Positions 1 through 44,384 of a DNA stretch of 44,384 nucleotides are shown piece after piece. Under the pieces are notes generated by a model, which saw only the letters and a list, made by a program, of their open reading frames with translations, was not told the DNA's origin and did not search any database. The DNA is from an uncultured Erysipelotrichaceae bacterium. Its GTDB lineage: Bacteria; Bacillota_I; Bacilli_A; Erysipelotrichales; Erysipelotrichaceae. The position numbers were made by a program, and so were the translations under genes. Location of the stretch: the NCBI GenBank assembly GCA_902793635.1, contig CADBEA010000018.1:1-44384 (forward strand). The letters run 5' to 3'. The first letter of the stretch is position 1. The number at the start of each line of letters is the position of its first letter.

Positions 1-89
1 ACTGCTTTCGACTTGAGTTTCGCTACACTTGGCGGTAAATACCCGTGGCTGGACTTTCACCAGCTGGAGATGTGCCATGCCCGGCACAC
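1..89 (-). mobile_element. Group IIC intron, 5' end (cut by window edge)
   Basis: Read on the minus strand from 89, the sequence starts GTGTGCCGGGCATGG and continues with GGTGAAAGTCC. This is the 5' end and domain I start of bacterial group II introns (consensus GTGYGCC...GGTGARAGTCC). The fragment runs off the left edge, so the reverse transcriptase and domains II-VI are not visible. The 5' exon is a Rho-independent terminator hairpin (92-131) ending about 3 nt before the intron, which is the known target preference of class C introns. Assignment to class C rests on this site and is inference. Confidence 0.75.
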
Positions 90-91
90 CT

Positions 92-131
92 GAAAAAAGC
101 CATTTTCATTCATTGAAAGATGGCTTTTTGT
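92..131 (-). terminator. Rho-independent terminator and intron 5' exon
   Basis: On the minus strand AAAAAGCCAT pairs with ATGGCTTTTTT, with an inner TTTCA/TGAAA stem, ending in a T-run. It closes the MerR/membrane-protein operon and directly precedes the intron 5' end at 89. Confidence 0.85.
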
Positions 132-135
132 ATGC

Positions 136-1359
136 TTACTGCATAGCTTCAAGGAGTTTCTGATTAATGTGGTTCATCGTTTCCAGATACAGAAGATCCT
201 CTTCATAGCTCAGTTCGCTTTCGTCGATGGCATCCAGTTTCGTCATCGCATCTTCATATTTTGCCAGATATTCATAATACTGCATCAATACTTCCGTGGA
301 TGTATTGTTTTCATCGACACTCTGCATGAAACTGACATATTCGTCAAAGAAGGCTTCATAGCTTTCCATCGCTGCCCGGAATTCCGGCCGGACACCGTCA
401 GCCGGTGCTTCCGCGGCCGGTTCCTCCGCTTCCGGTGCCTCTTCCTCTTTCACCTCTTCTTTGGCTTCTTCTTTTGTTTCCTCTTTTGTGTCTTCTTCCT
501 TTTTCGGACTTTCCTTTTCCCGCGTTGTTACCGTCGGGGCCGGCGTCTGCGGTTCGGGAGCAGCAGGTTTTCTGCCCAGAAGTGCACCGAAGATACCGAT
601 CAGCAGGCATACAGCCGCGATACCGGCAATGATCATACCCTTGCGGCGGTCCTGATTGCGTTTGGTCAGGGCTGCCTTTTCTTCACTGTTCGCGGTATCG
701 ATCAGATACTGCAGGGCGTCTTCCTTGTCTCTGAGAACGGCTGTGCAGGCATCGATTTCCTGATGATCCCGGCGGGCTGTATCCAGATCCGTCCTGGCTG
801 TCTCAATGGCTCTTAGAGCCCGGTCATATTCCCATTCGACATTTTTGGCGGCTGTCAGGATCTCCGCTGCGAAGGAACGGGCTTTGCCTTCGTCACTGAT
901 CTTCACTTCACTGACAAAGACGCCGTCATTTGTTTCCACATTCAGATAGACATTGCGCTCATCATGTTTTTCACTGCGGATGTCGTTTTTCCTTGTCACA
1001 CCGCCGACGACAGCGCCCAGCGGACCTGCAATGGCGCCGCCGATCAGCGCACCGCCTACACTGATGCCGGTTCTTCCTTTCGAGGTCATCGTCGTATATA
1101 CGGCTCCGGATGTGCTGACTTCCGCTTTCGTATATTCATTCAGGGCATAGGTGCGGTTCTGAAAATCAATATGATTCAGATAGAGGTCAATGCCGGCGAA
1201 ACTTTTCTGCGGCTGACTGATCCGGTTTTCCGCATCCTGCAGGTTCTTCGTCAGATCACGGATCTGATTCTTTTTGTTTTTCTCCGCCTGGTTCAATTGT
1301 TTTCGGGCTGCTCTGACTTCCTGTTCCGCCGCCTTTACATTGCTCAGATATTCACTCAT
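136..1359 (-). CDS. Membrane-anchored coiled-coil protein of unknown function
   Basis: 407 aa. The N-terminal ~60 residues are charged and coiled-coil-like. A Gly/Ala-rich segment near residues 95-120 could insert in or contact the membrane, a second coiled coil follows (about 180-240), then one clear membrane helix near 245-265. After it comes a Pro/Thr/Glu/Lys-rich linker and an acidic helical tail of about 80 residues. I recognise no family with confidence. The start at 1359 is preferred over one 8 codons upstream because AGGAGAGG lies at proper distance. Its ATG overlaps the stop of the MerR gene (ATGAGTGA), so the two are translationally coupled and the regulator may control it. Terminator at 92-131. 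Confidence 0.8.
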   Translation of the reverse strand: MSEYLSNVKAAEQEVRAARKQLNQAEKNKKNQIRDLTKNLQDAENRISQPQKSFAGIDLYLNHIDFQNRTYALNEYTKAEVSTSGAVYTTMTSKGRTGISVGGALIGGAIAGPLGAVVGGVTRKNDIRSEKHDERNVYLNVETNDGVFVSEVKISDEGKARSFAAEILTAAKNVEWEYDRALRAIETARTDLDTARRDHQEIDACTAVLRDKEDALQYLIDTANSEEKAALTKRNQDRRKGMIIAGIAAVCLLIGIFGALLGRKPAAPEPQTPAPTVTTREKESPKKEEDTKEETKEEAKEEVKEEEAPEAEEPAAEAPADGVRPEFRAAMESYEAFFDEYVSFMQSVDENNTSTEVLMQYYEYLAKYEDAMTKLDAIDESELSYEEDLLYLETMNHINQKLLEAMQ

Positions 1360-2260
1360 GTTCCTCTCCTTTCGCAAATGCATATTTCAGATAAAAAACG
1401 ATCAATACCGCTGCCGCATAGGAAGACGCGCTGTCTTTCTGCTGTTCCGCAAGATAGATACCGGCGAGCAGTTTTTCTTCCGCTTGCCATGTGTCATGGC
1501 CAGGCAGATCGAGCAGTCTGCTAGTTATCTTCAGAACCGCCTCGCTGTCCGTACCTTCCTTCTGCCGCTGCTGCAGATCATTCAGGACCTCTTTGATGCG
1601 GACCGTCTCTTCCTCATCCGGCAAATAATTTTCCGCTTCCTGCTGCAGCCATTGCCGGACTGCTTCCAGAGCCTTCTGATCAAGGCCGCATGTTCGAACA
1701 AGTGATGGATTCTCCCGCAGAAGGACACAGCAGACATAGAGACCGGCCTTTTTGTATCCGGGCGGGATCGGCTGCTGTCCTTTCAGGATCCCGGCAACGA
1801 TGTCCGGATCATTCTGATAAAGAGTCCGCCATTTTTCCAACTGTCCGCAAAGATCTGTCTTCCGCATGATTTCATCCCTGATCCGACAGATTTCTTCCAA
1901 TGGCAGAGCGGAAAGACAGCGGATCATCCGCTCGCTGCTGCCGGTTGTCTGCAGCAGTCGGGCCAGGAAGATTCGTTCGTCAATTTCCCGGCGGTTCTTC
2001 AGCATCCGCTGAATGCCGGCTTCCAGTTTCCGGCCGCCGCTTTCCTCTTCTTCAAGAATGCCGCGGATCTCAGACAGCTGCAGACCGCAGGCGCGGTACA
2101 GACGGATCTTCATCAATGTTTCGACAGCTGTGTCGTCATAGTATTTATGAGCCTGACTGCCGATGCGCAGCGTCGGTCTGAGCAGGCCGATGCGGTCGTA
2201 ATAAAACAATGTCTTTCTTGTCACACCGGTCAGCTGACAGATTTCTTTCACGGATTTCAT
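1352..2260 (-). CDS. MerR-family transcriptional regulator
   Basis: 302 aa. Residues 1-70 form a MerR winged helix (KEICQLTGVTRKTLFYYDRIGLL, cited in part: GVTRKTLFYYDRIGLL), followed by a coiled coil (about 75-120) and a long helical C-terminal half that would sense an unknown ligand. No cysteine cluster for metal or redox sensing is obvious. The start at 2260 is chosen because the domain begins there; it lacks a strong SD. Upstream in-frame ATGs at 2338 and 2380 would add residues unlike the family. A promoter with 19-bp spacer and dyad lies immediately upstream, suggesting autoregulation. The gene is coupled to the membrane protein at 136-1359. Confidence 0.85.
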   Translation of the reverse strand: MKSVKEICQLTGVTRKTLFYYDRIGLLRPTLRIGSQAHKYYDDTAVETLMKIRLYRACGLQLSEIRGILEEEESGGRKLEAGIQRMLKNRREIDERIFLARLLQTTGSSERMIRCLSALPLEEICRIRDEIMRKTDLCGQLEKWRTLYQNDPDIVAGILKGQQPIPPGYKKAGLYVCCVLLRENPSLVRTCGLDQKALEAVRQWLQQEAENYLPDEEETVRIKEVLNDLQQRQKEGTDSEAVLKITSRLLDLPGHDTWQAEEKLLAGIYLAEQQKDSASSYAAAVLIVFYLKYAFAKGEEHE

Positions 2261-2270
2261 GGCCAGCTCA

Positions 2271-2301
2271 AATGTACTGCTGTTCCCCGCGGAACGGTCA
2301 A
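2271..2301 (-). promoter_or_regulatory. MerR-type promoter with 19-bp spacer and dyad
   Basis: On the minus strand TTGACC (2301-2296), a 19-nt spacer, then TACATT (2276-2271). The spacer begins with the inverted repeat GTTCC-GCGG-GGAAC (2295-2282). MerR-family promoters have such overlong spacers carrying the regulator's dyad. The predicted transcript would begin only about 4 nt before the MerR ATG. Confidence 0.45.
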
Positions 2302-2388
2302 GACCCGCAGAAGTGCTCTTTTCCGAATACCATTTCATACCTTGAAAATAGCGGCAGGACAGACGGAAATATATGCCCAAAATACTTC

Positions 2389-2418
2389 CAAAAAAAAGAC
2401 CGTGGTCGAACCGCGATC
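2389..2418 (-). terminator. Rho-independent terminator after aroD
   Basis: On the minus strand GATCGCGG-TTCGA-CCACGGTC (one mismatch) is followed by eight T. It separates aroD from the MerR operon. Confidence 0.8.
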
Positions 2419-2444
2419 TTCTTCACTGTATATTTACTGATGAT

Positions 2445-3221
2445 TTATCCTTCCGCTTCCACCATGCCTTCATGAACTTTGGCAAGCAGATCCTGCAGCT
2501 CCTGCAGTTCGATCTGGCCGGGAGCGGACGGTTTGCCAAGACTGCCGAACGTTATGACCGAGCCGGACACTTCACCGCTGATGCGGCTGATCAGTCCAAG
2601 ACCTGACATCGACATCGTGACGATCGGCACGTCCTGATAATCACGGCTGAGCTGTTCGGTGATCAGCAGCAGCCGGACGACGTCTTCCTTGTCTTTCGGC
2701 ATGACGGCAAGCTTGCAGATATCGGCACCGAGTTCCGTCATCTGCCTGATCGTGTCAACCATCTTCGCATCTGCCGGTGTTTCGTCAAAGTAATGGGCGG
2801 AAAGCAGCACATGCAGAGAATGCAGGTGAGCGTTCTTCAGCAGCTGCTTTGCGATTTCCTCACCGCGGGCAAGCTCAACATCGACAAGGTCGGCATTGCC
2901 GCTGCGGACAACCGCCTGATTCAGCGTCAGATACTGATAGTCGTCCAGTTTGGCCTGGCCGCCTTCCGTGTCGGAACGCAGGGTAAACAGCAGCGGTTTA
3001 TCCGGATATGCCTGACGCAGACTGGCCAGCACGGAAAGAACATCTTCCTCTTTCGCATAATTGGCATACATATCAGCCCGCCATTCGATCATGTCGGCAT
3101 CTGTTTCCGATATCCGGCGGCAGGCTTCCAGAATCGCCGCCTCATCCGCTTCAACGATCGGCACACAGACCTTTGGTTTGCCTTCACCGATTTTTATATT
3201 CTTTATGATCACTGGTTTCAT
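2445..3221 (-). CDS. aroD: Type I 3-dehydroquinate dehydratase
   Basis: 258 aa, class I AroD length. It converts 3-dehydroquinate to 3-dehydroshikimate by Schiff-base chemistry in the cytosolic shikimate pathway. With the start at 3221, the substrate-binding E46 and R48 (EWRAD), catalytic H143 (SAHYFDETP) and Schiff-base lysine K170 (CKLAVMP) have the same numbers as in the E. coli enzyme, which supports this start. The SD is GGGGA 8 nt upstream. In-frame Mets further upstream lack an SD. No other shikimate gene is in the window. The preceding gene ends 43 nt upstream and that gap holds a TATAAT, so aroD may have its own promoter. Confidence 0.95.
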   Translation of the reverse strand: MKPVIIKNIKIGEGKPKVCVPIVEADEAAILEACRRISETDADMIEWRADMYANYAKEEDVLSVLASLRQAYPDKPLLFTLRSDTEGGQAKLDDYQYLTLNQAVVRSGNADLVDVELARGEEIAKQLLKNAHLHSLHVLLSAHYFDETPADAKMVDTIRQMTELGADICKLAVMPKDKEDVVRLLLITEQLSRDYQDVPIVTMSMSGLGLISRISGEVSGSVITFGSLGKPSAPGQIELQELQDLLAKVHEGMVEAEG

Positions 3222-3264
3222 AGTTTCGATCCCCTTTACAGACATTATAAACAAAAAAGAGGAA

Positions 3265-4260
3265 TTATTTTTCTACTTCCTCTCTTCGGCGGGCAATTGC
3301 GGTCATGATATCGTCCGGATCCAGCGGTTTTTTACCCATCCGCATGTCTTCCTGGCTTTCATAGATGACATATTCACTGATTTCGTTCTCATATCCGCAG
3401 GCTGTGCATTCCCAGGGTGTCATATGATCGTCAAAGCCATCCTGCTCATTCAGATGAGCACCGCACTGATCACAATAGAACTCAATGCCGGGATATTTTC
3501 TGTCCAGTTCATCTCCGTAATATACCGATTCATATTCTTCCGGATGGAAGAGATAATTCAGTCTGTCCTGCAGTGTATCGTTTTCGGAAGGTGTCCGGTT
3601 GACGTTGATGAATGAAGAATCATACAGTCTGAGTACCCGGCCGCTTTCATTGCGGAGCAGCGAGCCGATCAGCAGCCACAGATAGGCATTGACGTACCCT
3701 TCCATAGTATCGCGGCGCAGCTGTTTCAGACCGTTATAGACAATGCCTTCAAACACTTCCCGATCAAGCGGAAACAGGATATCAGGATCACATTCTTCAG
3801 TGTGTTCACTCACCTTAATCAGAAAGTGACTGAGCAGATAGACAAAGACTTCCAGTTCTTCATCATCAAGCACTTCCAGATACTTCCGGATGTCTTCCTG
3901 CAGCAACAGCATGTAATCCGTCGTTGTGCAGATTACCGAGGCGGCCTGTTTCTGCATCAGCTGGGCTGTCTTTCTCTCCTTTTCCTGATTGCCGCGGGCG
4001 GTGCCGCAAAGACGGCCGAGGATCTGTGATACCCGGCTGCTCGAGCCGACATACAGAGAGTCATGATAACGGACCGCTTTGATCCGCAGATTCACGTCGT
4101 CAAATTCCGCTTCCTGTTTTTCCTTTCCTTCCACTTCTACGACAAACAGGCAGGGAAAAAACATATCCAGCAGATCCAGCTGCTTCATCGGTTTTTCTCC
4201 AATGGCGTAAAACAATAAGGCTGCTGTATTGCCAAAGCGCAGATCATATTTCACTTCCAT
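3265..4260 (-). CDS. Unknown protein with C-terminal zinc ribbon
   Basis: 331 aa, not recognised. The N-terminal ~110 residues are mixed alpha/beta (from MEVKYDLRFGN). The middle is helical and acidic. Near residue 270 is a four-cysteine zinc ribbon: CDQCG, then about 20 residues later CTACG. The C-terminus is a short charged helix. No signal peptide or membrane helix. The start at 4260 has the SD GGGAGG. Its 5' leader contains a long nested hairpin (4277-4350). It lies upstream of aroD on the same strand, but no functional link is evident. Confidence 0.8.
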   Translation of the reverse strand: MEVKYDLRFGNTAALLFYAIGEKPMKQLDLLDMFFPCLFVVEVEGKEKQEAEFDDVNLRIKAVRYHDSLYVGSSSRVSQILGRLCGTARGNQEKERKTAQLMQKQAASVICTTTDYMLLLQEDIRKYLEVLDDEELEVFVYLLSHFLIKVSEHTEECDPDILFPLDREVFEGIVYNGLKQLRRDTMEGYVNAYLWLLIGSLLRNESGRVLRLYDSSFINVNRTPSENDTLQDRLNYLFHPEEYESVYYGDELDRKYPGIEFYCDQCGAHLNEQDGFDDHMTPWECTACGYENEISEYVIYESQEDMRMGKKPLDPDDIMTAIARRREEVEK

Positions 4261-4276
4261 GATTCGCCTCCCTTTG

Positions 4277-4350
4277 TTTCTTTCAGCCGTCCCATGGGAC
4301 TCTCTCTCTGATGAGAAAGTCCCAGGTTCCCCCATACGGCCTAAAAGAAA
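4277..4350 (-). repeat. Long nested palindrome in the leader of the zinc-ribbon gene
   Basis: Outer arms 4277-4290 (TTTCTTTCAGCCGT) and 4336-4350 (ACGGCCTAAAAGAAA) pair with one G-U and one bulge. Inside, GGGACTCTCTC and its partner ending AAAGTCCC (4296-4323) form a second long stem. There is no U-run on either strand, so it is not a standard terminator. It ends about 6 nt before the SD of the gene at 4260. It could be a regulatory leader or a small palindromic repeat element. Confidence 0.6.
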
Positions 4351-4426
4351 GACACTCTTTCTTTCATATCAGATCCTACATAAAGTTTACGACAAAAAAG
4401 ACGCCATATTCGGCAGTGCAGATGAA

Positions 4427-4455
4427 TTGACGCTTGTGCGCCGGCGTATTATTTT
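4427..4455 (+). promoter_or_regulatory. Likely promoter of the M20 amidohydrolase
   Basis: TTGACG (4427-4432), 17-nt spacer, TATTTT (4450-4455), about 50 nt before the start codon. Confidence 0.45.
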
Positions 4456-4508
4456 GAATGCATATATGTAAAACGCAGGATGTCATATCACACCTGACGG
4501 AGGTTATC

Positions 4509-5711
4509 ATGACAGATTTCAAGGAAAGAACAGCCGCTTTTGCCAAAGAACACGGGAGAGTGTATCAGAACATCGCCCTGGCTATCCACGCCAATCCGGA
4601 AGTTTCCAATTATGAATTCTTCGCTTCGGAAATACTGAGCAGACAGCTGAAGGAAGAAGGCTTTGAAATTGAACTGCCGGCCGCGCATCAGCGCACCGGC
4701 TTCGCAGCTTACTACAAAACCGGCAAACCGGGACCGGTCGTTGCCCTGCTGGCGGAATATGACGCCCTGGCAGGTCTTGGCCATGGCTGCGGTCACAATA
4801 TCTTCGGTGCTACCTCTTCGCTTGCGGCAGCTGCTCTGAAGACCATCATCGACGAGATCGGCGGTGAAGTGCGTCTGTACGGCACACCCGGTGAGGAAGG
4901 CGGCGAAGAAGGAAGTTCGAAAGGCAGTTTCGTACGTGACGGCTATTTCAAGGACGTTGACTTCGCTTTATGCGTACACCCGAACGGCGCGCCGGAAAAT
5001 GAACTGTCTTCCCGCAATCTGGCAAATGCCGCGATGGAAATCGAATTCCGGGGCAAGCCGGCCCACGCGGCTGCTGATCCGTATCACGGACTGAATGCCC
5101 TGGACGCCCAGATCCTTGTCTATAACGCCATCAGTATGCTCAGACAGCAAGTCAAACCGGATGTCAGAATGCATGGTATCATCATCGACGGCGGTACGGC
5201 ACCGAACGTCATTCCCGAATATACCCGCTCAAGATACTATTTCCGGGCGGCTGCCAAGACCACTGTTCAGGAACTTCTCGCAAGGATCGAAAAGATCGTT
5301 GAAGGCGCCGCTCTACAGACCGGAACGAAAGGATCCATGAAGCCTTATGCCAACTTCGTTGACAATATGGTCCTGACTCCTAAACTGGATCAGGTTTGGG
5401 CTGACAACCTGAAAGCGCTCGGTCACGATTCCCTGCCGCAGACATGGGAAGTACAGCCGGGCTCCAGTGATGTCGGCAACGTCTCCCAGGTTGTTCCGGT
5501 CATTCAGCCGTCCCTCAGTATCTCGGATGTCGCGATTGCCGGTCATTCCCAGGACATGGTCGAAGCATCCCGTTCTGAGAAAGGCATGGATTCCATCGTT
5601 CTCGGTGCCACTGCTCTGGCCTGGACCGCCATCGATGTCCTTCTTGACCCCGCTCTTCTGCAGGCCATCAAGGAAGAACACCGTTACAACGTCGAAAACC
5701 AGGCAAAATAA
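4509..5711 (+). CDS. M20-family amidohydrolase/peptidase
   Basis: 400 aa, a cytosolic two-domain metallohydrolase of the M20D branch (relatives cleave N-acyl amino acids, hippurate or p-aminobenzoyl-glutamate). Metal-ligand motifs are LGHGCGHN near residue 94 and GTPGEEGGEEG near 125. A later CVHPNGAP and AHAAADP mark the dimerisation/lid domain typical of AbgB-like enzymes. The start at 4509 follows GGAGGTTATC. An upstream in-frame ATG at 4458 lacks an SD. It stands alone between its promoter and the terminator at 5726-5751. The substrate cannot be read from the sequence. Confidence 0.9.
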   Translation: MTDFKERTAAFAKEHGRVYQNIALAIHANPEVSNYEFFASEILSRQLKEEGFEIELPAAHQRTGFAAYYKTGKPGPVVALLAEYDALAGLGHGCGHNIFGATSSLAAAALKTIIDEIGGEVRLYGTPGEEGGEEGSSKGSFVRDGYFKDVDFALCVHPNGAPENELSSRNLANAAMEIEFRGKPAHAAADPYHGLNALDAQILVYNAISMLRQQVKPDVRMHGIIIDGGTAPNVIPEYTRSRYYFRAAAKTTVQELLARIEKIVEGAALQTGTKGSMKPYANFVDNMVLTPKLDQVWADNLKALGHDSLPQTWEVQPGSSDVGNVSQVVPVIQPSLSISDVAIAGHSQDMVEASRSEKGMDSIVLGATALAWTAIDVLLDPALLQAIKEEHRYNVENQAK

Positions 5712-5716
5712 CACAG

Positions 5717-5922
5717 TTATGGCAGATGCTCCCAAAATGGGGGCATTTTTCGTGCTTTTTGTGCAAAACATACCATTCTTTGTGAAAAACAGCTGAAATA
5801 AGACAAAAAAATGACCATAAAACTAATTCCGACAATTCGTGTCGTATATAACAAATCCAAGAGTATTCTCTTTTCTTCGTTTCGACACATTTTGTCATAA
5901 TTGATCATTTGGGCAACTTCAT
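5717..5922 (-). other. Gap with a strong RBS and a possible tiny ORF pair
   Basis: The stretch 5752-6042 has no convincing gene. On the minus strand AAAGGGGAGGAAAAACAATG gives a very good SD before an ATG at 5922, but that frame stops after five codons (M-K-L-P-K). Its stop overlaps an ATG (5908) opening a 63-residue frame that ends at 5717 with one hydrophobic stretch (VGISFMVIFLSYF). That frame runs through the amidohydrolase terminator, so it may be chance. A terminator lies just upstream at 5967-5987. Confidence 0.2.
5726..5751 (+). terminator. Rho-independent terminator after the amidohydrolase
   Basis: ATGCTCCC-AAAAT-GGGGGCAT followed by a T-run. Confidence 0.85.
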
Positions 5923-5966
5923 TGTTTTTCCTCCCCTTTGACACCTGATTCAGACCGACAGAACAG

Positions 5967-5987
5967 AAAAAGAAGACCGTAGTCTTC
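5967..5987 (-). terminator. Terminator after the 6043-6851 gene pair
   Basis: On the minus strand GAAGAC-TACG-GTCTTC is followed by five T. Confidence 0.65.
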
Positions 5988-6042
5988 CTTTTCGTCATTC
6001 ATTCTTTACCTGTATATCACAGGATATCATTCCTGCCCTTCT

Positions 6043-6660
6043 TCAGATGGAATCGTCATCCATACGGGAGATGACAATAGCGCATTTCATAGCCATCCGC
6101 CCTGCTTCTTCCGCCGGAGCTCCGGCTTCGATAGCCTGCAGGATGACATTCTGCAGAACAATGCCGTACAGGATCGGCCATTCCGAAGGTTTCTTACAGT
6201 ATCTTTCTGTCATGTTGGTATAGATACCATCCCAGCATTCTCTGATCTTCGTATACACGCTGTCCGGTGTCATATTCCAGATATTAAGTTCGTCGGACCC
6301 GACTGTCTGAACCACATTCGTGACGATGGCCAGCATCTCTTCATCTGTATTATGCGAGACTGCCTTACAGAAGGACCAGACACTGTACTGGTCTTCCAGC
6401 AGATAATGATTCACATCATCACCGAAGTAGAAACGCTTGCCGTCTTTCGTTTCCGCCACCGCGAATGAGCCATGTTCCGCCTTGACAGCCTGATGGCATG
6501 CATAACCGGCCAGCCCGGCCGCGTAAAGCAGCGGGAATACCATGTCCACACCGTTAGGTCCTTTCAGTACATCCTTCAGCATCGCGACAATATTGCCGGC
6601 ATGGCCTGCCAGCCTTTTGACAACCTGTTCCTGTGTTTCTTTTCTGTCAAACAAACCCAT
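6043..6660 (-). CDS. Unknown cytosolic protein
   Basis: 205 aa, family not recognised. It begins MGLFDRKET, a soluble-type start. It is helical and contains several Trp and Cys residues (WSFCKAV, CWDGIYTN, YCKKPSEWP). No signal peptide or clear membrane helix, although residues 40-60 are small and hydrophobic. The SD is GAGGAACTGACG. The ATG lies 2 nt after the stop of the small membrane gene upstream, so the two are co-translated and probably work together. Confidence 0.75.
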   Translation of the reverse strand: MGLFDRKETQEQVVKRLAGHAGNIVAMLKDVLKGPNGVDMVFPLLYAAGLAGYACHQAVKAEHGSFAVAETKDGKRFYFGDDVNHYLLEDQYSVWSFCKAVSHNTDEEMLAIVTNVVQTVGSDELNIWNMTPDSVYTKIRECWDGIYTNMTERYCKKPSEWPILYGIVLQNVILQAIEAGAPAEEAGRMAMKCAIVISRMDDDSI

Positions 6661-6662
6661 CG

Positions 6663-6851
6663 TCAGTTCCTCTTTCTGTTTTCGATCATCGTATGCATAC
6701 CGACATACAGCAGCGGCGCCGCCACATCCAGAAACCAGTCAAAAGCAAACGGCTCTTTTCTGATGAAGGTACTCATCACATAATGAAAGCCTATGAATAT
6801 GACAAACGCGGTCACTGCTTTCAGCAGCCATTCAAGAAATTTGTTTTCCAT
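6663..6851 (-). CDS. Small two-helix membrane protein
   Basis: 62 aa. Two hydrophobic segments (FLEWLLKAVTAFVIFIGF and VAAPLLYVGMHTM) are separated by a short charged loop (FIRKEPFAFDW). The start at 6851 follows AAGGA at 9 nt. An alternative start 10 codons upstream would spoil the hydrophobic N-terminus. First gene of a two-gene unit with 6043-6660. No family recognised. Confidence 0.65.
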   Translation of the reverse strand: MENKFLEWLLKAVTAFVIFIGFHYVMSTFIRKEPFAFDWFLDVAAPLLYVGMHTMIENRKRN

Positions 6852-6935
6852 GCAAAGTATTCCTTTTTCAGTCATTATCATAGTCAGAAGAAACCATTTT
6901 ATTCAAGTCTGCGCATCGTCTTGGAAAGCTGTTTT

Positions 6936-6950
6936 TTGAAGCGCTTTCAG
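6936..6950. promoter_or_regulatory. cre-like palindrome
   Basis: TTGAAGCGCTTTCAG is close to the CcpA/LacI-family operator core (TGAAAGCGCTTTCA) but one base short in one arm. It sits about 50 nt before the -35 of the gene at 7058 and about 85 nt upstream of the divergent gene at 6851. Confidence 0.3.
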
Positions 6951-7000
6951 ATGTAAGCCGTTACAGGAAAAAGAAAATGTAATGTTTTTCAGAAAACTCA

Positions 7001-7029
7001 TTGATTGTGTTTCAGAGGAGCGCTATAAC
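7001..7029 (+). promoter_or_regulatory. Promoter of the 103-aa gene
   Basis: TTGATT (7001-7006), 17-nt spacer, TATAAC (7024-7029), followed 12 nt later by the SD AAGGAGG. Confidence 0.6.
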
Positions 7030-7057
7030 AGTAACCGGATCAAGGAGGTACTTGACT

Positions 7058-7369
7058 ATGAACGCATTAAACAACACAGAACTGAAGGTTACGATCGCAG
7101 CCGAAGACAGTGTTAACTATAACTTTACAGTCGGTGACGAAGTGCACCTGGGATATGACAACGGCAGATATGTCATCGTCGATGAAAACAACCGGATCGT
7201 TCCGGCCCAGCTCGTCTCCAACATTTCCCTGGAAGACGCGAAAATGCTGTCGGATATCAAAGCTGTATTCGCCATCAAGAAGATTGAGGGCAATGTCCTG
7301 AAAGCTGAGATGGTCAATCCTTACAGTTATGTCCATCATGCCTGCGGCGTCTGGACATGTCTGAACTGA
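7058..7369 (+). CDS. 103-aa protein with a C-terminal CGVWTC tail
   Basis: The first ~85 residues look like a small beta-rich domain (LKVTIAAEDSVNYNF, GDEVHLGYDNGRYVIVD). The last ~15 residues change character: PYSYVHHACGVWTCLN, with Cys96 and Cys101 three residues from the end. Start at 7058 has a strong SD (AAGGAGGTACTTGACT). It has its own promoter and terminator and is monocistronic. The tail could be a disulfide- or metal-binding hook, or a modified peptide core behind a leader-like domain. No modifying enzyme lies next to it, so the latter is speculation. Confidence 0.75.
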   Translation: MNALNNTELKVTIAAEDSVNYNFTVGDEVHLGYDNGRYVIVDENNRIVPAQLVSNISLEDAKMLSDIKAVFAIKKIEGNVLKAEMVNPYSYVHHACGVWTCLN

Positions 7370-7388
7370 ACTGAGTAACCGCATATAG

Positions 7389-7445
7389 TAAAAAAGAATC
7401 TCAGAGGCAAACAGTTATGTTAAAGCTTCCGGGATTCTTTTCATT
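7389..7445. terminator. Bidirectional terminator between convergent genes
   Basis: AAAAGAATC (7392-7400) pairs with GATTCTTTT (7433-7441) around a ~30-nt loop, with T-rich flanks on both strands. It serves the gene at 7058 and vanY-like 7448-8458. Confidence 0.5.
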
Positions 7446-7447
7446 TT

Positions 7448-8458
7448 TTATTCCTGATTGCTGTAATCGACGATATCCCAGTCACCGTCAGCGTCACAGC
7501 CGAGCCACCACTGATAATCAGTGTATTCGTGATCAGGATCGAATGATCCGCTGTTTTCTTTCGGCGTATGGAAATCCATCAGAAAGCATGCGGCTTTGCC
7601 ATACTCTGAATCATAATCTTTAAGACTGTTGAGCCATGCGAGTTTCTCAGCCGATGCGGATTCATCTCCCACATAACGGAGACTGTGCAGTTCACACCCT
7701 TCCAGGGCCGCAAACCGGCATTTGATCAGGATCGCCATTTCTTCCCGCACTTCCTGTGTATAAAGTTCGGATGTTCCGTAATCAATGCTTACGTCTGTTT
7801 CATTGACCGCACCGAGATACGCTTCCAGAGTAATCCCCTTTTCCGTGATTTCTCTGGCGGTATCCACGCCGACATAGCGCAGGTGCCACGGTTCATAGGC
7901 ATAGCCGGTAATATGTTCCTTACCGGGCAGATAGCGGAGAATAAAGCCGTAGTCCGGCATACGGGAATGGATCTTCTCCCAGAGATCCGGATGCTGCAGC
8001 ATCTCATCGTTTTCATAGACCGGCTGACCATCGATGATCAGATATACGTCCAGCGCCAGACCGGTGTGATGCTCGGAGTAACCCGGTTTGGCGACTACTT
8101 TGGCGGTATACTCCGCGCCATATTCCTTCGTGAATTCATCGACAATTTCCTGCTGTTCGGCAACTGTCCGCCTGACAGAATCAAGGTCGATAAACACATT
8201 GTCCTTTTCGAGATCTTCCTTCAGCTGCTGATATGCCTCATAAGCTGTCTTTTCCACTTCCACTTCATTGCCCAGCTGGTTCGTCACTTTCACGGTTTCC
8301 ACCTTCGCTTCCCAGTCTTCCGGCAGCGGATGCAGCTTATTGACCAGAACCAGATAATCGATTCCTTCTTCCGGTTGTTCCGGTACATTATTGGCAGCCG
8401 GTGCTGTACAGCCTACGGCCAGCAGCAGTGCGAGTGCGGCACTGATCAGTTTTTTCAT
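7448..8458 (-). CDS. VanY-family D,D-carboxypeptidase, lipoprotein
   Basis: 336 aa. N-terminal lipoprotein signal with lipobox LAVGC (Cys17). The mature protein would sit on the outer face of the membrane. The zinc peptidase motif SEHHTGLALD (ligands H130 and D137) and EPWH (E189, H192) are intact, so it should trim D-Ala from peptidoglycan stems (family knowledge). A C-terminal extension (~110 residues) ends in an acidic, Trp-rich part (YQWWLGCDADGDWDIVDY). Start at 8458 has the SD GGAGGAAACA. A hairpin (8472-8490) precedes the SD and an IS110 element lies directly upstream, so its promoter may be altered. A paralogue lies at 20674-21522. Confidence 0.9.
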   Translation of the reverse strand: MKKLISAALALLLAVGCTAPAANNVPEQPEEGIDYLVLVNKLHPLPEDWEAKVETVKVTNQLGNEVEVEKTAYEAYQQLKEDLEKDNVFIDLDSVRRTVAEQQEIVDEFTKEYGAEYTAKVVAKPGYSEHHTGLALDVYLIIDGQPVYENDEMLQHPDLWEKIHSRMPDYGFILRYLPGKEHITGYAYEPWHLRYVGVDTAREITEKGITLEAYLGAVNETDVSIDYGTSELYTQEVREEMAILIKCRFAALEGCELHSLRYVGDESASAEKLAWLNSLKDYDSEYGKAACFLMDFHTPKENSGSFDPDHEYTDYQWWLGCDADGDWDIVDYSNQE

Positions 8459-8471
8459 TGTTTCCTCCATT

Positions 8472-8490
8472 ACGGCGCGCGAGGCGCCGT
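8472..8490 (-). repeat. GC-rich hairpin before the vanY-like SD
   Basis: ACGGCGC-GCGAG-GCGCCGT. In the minus-strand transcript it ends about 3 nt before GGAGG and could affect ribosome access. Confidence 0.45.
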
Positions 8491-8513
8491 CACAAATACG
8501 TTATGAATAAACA

Positions 8514-8735
8514 AGCCTTCCATACGTGCCGCTGAACCTGCTACTCTGTAATCAGAGGAAGGTTTTGTTTAGAGCACGTGGAGGTGAGCAGTTAATTTGA
8601 TGCCCCATTGTTATAAGTTGCCGCCATTCTTTCAAGCACAAACTAGTAGACATCGCAGTCTGTACACTTATAATTGACAATCGATTGTTGATTCGCTGAA
8701 TGGCATTCAAAGCCTTTTCTCTTTGAAAGGAGAAG
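8514..8735 (+). ncRNA. Candidate IS110 bridge RNA
   Basis: The left end is strongly structured. A 5' stem-loop has three nested stems: ACGTGC/GCACGT (8524-8529 with 8574-8579), AACCT/AGGTT (8535-8539 with 8560-8564) and CTCTG-TAAT-CAGAG (8544-8557). Downstream, TTATAAGT (8611-8618) pairs with ACTTATAA (8666-8673) around a ~47-nt loop, and GCCATTC (8623-8629) can pair with GAATGGC (8698-8704). A 5' stem-loop followed by large-loop hairpins is the known form of bridge RNAs that guide IS110 recombinases. I did not match guide segments to donor or target DNA. Confidence 0.5.
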
Positions 8736-8739
8736 GTAT

Positions 8740-10044
8740 ATGTCTTTGAAGATCGTTCGTTTCAACTGCTGCGGCTTGGATGTACACAAAGATATCATTG
8801 TGGCTACAATCGGCATTACCGATAAATCCACTATGGTCACTGAGTATTTTCAGGAAACGTTCAACTCTTTTAACAGCGACCTCTATCGTCTCTGCGACTG
8901 GCTTTCTTCTCATCAGTGTTCTGAAGTCTGTATGGAATCCACCGGTAAATATTGGATTCCGGTCTACAACGTGCTTGAAGAGAAAGGCTTTATTGTTTGC
9001 CTCGCTCATCCCAAGTACACCAAAGCCATCAAAGGCAAGAAGACGGATAAGAAGGATTCAAAATGGATCTGCGACCTCTACAAGCATGACCTTGTCAGAG
9101 ATTCTTTTATTCCTCCCAGGGATATCCGTGAACTGCGTGATATCTCAAGGTATTACAATAAGCTCATCGGAATGAATTCCTCTGAATCCAACCGTTATCA
9201 GAACTGTCTTACTGTCTCCAATCTTGGTATTGGTTCCATCTTCACTGATGTCAACGGAAAGTCTGCCAAAAGAGTCATGGAAGCTGTCCTTAACGCAGAT
9301 GATCCGAATAAGTTGTCTGATGAAGATATCCTCAAACTTGTCCACAAATCCTGTAAGAAGAAAGATCAGCTCCTTGACGCTGTCCGTGGCTGTCGTATCG
9401 AATCCGACCAGCGCTTCAAGATGATTGAGATCCAGAAACATAAAGAGGAACTGGATCAGCACATCACCAACTGCTTCGTCGAGATGTTCAAGCGCGCCAC
9501 GCCCTTCTTTGACCAGTTCCTGCACATCACAGAGATTATCGGCCTCTCTGTTCTATCTGCAATTCTTATCATATCAGAAATTGGTGTGGATATGACAGTA
9601 TGGCAAAATAGCAGACAGCTCTGTGCCTGGGCAGGTCTTACTCCCGGCAATAATGAATCAGCCAACAAGAAGAAGTCGACACGTATTACCAAGGCAGAAC
9701 AGTTTCTTAAGCCTCTGCTTGTCCAGTGTGCTCTCGCGGCAATCAAGAATCCGAACGGATACTTTGGAATCAAGTATCGGCGGATCAAGAAACGCAGGGG
9801 GCACAAGAAAGCAATCGTTGCGATAGCACGTATGATGCTTATCTGCATCTACCACATGATTCTTACCGGAGAATCCTTCAATCCTTCAGACTATGATGAA
9901 CTGATGAATCCCAAGCCCCGTAAACCTCGCGAACTGACAATAGAATCTGCTGTAGACTTCCTGAAATCTTCAGGTGCTGACATTGATGCGATCATCGCTT
10001 CTTTGAAAGAAGCTCCACCTGATCCATTCGTTGTACAAAGTTGA
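8740..10044 (+). CDS. IS110-family transposase (DEDD recombinase)
   Basis: 434 aa, full length. The N-terminal RuvC-like domain has D14 (GLDVHKD), E66 (CMESTGKYW), D103 and D106 (KTDKKDSK). The C-terminal Tnp_20 domain has IIGLSVLSAILIISEIG, LCAWAGLTP and a serine at about residue 307 (NNESAN), the position of the family's catalytic serine. It is an RNA-guided DNA recombinase in characterised members. SD is GGAGAAGG. No frameshift is visible, so the element may be active. Confidence 0.95.
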   Translation: MSLKIVRFNCCGLDVHKDIIVATIGITDKSTMVTEYFQETFNSFNSDLYRLCDWLSSHQCSEVCMESTGKYWIPVYNVLEEKGFIVCLAHPKYTKAIKGKKTDKKDSKWICDLYKHDLVRDSFIPPRDIRELRDISRYYNKLIGMNSSESNRYQNCLTVSNLGIGSIFTDVNGKSAKRVMEAVLNADDPNKLSDEDILKLVHKSCKKKDQLLDAVRGCRIESDQRFKMIEIQKHKEELDQHITNCFVEMFKRATPFFDQFLHITEIIGLSVLSAILIISEIGVDMTVWQNSRQLCAWAGLTPGNNESANKKKSTRITKAEQFLKPLLVQCALAAIKNPNGYFGIKYRRIKKRRGHKKAIVAIARMMLICIYHMILTGESFNPSDYDELMNPKPRKPRELTIESAVDFLKSSGADIDAIIASLKEAPPDPFVVQS

Positions 10045-10214
10045 TTTTTCGCTTTCGCTTCACCACTTGTTTTTAATGCGGGCTTTTTTAACACTACTAT
10101 GTCTTTTTATTCACACTTCCTCCTCCTGCAGTTATTCATAAGATTTCTCTTATTCTGTCACGAACTGTTGTCAGCGACAACCTTTTCGTTACATCAATCC
10201 TTCTGTCACGGAAT

Positions 10215-10246
10215 ATAAAAAACAGAATGTGAATGTCACACTCTGT
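10215..10246 (-). terminator. Rho-independent terminator after telA
   Basis: On the minus strand ACAGAGTGTGA-CAT-TCACATTCTGT is followed by six T. Confidence 0.85.
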
Positions 10247-10247
10247 T

Positions 10248-11165
10248 CTACAGACGGAATAATGTCGCCTTTTCTTTCTGCATCCGCCGCTTTTCTGTTT
10301 CTTCCTTCAGTACGGCATTGACGGCTTTGCGCAGGGCGTTGTTTGCCTCGATAAAGACCTGCGGCTCAATGGCCCCTTCGCTGCTCTGTCCCATGGCCAG
10401 AACGATCCGGCTGCGGTAAAGCGGGAAGATATCCATCGTCAGTCTTCTGAGATTTGCGGCCATGACGGTATCGGTGGACTGAATCAGTTTCAGCTGTGTC
10501 ATCATCTGCAGCGGCAGTTCCCTGCTCAGAGATAGATCACCGAGTTTCTTTTCAAACAGCAGACAGTCTTCCCGGAAGTCTTTCGCCTTGATGGCATCTT
10601 CCATCAGGGTGCTCGTCGCCGCCTTTTCCAGCAGTTCCTTCTGCCGGTTGGCACGATTGTCTTTCAAACATTCTTCACCGGCATAGAGATACAGATCGAA
10701 TTCCCGGACGACTTTCAGATGTTCCTGATACAGACGGTCCATGCGGTCTATATGATGCAGCAAGGCACTGCGCAGGATCTCCAGTCTTCTGGCGCATTCT
10801 CCGAGTTTCGAATTGAAGGCGTCATACTGGGAACGGAACTGCTGCAGGGCTTTGTCGGAAGGCATCGTGACGTTGCGGGTGCGCTTGACTTCATCCTCAA
10901 ATTCATTCAGCTGCCGGATGATCCTTTTCAGCAGCATCTCGATCTCGTTAAGATCATTTTCCGGAATGTTCAGATGAGCGGATTCGGAAAGCCGCTTGAC
11001 TTTGCGCTGGGCTTCCGTGCCGTACTGCAGCACCATGACCTTATCCGTCACGTCGATCGATCTGGCAAACGTCCGGGCATACTGCAGTTCGTTCTCCGTC
11101 AGATCACTCATTTTATAATGTTCAGTCGTCTGATCCAGTTTCAGATCGATTTCATGATTTTCCAT
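10248..11165 (-). CDS. TelA-family (toxic anion resistance) protein
   Basis: 305 aa, shorter than the usual ~380. Helical and cytosolic. Family signatures include ARTFARSIDVTDKVMVLQYG near the N-terminus, followed by the RKVKRLSESA segment, and FIEANNALRKAVN..EETEKRR at the C-terminus. TelA/KlaA proteins are linked to tellurite resistance and envelope stress, but the mechanism is unknown. A TATAAT ends exactly 6 nt before the ATG and there is no SD, so the mRNA is probably leaderless. It lies downstream of the flavodoxin gene on the same strand. Confidence 0.85.
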   Translation of the reverse strand: MENHEIDLKLDQTTEHYKMSDLTENELQYARTFARSIDVTDKVMVLQYGTEAQRKVKRLSESAHLNIPENDLNEIEMLLKRIIRQLNEFEDEVKRTRNVTMPSDKALQQFRSQYDAFNSKLGECARRLEILRSALLHHIDRMDRLYQEHLKVVREFDLYLYAGEECLKDNRANRQKELLEKAATSTLMEDAIKAKDFREDCLLFEKKLGDLSLSRELPLQMMTQLKLIQSTDTVMAANLRRLTMDIFPLYRSRIVLAMGQSSEGAIEPQVFIEANNALRKAVNAVLKEETEKRRMQKEKATLFRL

Positions 11166-11171
11166 GCTTTT

Positions 11172-11177
11172 ATTATA
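11172..11177 (-). promoter_or_regulatory. -10 element giving a leaderless telA mRNA
   Basis: TATAAT, then AAAAGC, then the ATG at 11165. TGGAAA lies 17 nt upstream as a partial -35, inside a small GACTG-GAAA-CAGTC hairpin. Confidence 0.6.
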
Positions 11178-11236
11178 GAATCACGGCAGGACTGTTTCCA
11201 GTCAGCAGTTGTGTTCCGCTTCTGTCAGGATCTTCT

Positions 11237-11686
11237 TTATTCTGCCAGTCCCTTCACACTGCCGTTCACCAGACGGCCGCCGCTGATATTCAGCTGCGGA
11301 TAGGCTGCCTGGAAATTCTTCACTGCTTTATCAATGCCGCTGCCGCCTGATGTCGCAAACAGTACGATTTCCTTGCCGCTCAGATCATATGCTTCGACAA
11401 AGGTATTGATTAGTGTCGGTGCGGTATACCACCAGATCGGAAAACCGATCAGCACTTTGTCATAGGCACTGAAATCATGATCTGTTTCAGCCAGAGCCGG
11501 ACGGGAAGCAGGATCCTTCATTTCCAATGAAGAACGACTGTTCTGATCACGCCAGTCCAGATCCGCTTTACTGTAGGGTACGGCCGGCTTGATCTCATAG
11601 AGATCGGCACCGAACAGTTCGGCGATCTTTTCTGCTTTCGAAGCAGTTACACCGGAGGCGGAAAAATACGTTACAACTGTTTTCAT
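11237..11686 (-). CDS. Flavodoxin-like protein
   Basis: 149 aa. FMN-phosphate loop near the N-terminus (YFSASGVTASKAEKI) and the aromatic FMN-binding segment GFPIWWYTAPTLI. This is the flavodoxin_4 type common in Bacillota, an electron carrier or small quinone/flavin reductase. Start at 11686 follows GAGGAGTTAATA. An in-frame ATG 11 codons upstream is inside the preceding gene. It sits 13 nt after the GNAT gene, in one operon. Confidence 0.9.
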   Translation of the reverse strand: MKTVVTYFSASGVTASKAEKIAELFGADLYEIKPAVPYSKADLDWRDQNSRSSLEMKDPASRPALAETDHDFSAYDKVLIGFPIWWYTAPTLINTFVEAYDLSGKEIVLFATSGGSGIDKAVKNFQAAYPQLNISGGRLVNGSVKGLAE

Positions 11687-11699
11687 TATTAACTCCTCT

Positions 11700-12206
11700 T
11701 CATAATATGCGTTCCGCAATGATCACGGTTTCTACTCCCCTGGCTGTTTCCTTCAGCGGCACAAAGCCGTTCTTGTACCAGAAATGGGAAGACTGGGGAT
11801 TGCCTTTGTTGATGCAGAGACGGGCTTTCGCAAAACCGAGGCGCTCCAGTTCTTTCAGAACATCCTGAACAAGATGCGAGCCTGCACCTCTGCCCTGCTT
11901 TTCCGCCGCCATCATGAAGAAACCGATAAAGGCTGTTTCCTCATCCGGATAGCCGTTGATCAGATCCATTACAGCTATCAGCTGATCATGATCAAAGAAA
12001 CCGAAGTAATACTTGTCAGCTGCTGTTTTGCCGGGCGGCAGTGCCTTCATATCCTCTATGACGGCATCCCGTTCCGCTTTGGCAGTCGTGTATTCATAAA
12101 AGATCGGATTGCCATGCATGATCCTGAGAATATCATCCGCATCTTCTTCGCCAAGAAGTCTTGCGTCATATGTTTCTGTCAGTTTTTGTATGTCGATCTG
12201 TTTCAT
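11700..12206 (-). CDS. GNAT-family N-acetyltransferase
   Basis: 168 aa. The acetyl-CoA loop EKQGRGAGSHLVQDV (Q/RxxGxG/A) lies near residue 105, preceded by the FIGFFMMA strand; the C-terminal segment FWYKNGFVPL is typical. Substrate unknown. Start at 12206: TATAAT with an extended -10 TG lies 6 nt upstream and there is no SD, so the transcript appears leaderless. Upstream TTG/ATG options would lie inside the preceding terminator. First gene of an operon with the flavodoxin. Confidence 0.88.
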   Translation of the reverse strand: MKQIDIQKLTETYDARLLGEEDADDILRIMHGNPIFYEYTTAKAERDAVIEDMKALPPGKTAADKYYFGFFDHDQLIAVMDLINGYPDEETAFIGFFMMAAEKQGRGAGSHLVQDVLKELERLGFAKARLCINKGNPQSSHFWYKNGFVPLKETARGVETVIIAERIL

Positions 12207-12212
12207 AAAATC

Positions 12213-12221
12213 ATTATAGCA
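12213..12221 (-). promoter_or_regulatory. Extended -10 giving a leaderless GNAT mRNA
   Basis: TGCTATAAT on the minus strand, 6 nt before the ATG at 12206. No good -35 is visible. Confidence 0.65.
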
Positions 12222-12229
12222 ACGGACAA

Positions 12230-12253
12230 AGAAAAAGCGGGAATTCCCGCTTT
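12230..12253 (-). terminator. Terminator of the sugar operon
   Basis: Perfect AAAGCGGG-AATT-CCCGCTTT followed by T-run on the minus strand, 4 nt after the isomerase stop. Confidence 0.9.
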
Positions 12254-12256
12254 GGA

Positions 12257-13603
12257 TCAATATCTTGTCACTTCACAGCCGAACATGTGGGCCAGCATTT
12301 CAAGCTCATCCGCGACATCTTCGAAGATGACGGCATAATGCGGCTCCCAGCCTGCCTTGACTGCTTCGTGGATGATTTTTGCACTGCAGTCTTTTGTCTC
12401 GATCACGACTGAAGTTCCAAAGAACTGTTTCGGTCTGTCGAGAGTCTTGCCGGCTGTGATAAAGAAACGAAATGTGCCGTCGGGATTGCGGCCGATGCGG
12501 AAGATCGTCGCATGTTCGCTCTCTGCGCAGCCGAATTCCATCGTCGGACCGATATGACGGTTGCAGTGTTCGCCAATGCAGGCACCGGTGTCTTTCCGGG
12601 CCAGTGAACAGGCGGCTGTACCGCAGTGCCAGAACGTGATCGTATTTTCCTTTTCATCCAGTGATACCGGATCGCCGAAGAAGACACTTCTGCCGCTGAG
12701 TTTCATACCCATCCACATGGACAAAGCGCCATACATATCCGCTTCACAGGCTGCCGCAACACCAAGGTCATTCAGCATGGCCAGTACGGCGCAGACCGGT
12801 GTTCCAAACGAAACGAAGAAGTCCGGCCAGCAGCGGGAAGCGACTGCTCCGATGTTATTCTTTCTGACAAATTCCGCATAAGCCTTATACAGTCTGGCGA
12901 AATCCATGCGGTTTTTTTCCGGTGTCTCATCGAAGCCGACGGTACGGTTCATTGCGTCGTTCAGGTATTCTTTGATATCCGCTTCACTGAAGCCCTTCGC
13001 GGTATCGATCAGTTCCCTTGCCTCAATGGCATCCTGGCGGACACCGAAGACAGAAAGCAGATCATTGTCCAGTGCTCTGCCGAAGCCGAATCCCTGCGGT
13101 GTATGACCGATGGCGCAGACTTTCAATGACTGCATTTCCTGACGGACCCTGGCAGCTTTGATCATTTTGGTCAGTGTGTCCTTTACCTTTTCTTCATCCG
13201 GAGCACCATAAACATATTCAAACGGTCTGTCACGGAACTGACGGATCGTGTTGGCGGCTGAGAATGCGCCGGTCAATGCGTTGAGGCGCAGACGGCCGCC
13301 GTCAATGACCGGTTCTCTGAGTGTCCATAACAGGATCGGCACGTCTTTGAAGCGGTGCAGTACTTCTGAGGCATACGCGGCATTGGCGAACGTCAGATTC
13401 TGCAGGATGATCAGATCAGGATCGACCGTATCCAGAAAGGCATTCAAAAGATCGGTATTCAGCAGCATCTCATCCGGCACGGCTGTATCTTCACAGATGT
13501 CTTTCAGCAGCTTTGCCGAGGCATCGAACATTGCCTGGGCGGAGGGCATGTGGAAGGTTCCCACGCCGATCGGCACATAAGCCGCCTGAAATTTCTTATC
13601 CAT
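12257..13603 (-). CDS. L-fucose/L-arabinose isomerase-like protein
   Basis: 448 aa. The fold of FucI/AraA aldose-ketose isomerases: an N-terminal Rossmann-like half, then the catalytic and C-terminal domains. E287 (CEADMYGALS) and D311 (FFGDPVS) are 24 residues apart, the same spacing as the metal ligands E337 and D361 of E. coli FucI. H422 (WEPHYAV) probably is the third ligand. It should isomerise the sugar released by the operon's GH31. FucI is normally ~590 aa, so this is the shorter branch of the family. SD AGGAGGAG overlaps the stop of the DUF4867 gene. Last gene of the operon. Confidence 0.85.
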   Translation of the reverse strand: MDKKFQAAYVPIGVGTFHMPSAQAMFDASAKLLKDICEDTAVPDEMLLNTDLLNAFLDTVDPDLIILQNLTFANAAYASEVLHRFKDVPILLWTLREPVIDGGRLRLNALTGAFSAANTIRQFRDRPFEYVYGAPDEEKVKDTLTKMIKAARVRQEMQSLKVCAIGHTPQGFGFGRALDNDLLSVFGVRQDAIEARELIDTAKGFSEADIKEYLNDAMNRTVGFDETPEKNRMDFARLYKAYAEFVRKNNIGAVASRCWPDFFVSFGTPVCAVLAMLNDLGVAAACEADMYGALSMWMGMKLSGRSVFFGDPVSLDEKENTITFWHCGTAACSLARKDTGACIGEHCNRHIGPTMEFGCAESEHATIFRIGRNPDGTFRFFITAGKTLDRPKQFFGTSVVIETKDCSAKIIHEAVKAGWEPHYAVIFEDVADELEMLAHMFGCEVTRY

Positions 13604-13617
13604 CTTCTTTCTCCTCC

Positions 13618-14298
13618 TCAGTATTTCAATTCAATGTTTTCACCGATCAGGCCGGGATGAGCTCCCTGTCTGATCAGCGGCTCTCTTTCCGGGTGAGCCA
13701 GGACCCATTTGTTTTTCTGCAGAAGCAGCTGTGCTTCCGGATCTGTGCTTTGATCCCGCAGCTGTTTTTCTTCTTCGCTTAACGGTGTGTTGGTGCCTTT
13801 CGGCAGGATGACGACATCCCGGAAACCTTCATCACATACCCGGCACGGTGACAGATGCAGTGTCGTCTGGAACATTTCGATGACCGTTCCCTTGGGCACA
13901 TAGAAGACCTGGGCGTCTTCGCTTCTGATCGTGTTGTTTCTGATCTGCCAGGTGTGGGCTAGCACCAGCATGAAGTCACTGACAGCGATGTTGATCTCAC
14001 TGCCCTTGTGATATTCAAAACCGTTGTAGGTCGTGTTGCGGCCGTTGCAGTAACCGATCTGAACCGGCAGGCCGCCGTAGAAAACAGTTTCGATTTCCTT
14101 TTTGACCGGAAACTCTTCCATTTCAGCAACGGAAGCGACATAGACATTGCCGTTTGCGGGAATGTCGGTATGTTCCTCCATATAACGCACCAGGCCGGAA
14201 ACATCATGACCTTCGACGATGCGGCCAAAGCTTTCAAAAGCGGGATCGTAAACGTCAAGGATCAGCTGATCGTTGACTTCGTTGAGATGTTTCAGCAT
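13618..14298 (-). CDS. DUF4867-family cupin-like protein
   Basis: 226 aa. I recognise it as the DUF4867 type. The central part looks like a cupin: FEYHKGSE, then VFYVPKGTVIEMF, then LHLSPCRV, giving His and Glu residues suited to a metal site. This resembles sugar-acid isomerases or ureidoglycolate-lyase-like folds, but the activity is unknown to me. Its ATG overlaps the stop of the dehydrogenase gene by 7 nt (ATGCTGA), so it is translationally coupled. In this operon it is the only gene without an assigned step and so a candidate for a missing one. Confidence 0.8.
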   Translation of the reverse strand: MLKHLNEVNDQLILDVYDPAFESFGRIVEGHDVSGLVRYMEEHTDIPANGNVYVASVAEMEEFPVKKEIETVFYGGLPVQIGYCNGRNTTYNGFEYHKGSEINIAVSDFMLVLAHTWQIRNNTIRSEDAQVFYVPKGTVIEMFQTTLHLSPCRVCDEGFRDVVILPKGTNTPLSEEEKQLRDQSTDPEAQLLLQKNKWVLAHPEREPLIRQGAHPGLIGENIELKY

Positions 14299-15158
14299 GG
14301 CTTTCCATCCCTGACCACCTTGACCGTGGCACAGAAGTCTTCGCCGCCATATCCCTTTTCCATCGCTTCATCATATACACGGGCGGCATTTTTCTCACCC
14401 GGCATGGCAAGTCCTGACTGCTTTGCCAGATTCAGACAGATATGAACGTCCTTGTGCATGTTGGCAATTGAGAAAGCCGTCGTGTAGTCTTCATTGGCAA
14501 TGGCATTCTTCTTGGAATCGAGATAGAAATTCTGACCGCCGCCGTAGCTGATGGCTGTTGCGTAAGTCAGGATATCGATGCCGTTCTTTTCCGCCAGGGC
14601 ACTTGTTTCGTTGACACCGTTCTGAATCTGGGAAACCAGGGCGTTGTGGCAGATCTTCATGACCAGGCCTTTGCCGTTTTCACCCATGCGGATGATATTC
14701 TCACCCATATAGGACAGCACCGGCAGGATCTTTTCATATCCCTCTTCACTGCCGCCGACATAAATGCCAAGCTTGCCCGCTTCCGCTGCCGGCCGTGATT
14801 TGACGACCGGAGCGTCAAGGAAATCAGCACCGGTTTTCTTCACCATCTCCGACAGTTCGACAGATACGTCCGGATCGATGGTGCTCATATCCACATAGAT
14901 CTTTGTCTCGTTGAGGGCCGGCAGCACTTCCGTGACAACGGCTCTGGAATGTTCTGATTTGGGGACCATCGTGATGATCATGTCCGCCTTCTCTGCGACC
15001 TCAAGACTGCTTGTGCAGGCAACCGCCCCCTCTTTGACGAGCAGATCAACTTTTTCCTTCACAAAATCAAATACATATACAGGTTCAGCATTTTTCTGAA
15101 CGATATTTCTGCACATTGCCTCGCCCATGATACCGAGGCCGATAAATCCGATTTTCAT
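14292..15158 (-). CDS. Beta-hydroxyacid dehydrogenase (YihU/GarR type)
   Basis: 288 aa. N-terminal NAD(P) fold (GFIGLGIMGEAM). Catalytic K168 (MKICHNA). The substrate loop, normally DAPVSGG in 3-hydroxyisobutyrate dehydrogenases, reads DAPVVKSRPAA (115-125). Two basic residues, K120 and R122, replace the small ones, somewhat like the GRTS loop of E. coli sulfolactaldehyde reductase YihU. This hints at an anionic aldehyde or hydroxyacid. F30-D31 after the second strand suggests NAD(H) over NADP(H). Lies 13 nt behind the transporter gene. Confidence 0.88.
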   Translation of the reverse strand: MKIGFIGLGIMGEAMCRNIVQKNAEPVYVFDFVKEKVDLLVKEGAVACTSSLEVAEKADMIITMVPKSEHSRAVVTEVLPALNETKIYVDMSTIDPDVSVELSEMVKKTGADFLDAPVVKSRPAAEAGKLGIYVGGSEEGYEKILPVLSYMGENIIRMGENGKGLVMKICHNALVSQIQNGVNETSALAEKNGIDILTYATAISYGGGQNFYLDSKKNAIANEDYTTAFSIANMHKDVHICLNLAKQSGLAMPGEKNAARVYDEAMEKGYGGEDFCATVKVVRDGKPC

Positions 15159-15171
15159 AGTTTCACGCTTT

Positions 15172-16644
15172 CTATTTCAGCCTGATGGCATTGTCACGAT
15201 TCCAGAGATCGGCGAAGGCAAAGCCGGTGACATTTTCACAGACAGCTTTTTCTTCTTCGCTTGTTGCGGAAGTTTCTTCACCCTTGCGGCGGGCGATTTC
15301 CTTCTTGATGATTTCAAATTCCTTCTTCTGCAATGGATACTTCTTTGCGACAAGGATCGTCAGTACCATCAGCAGCACCGGCACGAAGATATAGATATAG
15401 GCAATGCCATGCTGGACAGATGCGGCCTGACGCATGCCGCTGCTGGCCAGTACTTCATCATAACCGATCATACCAAGCATCAGACCGATGATAGCCGAGG
15501 AAAGACCGGTCGCGATCTTGCGGATGAAGGTAGCCATGCCCGAGCAGGTGCCGGGTCTTGAAACGGATGTGATCAGTTCGTCAACATCCGCCATATCGGA
15601 AAGGATCGCGTAGATACTGGTGGAAGATGCCGCCATGCCGAGACCGACAATGAACGACAGAATCAGAATGATCGTGAAGTTTGCGCCTTCATGTGAGAAC
15701 AGCAGCATCGCCAGTGTCGCGGCAATACGGATCGGAAAACCGACCAGGATCGGGAATGTCTTGGAAGTTCTCTGCATGATCTGACCGAAGATAATCGTGC
15801 CGGCAAACTGGGCAATCAGCAGCACGCCCATCAGGATCGTGAAGTTGCCGCCGCCGTAGGCATTCAGTACGTCATCGACATAATATACAGCCAGGCCGGT
15901 AACGAAGTCAGCCGCTCCCTGACCGAGCAGGAAGATGGCGATGAACATCCGGAAGGCCTTGCTTTTATAGACGGTAAAGGACTGGGTGAAACTGTCTTTG
16001 AGCGGTACCCTGACCGGTTCTTTCTGCTTTTCCCATGTTCCAAAGAAGGTCCAGAGAATCGTGACAGTGAATATCGCACCGAAGATCAATGCGACGATCA
16101 GATACGGTGTCGGATTGGTGTTGTCCTTGATCAGGATGGTCGGAATCAGACCGGCCAGAATGGCGCCGAAGGTCGAGAACATCATACGCACGCTGCTGTA
16201 GCGGGAACGTTCGGTATAATCGTCGACCATATCCGGCAGCAGGCCGTTATAAGGAACCATGACGACGGTGAAACCGGTGCTGAACAGCATATACATGGCC
16301 GCGTAGAAGACATACTTGGATGTCATCGTCGCAAACGGCGCTGTAATCCACATCAGGACAAAGGTCAAAGCTGAAAGCAATGAGCCGACCAGGATATAGA
16401 AGCGCTTGGCGCCGAACTTCGACTTTGTTCTGTCACAGATATTGCCCATGATCGGATCGGTGACGGCGTCCCATACCTTGCCGATCAGCGGGATCGTACC
16501 GGCCATGGCAGCCGGCATGCCCTGTGCCTTGGTCAGAAAGACCGTGTAGAATGTGCTGATGACAACGAAGGCTCCGCCGCCGTAGATATCCGCGGCACCG
16601 TAGGCCATTCTGCTCAACAGTGAGTGTTGCTTTTCCTGGTTCAT
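15172..16644 (-). CDS. GPH-family (MFS) sugar symporter
   Basis: 490 aa with about 12 membrane helices. The GPH signature WDAVTDPIMGNICDRTKSKF lies in loop 2-3, as in MelB, XynB and YihO/YihP. It probably imports the glycoside or free sugar with a cation. The start ATG overlaps the GH31 stop (ATGA), and AAGGAGATGAAATC supplies the SD. The ~50-residue cytoplasmic tail is charged. Confidence 0.93.
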   Translation of the reverse strand: MNQEKQHSLLSRMAYGAADIYGGGAFVVISTFYTVFLTKAQGMPAAMAGTIPLIGKVWDAVTDPIMGNICDRTKSKFGAKRFYILVGSLLSALTFVLMWITAPFATMTSKYVFYAAMYMLFSTGFTVVMVPYNGLLPDMVDDYTERSRYSSVRMMFSTFGAILAGLIPTILIKDNTNPTPYLIVALIFGAIFTVTILWTFFGTWEKQKEPVRVPLKDSFTQSFTVYKSKAFRMFIAIFLLGQGAADFVTGLAVYYVDDVLNAYGGGNFTILMGVLLIAQFAGTIIFGQIMQRTSKTFPILVGFPIRIAATLAMLLFSHEGANFTIILILSFIVGLGMAASSTSIYAILSDMADVDELITSVSRPGTCSGMATFIRKIATGLSSAIIGLMLGMIGYDEVLASSGMRQAASVQHGIAYIYIFVPVLLMVLTILVAKKYPLQKKEFEIIKKEIARRKGEETSATSEEEKAVCENVTGFAFADLWNRDNAIRLK

Positions 16645-18611
16645 GATTTCATCTCCTTGATTACTTCCTGAAGGGTTTCTTCACTGATCTGTGTATGGTT
16701 TTTGCGGCAGAAGACGGGAATGGTGCCCATCGGCGCCTGCACGAAGACGGTGCCGCCTTCATATTCCCTGCCGCTGTTGAGTTCGATCCATGTATCATCC
16801 GGCAGGATGACATGCCGGTCGGTTCTGCCCTGTTTGCGGATCGGCGCGACAAGCAGGTCTTTGCCCAACATATATTCCTTGTAGTCTTCATACAGACAGT
16901 CATAGTGATAGAAGACAGGCCGCATCATCGGGATTCCCCTCTGCGCTTCTTCTTCCAGCTGCAGCAGATATGGCTTCAGCGCTGTATGGATGCGGGACAT
17001 CTTCGCAAGATGATCAAGCAGTTCCTCATCGGCGTCAAACTGGACGTTGCGCGAGGGCTGGTTGCCTTCATGCATGCGGAAGAGCGGTGAGAAGACATTC
17101 ATCTCCTGCCAGCGCATCAGCAGTTCCTTCGATCGCGTCATAGACATAACAGTCGTATAGCCGCCGGCATCGGAATGAACGATCGTCTGACCGCACATAC
17201 CGAGTGAGAGCGAAGCGGGAATGACGGACGGCAGACCGTCATCCTTCGACCAGTCGACATGCTGGTCACCGGTCCACATACACGCGGCGTTTCTGACACT
17301 GCCGGTATAGCCGGCCCGCATGAAGAAGAACACTTCGTTTTCGGCATGGCATTCCTCAATGGCTTCCCGGTTCATCTTCGCCCAGATGGCCGGCCACTGA
17401 TTATGCATGCGTTTCGGACTGCCGTTATACAGGACACAGTCGACCGGCAGATATTCACCGAAGTCGGCCATCCAGCCGGACATGCCGATACCGATCATGT
17501 TTTCCTTGATCAGATTCTTATACCAGTCATAGGCGGAAGGATTGGTGAAGTCGACCATCGCGGCCGGGAAGGTCGTGATCGTCACCAGGTAATCCTCGCC
17601 TTTTTTGTCTTTCACACAGTAGCCGTGGTCATGGGCGTACTTGTACAGGTCTTTTTCAATTGCCATGAAAGGATTGATATAGCCAAGGAAGCGGACTCCC
17701 TTTTCTTTCCATTCATTGATTTTCTGCGGCAGATTATGATAGAGCTCATGGTCGTATTCCCAGTTCCACATGACCTGATAGCCAAAGCCGGTCCGCCGGC
17801 AGCCGCACCAGTCCTGTGACCATACGGCATTGACTTTCACACCGGCATCGAGTGCCTTGTTGATTTTGGCATCGACTGTTTCCGTGCCTTCCTGGATGGC
17901 CAGGATGACACCGTCATAGAGCCATTCTGGCAGGCGGCCGTAATGGCCCAGCAAAGCACTGAGTTTTTCCGATACTTCCGTGAAGTCCTTTCCGGATTCC
18001 ATATGGAAGAGCGGCCGCTCCTGAAACATCAGGGTGACACGGTCCCGGCGGCTGAAGTCAAATTCCGCGAAGCTGACCGTATCAGCGTGCAGATAGTATT
18101 TCCGTGATGACACGAAGGTCGGCTGGACATAATAGGATTCATATTCCGAGAAAGCCAGGTCTTTTTCCGGATCATGACCGATCAGTGTATCGCGGACCAG
18201 CTTCCTGGTAATGCGTCTTGTATTCTGATGTTCCGCCACGAAGATACGGACTCTTTCCCCCTTCAGATCAAGGGTCGAATAGGTCTCGCCGCAGCCATAG
18301 AAATGCTCATCCGCCTCAGACGGATAGGAGATCCAGAAGCGGTTGACACGGCTGGGATGCGAGCGCATCTTCACATCATAACGGCCGTTGACTATGGTGA
18401 CATCGATAACATAGTTTTCCTTGTCCCGGCGATCATGAAACGTGACTGTGAAGCCTTTATCATTTTCTTCATAGCCGGACATGTAAAGCCGGCGGCGCCA
18501 GTGGATCAGCCGGCGGTAGCGGAAACTGCCGCGGCTCATTGTAAAGTAGTTTTCCCCGTGGCCGACGTACAATTCCATATTCTTCAGAAGATGATGCAGC
18601 AGTTCTTTCAT
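16641..18611 (-). CDS. GH31 alpha-glycosidase of the YihQ (sulfoquinovosidase) type
   Basis: 656 aa, no signal peptide, so the substrate is cleaved inside the cell. Nucleophile D383 (GWMADFGEYLP) and acid/base D449 (WTGDQHVDW) are present. The pocket residues of E. coli YihQ map as Q262=Q240 (IQEGTE), Q288=Q266 (SQDW), W304=W282 (VMWNW) and Y508=Y485 (GGYTT). R301, which grips the sulfonate in known sulfoquinovosidases, is Q279 here. The enzyme is thus a close family member with a changed anion site, perhaps acting on quinovosides or another 6-modified glycoside. The start at 18611 lies 1 nt after the kinase stop, with the SD AGAGG. Confidence 0.88.
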   Translation of the reverse strand: MKELLHHLLKNMELYVGHGENYFTMSRGSFRYRRLIHWRRRLYMSGYEENDKGFTVTFHDRRDKENYVIDVTIVNGRYDVKMRSHPSRVNRFWISYPSEADEHFYGCGETYSTLDLKGERVRIFVAEHQNTRRITRKLVRDTLIGHDPEKDLAFSEYESYYVQPTFVSSRKYYLHADTVSFAEFDFSRRDRVTLMFQERPLFHMESGKDFTEVSEKLSALLGHYGRLPEWLYDGVILAIQEGTETVDAKINKALDAGVKVNAVWSQDWCGCRRTGFGYQVMWNWEYDHELYHNLPQKINEWKEKGVRFLGYINPFMAIEKDLYKYAHDHGYCVKDKKGEDYLVTITTFPAAMVDFTNPSAYDWYKNLIKENMIGIGMSGWMADFGEYLPVDCVLYNGSPKRMHNQWPAIWAKMNREAIEECHAENEVFFFMRAGYTGSVRNAACMWTGDQHVDWSKDDGLPSVIPASLSLGMCGQTIVHSDAGGYTTVMSMTRSKELLMRWQEMNVFSPLFRMHEGNQPSRNVQFDADEELLDHLAKMSRIHTALKPYLLQLEEEAQRGIPMMRPVFYHYDCLYEDYKEYMLGKDLLVAPIRKQGRTDRHVILPDDTWIELNSGREYEGGTVFVQAPMGTIPVFCRKNHTQISEETLQEVIKEMKS

Positions 18612-18612
18612 A

Positions 18613-19593
18613 TCAGATCCTCTCTCTTTTCTGCAGGCTGATACCGTTCGCATCAAGAAGATTTACAGCATCCTGCCAGGTACCGGCCGCCCGGTTGGCA
18701 CCGATCGCCCCTAATACGGAATATGACTGGGCACTGCCGATTGATGCGCAGGATGGAATGTCATAACCCTTCAGCCAGGCACTGACAAAACCGGCCAGGA
18801 ATGCGTCACCGGCACCGGTCGTATCCACCGGTGTGCCGTGATATAAGGTCGCCTGTTTCCATGTCTCTTTGAAGTCAGTGACCAGAACACCCTTTTCACC
18901 GAGCTTGATGCCGAAGATCTTCAGCGGATAGGCTGAGAAGAACGAACAGATCTTGTCCAGGTCTTCACTGCCGGCATAGATGGCTGCCTCCTGCAGGCTG
19001 GGAATAAAAATGTCACAGTAATGCAGGGCATCCTCGATATTCTTCATCCAGTTGCCGCTGCGGTCATATGACGCATCCAGCGAAGTCGTCAGTCCCTTTT
19101 CCTTCGCTCTTGCAAACAGCCGGCCGAGCGGTTTTCCGTCCAGCGAGCGCAGAACGTTGGCACTGGCCAGATGCAGATGACGGCTCTTTTCCAGCAGTTC
19201 GTCACTGACCATCGATTCAGTAAAGAACTGGTTGCCGTTATCCGGCACGCGGATGATATGTCTCTCCCCTTCACTGTCGATCAGCAGGACCGGTGAAGCG
19301 GTATAGACATCTTCGCTTTCATACAGATACGAACAGTCCACACCGTCCTGCTTCAGTTCGCCTTTGACTAGCAGCGCCGCGCTGTCTTTGCCGAGAGCTG
19401 CGCAGATGGTCGTCTTCAGACCGAGCCGGGCCATACTGATGGCCGCGTTGACAGCGTCACCGCCGGAAGCCGCGAAATAGCCTTTGGCGAGTATGCCGTC
19501 AATTTCCATCAGGTCTTTGTCGACACCGGTAAAAAGCGTATCCCATGTCGCGATACCGGCGCAGATCACATCATATTGTTTATGTTCAGACAT
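18613..19593 (-). CDS. PfkB/ribokinase-family sugar kinase
   Basis: 326 aa. The N-terminal glycine motif AASGGDAVNAA binds substrate. The C-terminal signature DTTGAGDAFLAG contains the catalytic base D263. Relatives include YihV (6-deoxy-6-sulfofructose kinase), ribokinase and fructokinase. Here it probably phosphorylates the ketose made by the operon's isomerase. First gene of the operon, SD GAAGG, preceded by a promoter with an operator-like palindrome. Confidence 0.9.
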   Translation of the reverse strand: MSEHKQYDVICAGIATWDTLFTGVDKDLMEIDGILAKGYFAASGGDAVNAAISMARLGLKTTICAALGKDSAALLVKGELKQDGVDCSYLYESEDVYTASPVLLIDSEGERHIIRVPDNGNQFFTESMVSDELLEKSRHLHLASANVLRSLDGKPLGRLFARAKEKGLTTSLDASYDRSGNWMKNIEDALHYCDIFIPSLQEAAIYAGSEDLDKICSFFSAYPLKIFGIKLGEKGVLVTDFKETWKQATLYHGTPVDTTGAGDAFLAGFVSAWLKGYDIPSCASIGSAQSYSVLGAIGANRAAGTWQDAVNLLDANGISLQKRERI

Positions 19594-19615
19594 AAAAAAA
19601 CACCTTCACTATACC

Positions 19616-19643
19616 CGTATTATACGATGAAAGCGCTTTATTC
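19616..19643 (-). promoter_or_regulatory. Operon promoter overlapped by a cre/LacI-type operator
   Basis: On the minus strand ATAAAGCGCTTTCA lies directly before CG and a TATAAT -10. The palindrome AAAGCGCTTT is the core of CcpA (cre) and many LacI-family operators. Its place in the spacer, together with a poor -35, predicts repression when bound. No regulator gene is adjacent, so catabolite control by CcpA is one option. Confidence 0.55.
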
Positions 19644-19671
19644 TGTGATTATTTCTACCAAAAGAAACAAC

Positions 19672-19719
19672 GAAAAAGCACTCCTTCGCGGCAGTTAGTA
19701 GACCGTCACAAAGGAGTGC
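19672..19719 (-). terminator. Terminator after the esterase gene
   Basis: GCACTCCTT and AAGGAGTGC pair around a ~24-nt loop; five T follow on the minus strand. It insulates the sugar operon from the esterase gene. Confidence 0.75.
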
Positions 19720-19735
19720 GGGGATACGGTATCTG

Positions 19736-20569
19736 TTATTCTGTCGGATCAAACAGCGGGGTATTGTCTTCTTCCGGGATAAAGCGGGCCAGCGCATCCT
19801 GCAGACAGAGATCCCAGAAACGCCATTCATGCGAATAGCCCGGCAGTTCAAAGAATTTCGCGTCCAGACCGATTTCTTTCGAAAAGGCACGGAAGGCTTT
19901 AAAGGACTGGTAGGCAATCGGATCCTGATCGCCGCAGGCAAAGTACAGCTTCGGCAGATCCGCTTTTTCTTCCGCCTTCTCTTTGATGATATCCCAGAGA
20001 TTCAACGGTGATTTCCGATAGCCGTCCATACCGCCGAAGTTGTTGATGAGGTTGTATTCGCGGGCCGCAAACGGATTGGCGGGATCCGGTTCCTTCAGCG
20101 GATTCGGAACAGCCGAGAAGCTGTAGGCCGCCGCGAATTTTTCCGGATGCGCGAACGCGTAGACACAGGTTCCCCGGCCACCCATGGAAAGACCGGCGAT
20201 GAAGTTGTCTTCCCTTGCCTCACTGATTGGCAGCCAGCTGTAAACCAGCGGCATCAGTTCCTCAAAGAAGAAGGAATACGGGTGATAGCCCATGGCGAAA
20301 CCGCTCCAGTCCACGTAATTGCTGTTCTGGGCGGAAAACATGACGACGGCGATCTGTTTTTCACAGGCGTACAGTTCGACATTGGACTTGCGCAGCCAGT
20401 CGCTGTAGTCACCGAAGGTGCCGTGCAGAAGCCAGAGCACTTTATATTTTTTGCCGGGTTTGTAGAAGTCTTTCGGATCGGTACCGTAAGGAAGATCGGG
20501 AAGGACCACGTTGATGTCAGCCGGAGCCGCCAGATATTTACTGGTAAAACTCAGATGCAGCAGTGCCAT
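19736..20569 (-). CDS. Alpha/beta-hydrolase, esterase D-like
   Basis: 277 aa. Nucleophile elbow GLSMGGRG, oxyanion segment LLHGTFGDYSDW, catalytic His in GYSHEW. Family: putative esterase PF00756 (feruloyl esterase, S-formylglutathione hydrolase, tributyrin esterase). No signal peptide. It precedes the sugar operon but is separated from it by a terminator and a promoter. A role in deacylating the same glycoside is possible but unproven. SD AAAGG. Confidence 0.88.
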   Translation of the reverse strand: MALLHLSFTSKYLAAPADINVVLPDLPYGTDPKDFYKPGKKYKVLWLLHGTFGDYSDWLRKSNVELYACEKQIAVVMFSAQNSNYVDWSGFAMGYHPYSFFFEELMPLVYSWLPISEAREDNFIAGLSMGGRGTCVYAFAHPEKFAAAYSFSAVPNPLKEPDPANPFAAREYNLINNFGGMDGYRKSPLNLWDIIKEKAEEKADLPKLYFACGDQDPIAYQSFKAFRAFSKEIGLDAKFFELPGYSHEWRFWDLCLQDALARFIPEEDNTPLFDPTE

Positions 20570-20673
20570 AATTCAGCCTTTCTATTCTTATTCTTTTATA
20601 AACTGCGGAAAACATGCGGGTATTCGTCTTCATTTTATCATTATGCGGGCATGTCTGCCGGGTTCTTTGTGAA

Positions 20674-21522
20674 TCATTCGGACGCAAGATAACGGTCAAT
20701 GACCCAGTCTCCTCTCGTTGTCTTTCGTAAAAACCAACTGCCTTCTTTCTCTTCACTATCCGTGTCGGTTACATACTTCATGACAAAAACTGTCTTTTCA
20801 CCGTTCCCGGCATATGCCAGGCTGCGCAGATGACAGCCGCGCCAGGCCGCGAAACGGCATTTGATCAGAATGGCCATCTCCCTTAATTCTTCCGCTGTAT
20901 ACAGTTCAGAATGACCGTAATCAATCAGCGGGACATATTCCCTTTCCCCTTTCAGGTATTCTTCCAGTGTCAGTTTCTGATCATGTATCTCGCGGGCAGC
21001 TTCACATCCGACATAGCGGATATGCCATGGCTCATAGACATAGCCGGTGATATGTTCTCTCTCCCTGGGATAGCGCAGGATAAAGCCGTAATCAGTGATC
21101 CGCTGATGGATCTTTTCCCAGAGCGGCGCATATTCCATCATTTCAAAGTTGAAATATATATCCTCACCGTTGACATTCAGATACAGATCGAGCGCCAGAC
21201 CGGTATGATGTTCGGAATAACCCGGCACGGCGACGATCTTGGCGGTATATTCCTCACCGTATTCCTTTGTGAAGTCAGCGGCGATCTGTTCCTGTATTTC
21301 CTTTGAGCGCAGGGCGGAATCCAGATCGACGATGATGTCATCATTTTCCAGATCTTCCTTTAGTTTCAGATAGGCTTCGTATGCGGTGATTTCCGCTTCC
21401 ACATCCATGCCAAGAGAATTGGTGCAGTGAACCGTGTCGATTCTCTCTGACCAGTCATCGGGAAGCGGATTCTGTTTGTTGACCAGGATCAGATAATCCG
21501 TTTTTCTGTTCTCTGTTTCCAT
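20674..21522 (-). CDS. VanY-family carboxypeptidase without signal peptide
   Basis: 282 aa, paralogue of the gene at 7448-8458 along its whole length (both share a DYL(V/I)LVNK start, SEHHTGLALD and EPWH(L/I)RYVG). Zinc and catalytic residues H105, D112, E164 and H167 are intact. It starts METENRKTDY with no signal peptide or lipobox, so it should be cytosolic unless exported another way. No SD is visible. CAGAAT ends 6 nt before the ATG and TTGATG lies 17 nt further upstream, so the mRNA may be leaderless. A cytosolic form might act on recycled wall peptides. Confidence 0.85.
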   Translation of the reverse strand: METENRKTDYLILVNKQNPLPDDWSERIDTVHCTNSLGMDVEAEITAYEAYLKLKEDLENDDIIVDLDSALRSKEIQEQIAADFTKEYGEEYTAKIVAVPGYSEHHTGLALDLYLNVNGEDIYFNFEMMEYAPLWEKIHQRITDYGFILRYPREREHITGYVYEPWHIRYVGCEAAREIHDQKLTLEEYLKGEREYVPLIDYGHSELYTAEELREMAILIKCRFAAWRGCHLRSLAYAGNGEKTVFVMKYVTDTDSEEKEGSWFLRKTTRGDWVIDRYLASE

Positions 21523-21567
21523 ACGTTAATTCTGTCATCAGAAGCGGAATTCATCAACCGATAAGGA

Positions 21568-21605
21568 AAAAAGTGCCGGCACGCTGGGGTATCAGCGTGC
21601 CGGCA
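21568..21605 (-). terminator. Strong terminator after the membrane gene 21635-22444
   Basis: GCCGGCACGCTG pairs perfectly with CAGCGTGCCGGC over a 6-nt loop, followed by T-run on the minus strand. Confidence 0.92.
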
Positions 21606-21634
21606 AAAGCAAAGAAAGGAAAATATGAAAGAAC

Positions 21635-22444
21635 TTATTGTTTACTCTTGAAGGAAGGCGGCGGTGCCGGCAGCTGAGCCCGTATCGGCTCAGGCACCGC
21701 CTGGAAGATCATCTTGACCGCCCACCAGAAGAACATCAGGACAATGACGGGAATCAGGAAGGATGTCACGATCATCACGGCCAGCGCTTCGATGAAATTA
21801 TTGAGAACGTTCTCGAAGCCGGAAAGAACGCTGGACACACCGCCGGTGATCGTATTCACGAAGGAGTCCCAGGCGGATTCGGTCTTGGCGTTGTTTTCCA
21901 CCTGTTCCGAACTTTCTTTCGCCTGATCGATCGTCATTTCGATGGAATCATGATAGGTTTCTTCAATGCTTTTGGAAGTCTGCACACTGACCGGAACGAC
22001 CATGAACAGCACCAGACCGAGTGCCGCGACTTTGACAGCCATCTGCCGCAAAGCCGGTTTTTTGAATTTTGCGCAATAGAGAATGCCAAGCAGACAGCCG
22101 AGCGGAATCAGGATCCTGAAAGCCAGACTGCCGGTAATCGTCACCAGATATTTTTCCAGGAAGATCGCACAGAGCACCAGCAGCGCGTACATGCTGAGAT
22201 CTGCCAGCTTGTCAGCGATTGCTGAACCGGCGTCACCGGGAATCAGCGAGATGGCGGCGGAAGCAGCAGTCGAAGCGGCGGTGATCTCCATAACGGTATT
22301 GCGTTTCTGATTCAGATAGGCAAGTGTTCCTTCCGTAAACTCCGGCGATGTAAAATAGCCGGCTGCAAAAAAAGCAGATGCCAGTCCCAGTATCAGTAAA
22401 ATAACGATGAAAATCAGATCCGCATTATTCTTTAAACGTTCCAC
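21635..22444 (-). CDS. Multi-spanning membrane protein of unknown function
   Basis: 269 aa. Helices near residues 10-32, 85-110, 115-130, 138-158 and 220-250. Between the last two lies an extracytoplasmic-looking, Glu/Asn-rich stretch of about 60 residues (EETYHDSIEMTIDQAKESSE and on). The tail is proline-rich. GTG start at 22444 with the SD GGGAGG. It stands alone with its own terminator. No family recognised. Confidence 0.8.
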   Translation of the reverse strand: MERLKNNADLIFIVILLILGLASAFFAAGYFTSPEFTEGTLAYLNQKRNTVMEITAASTAASAAISLIPGDAGSAIADKLADLSMYALLVLCAIFLEKYLVTITGSLAFRILIPLGCLLGILYCAKFKKPALRQMAVKVAALGLVLFMVVPVSVQTSKSIEETYHDSIEMTIDQAKESSEQVENNAKTESAWDSFVNTITGGVSSVLSGFENVLNNFIEALAVMIVTSFLIPVIVLMFFWWAVKMIFQAVPEPIRAQLPAPPPSFKSKQ

Positions 22445-22531
22445 GAGATTTCCTCCCGTTTGAATCTGTGTTCATTATAACACAGCTTATTTACAGTTTG
22501 CGCTGAAACACACTTTCAAAAGCGCGATGTT

Positions 22532-22972
22532 TCAGGATTCGTTCAGACTTTCCAGAAAAGCGATCGCTTCCCGGTATTTTGCGATCCGCTGCCGGTCCTT
22601 TTCCGTGACCTGACTGAGCCGGCTGAGATCGGAATTATGGCGCAGGTCGGACAGTTTGACCTTGCGGGCAATCGGATTATCCGACAGGTTTTTCACATAG
22701 TCCATATACGGCACACCCTCCTGATGCGTCAGCAGCCGCAATACGTCCGTGACCTCTTTGGGGAAGCCCATATCGGAAAGGTCCTGCAGCGTATAGTCCG
22801 TGTCTTCGACAACATCATGCAGCAAAGCGCAGGTGCAGGATATCTCATCTTCCATGCTTTCCGCGACATGAAACGGATGGAAGCAGTACGGGAAACCGCC
22901 TTTGTCCATCTGTCCTCGGTGAGCTTCATACATCAGATTGATTGCTTTCTTTATCATATCCGTGTAGATCAT
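22532..22972 (-). CDS. HD-domain hydrolase, SpoT/MESH1-like
   Basis: 146 aa, only the HD domain of RelA/SpoT proteins. Metal ligands are H35 (HPFHVA), H52-D53 (LLHDVVEDT) and D109 (KLSDLRHN). Small free-standing members hydrolyse (p)ppGpp or other nucleotide pyrophosphates (MESH1 in animals removes the 3'-pyrophosphate of ppGpp). No synthetase domain is present. The ATG overlaps the stop of the zinc-finger gene (TGATG), with SD GGAGG. Third gene of the 24104-22532 operon. Confidence 0.88.
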   Translation of the reverse strand: MIYTDMIKKAINLMYEAHRGQMDKGGFPYCFHPFHVAESMEDEISCTCALLHDVVEDTDYTLQDLSDMGFPKEVTDVLRLLTHQEGVPYMDYVKNLSDNPIARKVKLSDLRHNSDLSRLSQVTEKDRQRIAKYREAIAFLESLNES

Positions 22973-23163
22973 CAGTCATCCTCCATGATCAGAGCGAATT
23001 CGATCGCTTCCCACTCTCTTTTTTTCCGACCGCATTTTTCACAGTACAGTCTGCCGTCCAGAACGCAGTAACGCTCACCCTTCCGGATGCGCCTGCGGCA
23101 CTGGCTGCAGCGGGCATCGGAAGAAATCTGCACGGCTGTGTTTTTCTTTGTAAACAGTCCCAT
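22972..23163 (-). CDS. Small zinc-finger protein
   Basis: 63 aa. Two CxxC pairs (CSQCRRRI, CEKCGRKK) about 20 residues apart form a LIM/treble-clef-like knuckle. Basic and cytosolic. Starts MGLFTKKN with SD GAGGAAACA. It sits between two HD-domain genes with overlap or 11-nt spacing, so it may be their partner or an RNA/DNA-binding accessory. Confidence 0.75.
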   Translation of the reverse strand: MGLFTKKNTAVQISSDARCSQCRRRIRKGERYCVLDGRLYCEKCGRKKREWEAIEFALIMEDD

Positions 23164-23174
23164 TGTTTCCTCAC

Positions 23175-24104
23175 TCAGTCATTGTTTCGTTTGGCTTTGT
23201 CATCCGCTTCGGCCAGACGCATCACCTCATCAAGCAGTTCTTTCCCCCAGAGTTTTTCCTTCTTCGCTGGCCCTTTCGTACTGTAATTCCGCCGCCAGTC
23301 ATGCGGTAACATATGATAGTTGATCAGAAACGCGAGATGGAGCGGATCGTATCCGGCGGTATCAAAGAACAGTGAATCATAGGCACCGGTATGCTCGTGG
23401 TTGTAGTAATGGGCGATTTCCGTCGGCTCGCCGCGGCCGTTATGAAAGTCCTTGGTGCTGACTTTGCCGAAGTCATGCATGAGACCGGCCAGCCGGAGCA
23501 GATCCGCTTCGCCTTTGAGATTGTCATAAGTCATCCGCAGATGCTCACCGAGCGTTTCCAGATGATGAGGATTATCCTGCTGGAAGTCCATCAGTTTTTC
23601 CGCGAAGGCAAACGGATCACCGAGGCTGTATTGGTCGCTGTCCGGATAGACGATGCGGATCTCGTCCCAGCCTTCATGACTGTGCGGGATGTCGATCCGG
23701 TGATACCGTTTCTTCATCTCTTTTTCCGGCCGCGGATCGTTCCTGCTGGCATTGAGTGCGAGACAGTTTGCGTACTGTCTGGCTGTCAGGATGCAGCAGG
23801 TCTTCGCTGCCGGCAGATTTATCCGATCGAGAATGTCTTTCCGCATCGAGGCAGATAGAGCCAGTTCCACAAAGACCACGTCCTTTCCCGCCTTGAGAGC
23901 CTGCCGGATGTCCCGGGTGATGTTTTTGCGAGCCGTTTCCCGGATCCGGTTTTCGTCGTCTGTGAAAGTGATCTGTTTCTCGTATTCCGCCAGTTTGAAA
24001 ACAGCCGCGCCGCCGGCCCGCAGTTCTTCTGTGATATTTTCCTGATCGTCCTCACACAGAGCGACCGGCATGTAAAAGGTTGGCATTGTCATCATAATTA
24101 TCAT
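23175..24104 (-). CDS. HD-domain protein with degenerate kinase-like N-terminus
   Basis: 309 aa. The N-terminal ~150 residues resemble the small predicted kinases (AAA_33) found next to HD domains in polynucleotide-kinase-like proteins, but no GxxxxGK(S/T) Walker A loop is present. The C-terminal HD domain has GLMHDFGKVST and later HYYNHEHTGAYDS, matching nucleotidyltransferase-type HD phosphohydrolases. The start is uncertain (24104, 24095, 24092 or 24086). The upstream sequence has a TATGAT close by and only a weak AGGG. First gene of the HD/zinc-finger/HD operon. Confidence 0.75.
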   Translation of the reverse strand: MIIMMTMPTFYMPVALCEDDQENITEELRAGGAAVFKLAEYEKQITFTDDENRIRETARKNITRDIRQALKAGKDVVFVELALSASMRKDILDRINLPAAKTCCILTARQYANCLALNASRNDPRPEKEMKKRYHRIDIPHSHEGWDEIRIVYPDSDQYSLGDPFAFAEKLMDFQQDNPHHLETLGEHLRMTYDNLKGEADLLRLAGLMHDFGKVSTKDFHNGRGEPTEIAHYYNHEHTGAYDSLFFDTAGYDPLHLAFLINYHMLPHDWRRNYSTKGPAKKEKLWGKELLDEVMRLAEADDKAKRNND

Positions 24105-24396
24105 ACCCTGTTACAGCAAAAAAAAGCACTGCGCAAAAGGATCGGCAGAAAAAGGTTGCAGTTCAGACCCTGACGATAACGCAGTCTGTAATACCTGTCT
24201 CACAAATCTGCCAGACAGCCGCATGTAATTGAGGGGATCATCCCGTAAAGGATTACGCATTGAACTCTTCAGGGCTGCCGGTCATTTTTCCGGCAATCCC
24301 CGGTTCATACCATCATTCTGATTGCTTTCTGATCACAATCATGATCCGACTCTTTCCGAAAATACATGCCGGGTAACAACGTAAAGACGAAGGAAG
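24105..24396 (-). other. Structured non-coding leader or RNA, no gene
   Basis: No credible ORF. On the minus strand several hairpins appear: TGCCGG...CCGGCA (about 24276-24295), CGTAA-TCC-TTTACG, GGGAT...ATCCC and CTGTCT...AGACAG. An eight-T run at about 24119-24126 lies just before the HD gene. This could be a cis-regulatory leader or attenuator of the HD operon. I matched it to no known RNA family. Confidence 0.35.
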
Positions 24397-24427
24397 ATAA
24401 AAAAACAGCCCCAGAACTGAGGCTGTT
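24397..24427 (-). terminator. Terminator after the GG-leader gene
   Basis: AACAGCC...GGCTGTT with inner CAG/CTG pairing, then seven T on the minus strand. Confidence 0.85.
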
Positions 24428-24456
24428 CCGCATTCCTGCATCAGCAGTAAAGTGAA

Positions 24457-24696
24457 TTAAATCTGATCCGGCTTCATCGGCATGGGAAGGCTCTCCCATT
24501 TATTGCCGCAGTTATTGCAGCGATACGTGTATATTTTTCTGCCATAGGAATCAAATTTCATACCCTTGGTAAGATTGTCTGAACCGCAGTTGTGGCAGAA
24601 TACTTTGAGGATCGGGTTGGGATTATTTATATCAAAATCGCCGCCGGAAACCTTTTCCTCTTCTTCCTGCGAAAGAACTTTATTTTTGTCTTCCAT
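24457..24696 (-). CDS. Small protein with double-glycine leader and zinc ribbon
   Basis: 79 aa. Residues 8-19 (LSQEEEEKVSGG) look like the leader of bacteriocins and other peptides cut after Gly-Gly by C39-peptidase ABC transporters. The part after G19 is a zinc ribbon (C34-x2-C37, C60-x2-C63) with aromatic and basic residues between. SD AAGGG, own promoter and terminator. No transporter or modifying enzyme is in the window. It may be a peptide exported elsewhere, or an intracellular protein with a leader-like start. Confidence 0.75.
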   Translation of the reverse strand: MEDKNKVLSQEEEEKVSGGDFDINNPNPILKVFCHNCGSDNLTKGMKFDSYGRKIYTYRCNNCGNKWESLPMPMKPDQI

Positions 24697-24726
24697 AATC
24701 TTCCCTTCTCTTTTTCTATATTGATT

Positions 24727-24756
24727 ATTATACGAAATCGTTCAATTAATCCACAA
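24727..24756 (-). promoter_or_regulatory. Promoter of the GG-leader gene
   Basis: TTGTGG (24756-24751), 18-nt spacer, TATAAT (24732-24727), about 30 nt before the ATG. Confidence 0.55.
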
Positions 24757-25020
24757 GTATATGCATGCAGGGATGATGAGTGATCTTCTTTGTGAAGCCA
24801 TACAGCCAGTGTTAAAAGCCGGTATGGAAAAACCATATACAGAATGATACTTTCTGTTTTCACACGTGAGAAGCCAGCACAAAGACCGCAGCGGCGCCTG
24901 TCGTCGGAGTGCGGCCGAAAGAAGAGTCATAAAAAACGAGTGAACTTCCACAGAGAGTGGCTGTGTTCACTGCATTTCTTAAATTCCCGGTATCGCCGGA
25001 GTCCGAACAGTAACGAAAAA
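24757..25020. other. Gap with two palindromes, no gene
   Basis: No convincing ORF on either strand. Two symmetrical sites are visible: TTCACACGTGAGAA (24859-24872) and a longer hairpin with arms AGTGAAC (24939-24945) and GTTCACT (24965-24971), plus inner CCAC/GTGG. Their role is unknown. Confidence 0.4.
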
Positions 25021-25021
25021 G

Positions 25022-25048
25022 AAAAATGACCGCGCGGTCATTTTCATT
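25022..25048. terminator. Bidirectional terminator after the lipoprotein gene
   Basis: Perfect AAAATGACC-GCGC-GGTCATTTT with A/T flanks. Confidence 0.85.
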
Positions 25049-25072
25049 CGGATGCCCTCTGTGACAGAGTGC

Positions 25073-25534
25073 TCAGTTGTTGAGAAGATACGTGAATGTC
25101 ATGCCGTCGGCCGCGTGCTCCGCCTGATCGTCCCAGGTCAGAGTCAGAGCGCCGTCATCCTTGAAGATGATGGAACCCTTGCCGCCGGTATAGACTTTCG
25201 TCTCTTCCTTGATACTGCCGTCTTCGTTGTAGACAAGATCACGGCGAACACAGTCGGAATAGTATACGTAAAGACCTTCTTCGTCAAAGGTGCCGCTCAT
25301 TGTCCATTCGCTGTTTTCCGATGCGCTGCTGCCCCAGTTGACGGTGAATGCCGCTTCGTTCTGGCCTTTGGCTTCGACCAGGATGGATGCCCGGTCACAT
25401 TCATAGACACCGACGAAATTCATGACGGGATTCTGGCCGTCGTCAGCAGCTGGAGCTGCCGCTGTATCCGTTTTACATGCCGTCAGACTGAAAGTCAGAA
25501 GAACGGCGGTAAGCAATGCTGTTAACTTTTTCAT
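25073..25534 (-). CDS. Putative lipoprotein
   Basis: 153 aa. Signal peptide with lipobox LTAC (Cys20), then a short linker and a ~110-residue beta-rich domain (FVGVYECDRASILVEA, FTVNWGSS, SGTFDEEGLYVYYSD, GSIIFKDDGALTLTW) resembling small lipocalin-like or META-like barrels. Family not assigned. SD AGGAGGAACAGAA. The promoter TTCAAA-17-TTTAAT lies at 25598-25570 and overlaps the divergent polymerase promoter. Confidence 0.8.
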   Translation of the reverse strand: MKKLTALLTAVLLTFSLTACKTDTAAAPAADDGQNPVMNFVGVYECDRASILVEAKGQNEAAFTVNWGSSASENSEWTMSGTFDEEGLYVYYSDCVRRDLVYNEDGSIKEETKVYTGGKGSIIFKDDGALTLTWDDQAEHAADGMTFTYLLNN

Positions 25535-25569
25535 TTCTGTTCCTCCTGCTGCACTACGTACAGCATTCC

Positions 25570-25619
25570 ATTAAACCACAGATACCGTTTCTTTTGAATA
25601 CCTTTTAATCTGCTATACT
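25570..25619. promoter_or_regulatory. Divergent overlapping promoters
   Basis: Minus strand: TTCAAA (25598-25593), 17 nt, TTTAAT (25575-25570), for the lipoprotein. Plus strand: extended -10 TGCTATACT (25611-25619) for the Y-family polymerase. No LexA-type box is apparent. Confidence 0.5.
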
Positions 25620-25639
25620 TGGCTTGAGAGTATTAATGC

Positions 25640-27124
25640 ATGAATGAACAGCGCACTTACATCGCGATCGATCTGAAATCCTTTTACGCTTCGGTGGAAT
25701 GCGTGGAGCGTCATCTGGATCCTTTGACGACCAATCTGGTCGTCGCTGACGAGAGCCGTTCCAGCAAGACGATCTGTCTGGCCGTGTCCCCTTCCCTGAA
25801 AGCATACGGTATCGGCGGCCGGCCCCGTCTTTTCGAAGTGGAACAGAAAGTAAAAGAGATCAATCAGGAACGGAAAAGAAATTCTTCCCGCGGCCGGCTG
25901 ATGGGCAGTTCCTTTCATGATCCCGATCTGCGGAAGAACCGCGATCTTGCCCTGAGCTATGTCACGGCTGTGCCGCGGATGGCTTTCTATATGGACTACA
26001 GCACAAAGATCTATCAAATCTATCTGAAATATATCGCACCTGAGGATATCCACGTCTATTCGATCGACGAAGTATTCATCGACGCCACGAAATATCTGAA
26101 GACGTACCGGATGAGCGGCCATCAGCTGGCGATGACCATGATCCGCGACGTTCTCAGCACGACCGGCATCACCGCCACCGCCGGTATCGGCACCAATCTC
26201 TATCTTGCCAAGGTGGCTATGGATATCGTCGCCAAGCATATCACGGCCGATCAGGATGGTGTGCGGATTGCCGAACTGGACGAGATGAGCTACCGCCGGC
26301 AGTTGTGGACGCATGAGCCGCTGACCGATTTCTGGCGCATCGGCCGGGGTATCGCCCGCCGGCTGGATCAGTACAATATCAAAGCTATGGGAGACCTGGC
26401 TCGCTTTTCCCTGAAGAAGGAAGATCTTCTCTATAAGGAATTCGGCGTCAATGCCGAACTGATCATCGATCACGCATGGGGATATGAACCCTGTACCATG
26501 GAAGCCATCAAAGCCTATGTGCCGGAGAATCATTCGCTGACAAACGGCCAGGTCCTTGCCGGTCCCTATCCGTTTGAAAAAGGCCGGATCATTGTCCGTG
26601 AGATGGCTGACAGTCTCTGTCTGCAGATGACAGAAAAAGGCCTGGTATGCAATTCGGTGGCGATGAGTGTCGGCTATGACGGCACAGTCGCCATCGAGAA
26701 TTACCAGGGTGCTTATGCGAATGACTGGTACGGCCGCCGCATGCCGAAAGCCGCTTCCGGCAACGTACGGCTCAACCGCTATACCGACAGCTCCCGGCTG
26801 ATCACCGATGCGTTTCTGAAAATCTATGACGAACATGTCGATCCATCGCTGATGGTGCGGCGCTTCTATCTGAGTCTTGGCAATGTCCGCTCAAAAGACA
26901 GCGTTCAGAATCAGACAGTTGTCGAACAGTTTGATCTGTTTGCCGCCCCGGCTGTTTCCCATGAAGAGGAGGAAAAGGAACTGGCGAAGGATGAAAAGAT
27001 CCAGCAGGCCATGGTCGGCATCCGTCAGAAATTCGGCAAGAATGCTGTATTGAAAGGTACAAGTCTGGAAGACGGTGCGACCGGCAAGGAAAGAAACATG
27101 CAGATCGGAGGTCACAAGGGATGA
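25640..27124 (+). CDS. Y-family DNA polymerase (UvrX/DinB-like)
   Basis: 494 aa, longer than DinB because of a C-terminal extension. The catalytic carboxylates are D11 (AIDLKSFYASVE), D143 and E144 (YSIDEVFID). Helix-hairpin-helix and little-finger regions follow. A sliding-clamp motif QFDLF lies at 430-434 and a conserved tail NMQIGGHKG ends the protein. Such enzymes do translesion synthesis. The stop overlaps the ATG of a YolD-like gene (ATGA), the usual UvrX/YolD pairing on chromosomes, prophages and plasmids. Confidence 0.93.
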   Translation: MNEQRTYIAIDLKSFYASVECVERHLDPLTTNLVVADESRSSKTICLAVSPSLKAYGIGGRPRLFEVEQKVKEINQERKRNSSRGRLMGSSFHDPDLRKNRDLALSYVTAVPRMAFYMDYSTKIYQIYLKYIAPEDIHVYSIDEVFIDATKYLKTYRMSGHQLAMTMIRDVLSTTGITATAGIGTNLYLAKVAMDIVAKHITADQDGVRIAELDEMSYRRQLWTHEPLTDFWRIGRGIARRLDQYNIKAMGDLARFSLKKEDLLYKEFGVNAELIIDHAWGYEPCTMEAIKAYVPENHSLTNGQVLAGPYPFEKGRIIVREMADSLCLQMTEKGLVCNSVAMSVGYDGTVAIENYQGAYANDWYGRRMPKAASGNVRLNRYTDSSRLITDAFLKIYDEHVDPSLMVRRFYLSLGNVRSKDSVQNQTVVEQFDLFAAPAVSHEEEEKELAKDEKIQQAMVGIRQKFGKNAVLKGTSLEDGATGKERNMQIGGHKG

Positions 27125-27555
27125 AAGACATACATGAATATGACGATATCATTTCCCTGCCGCATCCGGACTCCGCTTTCCATCCCCGCATGAGCCTGCT
27201 TGAGAGGGCTGCTCAGTTTTCGCCTTTCGCGGCTTTGACCGGCTACGATGACGCGGTGAAGGAAACCGCCCGGCTGACCGATGAAAAGATTGTGTTGAGC
27301 GAAGAGGAACTGAAACAGCTGAATATAAAATTCACCCTTCTGATGCCGCATATCAAGGAACGGCCGGAAGTGACACTGACCCGCTTCATCGCCGATGAAA
27401 AGAAAAGCGGCGGCCGCTATCTGACAGAAACCGTCCGTATCCGCCGTCTGGATCCTGTAAAGCGCATCCTGATCACGGAAGACAACCGGAAGATTTCCCT
27501 TGATGACATCACTGACCTGCAAAATGAATTTTTGAAAACTGAGCCATTTGAGTAG
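27121..27555 (+). CDS. YolD-like protein
   Basis: 144 aa. The family signature SLLERAAQFSPFAALTGYDD lies near residue 22. The C-terminal half is beta-rich. YolD proteins accompany Y-family polymerases and are thought to help or regulate them; the mechanism is not settled. Translationally coupled to the polymerase through ATGA. Confidence 0.9.
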   Translation: MKDIHEYDDIISLPHPDSAFHPRMSLLERAAQFSPFAALTGYDDAVKETARLTDEKIVLSEEELKQLNIKFTLLMPHIKERPEVTLTRFIADEKKSGGRYLTETVRIRRLDPVKRILITEDNRKISLDDITDLQNEFLKTEPFE

Positions 27556-27563
27556 AATGCTGT

Positions 27564-27569
27564 TAGAAT
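27564..27569 (+). promoter_or_regulatory. -10 element 7 nt before the lipase-YhhN ATG
   Basis: TGT followed by TAGAAT (extended -10 type), then seven bases and the ATG at 27577. No SD is visible, so a leaderless transcript is likely. Confidence 0.45.
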
Positions 27570-27576
27570 GTTTATT

Positions 27577-30204
27577 ATGGAAAAAATGGCAAGAAAACTG
27601 TCAGTATTTTTCTTCTGCCTGCTGATCCTGATGACTTCGGTGATCCGTGTCAAAGCGGAAGAATACGATTACGATGATGATGGAACAATTAACCTGGATG
27701 CGACCTACTATGTCATGACTTCCCAGCATGACAATACCATGCAGGTCCCTTTCAACGCACGGTGGTTCGATGCGGACGCCCATATCTACAACCATGATCT
27801 GGCCAAACTTTCACTGGGCTTCGCGGTAGCTTCCTTCCGGCCCAGTAAACAGCATTCCGATCCGAACCGCTCAGCTGATACCAGTGCCATTTCCTTTCTG
27901 GATCAGGCCGGCTTCATCGAAATGCAGAGTGACGACTATGACAAGAACCCGAGCATCTACACGGTTTCGACCGTCATGGGCCATAGGAAGATCGGTGAAG
28001 GTGACGACGCCTTTGAACTGATCGCTATCGGTGTATGCGGCCAGGGTTATCTGGACGAATGGGAATCCAACTTCAGCATTCTCGGTGACGGCTCCGATGA
28101 ATCCCAGTTGCACGATGGCTTCCAGCGTTCTTCCCGGCTGATCTATGACCGTGTGTTCGGCTATATTTCCAGCCATCATCTCTCCGGACCGATCAAGGTC
28201 TGGATCACCGGTTTCTCACGGGCGGCCGCTGTTTCCAATATCACCGCCGCCTGGCTGAGTGATTCCGATATGCTCGGTGAAAACAACGTCTTCGCATATA
28301 CCTTCGCGACACCGCGGACAACACGTGATCCGCAGAGCGAACGTTATCAGAATATCTTCAATATCGTCGGCAAGACCGATCCGGTGCCGCTGGTTCCCTT
28401 CGCTGACTGGGGTTATGACCGCTATGGCGTGACTTATTCCACCCCGTCGCTGGAAACCGATTCCGACTTCCAGCAGAAACGTCTGAAAGCCAATGCCGTA
28501 TACAAGGACATCACCGGTATTGATTACTGGGTCAATCCGGATATGGACAAGCATATCCGCAATATCCTGGACTACTTCCTGAAGATCGTGCCGGATGCGA
28601 AAACCTACCGTGACACCCTGCAGGATGAACTGATCCATCTATGGGCCGACCGCTCACCGATCAATATTCTCGCCCGACTATTGAGCATCGCATCAAAGCC
28701 GGTGCTGATGGACAAAAGTGTCCGCCATGAGGCGAATTCCCTGCTGAACTACATAACTTATCTGCTGATCGATTCCGCGACAAACCGAAGCGCCCAGCGC
28801 AAATGGAACAAGGAAGCTTCCCTGTCCTCCAATATGGCGCAGGCGCATACGCCGGAACTGTATATCTCATGGGTCTTCTCAGCTGACCGCCCAGAAGACC
28901 TCTACTCCGAGCAGGATTCTTTCCAGTACATCTATCTGGACCATTCTTCGGGTAATCTGGTCGTGGAACTGTACCTGGATGATCAGCTGATCGAAAGGAT
29001 CGATGACAGCCAGCCTGCCCCGGATGAAAAAAATGTCTATCTCATGCAGTCAGATGACAGTATCACTGCCCAGATTCCCAATGACAAAGACTATCAGCTG
29101 TACATCACGGCCAACACGAATGAGATCCTGCTGATGGGTCTGACCAACGCGGTTTACCGGGTCGGACACCATTCCCCGGAACACACGGTCAGAAACTACT
29201 ACTTCCTGGATGACAAAGATACCATTTCCCTGCTGCTGACAACCGACGGTCAGGTCATCGCCTCCAAGCCGGAGGATTCTTCCGCCTTCATCGTTTATGA
29301 ATCGGATGAGTATCTTGATACCTCCACCGTTATCGCGACGGAACGCCATAACATGCTGAACCTGACCTGGCGCACGATCATTATGCTGCTGATCACAGCG
29401 ATCATCATCATTGGCTCGCTGCTGATGTATCAGGTCGTCTGGTTGGTAACCCGCTTCCGTTTCAACTGGCTGGTGAAGATCGGCTGGATCAAGCCGACCG
29501 AGAAATTCCATTCTCTGCCGATGTTCTGTTTCTTCTCCATGTCCTCAATCTTTGTCATCGAGGAATTCTTCGCCGTCCTGTATCCGGATGACCTGCTGAT
29601 TCATCTGCTGTTCAAGGGACTGATCGGCCTGCTGTCCGTTCTGGTTGCCTGGATCGGCTATAAGCACCATAAGACACGGCTGAATATGATGATCGTCATT
29701 GCCCTGGCCGCATTGACTGTCGCTGACGTGGTGACCCGTGTCAACCTGCGGCTTGGCACCTTCCTCCACATGGCCAGTTACGGCCTGCTGATCTTTACTT
29801 TCTATCGGGAAGAAAAGCCTGTCTGGCAGCAGTATAAGATCTTCATTTTCCTGGCCGCCCTTGCCTTCGGCATTACCATGGGGCTTGAGGGAGATTATCG
29901 GACCGACCGTCTGCTGGCCTTTGCCTATCTGCTTACCGCCCTGTACATGGTCGTATGTTCCTTCCCGCTGCCGCGCCGCTGCTTTACCGGATCGATCCTG
30001 CTTATGCTTGGCGGTGTTCTGCTGATCACCACCAACGTGCTCAGGATCAGCACTGAATTCCTGCCGCATATGGTTTCCCTGGGTACCTATTATGCCGGCA
30101 TTGCCACCCTTGCCTCAACCGGTGTGCGCATGCCGATTGCGAAACTGGTGCCGGTTTACGATGATGAAACACCGCCGGCCAGCCAGCCGCTGCCGGAGCA
30201 GTAA
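27577..30204 (+). CDS. Secreted lipase-like domain fused to a YhhN-like membrane domain
   Basis: 875 aa. Signal peptide (KLSVFFFCLLILMTSVI), then an extracytoplasmic class 3 lipase-like domain with nucleophile elbow ITGFSRAAA (S214) and a likely Asp in IVGKTDPVPL. A beta-rich region (about 430-580) follows. From ~600 come a membrane helix and, at 644-860, about eight helices resembling YhhN (lysoplasmalogenase family: LFKGLIGLL, ADVVTRVN, GTYYAGIATLAST). The usual second SD motif is TTN here. A phospholipid or lysolipid hydrolase acting at the membrane is plausible. Start at 27577 rather than 27568, which lies within the -10. Confidence 0.8.
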   Translation: MEKMARKLSVFFFCLLILMTSVIRVKAEEYDYDDDGTINLDATYYVMTSQHDNTMQVPFNARWFDADAHIYNHDLAKLSLGFAVASFRPSKQHSDPNRSADTSAISFLDQAGFIEMQSDDYDKNPSIYTVSTVMGHRKIGEGDDAFELIAIGVCGQGYLDEWESNFSILGDGSDESQLHDGFQRSSRLIYDRVFGYISSHHLSGPIKVWITGFSRAAAVSNITAAWLSDSDMLGENNVFAYTFATPRTTRDPQSERYQNIFNIVGKTDPVPLVPFADWGYDRYGVTYSTPSLETDSDFQQKRLKANAVYKDITGIDYWVNPDMDKHIRNILDYFLKIVPDAKTYRDTLQDELIHLWADRSPINILARLLSIASKPVLMDKSVRHEANSLLNYITYLLIDSATNRSAQRKWNKEASLSSNMAQAHTPELYISWVFSADRPEDLYSEQDSFQYIYLDHSSGNLVVELYLDDQLIERIDDSQPAPDEKNVYLMQSDDSITAQIPNDKDYQLYITANTNEILLMGLTNAVYRVGHHSPEHTVRNYYFLDDKDTISLLLTTDGQVIASKPEDSSAFIVYESDEYLDTSTVIATERHNMLNLTWRTIIMLLITAIIIIGSLLMYQVVWLVTRFRFNWLVKIGWIKPTEKFHSLPMFCFFSMSSIFVIEEFFAVLYPDDLLIHLLFKGLIGLLSVLVAWIGYKHHKTRLNMMIVIALAALTVADVVTRVNLRLGTFLHMASYGLLIFTFYREEKPVWQQYKIFIFLAALAFGITMGLEGDYRTDRLLAFAYLLTALYMVVCSFPLPRRCFTGSILLMLGGVLLITTNVLRISTEFLPHMVSLGTYYAGIATLASTGVRMPIAKLVPVYDDETPPASQPLPEQ

Positions 30205-30215
30205 ACTGAACATGA

Positions 30216-30248
30216 AAAAGCTCATACCTGTGTGTATGAGCTCTTTTT
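30216..30248. terminator. Bidirectional terminator
   Basis: AAAAAGCTCATAC-CTGTGT-GTATGAGCTCTTTTT serves the convergent genes at 27577 and 30902. Confidence 0.88.
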
Positions 30249-30263
30249 CTTCGTTCTGAATGA

Positions 30264-30902
30264 TCAGGATTCCGCTTCTGTTTCCTCAGATTCGTCCGAT
30301 TCTTCCATCGGCAGGATGCGGATGGTACTTACGATGCGTTCGGTCAGGGCTCTCATATTTCCCACTTCCGACGGCGGAAGCAATGCCGAGAAATAGAAAT
30401 TATAGACATGTCTGCCAATCAGGACAAGATAGTTAAAAGTCTGAAATTTCTGGCTTTCGTCTACCAGATCAGGTAACTCGGCATAATAACAGAACGCCTC
30501 ATGACCGTCGATGGTAACACCATCGATCCGCTCGCCTTTGTATCCCTCTTCATCTATAGTGGAAAGCATATTCTCGGCTGCTGTATACACACCTTTTTCA
30601 TAACCTGTCATATCATCTTCAAAATCGGTGCGGTAAATAGCCAGGTCCATGTTCAGATATTCAAGACTGAGTAAAGCGGACTCAGTATCCAGTGACTCCA
30701 TATCTTCAACAGACTCATAGTCGTCATCATCGACAACGATCGGGGCTAACGGAGGCAGTTCCATCTCGACATTCATGACGGTCGATCTGGTGAATTCCAG
30801 ATCTTCGGGAACTGTGCCGGTCTCTGTCTCCTCAACAGAACAGCCACTGAATATCATGCCGAAACTCATCAGGGCGGCGATCTGTCGATTTCTTTTTTTC
30901 AT
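30264..30902 (-). CDS. Putative lipoprotein
   Basis: 212 aa. Lipobox MIFSGC, acidic linker (VVDDDDYESVEDMESLD) and a ~130-residue alpha/beta domain (VTIDGHEAFCYYAELP, YLVLIGRHVYNFYF), similar in shape to small PsbP/DUF-type surface domains but not assigned. An acidic tail ends the protein. The start at 30902 with SD AAAGGAAGG gives a proper signal peptide. Confidence 0.8.
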   Translation of the reverse strand: MKKRNRQIAALMSFGMIFSGCSVEETETGTVPEDLEFTRSTVMNVEMELPPLAPIVVDDDDYESVEDMESLDTESALLSLEYLNMDLAIYRTDFEDDMTGYEKGVYTAAENMLSTIDEEGYKGERIDGVTIDGHEAFCYYAELPDLVDESQKFQTFNYLVLIGRHVYNFYFSALLPPSEVGNMRALTERIVSTIRILPMEESDESEETEAES

Positions 30903-30930
30903 GTCCGGCCTTCCTTTCTGTCCTGACCTC

Positions 30931-30960
30931 ATTATACGTTTTTCACGTTTCTTTGTACAA
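30931..30960 (-). promoter_or_regulatory. Promoter of the lipoprotein gene
   Basis: TTGTAC (30960-30955), 18-nt spacer, TATAAT (30936-30931). Confidence 0.65.
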
Positions 30961-30991
30961 CTGCGCGGCCGTTACAAACGTTATTCTTTCT

Positions 30992-32026
30992 TCACGAAAG
31001 ATAGGCTTCCAGAAGAGCCAGGGTGTTTTCCGCTCCTTCCACGTGGCTTCTTTCATAGCCATGTGAGGCATAGACACCCGGTCCGATCAGTGCGTGTTTC
31101 ATATCGCTGCCGGCATTGACTGCCGCCTGGGCATCCGAGCTGTAGCTGAGATAGATATCGACCGCGTACTGCAGTCCGTTTTCCTCAGCCAGCCGCACCA
31201 GTTCACTGGTGACGTCGTAATCATAGGGGCCATGGGCATCCTTGGCGCAGATGGACACTTTTCTCTCACTTCCCTCAAGACCGAGACCGACACATCCCAT
31301 ATCGACCGCCAGGATCTCTTCCGCATCAGCCGGAAGGCCACCCTTGCCGCCATGGCCGACTTCTTCGTAAGTCGTCAGGAACAGATATACCTTACGCTTC
31401 AGAGAGAGGCTTCCTTCACTGACTTTCTTCGCCAGAGCGAACAGAATGCCGGCCGCAAGCTTGTCATCCAGATAGCGGGACTTCAGATAGCCTGATTCAG
31501 TAATGACAGTGCGCGGATCAAAGCAGACGAAGCAGCCGTTGGTGATGCCCAACGCCAGAGTGTCCTCTTTGCTGTGGACGTCTTCGTCGATGACGATCTC
31601 AGTCGTGTCGAAGTTTCTTTCTTCGGTTGCCGACTTCGGATTGACATGAACGGAAGGATCGTTGAGCTGCAGGCAGCCGTCATACACCCTGCCGTTGCGG
31701 GCATAGATGCGGACGTTCTCCGTTTCACAGTTGACGGCTTTCATACCGCCGAGGTTGGACAGCTTCAGGCGGCCGTTGGCTTTGACTTCAGCGACGATAC
31801 CGCCTAGGGTATCAAGATGCGCGGTGACGATCAGCGGTTTTCCTTCGCCGCCCAGGTCGCAGAGAACGCATCCCTTCCGGGTGATCTCCGCTTTCAGACC
31901 GAGGTCGGCAAATTCCTTGCAGGCGGTTTCTGATACGGCATTGGTGAAGCCGGTCGGTGAATCGACAGCCAGAAGACGTTTTGTGACGTCGAGAAGATAT
32001 TGTGTGCTTGTACTGTATTCCATCAT
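30992..32026 (-). CDS. M42-family aminopeptidase
   Basis: 344 aa, cytosolic. Binuclear metal site motifs in order: TAHLDTLGG, SRYLDDKLAAG, TTYEEVGHGG (catalytic Glu pair), VDMGCVG and HGYERSHVEG. M42 enzymes trim N-terminal residues from peptides, often as large dodecamers. Start at 32026 or 32023 (two adjacent ATGs); SD AAAGTGAG is moderate. Monocistronic. Confidence 0.9.
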   Translation of the reverse strand: MMEYSTSTQYLLDVTKRLLAVDSPTGFTNAVSETACKEFADLGLKAEITRKGCVLCDLGGEGKPLIVTAHLDTLGGIVAEVKANGRLKLSNLGGMKAVNCETENVRIYARNGRVYDGCLQLNDPSVHVNPKSATEERNFDTTEIVIDEDVHSKEDTLALGITNGCFVCFDPRTVITESGYLKSRYLDDKLAAGILFALAKKVSEGSLSLKRKVYLFLTTYEEVGHGGKGGLPADAEEILAVDMGCVGLGLEGSERKVSICAKDAHGPYDYDVTSELVRLAEENGLQYAVDIYLSYSSDAQAAVNAGSDMKHALIGPGVYASHGYERSHVEGAENTLALLEAYLS

Positions 32027-32133
32027 GTTCTCACTTTCTTTTCTTCCATCATAACAGAGCAGAAAATACATACAAGAAGCGTGCATGCGGCCAATGAATG
32101 CAGTAACATTATGAAGAGAAGAAGGAAATAACT

Positions 32134-32946
32134 ATGAGTGAACCTGTCAAAAACCCCGTATTGTCTTCCCTGCTGAAGAAATATAATGAAACATCCACGG
32201 AAAACCGTGAGGAAAAACAGAACAGTATCGACGCAGTCGCCAAAGAATTCGTGGAAAACGCCCAGCTTCTTCTGCCGGTGCGGATCGATGAAAAGTATAT
32301 TGAAAAAACTGGTGCGAACTCGGCTGTCATCAAAAAAGACGGTAAGTTCGATGTAATCGTTCTGACGGCCGGCAACAGCGCGAAATTCTATCCGCTGTTT
32401 ACCGACTGGCAGGAGATCGGCAAATGTCCTGAGGACATGAAGAAGAATATCCAGACCTTTGTCGTGTCCTTTGATGATTTATGGGCCCTGCTGCAGAATA
32501 TCGACGCCGGTGCAGTGATCAATCCCTTCTCGGACAATGTCGGCTTCAACAAGGAAACCCTGCGGCACTTTCATGAACTCAAAGAGATAAAGACTTCCGG
32601 TCATACCGAACATACGGTCGAAAAGGACACACCGGTGAAACTCGGTGATCCGGCAGTCGACCCCAAACCGCTGAAAGACGCCCTGCGCCGCACCGCGGAA
32701 AACTATCCGGAAATCAAGAACATGTGGATCAAGCTGATGATCAAGGAAGATGAAAAAAGCTGGCTGCTCATCGTTGACCACAAAGGCAGCAAGGCTCCGC
32801 TCTTTGAAGCACTCGGAAAAGCTGCCGGCCCGCATCTTACCGACGGTATGTATATCGATATGATCTCCTACAGCGACAGTTTTGGCAAAAAGGCTGCCGA
32901 GGGCAACCCGTTCTATGTAAAACAAAAGAAAGGACTCTTCTTCTGA
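32134..32946 (+). CDS. SseB-family protein
   Basis: 270 aa. The SseB N-terminal domain (AQLLLPVRID, VIVLTAGNSAKFYPLFTDW, INPFSDNVGFN) is followed by a C-terminal SseB-like domain (IKLMIKEDEKSWLLIVDH). The E. coli namesake enhances serine sensitivity; the molecular role is unclear. SD AAGGAAATAACT. The next gene starts 5 nt later, so they form an operon. Confidence 0.85.
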   Translation: MSEPVKNPVLSSLLKKYNETSTENREEKQNSIDAVAKEFVENAQLLLPVRIDEKYIEKTGANSAVIKKDGKFDVIVLTAGNSAKFYPLFTDWQEIGKCPEDMKKNIQTFVVSFDDLWALLQNIDAGAVINPFSDNVGFNKETLRHFHELKEIKTSGHTEHTVEKDTPVKLGDPAVDPKPLKDALRRTAENYPEIKNMWIKLMIKEDEKSWLLIVDHKGSKAPLFEALGKAAGPHLTDGMYIDMISYSDSFGKKAAEGNPFYVKQKKGLFF

Positions 32947-32951
32947 ACAAT

Positions 32952-33419
32952 ATGTCAGAATACAAAAACAAACTGTTCGTACGCACCGCCAGGCGCTGTC
33001 TGATCCTCTCAGCCGCCCTGGCTCTGGTACCGATGCTGCTGGGTATGTTCTGGCCGTGGCTGAAAGTGCTCGGTCTTCTGGCTCTGCTGCCGGTCTCCTA
33101 TATGGCCGTGAGGATGTATCATATCGCCGGCTTTGCGGAAACCCTCGGGACGATCAGAAATGTCCGGCTGCTCGATCCGACGGGTGATCCCTATACAGTC
33201 GCTGACATCGTCTTCAATTCCGGACAGAGCGGCCATACACATACCGCCGTCTGTACCCTGCAGCACTATGGTGACTACACGGAAGGCTGTGAACCTGAAC
33301 TGGAAAAGATGCTGGACGAGGACCGTCAGTATATCGGCTGCCAGGTTCCTGTCCTGTATCAGAAAAACAATCCCGGCACCAGCATCGTCTATCCGGAAGA
33401 CATCCGGAAAAACAACTGA
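32952..33419 (+). CDS. Two-helix membrane protein
   Basis: 155 aa. Two hydrophobic segments (about 15-33 and 37-54) are followed by a soluble domain of ~95 residues (TIRNVRLLDPTGDPYTVADIVFNS, with VCTLQHYGDYTEGCE), resembling DUF3592-like barrels facing one side of the membrane. No SD of its own, coupled to SseB. Confidence 0.75.
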   Translation: MSEYKNKLFVRTARRCLILSAALALVPMLLGMFWPWLKVLGLLALLPVSYMAVRMYHIAGFAETLGTIRNVRLLDPTGDPYTVADIVFNSGQSGHTHTAVCTLQHYGDYTEGCEPELEKMLDEDRQYIGCQVPVLYQKNNPGTSIVYPEDIRKNN

Positions 33420-33455
33420 AAATGCATTCCTCCGCATCAGGAATGCATTTTTATT
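33417..33455 (+). terminator. Terminator after the SseB operon
   Basis: AAAATGCATTCC...GGAATGCATTTTT, active on the plus strand and possibly on both. Confidence 0.85.
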
Positions 33456-33488
33456 TCTCTTGGTTCAGATAGCCGGGCTTTACCTGCA

Positions 33489-34052
33489 TCAGAATATGCT
33501 CAGCAGGACAATGCCCGCGACGCCGGCAGCAGCCATCACCTTGATGGGGTCCGGTTTTTTCAGACGCAGGACTGTCAGCGCTGTGACAAAGATCAGAAGC
33601 GGAATCCACTGCACTGCCGTCAGGTCAGCCGGCAGTGCTCTCTGCCCGTATACGCTCAGAATGATCAGGGACAGACCGGCGGAAGCGATCATCGCGATCA
33701 CAGCCGGCCGGAGTCCGAGGAGCACTCCCTGGATATAGGACAGACCGCGGTAGCGGTAATACAGATACGCCAGCAGCAGGACGATCAGGCTGCCGGGAAG
33801 AACACAGCCGGCCGTCGCAACCAGAGCACCGGGTATGCCGGCCGTCTGAATACCGACGAAAGTCGCCGAATTGACCGCAATCGGACCCGGTGTCATTTCC
33901 GCGATCGTCATCAGATCAGCGAACTGTGTCATGGTCAGCCAGCCGTGGATATCAACCGCCTGCGCCTGAATCAGCGGCATCGCCGCATATCCGCCGCCGA
34001 TCGAGAAGAGACCGATTTTCATAAAGCTCAGAAACAGTTCAAGATAAATCAT
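33489..34052 (-). CDS. Chromate transporter, short ChrA subunit
   Basis: 187 aa, about six helices. CHR motifs: KIGLFSIGGGYAAMPLI and EMTPGPIAVNSATFVG. Half-length CHR proteins pair with a second half encoded next to them and export chromate in studied cases. The ATG overlaps the upstream stop (TGATG) and has the SD GGAGAGGGG. Second gene of the chr pair. Confidence 0.9.
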   Translation of the reverse strand: MIYLELFLSFMKIGLFSIGGGYAAMPLIQAQAVDIHGWLTMTQFADLMTIAEMTPGPIAVNSATFVGIQTAGIPGALVATAGCVLPGSLIVLLLAYLYYRYRGLSYIQGVLLGLRPAVIAMIASAGLSLIILSVYGQRALPADLTAVQWIPLLIFVTALTVLRLKKPDPIKVMAAAGVAGIVLLSIF

Positions 34053-34642
34053 CAGTATCCCCTCTCCTTTTCGGCTCTGTTGGAACTCCATATCTGCAGG
34101 GCGCCGATACAGCCGCAGATCAGAATGACCATAATGATATTGAGATGGAAATAACGGACGGCAATGAAACTGAGAAGCATCATGATGACAGGCACCGCCT
34201 TCCGGCTGCGCACCAGGTCTGTTCCCATCCGCAGCACGACATCCGTGATGACCGCCGCGACACCTGCCAGCATACCACTCATGGCATAGCTGACATAGAT
34301 ATTGTCACGGAAAGCCTGATAGAAGGATGAAATCACCGAGATGATGATCAGCGGCGGAAGCACGGTCGCTGTCAGGGAAACAATTGCTCCGGCAAGACCG
34401 CCGACCCTGTATCCGACAAGTGTCGCGGCATTTACCGCTATGGCGCCTGGTGAGGACTGGGCGATCGCCGTCAGGTCGAGCATTTCTTCTTCGTCGATAT
34501 AATGCAGTTCATCGACGAATTTCTTTTTCATTAACGGGATGATGACAAACCCGCCGCCGAACGTGCAGGCACTGAGGGTGAAAGAGGATGCGAACAGTTT
34601 CAGAAACTGATTCAGTTTTCCTGGTTTTTCCGTTTTTTCCAT
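34052..34642 (-). CDS. Chromate transporter, short ChrA subunit
   Basis: 196 aa, homologous partner of the next gene: FTLSACTFGGGFVIIPLM and QSSPGAIAVNAATLVGY. Start at 34642 (AAGGAG at 11 nt) is preferred to 34651, where the SD would be only 2 nt away. Divergent from a LysR gene, a common arrangement for control of short ChrA pairs. Confidence 0.88.
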   Translation of the reverse strand: MEKTEKPGKLNQFLKLFASSFTLSACTFGGGFVIIPLMKKKFVDELHYIDEEEMLDLTAIAQSSPGAIAVNAATLVGYRVGGLAGAIVSLTATVLPPLIIISVISSFYQAFRDNIYVSYAMSGMLAGVAAVITDVVLRMGTDLVRSRKAVPVIMMLLSFIAVRYFHLNIIMVILICGCIGALQIWSSNRAEKERGY

Positions 34643-34688
34643 TGCTGACATTACTCCTTTACAGAAATATCTTAGTGTCTTTTCGTTT

Positions 34689-34707
34689 ATAATAAAAATA
34701 GTATTAT
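34689..34707. promoter_or_regulatory. Possible LysR operator
   Basis: Inverted repeat ATAATA-N7-TATTAT in the AT-rich 100-bp region between the divergent chr and lysR genes. It has the T-N11-A form of LysR boxes. Confidence 0.35.
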
Positions 34708-34746
34708 TATATATTTATCATAAGTATATCATTATAAGGAGTTTAT

Positions 34747-35658
34747 ATGACGATCCGTCACATTGAAATCTTTCTCGCTGTCTGTGATTCCGGCTGCAAC
34801 ATGACGAAGGCGGCCGAAAAACTGCACATTGCCCAGCCGGCCGTCAGTACCGCAATCAAGGAACTGGAAGATCATTACGGGATCATGCTGTTTGAACGGC
34901 TTGGCAGAAGACTGCAGATCACCGAAGCGGGAATGCGTCTAAAAGAATATGCTCAGAGTATGGTGGAACTGATGGATGACATGGAAGGCAGTATGAAAAA
35001 AGCCGACAGCATCGGTCCCATCCGGATCGGCGCATCCATGACCATCGGTTCGGTTCTTCTGCCTGACTACATCAAGACATTCAGCCGGCTGATTCCCGAG
35101 ATCCAGACCCATATCCTGGTAGCGCCAGGTGATGTTCTGGAAGAAAAACTGCTGAACAACGAACTGGATATTGCCTTAAAGGAAGGCGCCGTCATGTCGC
35201 CGCTGATCGATTCCGAACCCTTTATGACCGATTCCCTGATTCCGGTATGCGCGGCGGATTACGGCTTTGCAAGTGGCCAGGTTCTCAGTATGGAAGAATA
35301 CCGCCGGCTTCCTTATCTGCTCAGGGAAAAAGGCAGCGGAACAAGAGAAACGTTTGACCACGCTGCCGCGGCGGCCGGCTTTTCACCGGTTCCGGTATGG
35401 GAGGCTCACAGTACGACCGCGCTGATCAACGCGGCTGCCAAAGGACTGGGTGTGGCAGTCCTTCCCAGCCGTCTTGTGGCCGGCGCTCTCTTAAGCGGGA
35501 AGATCATTCCCCTTTCCTTTGCCGGCATGAATCTGACACGATATTTCAGTATTATCTATCACCGCCGCAAGCATCTGACTTCCGCCGCGATCCGATTTAT
35601 TGAACTGTGCCGCCATTATGAAGACAACTATCCGGTGATCCATGACAGCGGAATATGA
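34747..35658 (+). CDS. LysR-family transcriptional regulator
   Basis: 303 aa. N-terminal winged helix (NMTKAAEKLHIAQPAVSTAI), linker helix, then the periplasmic-binding-protein-like effector domain (IRIGASMTIGSVLLPDYI). Probably controls the divergent chrA pair; the effector may be an oxyanion. SD AAGGAG. Confidence 0.93.
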   Translation: MTIRHIEIFLAVCDSGCNMTKAAEKLHIAQPAVSTAIKELEDHYGIMLFERLGRRLQITEAGMRLKEYAQSMVELMDDMEGSMKKADSIGPIRIGASMTIGSVLLPDYIKTFSRLIPEIQTHILVAPGDVLEEKLLNNELDIALKEGAVMSPLIDSEPFMTDSLIPVCAADYGFASGQVLSMEEYRRLPYLLREKGSGTRETFDHAAAAAGFSPVPVWEAHSTTALINAAAKGLGVAVLPSRLVAGALLSGKIIPLSFAGMNLTRYFSIIYHRRKHLTSAAIRFIELCRHYEDNYPVIHDSGI

Positions 35659-35681
35659 AAACAGCCGCGGCTGTTTTCTTT
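35657..35681. terminator. Bidirectional terminator
   Basis: GAAAACAGC-CGCG-GCTGTTTTC between the convergent lysR and racemase genes. Confidence 0.82.
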
Positions 35682-35699
35682 ATATATTCAATTCTTTTC

Positions 35700-36404
35700 T
35701 CATGAGTCTCTGCCGATTGAGAAGAGAGCTGCTTCTTCGCCATGGATCAGCGTCGTGTCATAGACCGGTATCTCACAGTCACTCTGCTGCACCAGCAGTC
35801 CCAGTTCCGTACAGCCAAGAATGACACCTTCCGCACCGCCGTTCTGCAGCTCACGGATGATCCGCAGCAGCTCCGCTTTGGATTCCTGCCGGCAGATGCC
35901 CAGACACAATTCGTCATAAATGATGTCATTGACGGTATCGATATCGTTTTCAGGAATCATGACTTCCAGGCCGGCGTCAATAAGCTTCTGCTTATAAAAG
36001 TCTTTGCACATGGTATATTTCGTGCCCAGCAGCGCCACCCTGCGGATCCGATCACGGTGCAGGCGCAGGATGGTCGCTTCGGCGATGTGCAGCAGCGGGA
36101 TCCTGACCGCTTTTTCGACTGCTTCCGCGGCGATATGCATCGTGTTGGCACCGATCAGAATAATGTCCGCACCGCCCTTTTCCAGAGAAACAGCGGCGTC
36201 TTCCATTGCCTTCGCGCAGGCATCCCAGTCATCTTTTTCCTGGGCAGCCGCGACCGGTGCGAAATCAATACTGTGGATCAGAAGGCGGGCGGAATGCAGG
36301 CCGCCAAGCTCACGGCGGATGGTTTCGTTGATCACCTGATAATACGTAACGGTGCTTTCCCAGCTCATGCCGCCGATCAGTCCGATCATTTTCATTTCTG
36401 TCAT
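35700..36404 (-). CDS. Aspartate/glutamate racemase-family protein, first catalytic residue replaced
   Basis: 234 aa. Starts IGLIGGMSWEST, typical of the YgeA/aspartate racemase group. The second catalytic cysteine is present (C198, ILGCTELG). In the first site IGANTMH has A86 where active members carry Cys (archaeal AspR) or Thr (T83 in E. coli YgeA). Loss of one of the two bases could abolish racemisation or leave a one-sided activity. SD AGGAGTAATAGAT. It begins 5 nt after the small gene upstream. Confidence 0.88.
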   Translation of the reverse strand: MTEMKMIGLIGGMSWESTVTYYQVINETIRRELGGLHSARLLIHSIDFAPVAAAQEKDDWDACAKAMEDAAVSLEKGGADIILIGANTMHIAAEAVEKAVRIPLLHIAEATILRLHRDRIRRVALLGTKYTMCKDFYKQKLIDAGLEVMIPENDIDTVNDIIYDELCLGICRQESKAELLRIIRELQNGGAEGVILGCTELGLLVQQSDCEIPVYDTTLIHGEEAALFSIGRDS

Positions 36405-36409
36405 ATCTA

Positions 36410-36784
36410 TTACTCCTGTTCGAAATACGGATAGCTGACGGTTTTGAAGCCGCCCTTTGTCGTCAGGGTCAGATGCTGTGTATCTGCATCCTGCAGGATG
36501 ACTTCATTGGAAAGCGAGCCGTCCATACTCGATGCGAAAATAGTACGGACATCATCACCCAGAGTCAGTTCAACTGTTTTGCCGTTTTCAATTCTGGTAC
36601 CGATGGTATCCAGGATACTGATATCAATGCGGCTGACCGGCTGGCCCATGATGGTATGCGTGCACAGATCCCCTTCCAGACCAAGGCGATTCATGAAATC
36701 CTTTTTGGTAATTTTGGTGATCAGCCAGTATGGCATCCATGCCGATGCGAATTTCTGTTTTCTTTGTACTGTGACTGTTTTCAT
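36410..36784 (-). CDS. Unknown 124-aa protein
   Basis: Beta-rich, cytosolic. Segments such as VSRIDISILDTIGT and VELTLGDDVRTIFASSMDGS suggest a small barrel. No motif recognised. SD GGAGAAGACAA. Forms a two-gene unit with the racemase homologue. Confidence 0.7.
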   Translation of the reverse strand: MKTVTVQRKQKFASAWMPYWLITKITKKDFMNRLGLEGDLCTHTIMGQPVSRIDISILDTIGTRIENGKTVELTLGDDVRTIFASSMDGSLSNEVILQDADTQHLTLTTKGGFKTVSYPYFEQE

Positions 36785-36833
36785 TTGTCTTCTCCGCTGC
36801 CTGATGGAAAATCACGATACCCTGAACAATTTT

Positions 36834-36863
36834 TTGTATTCAAGATATGACTGAATTTATAAT
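36834..36863 (+). promoter_or_regulatory. Promoter of yhhN-like gene
   Basis: TTGTAT (36834-36839), 18-nt spacer, TATAAT (36858-36863), about 24 nt before the SD. Confidence 0.55.
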
Positions 36864-36895
36864 GGAATCAGGATATGATTCCAGGGAGGCAGATC

Positions 36896-37555
36896 ATGTA
36901 TTATCTTATACCCTTATGTCTAATTCTCGCTGCCGTTTTTATCCTGCAGGAAAAGCAGGAAAACTACACAGCCGCCGTTATTCTGAAAGGTCTGGCGTCT
37001 CTCTGCTTTGTCGTCTTCGGACTTTCCCTTTCCAGCGGATTGCCGATGAGCCGGCTGATCACCGCCGGTCTGATGCTGGGATGCGTCGCTGATGTGCTGC
37101 TGAACCTGCGCTTTGTTCTGAAAGAAGCAGGCCAGATCGTCTTCCTGGTCGGCATCCTCGTCTTTCTGAGCGGCCATATCGCCTATCTGATGGCAATCAT
37201 GCCGCTGGCGCAGCACCGCTTCACCTATGTGATCATTGCCCTGGTGCTGACCGCTCTGTTAATGAAATGGATCTTCACGAAAATCGAGGCGAAACGAGCG
37301 TTCAAAATCTTCGGGATATTCTATATCGGCGCCATTGTCCTGCTCAACGTCGTGGCCATCGGCAATCTGATTTTCGAGCCGGACACCTTCCGGATGATCT
37401 TCGCCGCCGGTGCCCTGCTGTTTCTGATCAGTGACATCGTTCTGATTCTCAATACGTTCGGACCCGAGCAGAAGTTCGTTCTGCGGGTGACGAATCTGTC
37501 CCTGTACTATATCGGCCAGATTCTGATTGCCCTCAGCCTGATGTTTCTCAACTGA
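36896..37555 (+). CDS. YhhN-family membrane protein (lysoplasmalogenase-like)
   Basis: 219 aa, about eight helices. Family positions are ILKGLASLCFV, GCVADVLLN, SGHIAYLMAI, LISDIVLILNTF and LSLYYIGQILIAL. Characterised relatives (TMEM86, bacterial YhhN) hydrolyse lysoplasmalogens at the membrane. Start at 36896 with SD GGGAGG; the longer frame from 36875 adds seven residues without an SD. A second YhhN-like domain occurs in the fusion at 27577-30204. Confidence 0.88.
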   Translation: MYYLIPLCLILAAVFILQEKQENYTAAVILKGLASLCFVVFGLSLSSGLPMSRLITAGLMLGCVADVLLNLRFVLKEAGQIVFLVGILVFLSGHIAYLMAIMPLAQHRFTYVIIALVLTALLMKWIFTKIEAKRAFKIFGIFYIGAIVLLNVVAIGNLIFEPDTFRMIFAAGALLFLISDIVLILNTFGPEQKFVLRVTNLSLYYIGQILIALSLMFLN

Positions 37556-37568
37556 CCGGTCTCTTAAA

Positions 37569-37599
37569 AAAACTGTGCGGCTGCACAGTTTCTTTTTTT
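37569..37599. terminator. Bidirectional terminator
   Basis: AAAACTGTGC-GGCT-GCACAGTTT with T-runs on both strands, overlapping the stop of the minus-strand gene. Confidence 0.88.
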
Positions 37600-38950
37600 A
37601 TTGTTTCTTGCCAAAGAGGAATTTCAGCAGTTTATAAACCAGGAAGCAGAACAGTAAAAACAGCAGCAGCGAGAAGCCGAGAATGACCAGGATCAGTATG
37701 ACGACTGAATTCGCTTTTCTTTTCGGATCGGCAACCCGGCACATTTCGAAATACAGTTCTTCTTCCGGCAGATGATCAAAGACAGCCGTATAGCCTGTTT
37801 CCGTCTTTTCAAAGCCGGCCGGTGTGCTTTTCAGCATTTCCCAGCCGCTGACGACATTGACCTGCAGGCCTTTGAATTCACGCCAGGTGGAAGCCGGCGA
37901 GAGAAGATAACGGTAGCCGTATACTTCATCTTCGTAACCGGCGTCGATATACGGATAGGACGGTGCTTCGACCGTATTGGTCAGCGTCTCGCCCGGGGCG
38001 AATGTCAGGGTGTAGCGGAACCATTTCATCAGCCGCTGTTCCATGTATTCGAGCCGCGGCAGAAAGATCTTCCCGGTATCTTCGAGATTGAAGTAATCCG
38101 TCACGGCGTTGTAGTAATCGATGGGCAGGATCTCTTCTTCTGTCTGTTTCTCGCGCAGGAATTCTTCATAGGTCAGCTGCCGTACTTTTTCCATCTGACA
38201 GCTGCCGTCTGTTTCCTTTCCCTCTTTCTCGGTTGTCTGATAGGACCAGTCCAGTTGGACTTCTTCGCCAAAGGTATACAGGACAACGTCCTGGACAGGC
38301 TCGTACAGACTGATCATGATGCGGCTGCCTTCCGTTCCGGTCTGATAACCGCCCCTGTCGGTGTCAAACAGATACCGTACCTGTTCCGGGCTGTTTTTCA
38401 GATCGGCGCTGGCATTGATGTAAAAACCCTGATCGAGTATTGTCGGATCCGTTTCAAAATGAAGCCGGTATTCATAGACTGCGAGATCGGGATGAAAAAA
38501 CGGATCTTCCCGGTAAGTGTCCTGCAGCAGCTTCAGATCCTTTTCAACATCAAACTGCCGGTAATCAATAAAGGTATAGCGAACCTGCGGTGTGATCTCT
38601 TCGCCATTGAGAAAAACATGATACAGGCTGGTATTATCATACGGACCTTCCGAACGGTAATAACCGGGCGCACCGCCGAACGGGAAAGAGAGTTCCGCCT
38701 CGATCTGCAGATCGGACGGATTATGAAAGGTGTATTCCGCCGCGAACCGGTCGGCTGTTTTGCCTCCGTCACTCAGGGTAAAGGTCAGTGTTTCATGCTC
38801 GACTACGATCGGACAGTCTTCATCCGCCGTGAGAATACCGGCCGCGTCGGTGCCGTTCCAGTTTGTCAGAGCCGAATTGGCCCTGACGAAAACCGTCATA
38901 GACAGAAACAGAATACATGAGAACAGTCCGTACAGCAGTTTTCGCTTCAT
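37598..38950 (-). CDS. Surface protein with C-terminal membrane anchor
   Basis: 450 aa. Signal peptide (1-24), large extracytoplasmic beta-rich region and one C-terminal helix (about 418-442) with a basic end (KLLKFLFGKKQ). The first ~130 residues (TFHNPSDLQIEAELSFPFGG) resemble DUF4424-like surface domains. The rest is unassigned, rich in Tyr and Glu. SD GGAGGAAGGCAT. Divergent from the MFS gene. Confidence 0.8.
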   Translation of the reverse strand: MKRKLLYGLFSCILFLSMTVFVRANSALTNWNGTDAAGILTADEDCPIVVEHETLTFTLSDGGKTADRFAAEYTFHNPSDLQIEAELSFPFGGAPGYYRSEGPYDNTSLYHVFLNGEEITPQVRYTFIDYRQFDVEKDLKLLQDTYREDPFFHPDLAVYEYRLHFETDPTILDQGFYINASADLKNSPEQVRYLFDTDRGGYQTGTEGSRIMISLYEPVQDVVLYTFGEEVQLDWSYQTTEKEGKETDGSCQMEKVRQLTYEEFLREKQTEEEILPIDYYNAVTDYFNLEDTGKIFLPRLEYMEQRLMKWFRYTLTFAPGETLTNTVEAPSYPYIDAGYEDEVYGYRYLLSPASTWREFKGLQVNVVSGWEMLKSTPAGFEKTETGYTAVFDHLPEEELYFEMCRVADPKRKANSVVILILVILGFSLLLFLLFCFLVYKLLKFLFGKKQ

Positions 38951-39028
38951 ATGCCTTCCTCCGATTTCAAAATACCATGTTTCCGGCCGATCCGGGTAAT
39001 TTTATACACTTTCCATGCGCTGCGGGTG

Positions 39029-39034
39029 TATGAT
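39029..39034 (+). promoter_or_regulatory. -10 element 6 nt before the MFS ATG
   Basis: TATGAT, then TGAGCC, then ATG at 39041. No SD is present, so the transcript is probably leaderless. Confidence 0.5.
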
Positions 39035-39040
39035 TGAGCC

Positions 39041-40240
39041 ATGTCTGAAAAAACGAAAAACCGATTTCTGATTTTTTTCCTGATTTCTTTCCTGTTCAAC
39101 GTGGCGGCCAGCTTCGCCCATCCGGTCACACCGACGCTGATCGTGGAAAGAAATCTTGACTCCTCGATGTTCGGGGTCGCCTTAGCGGCGATGATGACGA
39201 TGTACTTCCTGTTTTCGCCGCTCTGGGGAAAACTGTGCTCCTATATGCCGACGAAACGAATCATGCTGATATGCTGCAGCGGCTATGCGGCCGGCCAGAT
39301 CATCTTCGGCATGGCGCAGAGTGAAGCAATCGTTGTGGCGGGCAGAATGTTCGCCGGCATCTTCACCGGCGGCTGCTTCGTCTCGATGGCCAACTATATT
39401 GTCAATCTGTGCGGTGAGGATACCTCCAGCCGCGGCAAAAACCTTGTCTATCTGACAACGATCCAGAACGTCGGCAGTGCGGTCGGTTACTTCATCGGCG
39501 GTATGCTTGGTCTGATTTCCGTCGAAACCGCATTTATCCTGCAGGTCATCTGCCTGGCCCTCAGCGGCATCCTGTGCAATCTGTTCTGCGAGGATGACAC
39601 ACCGTATAAAGTCAAACCCAAAGAGGCTCTGAAACTGAAGGATGTCAATCCGTTCTCGGCGATTCTTGCCGCGAAGAGCTTCATGACACCGATGCTGGCT
39701 CTGATCTTCCTGATCACGGCGATCTCCGCCATCGGTCAGAACTCCTACGAGCAATGCTTCAACTACTACATCAAGGACCAGTACGGCATGTCTTCGGCAT
39801 ACAACGGCATGTTCAAGGCCGGTATCGCCACATTGACCCTGCTGCTCAACGGCACTGTCGCTCTGTATCTGCAGCAGAAGACAGATACCAACAGGACCTT
39901 CCTGTATATCCTGATTGCCTGCACGCTCCTGACTTCCACAGTATTGTTTGATCCGTCCAAGTACGTGTTCATTGCTGTATATATCATTTACAGCAGTGTG
40001 CAGGTACTGCGTCTGCCGTTGCTGCAGATGCTTGCATCGGCAAGATCCGACAAGACGAATTCCAATGCTGTCATGGGTTTCTATACATCGATGAATTCCT
40101 TCGGCGGTATCTTCGGCGCTCTGTTTGCCGGTCTGATCTATGCCCGAGGCGCGAAGCTTCCGTTTATCCTGGCCTTTGTCACTTATCTGATCGCCACCCT
40201 GCTGGGTGTTGTCTACCGGAAGAATTACCGTAAATCATAA
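39041..40240 (+). CDS. MFS transporter
   Basis: 399 aa, 12 helices. A typical MFS loop 2-3 motif (FSPLWGKLCSYMPTKRIML) and AGRMFAGIFTGG in helix 4. Resembles multidrug or small-molecule exporters of Bacillota. Substrate not readable. No SD; the ATG is set by a -10 6 nt upstream. Confidence 0.88.
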   Translation: MSEKTKNRFLIFFLISFLFNVAASFAHPVTPTLIVERNLDSSMFGVALAAMMTMYFLFSPLWGKLCSYMPTKRIMLICCSGYAAGQIIFGMAQSEAIVVAGRMFAGIFTGGCFVSMANYIVNLCGEDTSSRGKNLVYLTTIQNVGSAVGYFIGGMLGLISVETAFILQVICLALSGILCNLFCEDDTPYKVKPKEALKLKDVNPFSAILAAKSFMTPMLALIFLITAISAIGQNSYEQCFNYYIKDQYGMSSAYNGMFKAGIATLTLLLNGTVALYLQQKTDTNRTFLYILIACTLLTSTVLFDPSKYVFIAVYIIYSSVQVLRLPLLQMLASARSDKTNSNAVMGFYTSMNSFGGIFGALFAGLIYARGAKLPFILAFVTYLIATLLGVVYRKNYRKS

Positions 40241-40245
40241 ATACT

Positions 40246-40279
40246 GAAAAGCCTGCGAATCTGCAGGCTTTCGTTTTAT
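40246..40279. terminator. Bidirectional terminator
   Basis: AAAGCCTGC-GAATCT-GCAGGCTTT with T-rich flanks, overlapping the stop of the minus gene at 40276. Confidence 0.82.
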
Positions 40280-41127
40280 TCCACGGTCATTGTGATGGTG
40301 CTGATCGTTCCGTTATTGAGGTCGAAGTCGATATTGTAACTCTGGAAGGAGAACATATCGACAGCGTTGTTCACGGTCATTGTCTTTTCGGCTGAGCCGC
40401 CTTCGGTCGTTGTGCTGATGATGCCGGAATCGTTCAGGATCTGCATCAGCTCGTCTTCGCTCATGCCACCGCGGATACCCTGCGGCAGTTCGACAAGACC
40501 GCTGGTATCTCTGATGCCGGTGACGATGATAAATGAAGGCACATTGTCATCAGCTGATTTGACGGCATCGACTTCCAGGGTGGTGGAATTGTCAAGATAG
40601 GTCAGTGTGTAGTGAATTCTGTAAAGACCATCCTGGGTCTGGCTTTCAATGACCTGCTGGCCGACCTTCCAGCCGTTCAGCATGAACTGGGTGAGCGGCA
40701 CCGGCAGATGGTAATAATCATTTTTGATCATCATTTCCGGAACCCGCGGATCCGTGCCGAGAACACCATCGCTGTTCTGGCTGCTGTGGGCGTCGATGAC
40801 CATGCCGTTGAAAAGACTGATCGGGGCGGTTGTCGGCACATTGATCTGCGGTTTTTCGATTGGAGAAGGAACCGGGACATCCGGCTCTTTTTTCACGATG
40901 GAACCAAGATACAGATTCAAACCCAGTGCCAGACACAGGCCGGTGATAATAATGCCGACATTCCGTACCCTGTTCTGTGTCTTCTGATTTTTCTCGGTCA
41001 CGATCTGCTGAATGTCCTGTTCCACCTGGGAACTGATCTTCACTTCATCATCGGGAAGATCATTGAGATATTCTTCAAACAGATCATTGTTCTGCTGGTT
41101 TTCCTGCTGGTATTGTCCCCTGCTCAT
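40276..41127 (-). CDS. Membrane-anchored protein of unknown function
   Basis: 283 aa. Cytosolic N-terminus (Gln/Asn-rich, about 55 residues), one helix (VGIIITGLCLALGLNLYLG), Pro-rich linker and a ~190-residue external beta-rich domain. The segment LPQGIRGGMSEDELMQILND near residue 215 resembles SmpA/OmlA-type or BLIP-like repeats in lipoproteins. Family not assigned. SD AAGAGGCG. Confidence 0.75.
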   Translation of the reverse strand: MSRGQYQQENQQNNDLFEEYLNDLPDDEVKISSQVEQDIQQIVTEKNQKTQNRVRNVGIIITGLCLALGLNLYLGSIVKKEPDVPVPSPIEKPQINVPTTAPISLFNGMVIDAHSSQNSDGVLGTDPRVPEMMIKNDYYHLPVPLTQFMLNGWKVGQQVIESQTQDGLYRIHYTLTYLDNSTTLEVDAVKSADDNVPSFIIVTGIRDTSGLVELPQGIRGGMSEDELMQILNDSGIISTTTEGGSAEKTMTVNNAVDMFSFQSYNIDFDLNNGTISTITMTVE

Positions 41128-41211
41128 ACGCGCCTCTTATTTGTGTACATGCTGTTCTGCTAACGTGATTATATCAGCCACGGACGGACCTGTATGCCCT
41201 TCTGTCTGATT

Positions 41212-41544
41212 TCATCCCCGGAAATTCGCCTTGATATCGTATCTGGCCGCCATCCGGGTGACAAATGTCTGGAATCTTTCATGAAACTCGTAAGTGTTTG
41301 TGCCGCTAATGATGACGACCGTTTCTTCCGGTGAACTGATCAGGACGGGATACATATAGTCATTTTCCCTGCTCAGAAGGTACCATTTGTGATAACAGCC
41401 GCTGATCACACTCGTATTGCCGCTTATTTCTTCGCACTTCTTCATGGGTTCGTCTTCCGTATAGCCGATCTCATCGATCAGTTCTTTGACCTGTTTAAAG
41501 GTTTCCTGGAAGTAACTGCCTTTGATTTTATAGATATGCTGCAT
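41212..41544 (-). CDS. Unknown 110-aa protein
   Basis: Alpha/beta, cytosolic (FKQVKELIDEIGYTEDE; ISSPEETVVIISGTNTYEF). No motif recognised. Start at 41544 has SD GGGGGAAACTTT. Third gene of the operon 43620-41212, 17 nt after the flavodoxin gene. Confidence 0.7.
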   Translation of the reverse strand: MQHIYKIKGSYFQETFKQVKELIDEIGYTEDEPMKKCEEISGNTSVISGCYHKWYLLSRENDYMYPVLISSPEETVVIISGTNTYEFHERFQTFVTRMAARYDIKANFRG

Positions 41545-41561
41545 AAAGTTTCCCCCTTCTG

Positions 41562-42128
41562 TTATTGCCATGCGGCATCCATCTGCCGCATGACGGTCTG
41601 CAGAGTGCCTTCGATATCGGTGCCTGGCAGATCCAGTCCTTCCGCTTTGTAATAGGAAAGATCATGGATGCCATAGAAGTTTTCACAGAGTGCTTTGATA
41701 TATCCAAAGCCGAATGCGTCATCAATAATATAGCCGCCGGCCGTCGTGATATAGACGAGCTTCTTCGCTTTGCACATACCGAACGGTCTTCCCTGTTCAT
41801 CATAGTCAAAGGTGATGCCGACGCAGTTGACGCGCTCGATATAGTTTTTCAAGGCGGCCGGGAAAGACAGATCCCAGTAAGGCGCGGCAATAACGATCTG
41901 ATCCGCTTCTGCAAACTGGCAGGCATAGGCAAGCACCGGGTGGTCAAATTCCTTCTTCGCCAAAGCACTGTCCCTTTCCTTCAGCATATCCCAATCCAGA
42001 CCATACAGTCCTTCCTTGACCGGGTTGATTTCTATGATTTCACCTTCCATATGAGCGAGGTAATGTTCGGCCAGTTTTCTGGTCCGTGATTCTTCTCTGA
42101 CACAGGTATTGATAAACAGTGTTTTCAT
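41562..42128 (-). CDS. Flavodoxin-fold NAD(P)H quinone/azo reductase-like
   Basis: 188 aa. Flavodoxin_2 fold: N-terminal FINTCVREESRTRKLAE (FMN phosphate loop), AAPYWDLSFPAALKNYIERV (typical of AzoR and NQO families) and TTAGGY. Probably reduces quinones, azo compounds or similar electrophiles with FMN. SD AAAGGAGTAAAGACAAA. Seven nt after the DUF2779 gene. Confidence 0.9.
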   Translation of the reverse strand: MKTLFINTCVREESRTRKLAEHYLAHMEGEIIEINPVKEGLYGLDWDMLKERDSALAKKEFDHPVLAYACQFAEADQIVIAAPYWDLSFPAALKNYIERVNCVGITFDYDEQGRPFGMCKAKKLVYITTAGGYIIDDAFGFGYIKALCENFYGIHDLSYYKAEGLDLPGTDIEGTLQTVMRQMDAAWQ

Positions 42129-42135
42129 TTTGTCT

Positions 42136-43620
42136 TTACTCCTTTGTCAATTCCTGCAGTTTCTGCAGGATCTTCACCATTGCATAAGTATCCAGTTCAC
42201 AGTATTTCAAAAGATAGCTTCGATTTTCTTCCAGGGTTTCCTGATCCATAAAGCGCATCTTCAGAAACATGGCGGATGCCTCTGCACCGTTCTGGACACC
42301 GGCAAGATGATGGTAATCCAGCTCGGGATCGTCGGGAAACAGAGCCGGCAGCACGGCTTTGATGGAATAGGAGCCATGCATGTCTTTACAGTAAAACCAT
42401 TTCTTCTGAAACGGTGTGATCAGATCGACGATATGCGAACTGATCATTAACAGATGTTCCCGAAGATCGGGAAACAGTTCCGCAAGACGGTTGATGCGGC
42501 TCTTTTCAAATGACATGTTGTAGGCCAGAACACAGACATCTCCCGGAATATCCGCGCATAGCCGTTCCGCAATTGCCCGGCGTGGGTCATCGTATGGATA
42601 TGCGAGAAATTCTTTATGATACAGTCTGCCGTTTTTCTTTTTCTGATAATGCAGAGAGTATTGAAACGGGATCTGTTCAAAAGGAAAGGAATAATCGTAT
42701 AAAGGAACCGGCGGCTGGAAGGATTCAAAGTCCAGATAGTACAGCGGATATGTGATGTTCTTCAGATATTCCGCGATCTGATCTGTTTCGATATGCGCAT
42801 TCAGATCATAGAGTTCCGTTTCTGCCTGCAGCTTCGCACTGCTGCTCAGACAGCCCGCTTCAACGAGATCCTGAAACGAGATCAGGCCTTTGCGGTAATA
42901 CTGCAGTTTGGTCCGCAGCTGGACTGCCGCAAGATCAAAGACATTCGGTTTTGGCAGATGGCGGGAACAGTATGGAAAGAAACCGCAGGCATATGGTGAA
43001 AAGCAACAGGCGCCAAGATCCCGTGCCGGCTCTTTCCGCTTGCGCAGAACGGTCCGGAACGATTCCACATTGGCTTCCACTTCCGGCTGTTTCGCATAAG
43101 CAACAGCCGTCAGATCTTCGATTCTGAACAGTCCGGAAAGATCCAGCTCACCGATTCTTTCATAGCCATTGTTGATATACACCAGGCATGCCCTGTCCAC
43201 CTGATATCCGCATTGATGCAGGACATAAACCTGGAAGGCAATGTCATCTAGATAAATGTCATGGATATGGGAAGAACTCTTGACCTCATACAGTTCGACA
43301 TGTTTTCTGCCGATGTTCTTGAGAATATCAACGCTGCAGAAAAGCCCGTCCTGACTGAAGGAAGCTTCGCAGATGATCGGTGTCTTCTTTCTGATCAGCT
43401 GTTTTGTCATTCTGATCATCTCCCCAAGGTCACCGTACGGAACTTCCGTATAGGGACCGAAAAGACCCATGGCAAGATCACCGACTTCATTGCCGGCGTC
43501 AAAAACAGCCTGATTCAGATATGACTCATCAAAGACATCCGGCTTATGGTCTTTCAGCCACAGCATTTTCGCACACTGCACGGCGGAAATATAACGGGAT
43601 TTGGAAAGCGCGTTTGACAT
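42136..43620 (-). CDS. DUF2779 protein: Cas4/RecB-like nuclease plus RNase H-like domain
   Basis: 494 aa. N-terminal PD-(D/E)xK nuclease part: SKSRYISAVQCAKMLWL, CEASFSQDG, LYEVKSSS. A cysteine cluster (CCFSPYACGFFPYC) together with the first Cys could bind an iron-sulfur cluster, as in Cas4. The C-terminal DUF2779 begins YLDFESF and ends KYCELDTYAMV, an exonuclease-like DEDD pattern. Probably a DNA-processing enzyme; no CRISPR is nearby. TATAAT ends 6 nt before the ATG and there is no SD, so the transcript is leaderless. Confidence 0.88.
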   Translation of the reverse strand: MSNALSKSRYISAVQCAKMLWLKDHKPDVFDESYLNQAVFDAGNEVGDLAMGLFGPYTEVPYGDLGEMIRMTKQLIRKKTPIICEASFSQDGLFCSVDILKNIGRKHVELYEVKSSSHIHDIYLDDIAFQVYVLHQCGYQVDRACLVYINNGYERIGELDLSGLFRIEDLTAVAYAKQPEVEANVESFRTVLRKRKEPARDLGACCFSPYACGFFPYCSRHLPKPNVFDLAAVQLRTKLQYYRKGLISFQDLVEAGCLSSSAKLQAETELYDLNAHIETDQIAEYLKNITYPLYYLDFESFQPPVPLYDYSFPFEQIPFQYSLHYQKKKNGRLYHKEFLAYPYDDPRRAIAERLCADIPGDVCVLAYNMSFEKSRINRLAELFPDLREHLLMISSHIVDLITPFQKKWFYCKDMHGSYSIKAVLPALFPDDPELDYHHLAGVQNGAEASAMFLKMRFMDQETLEENRSYLLKYCELDTYAMVKILQKLQELTKE

Positions 43621-43626
43621 AACTTA

Positions 43627-43632
43627 ATTATA
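43627..43632 (-). promoter_or_regulatory. -10 element giving a leaderless DUF2779 mRNA
   Basis: TATAAT, then TAAGTT, then ATG at 43620. Confidence 0.62.
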
Positions 43633-43712
43633 AGAAAAATGACGCGGAACCAAAGATGTTTTCATGGATTCCGCACAGCATGGGTTACAATGAATAAAAA
43701 GAGGACATGACC

Positions 43713-44279
43713 ATGATCACAATCAGTACTTATGAAGCGGCTGATCTGCCCGTAACGAAAATCGACTCCCAGAACTTCACCGAACTTGTCAGTATCCCCG
43801 ATGTGAAAAAGCGTGTCAAAGCGGTCATCAGCACGGAAGCGCCGATCACCGAATGGCTGCTGATCAAACGGGTCATCAACAGTTTTCAGGTCTACAAATC
43901 CGGCAGTAAGATCCGCCCTTTCATAACGCAGATCCTCAAGGACATGAAACTGAAAGTGACGGAGGATGAAACCGGCAATGTCTACTGGTCAGCGAAAACA
44001 GATCCGAAAAACTATAACAAGGTCAGAGTCTTCGGCAGCTATGAAGAGACCTGCCGCGATGTCACCCAGGTACCGACTGTTGAAATCGCCAATGCTCTGC
44101 AGTATGTCCTGCGCGATGAAGCCATGGAAGAAGACGTCATGATCCGCACCGCCGCCCAGCTGCTCGGCTACACCCGCATGGGCGCCAATGTCAGAGAAGG
44201 CATGCAGAGAGGCTTCAAACTGGCAGTGAAGGAAAAGAAGATACGCCGTGCGAAAGGTATCTGTTCGCTAATGAAATAA
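43713..44279 (+). CDS. Free-standing DUF3320-domain protein
   Basis: 188 aa. ITEWLLIKRVINSFQVYKSG, followed by IRPFITQIL, matches the DUF3320 module that usually ends large DUF4011 superfamily 1 helicases. Here it is alone, with no helicase upstream (43620 is divergent). The C-terminal half (QLLGYTRMGANVREGMQRGF) is the same module's helical end. Start at 43713 gives GAGG an 8-nt spacing; the ATG at 43707 would be too close. A TACAAT lies about 16 nt before the SD. A group II intron begins 10 nt past the stop. Confidence 0.75.
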   Translation: MITISTYEAADLPVTKIDSQNFTELVSIPDVKKRVKAVISTEAPITEWLLIKRVINSFQVYKSGSKIRPFITQILKDMKLKVTEDETGNVYWSAKTDPKNYNKVRVFGSYEETCRDVTQVPTVEIANALQYVLRDEAMEEDVMIRTAAQLLGYTRMGANVREGMQRGFKLAVKEKKIRRAKGICSLMK

Positions 44280-44288
44280 TCCTGGAAA

Positions 44289-44384
44289 TCGAGTAGGAGG
44301 AACTAAGTAAAGGTTCCTCCTTTACTTAGCCCCGACCTCTCACACCACCGTACGTACCGTTCGGTATACGGCGGTTCGAAATTC
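44289..44384 (-). mobile_element. Group IIC intron, 3' end (cut by window edge)
   Basis: On the minus strand the window enters an intron at domain V (44377-44344), passes domain VI (long stem CTAAGTAAAGG...CCTTTACTTAG) and ends CCTACTCGAT at 44289. The catalytic triad in domain V is CGC, the class C form, not AGC. The reverse transcriptase gene would lie beyond the right edge. Confidence 0.85.
44344..44377 (-). ncRNA. Group II intron domain V
   Basis: 34 nt. Basal stem ACCGCCGTA/TACGGTGGT (9 pairs, one G-U), CG bulge, upper stem TACC/GGTA and a GAAC loop. The spacing and two-nt bulge are diagnostic. Confidence 0.85.

Follow-up and report, generated by a model that had tools for sequence, protein, structure and literature searches.

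The window analysed here, a stretch of 44,384 nucleotides (positions 1 to 44,384 of contig CADBEA010000018.1, assembly GCA_902793635.1) of an uncultured Erysipelotrichaceae bacterium, contains on its plus strand a single open reading frame (27568..30204) that encodes a fusion protein of 878 amino acids, or of 875 amino acids if translation starts at 27577. The latter position, which was taken as the start in a preliminary description of this DNA and corresponds to Met4 of the 27568 frame, is at least as likely because many homologues begin at a position aligned to Met3 or Met4. Residues are counted here from 27568, such that three must be subtracted for the later start. The product begins with a predicted signal peptide (27577..27657), as judged from hydropathy (hydrophobic residues 10-28) and from an alignment in which A30 is near-invariant. 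This is followed by a class-3 lipase ectodomain (∼residues 69-440; 27772..28887), assigned from Pfam Lipase_3, residue invariance and VIA-align, and by a β-strand-rich linker domain (∼residues 441-594; 28888..29349) that was delimited in the AlphaFold2 model and has no family match. Models and loop charges place an extra anchor transmembrane helix and the charged loop after it at ∼residues 601-649 (29368..29514), and an eight-helix YhhN-like domain occupies ∼residues 650-853 (29515..30126), as supported by PF07947, hhalign, residue tables and models. A terminator-like hairpin with a T-rich tail (30219..30242, plus strand), recognized by consensus match only, lies directly 3′ of the stop codon. 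An NCBIfam scan of the fusion protein gave no significant match.

The length of the protein and both of its halves are conserved across 50 full-length non-redundant homologues (<98% identical; 838-1113 amino acids), and it is because of this conservation that the fusion is not considered a chance or assembly artefact. A chance open frame, a frameshift or the misassembly of two genes was ruled out, the full length being shared by homologues from many assemblies. Among 60 genomes searched, many of those from the same genus encode the full-length fusion, and profile searches of 244 genomes of the family and 294 of the order revealed it in several genera of Erysipelotrichaceae. Family members come mostly from gut metagenome bins; the named relatives are gut bins from goat, sheep and cattle that carry the labels Solobacterium or Erysipelotrichaceae, together with one isolate, NK3D112 (JNJQ01000001), and the bin of one relative, labelled Mogibacterium, may be misnamed. 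When 392 genomes of the phylum were searched with the full profile and the best two candidates per genome were inspected, no full-length fusion was found outside the window's genome, the sole matches elsewhere being lipase-only relatives. In 294 other phylum genomes, no YhhN open frame exceeded 271 amino acids. In one genome (G001), the fusion gene is split by an apparent frameshift.

Residues 178-279 matched Pfam Lipase_3 (PF01764) with 44.1 bits, above the cut-off of 22. The GFSRA motif spans residues 215-219 and supplies the putative nucleophile S217 (S214 from the later start); the predicted triad S217/D271/H427 is conserved in 49, 50 and 50 of the 50 homologues, respectively, in agreement with the preliminary lipase assignment, which called for S214 to lie in a catalytic triad. 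The predicted oxyanion loop consists of G158-Q-G160..E164-W165, with G158 present in 50/50, and the GQGY-EW-SN motif was found in 32/32 proteins of the first homologue set. A full-length model was obtained at medium confidence (pLDDT 75.6, pTM 0.60). VIA-align of this model gave Z values of 15.0-15.4 against CaPLA1, AtDSEL, the R. miehei lipase, the A. oryzae MDG lipase and the M37 lipase, the best match being the plant PLA1 CaPLA1 (Z 15.4, 252 residues, rmsd 4.3), and the top Foldseek matches were class-3 lipases and feruloyl esterases. The PF01764 score above cut-off, the signal segment and the class-3 lipase fold of the model bear out the secreted GFSRA lipase-type domain that had been proposed, and the conserved features of this half are, by sequence and model, those of an active enzyme. 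The fold, the oxyanion loop, the GxSxA elbow and the triad Asp and His are common to the class-3 lipases (PF01764; fungal enzymes and the plant PLA1 proteins CaPLA1 and AtDSEL), but the fusion carries in addition a β domain and nine membrane helices, and no characterized member with a YhhN-type domain was found.

Several divergent forms of the lipase domain were also observed. In L109:1177-4503 (G082:C12), GYGRA replaces GFSRA, such that Gly takes the place of the nucleophile Ser, but D271 and H427 are still present; this frame is longer at its C terminus, and a second, serine-bearing copy (L124) is present in the same genome. A related lipase domain (∼27-41% identical) lies within open frames of 1000-3400 amino acids (L020, L026, L028, G002:C14, G005:C51 and G261:C26), and in L028 it is preceded N-terminally by glycine- and asparagine-rich repeats.

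Hydropathy indicates a membrane domain from ∼residue 600 onward, and the model resolves this region into nine helices, an anchor at 598-635 and then eight from 647 to 850 (875-amino acid numbering). The loop charges alternate in a manner that fits an ectodomain outside and a C terminus inside. Modelled alone, the membrane domain was predicted confidently (pLDDT 88.2, pTM 0.82). Hmmscan gave no YhhN hit for the window's fusion protein; in a genome search with PF07947 (YhhN), the window copy scored 21.8 bits, just below the cut-off of 25.6, and several orthologues exceeded the cut-off, with scores of up to 39.5 bits. Comparison of the fused domain with stand-alone YhhN by hhalign gave a probability of 96.9% (E 2e-10) over 182 columns. 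VIA-align of the membrane-domain model returned rhodopsin/GPCR matches at modest Z values of up to 9.8, and for helical bundles a VIA Z below ∼13 is weak fold evidence by itself; these matches nevertheless agree with a published YhhN model that is GPCR-like with one extra N-terminal helix (PMC4602095). A Foldseek search restricted to the membrane domain returned no significant hit, and no solved structure of a YhhN relative was found by sequence. The orthologue PF07947 scores, the hhalign result and the models therefore assign the domain to the YhhN lineage, preceded by an additional anchor helix. Taken as a whole, the fusion has the predicted layout of a membrane-tethered extracellular lipase, in which the exported ectodomain is followed by the β domain, the anchor helix and the YhhN-type helices.

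The residues required for lysoplasmalogenase activity have been mapped in human TMEM86A and TMEM86B, where replacing K43, D82, D190, Y213 or certain other residues by alanine abolishes most of the activity (TMEM86A numbering, which is used here also for H104 and S189); TMEM86A D190A is left with <10% activity (PMC11994398), and reduced activity was likewise found for D82A and D190A (PMC9283435). The window copy of the fusion keeps K683 (equivalent to K43), D720 (D82) and the YY841-842 site (Y213), and H104, S189 and D190 are replaced by Y738, G815 and G816, respectively. Across the 50 fusions, the D190 site is occupied by Gly (41), Asn (8) or Thr (1) and never by Asp, the H104 position holds Tyr in 32 and His in none, and Ser is found at the S189 position in 27. 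The K43 and D82 equivalents are each present in 48/50, and Tyr at 842 in 49/50. By comparison, each of 30 canonical stand-alone YhhNs in the same order contains K43, D82, S189, D190 and Y213, with H104 in 28/30, and D190 is Asp in 8/8 complete stand-alone sister YhhNs. The essential set K43, D82, S189, D190 and Y213 is thus incomplete in the fusions. A register error hiding Asp190 was ruled out: an acidic residue occurs in the D190 helix in only 4/33 fusions, nearer its distal end and away from the site, and none lies at the site. A His is present in the stretch around Y738 in 19/33 fusions, one helical turn away.

With the YhhN/TMEM86 lysoplasmalogenases (E. coli YhhN, L. pneumophila Lpg1991, M. 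tuberculosis Rv1401 and human TMEM86A/B), the fusions have in common the eight-helix domain, its ancestry and the K43, D82, G182 and Y213 equivalents. They differ in the change of D190 to Gly, Asn or Thr in all members, in a mostly Tyr H104 position, and in the extra N-terminal anchor helix and 600-amino acid ectodomain. The best reading of these residue patterns is that the YhhN-like domain of the fusions is a pseudoenzyme that no longer cleaves vinyl ethers. The preliminary recognition of a YhhN-like eight-helix domain is consequently upheld for ancestry and fold, by PF07947 in orthologues, hhalign and the models, but not for a functional enzyme, given the loss of D190.

A tree from which the S189, D190 and H104 columns had been left out grouped the fused domains in one clade (100/98) and the canonical YhhNs in another (100/99). 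In this tree, the fused domain is most closely related to stand-alone YhhN paralogues of ∼248 amino acids from the same family (L094-L102), which are unfused and keep D82, H104 and D190, with S189 in 7/8. We infer that the YhhN-like domain of the fusions descends from an active lysoplasmalogenase; the simplest reading of the sequences is that the residues were lost at about the time the fusion arose, Gly and Asn now being fixed in different clades. For the window copy and its relative L031 (85% identical), dN/dS was 0.095 in the lipase, 0.21 in the linker domain and 0.225 in the YhhN part. The YhhN-like domain is maintained by purifying selection, less strictly than the lipase.

This third stand-alone YhhN group, sister to the fused domain and likewise with D82, H104 and D190, takes in L094-L105 (G014:C2, G193:C16, G256:C200, G273:C18, G260:C121, G284:C1, G309:C9, G176:C63 and others). 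In-frame stops were seen in several sister copies (G005:C82, G018:C73, G004:C40, G193:C16 and G277:C33), which suggests frequent decay or assembly errors. A 383-amino acid frame elsewhere, L108:1810-2961 (G030:C69), encodes a very divergent YhhN-like domain with a C-terminal soluble part; in this domain K43 is changed to Arg, D190 is kept and the tree branch is very long.

The fusion gene starts 12-21 bases after UmuC-like and weakly YolD-like genes. In the window (25640-27555), the gene for the UmuC-like translesion polymerase overlaps by 4 bases the gene with the weak YolD-like match; the pair is kept upstream of the fusion in L031, and the UmuC-like gene alone in L047. Downstream, two adjacent minus-strand genes of ∼200 amino acids each (33489-34651) appear by eye to be the halves of a split chromate-type transporter, and a LysR-like regulator at 34747 is divergent from them. 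Neighbourhood comparison revealed no conserved genomic partner of the fusion gene beyond close relatives.

The free-standing YhhN noted in the preliminary description was confirmed 6.7 kb downstream of the fusion gene (36875..37555, plus strand; PF07947, 91.7 bits) as a canonical protein of 226 amino acids in which the residue table shows the essential residues to be present. An operon comprising the fusion and this gene was ruled out, as opposite-strand genes lie between them. The arrangement of a fusion with a nearby free YhhN recurs in just one other close relative (L047), the L031 sequence ending before this point. A further canonical YhhN is encoded on another contig of the window's genome. 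Judged by its residues, the free YhhN can alone supply any lysoplasmalogenase activity. No match to DUF2229, which we take to be a marker of PlsA, the anaerobic plasmalogen synthase, was obtained for the window's genome (95% complete); among members of the genus, 2/12 fusion carriers and 6/12 non-carriers had one. This spread therefore provides no link between the fusion and plasmalogen making. A review lists plsA/plsR in Erysipelotrichales.

It had been suggested in the preliminary description that the two halves act in sequence, removing an acyl chain and then the lyso-lipid head group or the vinyl ether. The head-group variant is not supported, since the known YhhN reaction is cleavage of the vinyl ether of lysoplasmalogen and not head-group hydrolysis (PMC9052158). 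Bifunctional plasmalogen degradation, in which removal of the sn-2 acyl chain by the lipase would be followed by cleavage of the lysoplasmalogen vinyl ether in the YhhN domain, is very improbable. Both halves are homologous to enzymes catalysing such steps, the D82, K43 and Y213 equivalents are kept, and the loop charges place the ectodomain outside, on the side of presumed YhhN substrate entry (PMC9052158). However, two-step cleavage is unlikely because Asp190 is absent in 50/50 fusions; S189 is often and H104 always replaced, and TMEM86A D190 mutants are nearly dead (PMC11994398, PMC9283435). That DUF2229 is without a match in the window's genome and is rarer among carriers than among non-carriers also speaks against this route. 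Class-3 lipases, moreover, mostly cut at sn-1/sn-3 (PLA1 type) and not at sn-2.

The protein is instead probably a membrane-tethered extracellular (phospho)lipase, as its sequence and models suggest, in which the pseudoenzyme YhhN-like domain would provide the anchor and might also offer a binding platform for a lysolipid or an acyl chain. The signal peptide would export the class-3 α/β-hydrolase lipase, which the β domain and the one anchor helix would link to the eight-helix YhhN-type domain. The substrates of the lipase would be (phospho)lipids or acylglycerols, located at the outer face of the membrane or derived from the gut lumen, in which it would hydrolyse an acyl ester, and the YhhN-like domain, lacking Asp190 and His104, would cleave no vinyl ether and act as an anchor. 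More speculatively, a pocket of this domain that would open outwards may bind or dock a lysolipid or the released acyl chain, the retained Lys, Asp and Tyr perhaps mediating binding of the lysolipid or of the product or substrate acyl chain.

That the membrane domain is an anchor only, with the retained residues as structural remnants, is possible but doubtful. Related lipase domains in the same genus, in proteins of 624-736 amino acids and in the 1000-3400-amino acid frames, occur without the membrane domain, which speaks for this reading; yet one anchor helix already precedes the eight-helix domain, and conservation of D720 (48/50), K683 (48/50) and Y842 (49/50) is stronger than an anchor needs. 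The preservation of most K43, D82 and Y213 equivalents would be surprising in a domain that serves solely as an anchor, and a different chemistry is conceivable. It appears unlikely that evolution has turned the domain into a receptor or transporter for the product of the lipase, be it a lysolipid, a fatty acid or a monoacylglycerol, so that lipolysis outside the cell would be coupled to uptake or signalling. The GPCR/rhodopsin-like fold of the model, conservation of the pocket residues K683, D720 and Y842, purifying selection on the domain and competitive inhibition of a canonical YhhN by lysophosphatidic acid (PMC9052158) are consistent with such a role, but the fusion has no cytoplasmic effector domain and no conserved neighbour gene to receive a signal, and constraint is relaxed in comparison with the lipase. 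Similarly tentative, and unlikely in our estimation, is the notion of a GPCR-like-fold chimera, in which an extracellular lipase captured a lysoplasmalogenase fold that lost catalysis and would now serve as a membrane receptor or relay for the lipase product.

A literature search found no paper describing a lipase-YhhN protein, in line with the preliminary view that no protein of this form had been described. The architecture thus appears to be undescribed: both domain families are known, and their combination with a degenerate YhhN site appears to be new. For annotation, a PF07947 match above the cut-off need not mean lysoplasmalogenase activity. The fusions also constitute a natural set of YhhN domains that lack Asp190 and retain Asp82, Lys43 and Tyr213, and so offer a tool for dissecting the lysoplasmalogenase mechanism. 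Conserved across a family of gut bacteria, this architecture would clearly exemplify how the fold of an enzyme can become an accessory module in the membrane.
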